From Deltaproteobacteria bacterium (lineage in GTDB: Bacteria; Desulfobacterota; B13-G15): DNA of 11,520 bases. Below, piece by piece: positions 1 through 11,520 of the stretch; position 1 is the stretch's first letter; each line of letters opens with the position of its first letter. A program made the translations under genes and the position numbers. The notes below the pieces were generated by a model, which saw nothing but the letters and a program-made list of their open reading frames with translations, was not told the DNA's origin and searched no databases. Location: contig QMLK01000013.1 in assembly GCA_003646705.1 (NCBI GenBank), positions 1 through 11,520 of the forward strand, read 5' to 3'.

Positions 1-161
1 CAGACCTGAGGGATTACGACGCCATCACCGGTAAGATAAGGCGCTTCAACGCCATCGGTGAGGTCACAAAGCCCGTACAGGTCCAGATAGTCAGAGGGGG
101 TAAGTTCCACTACTTCTCCGTGGTGGACGACCCCGCTATCATTACGCCACCTGAGAAGTAA
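1..161 (+). CDS. Branched-chain amino acid ABC transporter substrate-binding protein, C-terminal fragment (LivK-like)
   Basis: Only the last 52 codons of this gene are in the window; it begins upstream of base 1 and ends at a TAA at 159-161. The frame reads D-L-R-D-Y-D-A-I-T-G-K-I-R-R-F-N, then G-E-V-T-K-P-V-Q-V-Q-I-V and G-G-K-F. This is the typical end of LivK/HAAT periplasmic binding proteins: a 'tG.i.F...G' segment followed by a hydrophobic 'v.i..v.dGkf' strand. Position supports the call, because LivH, LivM, LivG and LivF follow in the usual order. The protein should bind the transported amino acid (or related ligand) in the periplasm and deliver it to LivHM. The ligand cannot be judged from this fragment. 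Confidence 0.85.
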   Translation, partial: DLRDYDAITGKIRRFNAIGEVTKPVQVQIVRGGKFHYFSVVDDPAIITPPEK

Positions 162-170
162 GTCCTTTCG

Positions 171-208
171 GGGAGGGGCCGAAGGGGATCCAGGCCCCTC
201 CCTTTCTC
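171..208 (+). terminator. GC-rich hairpin between the binding-protein gene and livH (attenuator / partial terminator or 3'-end stabiliser)
   Basis: GGGAGGGGCC at 171-180 is perfectly complementary to GGCCCCTCCC at 193-202. This gives a 10-bp, almost all-GC stem with a 12-base loop, followed by TTTCTC. It starts 9 bases after the stop of the binding-protein gene and lies about 50 bases before livH. The T-run is short, so termination would be incomplete. A hairpin here is the usual way for an ABC operon to make far more binding protein than permease, by partial termination or by protecting the 3' end of the upstream message. The stem is seen in the sequence; its function is inferred. Confidence 0.6.
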
Positions 209-249
209 TGTCGGAGGAGAGGCGCAGTATCGGGTTCTGAGAAGGGATC

Positions 250-1107
250 ATGATCTGGCAACAGCTTGCAAACGGGCTGGCGATCGGCAGTGTGTACGCC
301 CTCATCGCCTTGGGGCTCACCATGGTCTACGGGGTCCTCAGGATCCTCCACATCGCCCACGCGGGGATCTACGCCCTGGGGGCCTACATAGGGCTTCTGG
401 CCTTCCGCTTCGTGCCCAACTTCTGGTTCTCCTTGGTGGTCGCCATGGCGGCCTGTTCCCTGGCGGGGATCCTCGTAAAACGATACCTCTACATGCCCCT
501 GCTCACCCTCCCGCGCATCGTCCCCCTCATCGCCAGCATAGGCCTCTTCATCGCCATGGAGGAGATCTTCCGCATAGTGGCCGGTCCCTACGTCCTCTCC
601 TTCCCAGCAGACCCGGGCCTCGGGAGCCTGCAGTTGGGGATCGTCAAGATCACCAACAATCAGCTCCTGGTCTTCCTGGTGACCTGCATCCTGCTGGCCG
701 TATTGTGGTTCATCATGAGCAAGACCAAGCTCGGCCTGGCCATGAAGGCCACCTCTCAGGATCTGGAGATCGCCTCGGTTATGGGGATAGACACCGAGAG
801 GATCATCGCTGCGAACTTCCTGATCGGGTCGGCCATGGCGGGGGCTGCAGGGGTGCTCGTAGGGGTCTACTTCAACTCCGTCTATCCGACCATGGGTTCC
901 ATCCCCGCTTACAAGGCCTTGGCCATCATCGTCCTGGGCGGGTTGGGGTCGATCCCCGGAACGGTGCTGGGCGGTCTCCTCATAGGCGTAGGGGAGACCC
1001 TCCTCCTCGGCATGACCGATATCCCCTTTCCACGGGATGCCCTGGCCTTCATCATCATGATCCTCATCCTCATGTTTCGACCTTACGGGCTCCTCGGGAA
1101 GGAGTGA
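250..1107 (+). CDS. livH: Branched-chain amino acid ABC transporter permease LivH
   Basis: This 285-residue, very hydrophobic membrane protein is one of the two channel subunits of a LivFGHM-type importer. The start reads MIWQQLANGLAIGSVYALIAL, the signature opening of LivH ('l.nGl..Gs.YaLiAlGltliyGv'), followed by 'LRILHIAHAGIYALGAY', close to the family's 'infAhG.~.mlgAy'. The cytoplasmic coupling region near residues 170-190 (K-A-T-S-Q-D-L-E-I-A-S-V-M-G-I) and the 'KALAIIVLGGLGSIPGTVLGG' segment (about 218-238) are also typical. Length is normal for the family (about 285-300). The ATG at 250 is preceded by GAGAAGGG at a short spacing. livM begins 4 bases after its stop. Substrate may be a branched-chain amino acid, another amino acid, or a different HAAT ligand such as a urea or aromatic compound. 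Confidence 0.92.
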   Translation: MIWQQLANGLAIGSVYALIALGLTMVYGVLRILHIAHAGIYALGAYIGLLAFRFVPNFWFSLVVAMAACSLAGILVKRYLYMPLLTLPRIVPLIASIGLFIAMEEIFRIVAGPYVLSFPADPGLGSLQLGIVKITNNQLLVFLVTCILLAVLWFIMSKTKLGLAMKATSQDLEIASVMGIDTERIIAANFLIGSAMAGAAGVLVGVYFNSVYPTMGSIPAYKALAIIVLGGLGSIPGTVLGGLLIGVGETLLLGMTDIPFPRDALAFIIMILILMFRPYGLLGKE

Positions 1108-1111
1108 AGAG

Positions 1112-1975
1112 ATGTTCGGCGGCTATACCCTAACCGTGGCGATCAACATCGGGATATACATAATATTGGCCATAAGCCTCAACGTCATCACGGGGTACGC
1201 CGGACAGATCTCCCTGGGACATGCTGCCTTTTGGGGGATAGGGGCTTACTGTTCGGCGCTTTTGGCCACCAAGGCCGGCTTGCCCTTCTGGGTCGTACTG
1301 CCCTTGACCATCGCCCTGACCACCCTCATCGGTTCGCTGCTGGCCATCCCCTGTCTGCGGGTGAGGGAGGACTTTCTGGCCATCACCACCATAGGGATAA
1401 ACTTTGTGGTTCAAGCCGTCTTCCTCTACGTGCCCTTCTTCGGAGGGGCGATGGGGATCGGGGGGATCCAGGCCCCCTTCGGCATGTCCTCCTTCTTTTG
1501 GATCACGTGGGGGTTCGTGCTGCTCTGTGTCGTCCTGGACCGTTGGTTGGTGAGGTCATGGATTGGGCTCGCCCTGGAGTCCATCAGGGAGGACGAGACG
1601 GCTGCGGCCATCTCCGGGATAGACGTGGTGAAGTTCAAGGTCTTGGCCTTCGCCATAGGCAGCGGCCTGGCTGGATTGGCAGGCCACCTTTACGCCTACT
1701 TCATGACCTTCATCAGCGCCGATGACTTCGGCTTTCCGCAGTCCATCGTCATCCTCTCGATGATAGTCTTCGGCGGGATCGGCACCTTGAGGGGGCCCGT
1801 CCTGGGGGCCATCATCCTGGGATTAGCCCCCGAGTTGTTTCGGCCGATAATGGAATATCGCACCCTGATCTACGGGGCGCTGCTGATATTCATGATGCGT
1901 TTCCAGCCCGGGGGCATCCTCGGAGAGGAGAGCCTCATCTTGAGGACCTTCAGGGGGGTGCGCCAGAGGGCTTGA
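1112..1975 (+). CDS. livM: Branched-chain amino acid ABC transporter permease LivM
   Basis: This 287-residue polytopic membrane protein is the partner of LivH in the channel heterodimer. The N-terminal 'LAISLNVITGYAGQISLGHAAFWGIGAY' region (about 19-46) is the LivM hallmark. It is followed by 'LRVREDFLAITTIGIN' (about 84-99), matching the family's 'LRl.GdYlAivTLg'. The cytoplasmic coupling loop is 'ESIREDETAAAISGID' (about 157-172), and the segment with V-I-F-G-G-I-G-T-L-R-G-P lies at about 218-229. Length fits the shorter LivM type without the extra N-terminal segments of E. coli LivM. The start at 1112 has GGAG at 1101-1104, inside the last codons of livH, so translation is probably coupled. 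Confidence 0.92.
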   Translation: MFGGYTLTVAINIGIYIILAISLNVITGYAGQISLGHAAFWGIGAYCSALLATKAGLPFWVVLPLTIALTTLIGSLLAIPCLRVREDFLAITTIGINFVVQAVFLYVPFFGGAMGIGGIQAPFGMSSFFWITWGFVLLCVVLDRWLVRSWIGLALESIREDETAAAISGIDVVKFKVLAFAIGSGLAGLAGHLYAYFMTFISADDFGFPQSIVILSMIVFGGIGTLRGPVLGAIILGLAPELFRPIMEYRTLIYGALLIFMMRFQPGGILGEESLILRTFRGVRQRA

Positions 1976-1997
1976 TGGGTTGGATACAGAGGTCCAG

Positions 1998-2759
1998 ATG
2001 ACTTTGCTGCAGGTCAAATCCCTGACCAAGGACTTCGGAGGGCTCAGGGCCCTGGAGGACGTCACCTTCCACCTCGAGGAGGGGGAAATCCTGGGGATCA
2101 TCGGCCCCAATGGTGCGGGCAAGACCACCTTGTTCAACATCATAAGCGGTGTGCTCCGGCCTACAAGGGGCGAGATCGTCTTCAGGGGGATACCAGTACA
2201 CCGACTGAGGCCCCACCAGATAGCGATGGCCGGCATCGCCCGGACCTTCCAGATCGTCAGGCCTTTCAACAACTTCACCGTGCTGAAGAACGTCCTCGTC
2301 GCCCTCGGCCATCGTTTCTACCCGAGACTCCTCTCCTCTGTCTCCCCCTTCGAGGTCCGGGATCACGTAGAGGCGGCCCATGAGATACTGCGTAGGGTGG
2401 GGATGGACGCCTACAAGGACAGCATAGCCAAGAACCTCCCCTTGGGGCTCAAGAAGCATCTGGAGATCGCTCGGGCTCTGGCCCTGGAGCCGAAGCTGCT
2501 GTTGCTGGACGAGCCCATGGCCGGCCTGCAGCACGGCGAGGCCGAGAGGCTCGCAGCCCTCATACGCCAACTGAGGCAGGAGGGGATCACCATAATCCTG
2601 ATCGAGCACAACGTGCAGGTGGTGATGGACCTGTGTGAGCGGATCGTGGTGCTCGATCACGGGGTGAAGATAGCGGAGGGCCTGCCCGAGGAGATCAGGA
2701 CCGATCCTCGGGTCATAGAGGCCTACTTGGGCACGGGAGGAGAGGTTGCTCAGGGTTGA
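1998..2759 (+). CDS. livG: Branched-chain amino acid ABC transporter ATP-binding protein LivG
   Basis: This 253-residue ATPase is the first of the two Liv nucleotide-binding subunits. Walker A is GPNGAGKTT with the catalytic-loop lysine at about residue 42. Walker B is LLLLDEP (D171, E172), and the switch histidine lies in IEHN (about 204). The C-terminal 'PRVIEAYLG' is the standard LivG tail. The ABC signature is unusual: it reads LPLGLKKHLEIARAL (from about 147) where most ABC ATPases have LSGGQ and many LivG have LSYG, so the Ser is replaced by Pro. I chose the ATG at 1998 because it has GAGG just upstream and gives the usual 'MTLLQVKSLTK' opening. A TTG at 1980 would add six residues and is less likely. 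The 3' end overlaps livF by 14 bases. Confidence 0.92.
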   Translation: MTLLQVKSLTKDFGGLRALEDVTFHLEEGEILGIIGPNGAGKTTLFNIISGVLRPTRGEIVFRGIPVHRLRPHQIAMAGIARTFQIVRPFNNFTVLKNVLVALGHRFYPRLLSSVSPFEVRDHVEAAHEILRRVGMDAYKDSIAKNLPLGLKKHLEIARALALEPKLLLLDEPMAGLQHGEAERLAALIRQLRQEGITIILIEHNVQVVMDLCERIVVLDHGVKIAEGLPEEIRTDPRVIEAYLGTGGEVAQG

Positions 2760-3450
2760 GGGGATAGAGGTCTTCTACGGCGAGTTCCAGGCGGTCTCCG
2801 GGGTCTCCTTCCAGGTGCAGGAGGGGGAGCTGGTGGCCATCATCGGGGCCAACGGTGCCGGGAAATCGACCATCTTGAGAGCCATCATGGGGCTTCAGCG
2901 TTGCAGAAGCGGCAGGATCGTCTTTCGAGACCGAGACATCACCGCCATGCCGACCCATCAGAGGGCACGGTTGGGGATCACGCTGGTGCCCGAAGGCAGG
3001 AGGCTCTTTCCGGACTTGACGGTGGAGCAGAACCTCCTGATAGGGGCATACCGTCGGATCGACCCCGCGGAGATGGAAGAAGACCTCGAACGCATATATG
3101 GGCTCTTCCCCGTCCTCAAGGAGAGGAGGTCCCAGATAGCCAAGACCTTGAGCGGCGGCGAACAGCAGATGTTGGCCATTGGGAGGGCCTTGATGTCGAG
3201 GCCTCAGCTCATCCTGATGGACGAGGTCTCCCTGGGCCTGATGCCCAAATACGTCGACGAGGTCTTCAGGACCATCGAGGGACTTCACCGGGAGGGGGTG
3301 ACCCTGCTGTTGGTCGAGCAGAACGCCCGGAAGGCCTTGGCCATCGCTGATCGGGGCTACGTGCTCGAGACGGGCAGGGTCGTCATGGAGGGTGAGGCCG
3401 CAAGACTGGCCTCAGATCCCCGGGTGAAGAAGGCCTATCTCGGAGGGTGA
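2746..3450 (+). CDS. livF: Branched-chain amino acid ABC transporter ATP-binding protein LivF
   Basis: This 234-residue ATPase is the second Liv nucleotide-binding subunit. It opens with MLRVEGIEVFYGEFQAV, the standard LivF beginning. Walker A is GANGAGKST (Lys about 40), the signature is LSGGEQQMLAIGRAL (from about 135), and the protein ends in 'PRVKKAYLGG'. Walker B reads LILMDEVSLGL (D159, E160), with Val where most LivF have Pro. The switch position is VEQN rather than an H, which is normal for LivF. The start is a TTG at 2746 inside the end of livG, with GGAGG at 2736-2740 at good spacing; no ATG is available nearby. The 14-base overlap with livG points to translational coupling. Confidence 0.92.
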   Translation: MLRVEGIEVFYGEFQAVSGVSFQVQEGELVAIIGANGAGKSTILRAIMGLQRCRSGRIVFRDRDITAMPTHQRARLGITLVPEGRRLFPDLTVEQNLLIGAYRRIDPAEMEEDLERIYGLFPVLKERRSQIAKTLSGGEQQMLAIGRALMSRPQLILMDEVSLGLMPKYVDEVFRTIEGLHREGVTLLLVEQNARKALAIADRGYVLETGRVVMEGEAARLASDPRVKKAYLGG

Positions 3451-3452
3451 AA

Positions 3453-4343
3453 ATGAAGGTCCTTGAGTGCGTACCGAACTTCAGTGAAGGCAGGGATAGG
3501 GCCAAGATCGAGGAGATCGTCGATCAGATCCGACGGACCGACGGCGTGAAGCTCCTCGACTACAGTTGGGACGAAGACCACAACCGTTCGGTGGTGACCT
3601 TCGTCGGTGAGCCGGACAGGGTCTACGAGGCCGCCCTCAAGGCCTGCCTCAAGGCCATCGAGTTGATAGATATGAGGAGGCATTCCGGGGCCCACCCCCG
3701 ATTGGGGGCGGTGGACGTGGTGCCCTTCGTCCCCATCCGCGAGGTGGAGATGGCCGAGGCGGTCGAGATAGCCCATAGGTTCGGCAAGGAGCTGGGGGAA
3801 AGGGCGGGGGTCCCGATCTACTTCTACGAGGAGGCCGCCCTCAGGCCCGAGCGGAGGGAGCTGCCGGCAATACGCAAGGGGGAGTACGAGGGGCTCGAGG
3901 AGAAGCTCCAGGACCCCGACTGGCAGCCCGATGCAGGTCCGAAGGGGTTCAACCCCAAGGCCGGGGCGACGGTGGTCGGGGCCCGATACCCCCTCATCGC
4001 CTTCAACGTCAACCTGAACACCGACGACCTCGAGGTCGCCAGGAGGATCGCCCGGGCGGTGAGGTTCAAGGACGGCGGGTTCCGCTACGTGAGGGCCATG
4101 GGGGTCGCTCTGGCCGAAAGGGGCATGACCCAGGTCTCCATGAACCTGTTGAACTACGAGGGGACCCCTATCCATCGAGTCTTCGAGGCCATCCGCGCCG
4201 AGGCCTCACGGTATGGGGTCCAGATCGTCGAATCGGAGGTAGTGGGGCTCATCCCCCTGGCGGCCCTGGTGGAGGTGGCGAGCTTTTACTTGAGGGCCCA
4301 CGGCCTCAGCCCCGATCAGGTCATAGAGAACAGGCTACTGTAG
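3453..4343 (+). CDS. Glutamate formimidoyltransferase (formiminotransferase)
   Basis: This 296-residue protein matches the formiminotransferase half of FTCD. The enzyme transfers the formimino group of N-formimino-L-glutamate, an intermediate of histidine breakdown, to tetrahydrofolate, giving glutamate and 5-formimino-THF (EC 2.1.2.5). Diagnostic segments are 'VLECVPNFSEGRD' at residues 3-15, 'RHSGAHPRLGAVDVVPFVP' (about 76-94) and 'FNPKAGATVVGARYPLIAFN' (about 166-185). The motif His at about 81 lies where the catalytic His of the pig enzyme sits. Length matches stand-alone bacterial formiminotransferases of about 300 residues. I chose the ATG at 3453 because GGAGG at 3442-3446 is well placed for it; a GTG at 3447 directly abuts that site. 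It begins 2 bases after the livF stop, so it belongs to the transporter operon. Confidence 0.93.
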   Translation: MKVLECVPNFSEGRDRAKIEEIVDQIRRTDGVKLLDYSWDEDHNRSVVTFVGEPDRVYEAALKACLKAIELIDMRRHSGAHPRLGAVDVVPFVPIREVEMAEAVEIAHRFGKELGERAGVPIYFYEEAALRPERRELPAIRKGEYEGLEEKLQDPDWQPDAGPKGFNPKAGATVVGARYPLIAFNVNLNTDDLEVARRIARAVRFKDGGFRYVRAMGVALAERGMTQVSMNLLNYEGTPIHRVFEAIRAEASRYGVQIVESEVVGLIPLAALVEVASFYLRAHGLSPDQVIENRLL

Positions 4344-4355
4344 CTGGAGGAGAAG

Positions 4356-4988
4356 ATGAAGGAACTGGCCCTGTCGCGATTCCTCGAGGACCTCTCCGCG
4401 GGGACCCCGATCCCCGGGGGTGGAAGCGTCTCGGCCCTGGCCGCCGCCCTCTCAGCCTCCCTCATCTGCATGGTCGCAAACCTCACCGTCGGGAAGAAGG
4501 ACTTCGAAGACGTAAGGGGGGAGATGGAGAGGATTTCGAGGGAAGCCCTCTCCATCAGGGACCGGTCCCTTGAGACCATGGCAAAGGACGTAGAGGCCTT
4601 TCGAAGGGTCCTTGAGGCCTATCGCCTTCCCAAGGAGACGCCCTCCCAAAGGGAGCAGCGCAGCAGGCGGATCGAGGAGGCCTACAAGGAGGCCATGGAG
4701 CCGCCCCTTGAGGTCATCGAAGGCGCCCTCCGTCTACTCTCCCTCTGCGAGGCCCTCGTCGAGAGGGGCAACCCCTCCGCCATCAGTGATGCCGCTGTGG
4801 CCCTCTACCTGGCCGAGGCCGCCTTGAGGGGAGGGGTGTCCAACGTCATCATAAACCTAAACAATTTGAGGGATGAAGAGCTGAGGGGGTCGATCAGGGA
4901 GAGGATCGAGGGGCTTCAAGAGAGGGCGAAGGCCTTAAAGGAGAGGGTCGAGGCTGTCCTTTCGTCCAAGTTATTCCATACCCCTTAA
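4356..4988 (+). CDS. Formimidoyltetrahydrofolate cyclodeaminase / methenyl-THF cyclohydrolase family protein
   Basis: This 210-residue, mainly helical protein belongs to the cyclodeaminase/cyclohydrolase family (FTCD C-terminal domain, FchA). It should convert 5-formimino-THF to 5,10-methenyl-THF and ammonia (EC 4.3.1.4), directly following the reaction of the preceding gene. The glycine-rich 'LSAGTPIPGGGSVSAL' at about residues 13-28 is the family hallmark. The segment 'GNPSAISDAAVALYLAEAAL' plus G-G-V-S-N-V-I-I-N-L (about 137-167) is the other conserved block. A GGAGGAG site at 4346-4352 precedes the ATG by 3-4 bases. The gap from the formiminotransferase is 12 bases. Some relatives act as methenyl-THF cyclohydrolases instead; the neighbour favours the cyclodeaminase role. 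The next gene is on the opposite strand 23 bases away. Confidence 0.9.
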   Translation: MKELALSRFLEDLSAGTPIPGGGSVSALAAALSASLICMVANLTVGKKDFEDVRGEMERISREALSIRDRSLETMAKDVEAFRRVLEAYRLPKETPSQREQRSRRIEEAYKEAMEPPLEVIEGALRLLSLCEALVERGNPSAISDAAVALYLAEAALRGGVSNVIINLNNLRDEELRGSIRERIEGLQERAKALKERVEAVLSSKLFHTP

Positions 4989-4990
4989 GC

Positions 4991-5015
4991 CTGATCCCCT
5001 CTTTATCAAGATCAG
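4991..5015. terminator. Weak inverted repeat in the convergent junction
   Basis: CTGATC at 4991-4996 is complementary to GATCAG at 5010-5015 across a 13-base AT-richer spacer. It sits between the two converging stop codons, with the right arm overlapping the minus-strand stop. Only six base pairs form and there is no clear T-run on either side. It may be a weak bidirectional end signal, or chance. Confidence 0.2.
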
Positions 5016-6088
5016 TCCAGGTTGAAGATGGCCCTGGCGTTCTCATAGCTCACCTTGCGAGCTAAGGACCGAGGGAGCTGGGGGAGGATCTTCAGGGCCT
5101 CTGGGCTAGGGGGGCCTATACGCCTCGGCACCTCTGGGGTGACGAAGAAGCGATCGCTCCCGATGAAGAAACGGTCCGGAAAGGCGCCGATCAACTCGAG
5201 CCACTCCGGCTTTATCCTACCCCTTGGGTCCAAGGGGCTGTTGTCCGGCCTGCTGTCGGGGCCCACCTTGAGGCTCATGTAGAGGTTGGGGTGTCTCTTG
5301 AGGAGTTCGCCGCAGAGGTGGGCGGTGCGGTACCCCGTGTTGTCCCATCCTGCGTGGGCCCAGATGATCTTGGCCCTTCGGTTATGGGCCAGGAGTCGTT
5401 CAAAGGCCTCGATGTTCGGTCGCAAGGTCCGGGGGTTGGGCGGCGAGCTGAACCTTGTAGGCAGGGGCATCCTTCGGGGCACCGCCTCCATGTGGAGGTC
5501 TATGGGCACGCAGAAACGTGCGGCGATGTCGACCAGAAGGAGCAGGAGGGGGTGATCAGGGGGAGCCCATTCATAGGGATGCCTGGGGTTGAAGGAGAGG
5601 TGTTCGACCGCCATCTCCCCGAAGCCGAGGGCCCCCTTCTTGAGGATCTCAAGGGCCCTCCTCTCGAACTCCTTCCGCAATCTCGGGCTCACCTCTCCCC
5701 TCTGGAGGGCTCGCTGGATCATGGGGTTTAGCGATCCGCCACCGCCGAGCAGGGCGAAACGGCGAGGGTATCTCTTGATCACGCCCATCAGGTCCTCGAT
5801 GTCGTACCTGTTGGGGTGATGGGGCGGGAAGGGCGGTGGCATGATGACCATCTTGGAGATCCCCAACCTCTGCATGGTGGCCAGGGCCACCTTGGCCGCC
5901 CCCTCGTAATCGAGCACGAGACCTCGAGGGGTCCGAAAGCGGCCCATCAGGTGGTTGTGACCATCTATGACGGGGAGGTCCTTCGCGGAGGCGCTGTATG
6001 GGATCGCAAGGCCGAGGACGATGAGGAGCCATGCAAAAAGGGGCTTCAAAGGGCCCTGCAATTGGTTCAGTCGGCAGAGGTTCTGCAT
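5012..6088 (-). CDS. Secreted amidohydrolase family protein (TIM-barrel metal hydrolase)
   Basis: This protein of about 358 residues looks like an amidohydrolase_2-type (ACMSD / 2-pyrone-dicarboxylate lactonase-like) metal-dependent hydrolase or decarboxylase. Visible metal-site elements are 'VIDGHNHL' (H44, H46), 'IDLHMEA' (H199), 'IIWAHAGW' (H245) and 'FIGSDRFF' (D312), in the order expected for the barrel. A hydrophobic leader 'LFAWLLIVLGLAIPYSASA' ends just before K-D-L-P and is a good signal peptide, so the enzyme should be exported; that is uncommon for this family. The ATG at 6088 has GAGG four bases upstream and overlaps the preceding gene by 22 bases. A TTG at 6049 would start just after that gene's stop and give a tidier leader (MKPLFAWLL...), 345 residues. 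A further ATG at 6124 is unlikely. Substrate unknown. It is the last gene of the minus-strand operon. Confidence 0.8.
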   Translation of the reverse strand: MQNLCRLNQLQGPLKPLFAWLLIVLGLAIPYSASAKDLPVIDGHNHLMGRFRTPRGLVLDYEGAAKVALATMQRLGISKMVIMPPPFPPHHPNRYDIEDLMGVIKRYPRRFALLGGGGSLNPMIQRALQRGEVSPRLRKEFERRALEILKKGALGFGEMAVEHLSFNPRHPYEWAPPDHPLLLLLVDIAARFCVPIDLHMEAVPRRMPLPTRFSSPPNPRTLRPNIEAFERLLAHNRRAKIIWAHAGWDNTGYRTAHLCGELLKRHPNLYMSLKVGPDSRPDNSPLDPRGRIKPEWLELIGAFPDRFFIGSDRFFVTPEVPRRIGPPSPEALKILPQLPRSLARKVSYENARAIFNLD

Positions 6089-6828
6089 AGTTCCTCGTGC
6101 AGAAAGGTCCTCAGGTCCTTCCAATAATAAGCCACCTTCCAGAAGAGCTTGTGTCCGCCGCCGCGGTCATAACGGATGGCGCGGAATTCCTTCCCGTATC
6201 TCCTCAGGGCCTCCTGCAGCAACTCGAAGTCCTCCAAGATCCAGTGCTCGTCTTCGGCTTCGACCATCAGTAAGACGGGGGCCTTGAGGGAAGGTACCCC
6301 CTTCACCGCTTCGGCGAAGAGGCCCCTTCCCGGTGCAGGGGCGAGGATGACCAAGGCCTTCAGGTCCTCCCGTTCCACCCCGACCATGAGGGTCAGGAGC
6401 CCCCCTCGGGAGAAGCCCATGAGGGCCACTCGGTCGGGATCGACCTCCGGCAAGGCCTTCACGTAATCCACCGCTCGAGAGACCTCCTCTTTGTGAGCGG
6501 GGATGTCTCTGCGGCCGCTCCTCCGGATGGTGGCGAAGGCCAAGAAGCCATCAGCGGCCAAGGCCTCACATATCCCCCTCAGGTCGTAGCCACGGAGGGC
6601 TGCCCCTTCGTAGCCCCAGAGATCCACGATTAGACCGTGGTTGTAGATTACGGCTGGGAAGGGTCCCTTTCCAGCCGGTCGGCAAAGGATGGCCTCGCCT
6701 CGTTGTGTCCCGACCTGATGGTTGATGAGGGTGGCCTTGGGGCCTTCGGCATAACTCGAAGGGGGCAGGAGCAGGGACAGGAGGGTGAAGCTCGCGGCGA
6801 GGATCTCCTTTGACACCTTCAGGGGCAT
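6067..6828 (-). CDS. Secreted alpha/beta hydrolase, dienelactone hydrolase-like
   Basis: This 253-residue alpha/beta-hydrolase has the layout of dienelactone hydrolases and related acyl-peptide or ester hydrolases. The nucleophile elbow is GFSRGG with Ser at about 140. The acid is Asp at about 193 in 'VEAEDEHW', and the His at about 226 lies in 'GGGHKLF'; the spacing fits a Ser-Asp-His triad. 'PAVIYNHG' near 58-65 is the oxyanion-side strand. A leader 'LLSLLLPPSSYA' (about residues 16-27) predicts export. It should cleave an ester, lactone or similar bond outside the cytoplasm; the substrate is not evident. AAAGGAGGG directly abuts the ATG at 6828, an unusually short spacing. A GTG at 6816 would have a better-spaced site and would keep the leader. 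It begins 8 bases after the ATPase gene and so is probably in the same operon. Confidence 0.82.
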   Translation of the reverse strand: MPLKVSKEILAASFTLLSLLLPPSSYAEGPKATLINHQVGTQRGEAILCRPAGKGPFPAVIYNHGLIVDLWGYEGAALRGYDLRGICEALAADGFLAFATIRRSGRRDIPAHKEEVSRAVDYVKALPEVDPDRVALMGFSRGGLLTLMVGVEREDLKALVILAPAPGRGLFAEAVKGVPSLKAPVLLMVEAEDEHWILEDFELLQEALRRYGKEFRAIRYDRGGGHKLFWKVAYYWKDLRTFLHEELCRTSAD

Positions 6829-6836
6829 CCCTCCTT

Positions 6837-7658
6837 TCAGAAGCCGCTCAGCTCCATGAAGAGGAAGCTGTCCATCACCTCCTCGCGGAAGAGCTCCATC
6901 ACGCGGTTCTTGACCTCGAAGAATTGGTCCGTCTCGGTAACCTTGTAGTCGCGGGGCCGTGGAAGTCCGGTCTCGATGACCTCCACCACCCGGGCAGGTC
7001 GCTTGCTGAAGACCACCACCTTGTCCGCCAGGTAGACGGCCTCATGGATGTTGTGGGAGATGAAAAGGATGGTGACCCCTGTCTTCTCCCATACCTCCAT
7101 GATCTTGTCGTGCATCCACAAGGTGGTCTGAAAGTCCAGGGAGCTGAAGGGTTCGTCAAGCAGCAGGATGTCCGGCTGGTAGATCAGGGCCCTCAGGATG
7201 GCCAACATCTGCTGCTGTCCCCCGCTCAGCTCGTAGGGGTAGGCGTCCTCGCGGATCGACATATCGAGCATCCAGAGGAACTCCTCCACCCGCCGCTTCC
7301 TGTCCTTGCGGGGCACCCCGTCCAACTCCAGGGGCACCATCAGGTTGCCGAGACAGGTGCGCCAGGGGTAGAGGGATTCACGGTAGTTCTGGAAGACGAA
7401 GCCGATCTTTGCCTCCTCGGGGGTCTTCCCTCCGATGAGGATGCGGCCGTAGTCCATCTCCTCCAGGCCTGCCAAGATCCTGAAGAAGGTGCTCTTGCCG
7501 CAGCCGTTGGGGCCGACGATGGTCACGAACTCCCCCTTGCGGGCGGTGAAGGAGATGTTGTCCAGGACCCTCACCCCTCCGCTGCCGAGGCGGGGGTCAG
7601 GGGCCGTCTCGTAGTGCTTGCTCACTCCACGGACGTAAAGATAGGGTCGCTCAGCCAT
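6837..7658 (-). CDS. ABC transporter ATP-binding protein, nitrate/sulfonate/taurine (NitT/TauT) family
   Basis: This 273-residue ATPase belongs to the SsuB/TauB/NrtD group that pairs with SsuC-type permeases. Walker A is GPNGCGKST (Lys about 55), followed by a Q-loop 'FVFQNYRESLYPW'. The signature is LSGGQQQMLAILRAL (from about 144), Walker B is ILLLDEPFSSLD (D168, E169), and the switch is ISHNIHEA. The aromatic 'SLYPW' after the Q-loop is typical of this family. The length is slightly above the usual 250-260 because of an insert 'APDPRLGSGG' near residues 19-28. The Shine-Dalgarno sequence is weak (AAGG close to the ATG at 7658). It follows the binding-protein gene by 43 bases and should power the permease half of the ligase fusion encoded by the first transporter gene. 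Confidence 0.92.
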   Translation of the reverse strand: MAERPYLYVRGVSKHYETAPDPRLGSGGVRVLDNISFTARKGEFVTIVGPNGCGKSTFFRILAGLEEMDYGRILIGGKTPEEAKIGFVFQNYRESLYPWRTCLGNLMVPLELDGVPRKDRKRRVEEFLWMLDMSIREDAYPYELSGGQQQMLAILRALIYQPDILLLDEPFSSLDFQTTLWMHDKIMEVWEKTGVTILFISHNIHEAVYLADKVVVFSKRPARVVEVIETGLPRPRDYKVTETDQFFEVKNRVMELFREEVMDSFLFMELSGF

Positions 7659-7701
7659 CGCCTTAAGGGTTGCCGCCTGCAGCCCTCCGAGGACAAGGCC
7701 T

Positions 7702-8658
7702 TCACCTCGGCCTCGGGGGACTGTAGAAGAGGTTTCCGGTGTCTATCCTCTTCCTGTAAGCTCCTTCCTCGTAGAGGACGTCGAAGTACTGTTGGGCTGC
7801 CCCTCTGTCCAACTCCTCGATCTTGATCCACTGCTCGAAAGGTATCCTCATGGCCACGGGTTCCGGCATCCGTGCGTACTTCACCAGGAAAGCCCTCGCC
7901 TCCCTCTCCCTGGCCTTTATGAAGTCCACCGCCCTGTGGTAGGCCATCCTCAGCCTCTGGGCATCTTGGGGACGGTCCTTCAGGAACTTCCGCGAGAAGC
8001 TGAAGGCCCCTCCGGGTATCCCCCTCTTCAATCCGAGGAGCTTCATGGGGCTCTTCATCAGGTACCGCCCTATCCCCTTGGCCACCGCTATCATCCCCAA
8101 GGGCTCAGGGGTGAAGAAGGCGTCGATCTGCCCAGCTGCCAGCGCCGGCACCATGTTGGGCGGCGGCACCTCCGTGAAGATCACCTTCTCGGGGTCGGCC
8201 ACCTTGCGGAGCACAGCTCGTGCCAAGGCCAAGGAGGTCGCCCCTGGGAAGGTCCCCACCCGTTTTCCCTCCAAGTCCTTGAGCCTGGTGTAAGGGGCGT
8301 CCTTCCTCACCACGACCACGAAGGTGTTGTCCTCCAGGGAACGGTTGCCGTAGACGAGGAATATCTTGAAACGCCCCGGCACGTTCTGCTCAGCGAACCA
8401 GTGGCCGGTGATGGCGCTGCCGCAGTTGGCATCGATCCGTCCCGCCACCAGGGCGTCGATGATGGTGGTGCCCGACTGGAAGGGCACAAGCTCCACCTTC
8501 AGGCCCTGGGCGGCGAAAAAACCCTTCTCATGGGCTACGAAGGTGGGTAGGCTCATCACCAGGGGCAGATAGCCCACTCGAATCGCTCTTTGCTCGGCTT
8601 GGGCCCTCAGGGGGCTGAAAAAGAGGCCAATTAAGAGGACGAGTGCCCATCTCTTCAT
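7702..8658 (-). CDS. ABC transporter periplasmic substrate-binding protein, SsuA/NMT1-like (NitT/TauT family)
   Basis: This 318-residue protein has a clear signal peptide: MKR, then 'WALVLLIGLFFSPLRAQA' with an AxA cleavage site before E-Q-R. The mature part starts 'IRVGYLPLVMSLPTFVAHEKGFF', the standard opening of SsuA/NMT1-type binding proteins ('r.gy.....~p.~vA.~kGff...Gl~v'). It continues with 'LVAGRIDANCGS' and 'LKDLEGKRVGTFPGATSLALAR'. There is no lipobox, so it should be soluble in the periplasm. Members bind small anions such as sulfonates, aromatic carboxylates, nitrate or pyrimidine precursors; a carboxylic acid would fit the fused ligase. A near-perfect AAGGAGGTGA Shine-Dalgarno lies in the 12-base gap after the fusion gene, the strongest in the block. 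That suggests it is the most heavily translated subunit. Confidence 0.9.
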   Translation of the reverse strand: MKRWALVLLIGLFFSPLRAQAEQRAIRVGYLPLVMSLPTFVAHEKGFFAAQGLKVELVPFQSGTTIIDALVAGRIDANCGSAITGHWFAEQNVPGRFKIFLVYGNRSLEDNTFVVVVRKDAPYTRLKDLEGKRVGTFPGATSLALARAVLRKVADPEKVIFTEVPPPNMVPALAAGQIDAFFTPEPLGMIAVAKGIGRYLMKSPMKLLGLKRGIPGGAFSFSRKFLKDRPQDAQRLRMAYHRAVDFIKAREREARAFLVKYARMPEPVAMRIPFEQWIKIEELDRGAAQQYFDVLYEEGAYRKRIDTGNLFYSPPRPR

Positions 8659-8670
8659 CCTTCACCTCCT

Positions 8671-10962
8671 TCAGGATTGTTTCCCAGCCCAATGGATGAG
8701 CTTTTCCTCCATCTTCACGTAGCCCTGATTCATGAAGTAGCCGATGAGGCCGGCCATGATGATGAAGGCGTACATGTCCGCGATCTGGTAGGTCATGTGG
8801 GCGTTGTAGATCATATAGCCGAGGCCTTGCTTGGTGCCGATGAACATCTCCAGGACCACGACGATGATAAGGCTCAAGGAGAGGGCGAGGCGAAGCCCTG
8901 CGGAGATCTGCGGCAGGGCCTCGGGCAGGACCACCTTGGCCATGATATAGGCCTCCGAGGCCCTCATGGTCTCGGCCACCATCCTGCGGGTGCGGCTACA
9001 ACCCCTCACCCCGTAGGTGGTGTTCACCAATATGAGCAGCGAGCAGCCGAAGACCACTAAGGCGATCTTGGAGCCATCCCCGATGCCGAAGGCAAGCATG
9101 AAGAGGGGGAACATGGCTGTGGCCGGGAAGGAGCGAAAGAAATCGATGATGAACTCCACGGACTTGTAGACCTTCTCCCAGTACCCGAGGACTATACCCA
9201 AGGGGATGCCGATGAGCGCCGCCAGGGAGAAGCCCACCATCATGCGGTAGAAGGTCTTCAGCAGATGGCCGTAGGTGGAGGAATCCCCCAACAGGGCGGC
9301 CATGCGTCCGGCCACCTTGGCCGGAGAGGGCAAGAAGAAGGGATCCACCAGCTCAAGGCCCGAGAGCAGAAACCAGAGCAAGAGGAGCATGAGGGGACCT
9401 ATCGGTTTTTTATGCTCCGCGATGAAGTCCCAGAACTTCCTGAGTTCGCTTTCTGCGGCCTTCAGCTCCCTTTTTGCCACCTTGCCCGTGCGGGAGCGGG
9501 GCAACGATTCGCGGAACTCCACCACCTTGGGGATCTTGAAGCTGGCGAGCCTCTCACGGCAGAACTTCAGCAGTTCCCGCTTACCGAGGCTCTCGCCCAC
9601 CTTGGGGACCACCACCGCCTTCAAGGCCTGTCCCCTCTCGGGGTCGGGGATCCCCACCACCGCGACCTCGGCCACCTTGGGGTGGGAGATGATGACGTTT
9701 TCCACCTCGGAGGGGTATACGTTCATGCCGCCGGTGATGATCATGTCATCGGCACGGCCTAACACATAGAGGTAGCCGTCCGAATCGAAGCGCCCGAGAT
9801 CGCCCGTCCAGTACCAGCCGTCCCGGATCTTCTGGGCTGTGGCCCGGGGGTTCTTGAAGTAGCCCTTCATGATCTGGGGACCCCGGGCTATCACCTCTCC
9901 CACCTCCCCCGGGGGCAGTTCCCGTCCCTTCTCGTCCACCACCTTCAGTTCCACCCTGGGGGCTGGGTAGCCGGCGCTTGCCACCTTCCGGGGGGCGTCC
10001 TCGAAACGGGTGAGGGTCAAAAGGGGCGATGTCTCCGTGGCACCGTAGCCCTGAAGGGGCACGGCGTGGGGGTAAGCTTCGTACCACTCCTGCATCAACT
10101 CCTCGGGCACCACCGTCCCCATCATGGCCACAAAGCGGAGGCTCGACAGATCGTAGCGCTCCCGGCTCGGCAGGTTCAGGATCATCTGGAAGATGGGCGG
10201 CACGGCGTGAAAGAAGGTGATGCGGTGCTCCTGAACCGCCTCGAGGATCTTTTTCGGCCTTATCTCCTCGACGATCACCACCGTGAGGCCTACATCGGCC
10301 ATCAGGTTCAGGATGATGGGCCCCGAGATGTGGGACATGGGGAGGATGGAGCCGTCCACGTCCCGGTCGCTTATGGGCAGGTGGGCCTTCATCGTCTCGG
10401 GGAAGTAGGTGAAGTGGTCGAAGGTGAGGACGACCCCCTTGGGCCTGCCGGTGGTCCCCGAGGTGTAGAGGTAGACCGCCTCGTCGGTCTCCCCGACCGT
10501 TACAGGGGGTTCAGAGGAATCTCCCTTGGAGACGATCTCCTCGTAGGGTTGGAGTTCCTCGGAGGATCTCCCCTCTCCGACGATTACCACGTGCTTCAGG
10601 CCCTCCTTTTCCCGCATCATCCTCAAGGCGAAGCCCCGCTGCTTGGAGTGGGTGAGCAGCACCTTCGCCTCCGTCTCGTCGAAAAGCGGGGCCATCTCCG
10701 GGGGGCTCAACCTGAAGTCGAGGATCACGGCCACGACCCCGATCTTCATCAGGGCGAAGTAGATGGGGGCGAACTCAGCACAGTTGGGCAGAAGCACCAC
10801 GGCCCTATCGCCCTTCTTCAGCCCCCTGTCGAGGAGCCAGTTGGCGAGGCGGTTGGCCTCTTCGTTGAGCTCCGAGAAGGTGAGGCGGTCCGCCCCACAG
10901 ATCACCGCCACCTTTTCGGGCCGCCTTTTAGCCTGCTCGGTGAGATGATCCCCTACGATCAT
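8671..10962 (-). CDS. Acyl-CoA synthetase (AMP-binding) fused to NitT/TauT-type ABC transporter permease
   Basis: This 763-residue protein has two full domains. Residues about 1-505 form an ANL-family acyl-CoA ligase: P-loop YTSGTTGRPKG (166-176), GYGATETSP (from 305, E310), YWTGDLG (D388), hinge GRADDMIITGGMNVYPSEVE (402-421), and C-terminal LPRSRTGK with the catalytic lysine at 494. Residues about 520-763 form a SsuC/TauC-like permease with about six membrane spans. Its coupling loop 'EAYIMAKVVLPEALPQISAGL' (from E670) and 'GTKQGLGYMIYNA' tail are typical. A short charged linker (about 500-520) joins them exactly where the permease's cytoplasmic N-terminus should be. The ligase should therefore face the cytoplasm at the channel exit and turn an imported acid into its CoA thioester using ATP. 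The ATG at 10962 overlaps padR by 35 bases and has only a weak AGGT upstream. The acid substrate is not predictable by eye. Confidence 0.93.
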   Translation of the reverse strand: MIVGDHLTEQAKRRPEKVAVICGADRLTFSELNEEANRLANWLLDRGLKKGDRAVVLLPNCAEFAPIYFALMKIGVVAVILDFRLSPPEMAPLFDETEAKVLLTHSKQRGFALRMMREKEGLKHVVIVGEGRSSEELQPYEEIVSKGDSSEPPVTVGETDEAVYLYTSGTTGRPKGVVLTFDHFTYFPETMKAHLPISDRDVDGSILPMSHISGPIILNLMADVGLTVVIVEEIRPKKILEAVQEHRITFFHAVPPIFQMILNLPSRERYDLSSLRFVAMMGTVVPEELMQEWYEAYPHAVPLQGYGATETSPLLTLTRFEDAPRKVASAGYPAPRVELKVVDEKGRELPPGEVGEVIARGPQIMKGYFKNPRATAQKIRDGWYWTGDLGRFDSDGYLYVLGRADDMIITGGMNVYPSEVENVIISHPKVAEVAVVGIPDPERGQALKAVVVPKVGESLGKRELLKFCRERLASFKIPKVVEFRESLPRSRTGKVAKRELKAAESELRKFWDFIAEHKKPIGPLMLLLLWFLLSGLELVDPFFLPSPAKVAGRMAALLGDSSTYGHLLKTFYRMMVGFSLAALIGIPLGIVLGYWEKVYKSVEFIIDFFRSFPATAMFPLFMLAFGIGDGSKIALVVFGCSLLILVNTTYGVRGCSRTRRMVAETMRASEAYIMAKVVLPEALPQISAGLRLALSLSLIIVVVLEMFIGTKQGLGYMIYNAHMTYQIADMYAFIIMAGLIGYFMNQGYVKMEEKLIHWAGKQS

Positions 10963-11476
10963 CTGAAAAGGTACCTATCAGGTCCTTCACGAATTGGATC
11001 TCGGTTTCGACCATACGCCGGTTGTGCTCCAGGATGATCTCCTCGGCCCCTTCGTGGTGCTCCGGCAGGTTCTCCCTCTGCCTCTTGAGCAAGAACCGCA
11101 GCTTCCGCAGCTCTTTAAGCCTTTCCTTCAAGGCCTCCACCACCTCCCCCCTATCGAGGAGGTCGAGGAAATAAAGGGTTACATCTAAGTCGAAAGGCGG
11201 TCGCTGCAGCCGCTTTAGGCCCTTGAGCAAGGCCTGCTGTAAGTGCCTCTTCCCCTTCTCCGTGATCCGATATACGTATCGCTGAGGGCGTCTCCCCTTC
11301 GTCTCGCTCCAATGGGTCACCAGGCCCTCTTCCTCCAACTTCCTCAGAGCGTAATAGAGGGGGGCGGCGGAGGCGGCGAGGAAGGGATAAAGGTCCCTCT
11401 GAAGCCGCTGCCGCAGCTCATACCCGTGGGCCGGCCCCTGTATCAGAAGCCCCAAGACGATCAGCTTCAGATCCAT
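10928..11476 (-). CDS. PadR family transcriptional regulator
   Basis: This 182-residue protein begins 'MDLKLIVLGLLIQGPAHGYEL', the standard opening of PadR regulators ('lll.lL..gp.hGYel'). A winged helix follows: 'LYYALRKLEEEGLVTHW' (about 40-56) and 'RYVYRITEKGKRHL' (about 66-79). The rest is charged and helical ('LKERLKELRKLRFLLKRQREN'), as in PadR dimerisation domains. PadR proteins usually repress neighbouring genes and often their own; the founding members respond to phenolic acids. It is the first gene of the minus-strand block, so it probably controls the fused ligase-permease and what follows. No Shine-Dalgarno is visible before the ATG at 11476, so the message may be leaderless or weakly translated. 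The 3' end overlaps the fusion gene by 35 bases. Confidence 0.9.
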   Translation of the reverse strand: MDLKLIVLGLLIQGPAHGYELRQRLQRDLYPFLAASAAPLYYALRKLEEEGLVTHWSETKGRRPQRYVYRITEKGKRHLQQALLKGLKRLQRPPFDLDVTLYFLDLLDRGEVVEALKERLKELRKLRFLLKRQRENLPEHHEGAEEIILEHNRRMVETEIQFVKDLIGTFSDDRRGSSHRAG

Positions 11477-11520
11477 TAGTCAATTTGAAATGGTTAATTT
11501 TCACCAAAACTATCATGAAG
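11477..11520 (-). promoter_or_regulatory. AT-rich regulatory region upstream of padR with candidate PadR operator
   Basis: This 44-base tract is strikingly AT-rich against the GC-rich genes. TGGT at 11491-11494 and ACCA at 11503-11506 form an inverted repeat with an 8-base spacer, the same geometry as known PadR operators (ATGT-N8-ACAT), though with different arms. A second repeat, CCATT (11473-11477) and AATGG (11489-11493) with an 11-base spacer, overlaps the start codon. No convincing -35/-10 pair can be fixed; a GATAGT-like -10 near the window edge would place the -35 outside. The repeats are seen in the sequence; the operator role is inferred. Confidence 0.4.

Follow-up and report, generated by a model that had tools for sequence, protein, structure and literature searches.

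Transporter-coupled acyl activation is already known, and an ANL ligase carried on an ABC importer permease is a new form of it. Excerpts of PMC11416262 describe a complex between the lysophospholipid transporter LplT and Aas, an enzyme with an acyl-ACP synthetase domain; some bacteria apparently encode the pair as one ORF, and these one-ORF versions are noted as uncharacterised. Peroxisomal ABC transporters of subfamily D work with interacting acyl-CoA synthetases, according to the excerpted text of PMC4900756, while vectorial acylation and FAT family 4.C.1 are named in an excerpt of PMC7997004. ABC importers for aromatic acids are likewise known (e.g., PatDABC for phthalate, in the excerpt of PMC10973024). 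A search of the open-licence PubMed Central literature turned up no paper on an ABC importer permease with a fused ANL ligase.

One reading frame with ligase and permease domains

The fusion lies at 8671..10962 on the minus strand of the window (the whole stretch of 11,520 nucleotides that was analysed) and is a single ATG-started frame of 763 amino acids plus stop in the ORF translation. The same coordinates and one 763-codon frame had been given in an earlier note on this DNA, to which the minus strand is an addition. The predicted product is a complete ANL acyl-CoA ligase, a short linker, and a complete NitT/TauT-type ABC permease, with the following parts:

8671..10962, minus strand: fused gene, 763 aa, acyl-CoA ligase plus ABC permease (ORF, Pfam, recurrence)
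9460..10962, minus strand: ligase part, residues 1-501 (AMP-binding 8-369, AMP-binding_C 419-494)
10435..10467, minus strand: ANL phosphate-binding loop YTSGTTGRPKG, residues 166-176 (translation and conservation)
9481..9483, minus strand: catalytic lysine K494 in the ligase C-terminal subdomain (alignment of 118 fusions)
9397..9459, minus strand: linker and permease N-terminal helix, residues 502-522 (spacing, CmpB alignment, pLDDT)
8674..9396, minus strand: permease part, residues 523-763, with BPD_transp_1 at 585-741 (Pfam, CmpB/NrtB similarity, hydrophobic segments, predicted helices)
8893..9000, minus strand: coupling (EAA-type) loop region, residues 655-690 (conserved; preceded by about four transmembrane segments in the predictions)

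Both Pfam domains that define an ANL ligase exceed their curated cut-offs, AMP-binding with 311.8 bits against 29.9 (E 7.6e-93) and AMP-binding_C with 82.1 bits against 24.5 (E 5.8e-23). The C-terminal part is of the NitT/TauT type, since BPD_transp_1 also exceeds its cut-off (69 bits against 26.4, E 5.6e-19) and the closest solved permeases are CmpB (E 2.3e-23) and NrtB (E 8.3e-21). An MFS permease domain, the mark of an LplT-Aas-type protein if LplT is, as we assume, of the MFS family, was not found in the fusion by Pfam at E up to 0.001, and BPD_transp_1 is the sole permease domain found. The P-loop at 166-176 and residues E310, D388, and K494, all named by the earlier note, are present in the translation and make up the ANL motif set, which we take to be the phosphate loop, the acidic residue of the GYGATE motif, the D of the TGD motif, and the C-terminal lysine. 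Amongst the best 25 of 117 NCBIfam models for the fusion, one exceeds its cut-off, a broad long-chain-fatty-acid--CoA ligase subfamily model. A structure search, whose alignments cover residues 1-505, gave fold matches that include CoA ligases and an acyl-ACP synthetase, and the nearest ligases of solved structure have aromatic or fatty acids as substrates; a substrate call from the fold was rejected, as aromatic and fatty-acid ligases are too close together. CoA, rather than a carrier protein, is the putative thiol acceptor.

The predicted model of the fusion has confident domains, a pTM of 0.61, and pLDDT below 50 at residues 503-508. The earlier note had looked to such a model for the placement of the ligase; the domains are well defined in it, but a fixed ligase position over the pore is not seen. 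A hydrophobicity scan together with the model gives about four membrane segments before the EAA-type loop, a count that leans on the model because the third and fourth segments of the scan overlap (620-638 and 633-651). The coupling loop is cytoplasmic in this permease family, so that with about four segments preceding it the N-terminal ligase should also lie on the cytoplasmic side, where the ATP and CoA that it requires are found. The linker, residues 502-522, aligns with the N-terminal segment of CmpB, placing the join near the last residues of the ligase, and the permease seems to retain its own N-terminal helix.

Recurrence, history, and conservation of the fusion

In 395 genomes of the phylum, a permease-only query matched 100 genomes at E up to 1e-25, and nine genomes (G000, G002, G003, G004, G006, G007, G008, G009, and G392) contain the fusion. 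The permease match in these nine is 73-100% identical and lies inside a frame of more than 700 aa (the G007 copy is cut by a contig end), whereas the next-best permeases of the sample are 39-40% identical and occupy ordinary frames of 262-265 aa. Eight of ten genomes analysed from the window's class carry the fusion; neither it nor the binding protein was found in G001 and G005, whose assemblies are 68% and 80% complete. In the class of G392, the fusion is present in 1 of 23 genomes. Named records with the fusion are MAGs labelled Syntrophobacterales, Desulfobacteraceae, and Deltaproteobacteria. Four of the 77 loci returned from nucleotide records carry it; in the other 73 the match is confined to residues 1-527. 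A protein search with residues 480-763, which kept lengths of 0.55 to 1.75 times 763 aa and so excluded stand-alone permeases, gave 215 proteins, and the three Pfam domains are present in each of the best 120 of the 215. With the ligase part alone as query, the 7999 best candidates were scored, of which 7986 were kept as matches; among the best 120 of these, 98 have all three domains and 22 the ligase domains only, and in two of the 22 (P0239 and P0262) the frame runs on into a permease that ends early, which looks like a frameshift. With the clade 2 protein P0119 as query, 11 of 394 in the phylum sample matched at E 1e-150, none closer than 61%, and patterns of P0119 had no match in IMG/VR. 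JGI automatic names already give both halves for many members. Proteins with AMP-binding and BPD_transp_1 domains, which the earlier note had suggested seeking in several genomes, thus recur (9 of 395 phylum genomes and 117 database proteins), and with 98 three-domain proteins among the best 120 ligase matches, close homologues are not always encoded as two genes, the outcome by which the note would have given up its proposal.

These counts bear on the alternative that two genes were joined through an assembly error or a missed stop. A ligase of 510 aa (P0238) and a permease of 236 aa (P0121) are annotated separately on contigs that are both 29,874 bases long, and P0242 is a ligase-only row in clade 1, both of which would suit an artefact. 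Such an origin is contradicted by 118 full-length fusions and by the nine genomes, which come from different assemblies; recurrence across genomes refutes an artefact by assembly or frameshift, and we give this explanation virtually no chance. In the P0238/P0121 pair, the ligase ends in the linker, and a real split and a sequence error are both possible. An internal start for a separate permease was also considered and rejected: 13 of the 118 fusions have any methionine from residue 496 to about 525, and these are scattered over eight columns, indicating no conserved start (ATG alone was surveyed). Other enzyme-permease fusions were sought among long frames (866, 613, 563, 527, and 460 aa) and set aside, as the five loci lack similarity to the ligase at E 1e-6, and in the three loci whose long frames were listed (L162-L164) these frames seem to be open by chance.

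A ligase tree of 78 thinned rows (25 of clade 1 and 30 of clade 2; midpoint root, with long-branch warnings for the outgroups) places the fused rows, among which the ligase-only rows are nested, apart from four outgroup ligases that stand alone (support 100/100). Within the fused group, one branch is clade 1 (100/98), and the other unites clade 2 with 17 ligase-only rows (100/99). Inside clade 2, where inner branches are weaker (89/72, 94/94), these 17 rows make up a clade of their own (100/99). Their position is consistent with later permease loss, and it suggests that the ligase can function on its own. In a quick permease tree, thinned to 66 rows and with many long branches among stand-alone permeases, the fused permeases form one clade, to which the split P0121 and the fusion fragments P0129 and P0130 also belong. 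Its sister is P0137, a stand-alone permease of 247 aa on a contig of 1,330 bases (SH-aLRT 96 and 99). Most simply, the trees would reflect a stand-alone ligase and a stand-alone permease joined in one old fusion, followed by later losses of the permease half. The genome G392 comes from outside the window's class, and its fusion is 77% identical overall; locus L155 (G392:C1:391950-394238) holds fusion, binding protein, and ATPase, and the 22 other genomes of its class are without the fusion. Horizontal transfer of the fusion is likely.

The alignment comprises 118 full-length rows, that of the window and 117 database proteins of 735-775 aa (out of 268 fetched; 65 of clade 1 and 52 of clade 2), and members of the two clades are at a median 59% identical to each other (range 53-63%, 3380 pairs). 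Residues E310, D388, and R403 and the P-loop residues T167, S168, G169, T170, K175, and G176 are each invariant (118/118), and K494 is K in 117 rows and R in P0115. In the coupling loop, T665 is kept in 117 of 118 fusions, and M666, A668, Y672, V677, P680, P684, G689, and R691 in all of them. Residue 670, given as E670 for the start of this loop in the earlier note, is E in 64/118 fusions only. The loop is conserved, but the position aligned by eye with the glycine of the EAA motif is K in 117 fusions and R in one; one or the other of these two residues also occupies it in P0139, P0141, and P0142, which are unfused relatives. Regardless of clade, 37 residues lead from K494 to W530 in the first transmembrane helix (118/118). 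The mean top-residue frequency is lowest in the linker (0.59), with 0.76 and 0.79 in the ligase subdomains, 0.67 in residues 523-584, and 0.85 in the BPD domain. For nine genes (window, G002, G003, G004, G006, G008, G009, the G392-type locus L039, and L040), NG86 ratios of median dN to median dS are about 0.11 for ligase N, 0.15 for ligase C, 0.20 for the linker, and 0.11 for the permease, rough values given a dS near 1 and 28, 28, 22, and 30 usable pairs of 36, respectively. Judged by these ratios, purifying selection acts on every part of the fusion, linker included.

The linker is also where a simpler role for the fusion can be weighed, namely that it only sets the ratio of the two parts and keeps a peripheral ligase close to the membrane, leaving transport unaffected. 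A low-confidence, possibly flexible hinge in the model at residues 503-508 would permit this, as would the existence of ligase-only relatives, but a linker of exact length across two clades that is itself under purifying selection argues for more than a tether, making such a role quite unlikely.

Operon partners and a proposed capture of the imported acid

Three genes of the window accompany the fusion:

10928..11476, minus strand: PadR-family regulator, overlapping the fusion start by 35 bases (ORF, Pfam)
7702..8658, minus strand: substrate-binding protein, SsuA/NMT1-like, 318 aa, with a signal-like N-terminus (ORF, Pfam)
6837..7658, minus strand: ABC transporter ATPase, best solved match NrtD (ORF, Pfam, solved-structure match)

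The genes run in one direction in the order PadR, fusion, binding protein, ATPase. In the window, the overlap between PadR and fusion is followed by gaps of 12 bases (fusion to binding protein) and 43 bases (binding protein to ATPase); five relatives with a PadR frame just upstream (L146, L147, L150, L151, and L040) have an overlap of 14 bases. Ten loci were compared (the window, L145-L151, L039, and L040, with clade 2 contexts left out), and in all ten a binding protein and an ATPase, the partners of a type I importer, follow the fusion; SsuA/SsuB-like neighbours were what the earlier note had suggested looking for. A PadR gene is present in eight of the nine loci not cut upstream (after the ATPase in L145); L039 is without one, and L149 is the cut locus. 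Each operon has one permease gene and one to three binding proteins, and the extra copies (two in G006, three each in G008 and G009) suggest a widened ligand range. A substrate call from the binding protein was set aside as well, the structure predicted from five sequences being of low quality (mean pLDDT 59.1). CmpB and NrtB each appear as six chains in three entries, i.e., two per complex, which together with the single permease gene points to a homodimer that would bear two ligases per importer.

On one strand of plasmid CP026658.1 (L008 3096-7104), the four functions are encoded by separate neighbouring genes, with an ANL ligase (30% identical) beside a binding protein, a permease, and an ATPase, and this unfused set supports a functional link independent of the fusion. 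The plasmid's host is a cockroach hindgut deltaproteobacterium, and the ATPase frame is absent from the plasmid annotation table. The nearest unfused permeases of the phylum sample (G062 and G085, 39-40%) adjoin a binding protein and an ATPase, with no match to the ligase of the fusion in the 12.0 and 8.2 kb read. Other genes were noted around the fusion. In G003, a 674-aa protein with a hydrophobic N-terminal stretch and no Pfam match lies between fusion and binding protein (L146 7069-9093, the same as L041 10283-12307). In the window, the ATPase is followed by two genes (5012-6828, minus strand) whose products, one similar to dienelactone hydrolases and the other an amidohydrolase, each have a signal-like N-terminus; no protein of the other loci examined clustered with them. 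A branched-chain-type ABC set with two permeases and two ATPases directly precedes a formiminotransferase and a separate cyclodeaminase (250-4988, plus strand; Pfam FTCD_N/FTCD and FTCD_C), suggesting that a formimino or histidine-like compound is taken up and degraded.

The reading that we favour, with a probability of roughly 0.6, is that of a type I ABC importer that takes up a carboxylic acid, each permease subunit bearing its own cytoplasmic ligase and the two ligases of the dimer trapping the acid as its CoA thioester. A periplasmic SsuA-like protein would deliver the acid, and the fusion dimer, powered by an NrtD-like ATPase dimer, would move it inward. On the cytoplasmic face, the ligase, tethered by about 20 residues to the first transmembrane helix, would adenylate the acid and pass it to CoA, after which the acid could not leave; the PadR regulator would control the operon. 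The dimer, the cytoplasmic N-terminus, the ligase chemistry, and the regulation are drawn from knowledge of the families, and we infer that the imported molecule may be the substrate of the ligase and that coupling might speed or drive uptake. In favour of this reading, G001 and G005 yielded neither fusion nor binding protein, and acyl-CoA dehydrogenase matches occur in nine of nine fusion genomes checked. Against it stand the 17 ligase-only relatives inside clade 2. Ligase and ABC import together would cost about 4 ATP equivalents per molecule, a price that also counts against capture, being odd for energy-poor anaerobes (a lifestyle hinted at by some record names) unless the compound is scarce and valuable.

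Alternatively, the operon could be a unit for lipid scavenging or remodelling, in which a fatty acid or lipid part is imported and the ligase makes the acyl donor for a neighbouring LpxL-like acyltransferase, by analogy with LplT and Aas and their lysophospholipids. The imported molecule need not then be the ligase substrate. A PF03279 (Lip_A_acyltrans) gene sits beside the cluster in eight of the ten loci (L145-L151 and L039), and G021 has three such genes next to PadR and a relative that consists of the ligase only. In L145-L151, however, the gene faces the operon and is outside it, and the seven loci may count as one syntenic event. That of G392 (L039) belongs to a different subfamily (~27% identical), lies on the same strand directly after the ATPase, and may be an independent association; it is one of three above cut-off in a genome of 2.1 Mb. 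Additionally, PF03279 was not found in 11.8 kb of L040 or in the window's own genome (G000, 83% complete), which has the fusion, while G005, in which fusion and binding protein were both not found, retains an acyltransferase that is 73% identical. The last two observations make the acyltransferase a lead and not a part of the machine, and the lipid unit is unlikely; the neighbouring LpxL-like gene suggests a lipid role in some relatives. The G021 locus (L153 6076-12029) has its ligase-only relative (44% identical) between the PadR gene and three tandem LpxL-like acyltransferase genes, and importer-gene matches are absent from its 12.2 kb. Matches to LpxC and to acyl-CoA dehydrogenase each occur in all nine fusion genomes checked, and both lipid A synthesis and acyl-CoA breakdown seem to be available there.

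Capture of the acid by the tethered ligases could also take a stricter form, a primary-active group translocator in which the ligase and importer cycles are mechanically linked and cytoplasmic release and CoA capture gate each other. The C-terminal subdomain of an ANL ligase rotates between the adenylation and thioester steps, and this rotating subdomain is the one joined, at the 37-residue spacing, to the first transmembrane helix; for this reason the linkage is put forward as a tentative possibility. If the ligase does trap the cargo of the permease, the fusion would be an ATP-driven import machine with chemical capture inside the channel subunit. It would then provide a genetic handle on acyl-CoA synthetases as transport participants as opposed to mere consumers of the product, as mutation of the ligase lysine would separate the two, and it would indicate that there is a scarce acid which these uncultured bacteria retain at high cost.

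Comparison with known systems

Vectorial acylation resembles the proposed capture in that formation of a CoA thioester is tied to acid entry. To our knowledge, however, its known forms (FadL/FadD and FATP) include no ABC permease or binding protein, and the synthetase is unfused to such a channel. Peroxisomal ABCD transporters are of another ABC type than the fusion. They share with it the ABC transport of acids followed by CoA esterification by transporter-interacting synthetases, but they belong to a eukaryotic organelle, their substrate comes as a CoA ester that the transporter cleaves, and fusion to the synthetase is not described in the excerpted source (PMC4900756). Given these transporters and LplT-Aas, as presented in the excerpts of the two papers (PMC11416262, PMC4900756), the earlier note drew too strong a contrast between this layout and known vectorial acylation. 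LplT-Aas is like the fusion in bringing a transporter and an acyl-activating ANL enzyme together in one operon, and apparently one ORF, with import followed by acyl chemistry at the inner membrane. It is unlike the fusion in that LplT is an energy-independent flippase and Aas adds an acyltransferase domain and charges acyl carrier protein, and a binding protein or ATPase is not described as a part of it in the excerpted text (PMC11416262). The NrtBCD and CmpBCD systems match the window system in their permease, ATPase, and binding-protein families, and CmpB has a similar N-terminal segment before its first transmembrane helix. The fusion found in NrtC and CmpC joins transport parts, a binding-protein-like stretch on the ATPase, whereas that of the window places a metabolic enzyme on the permease.
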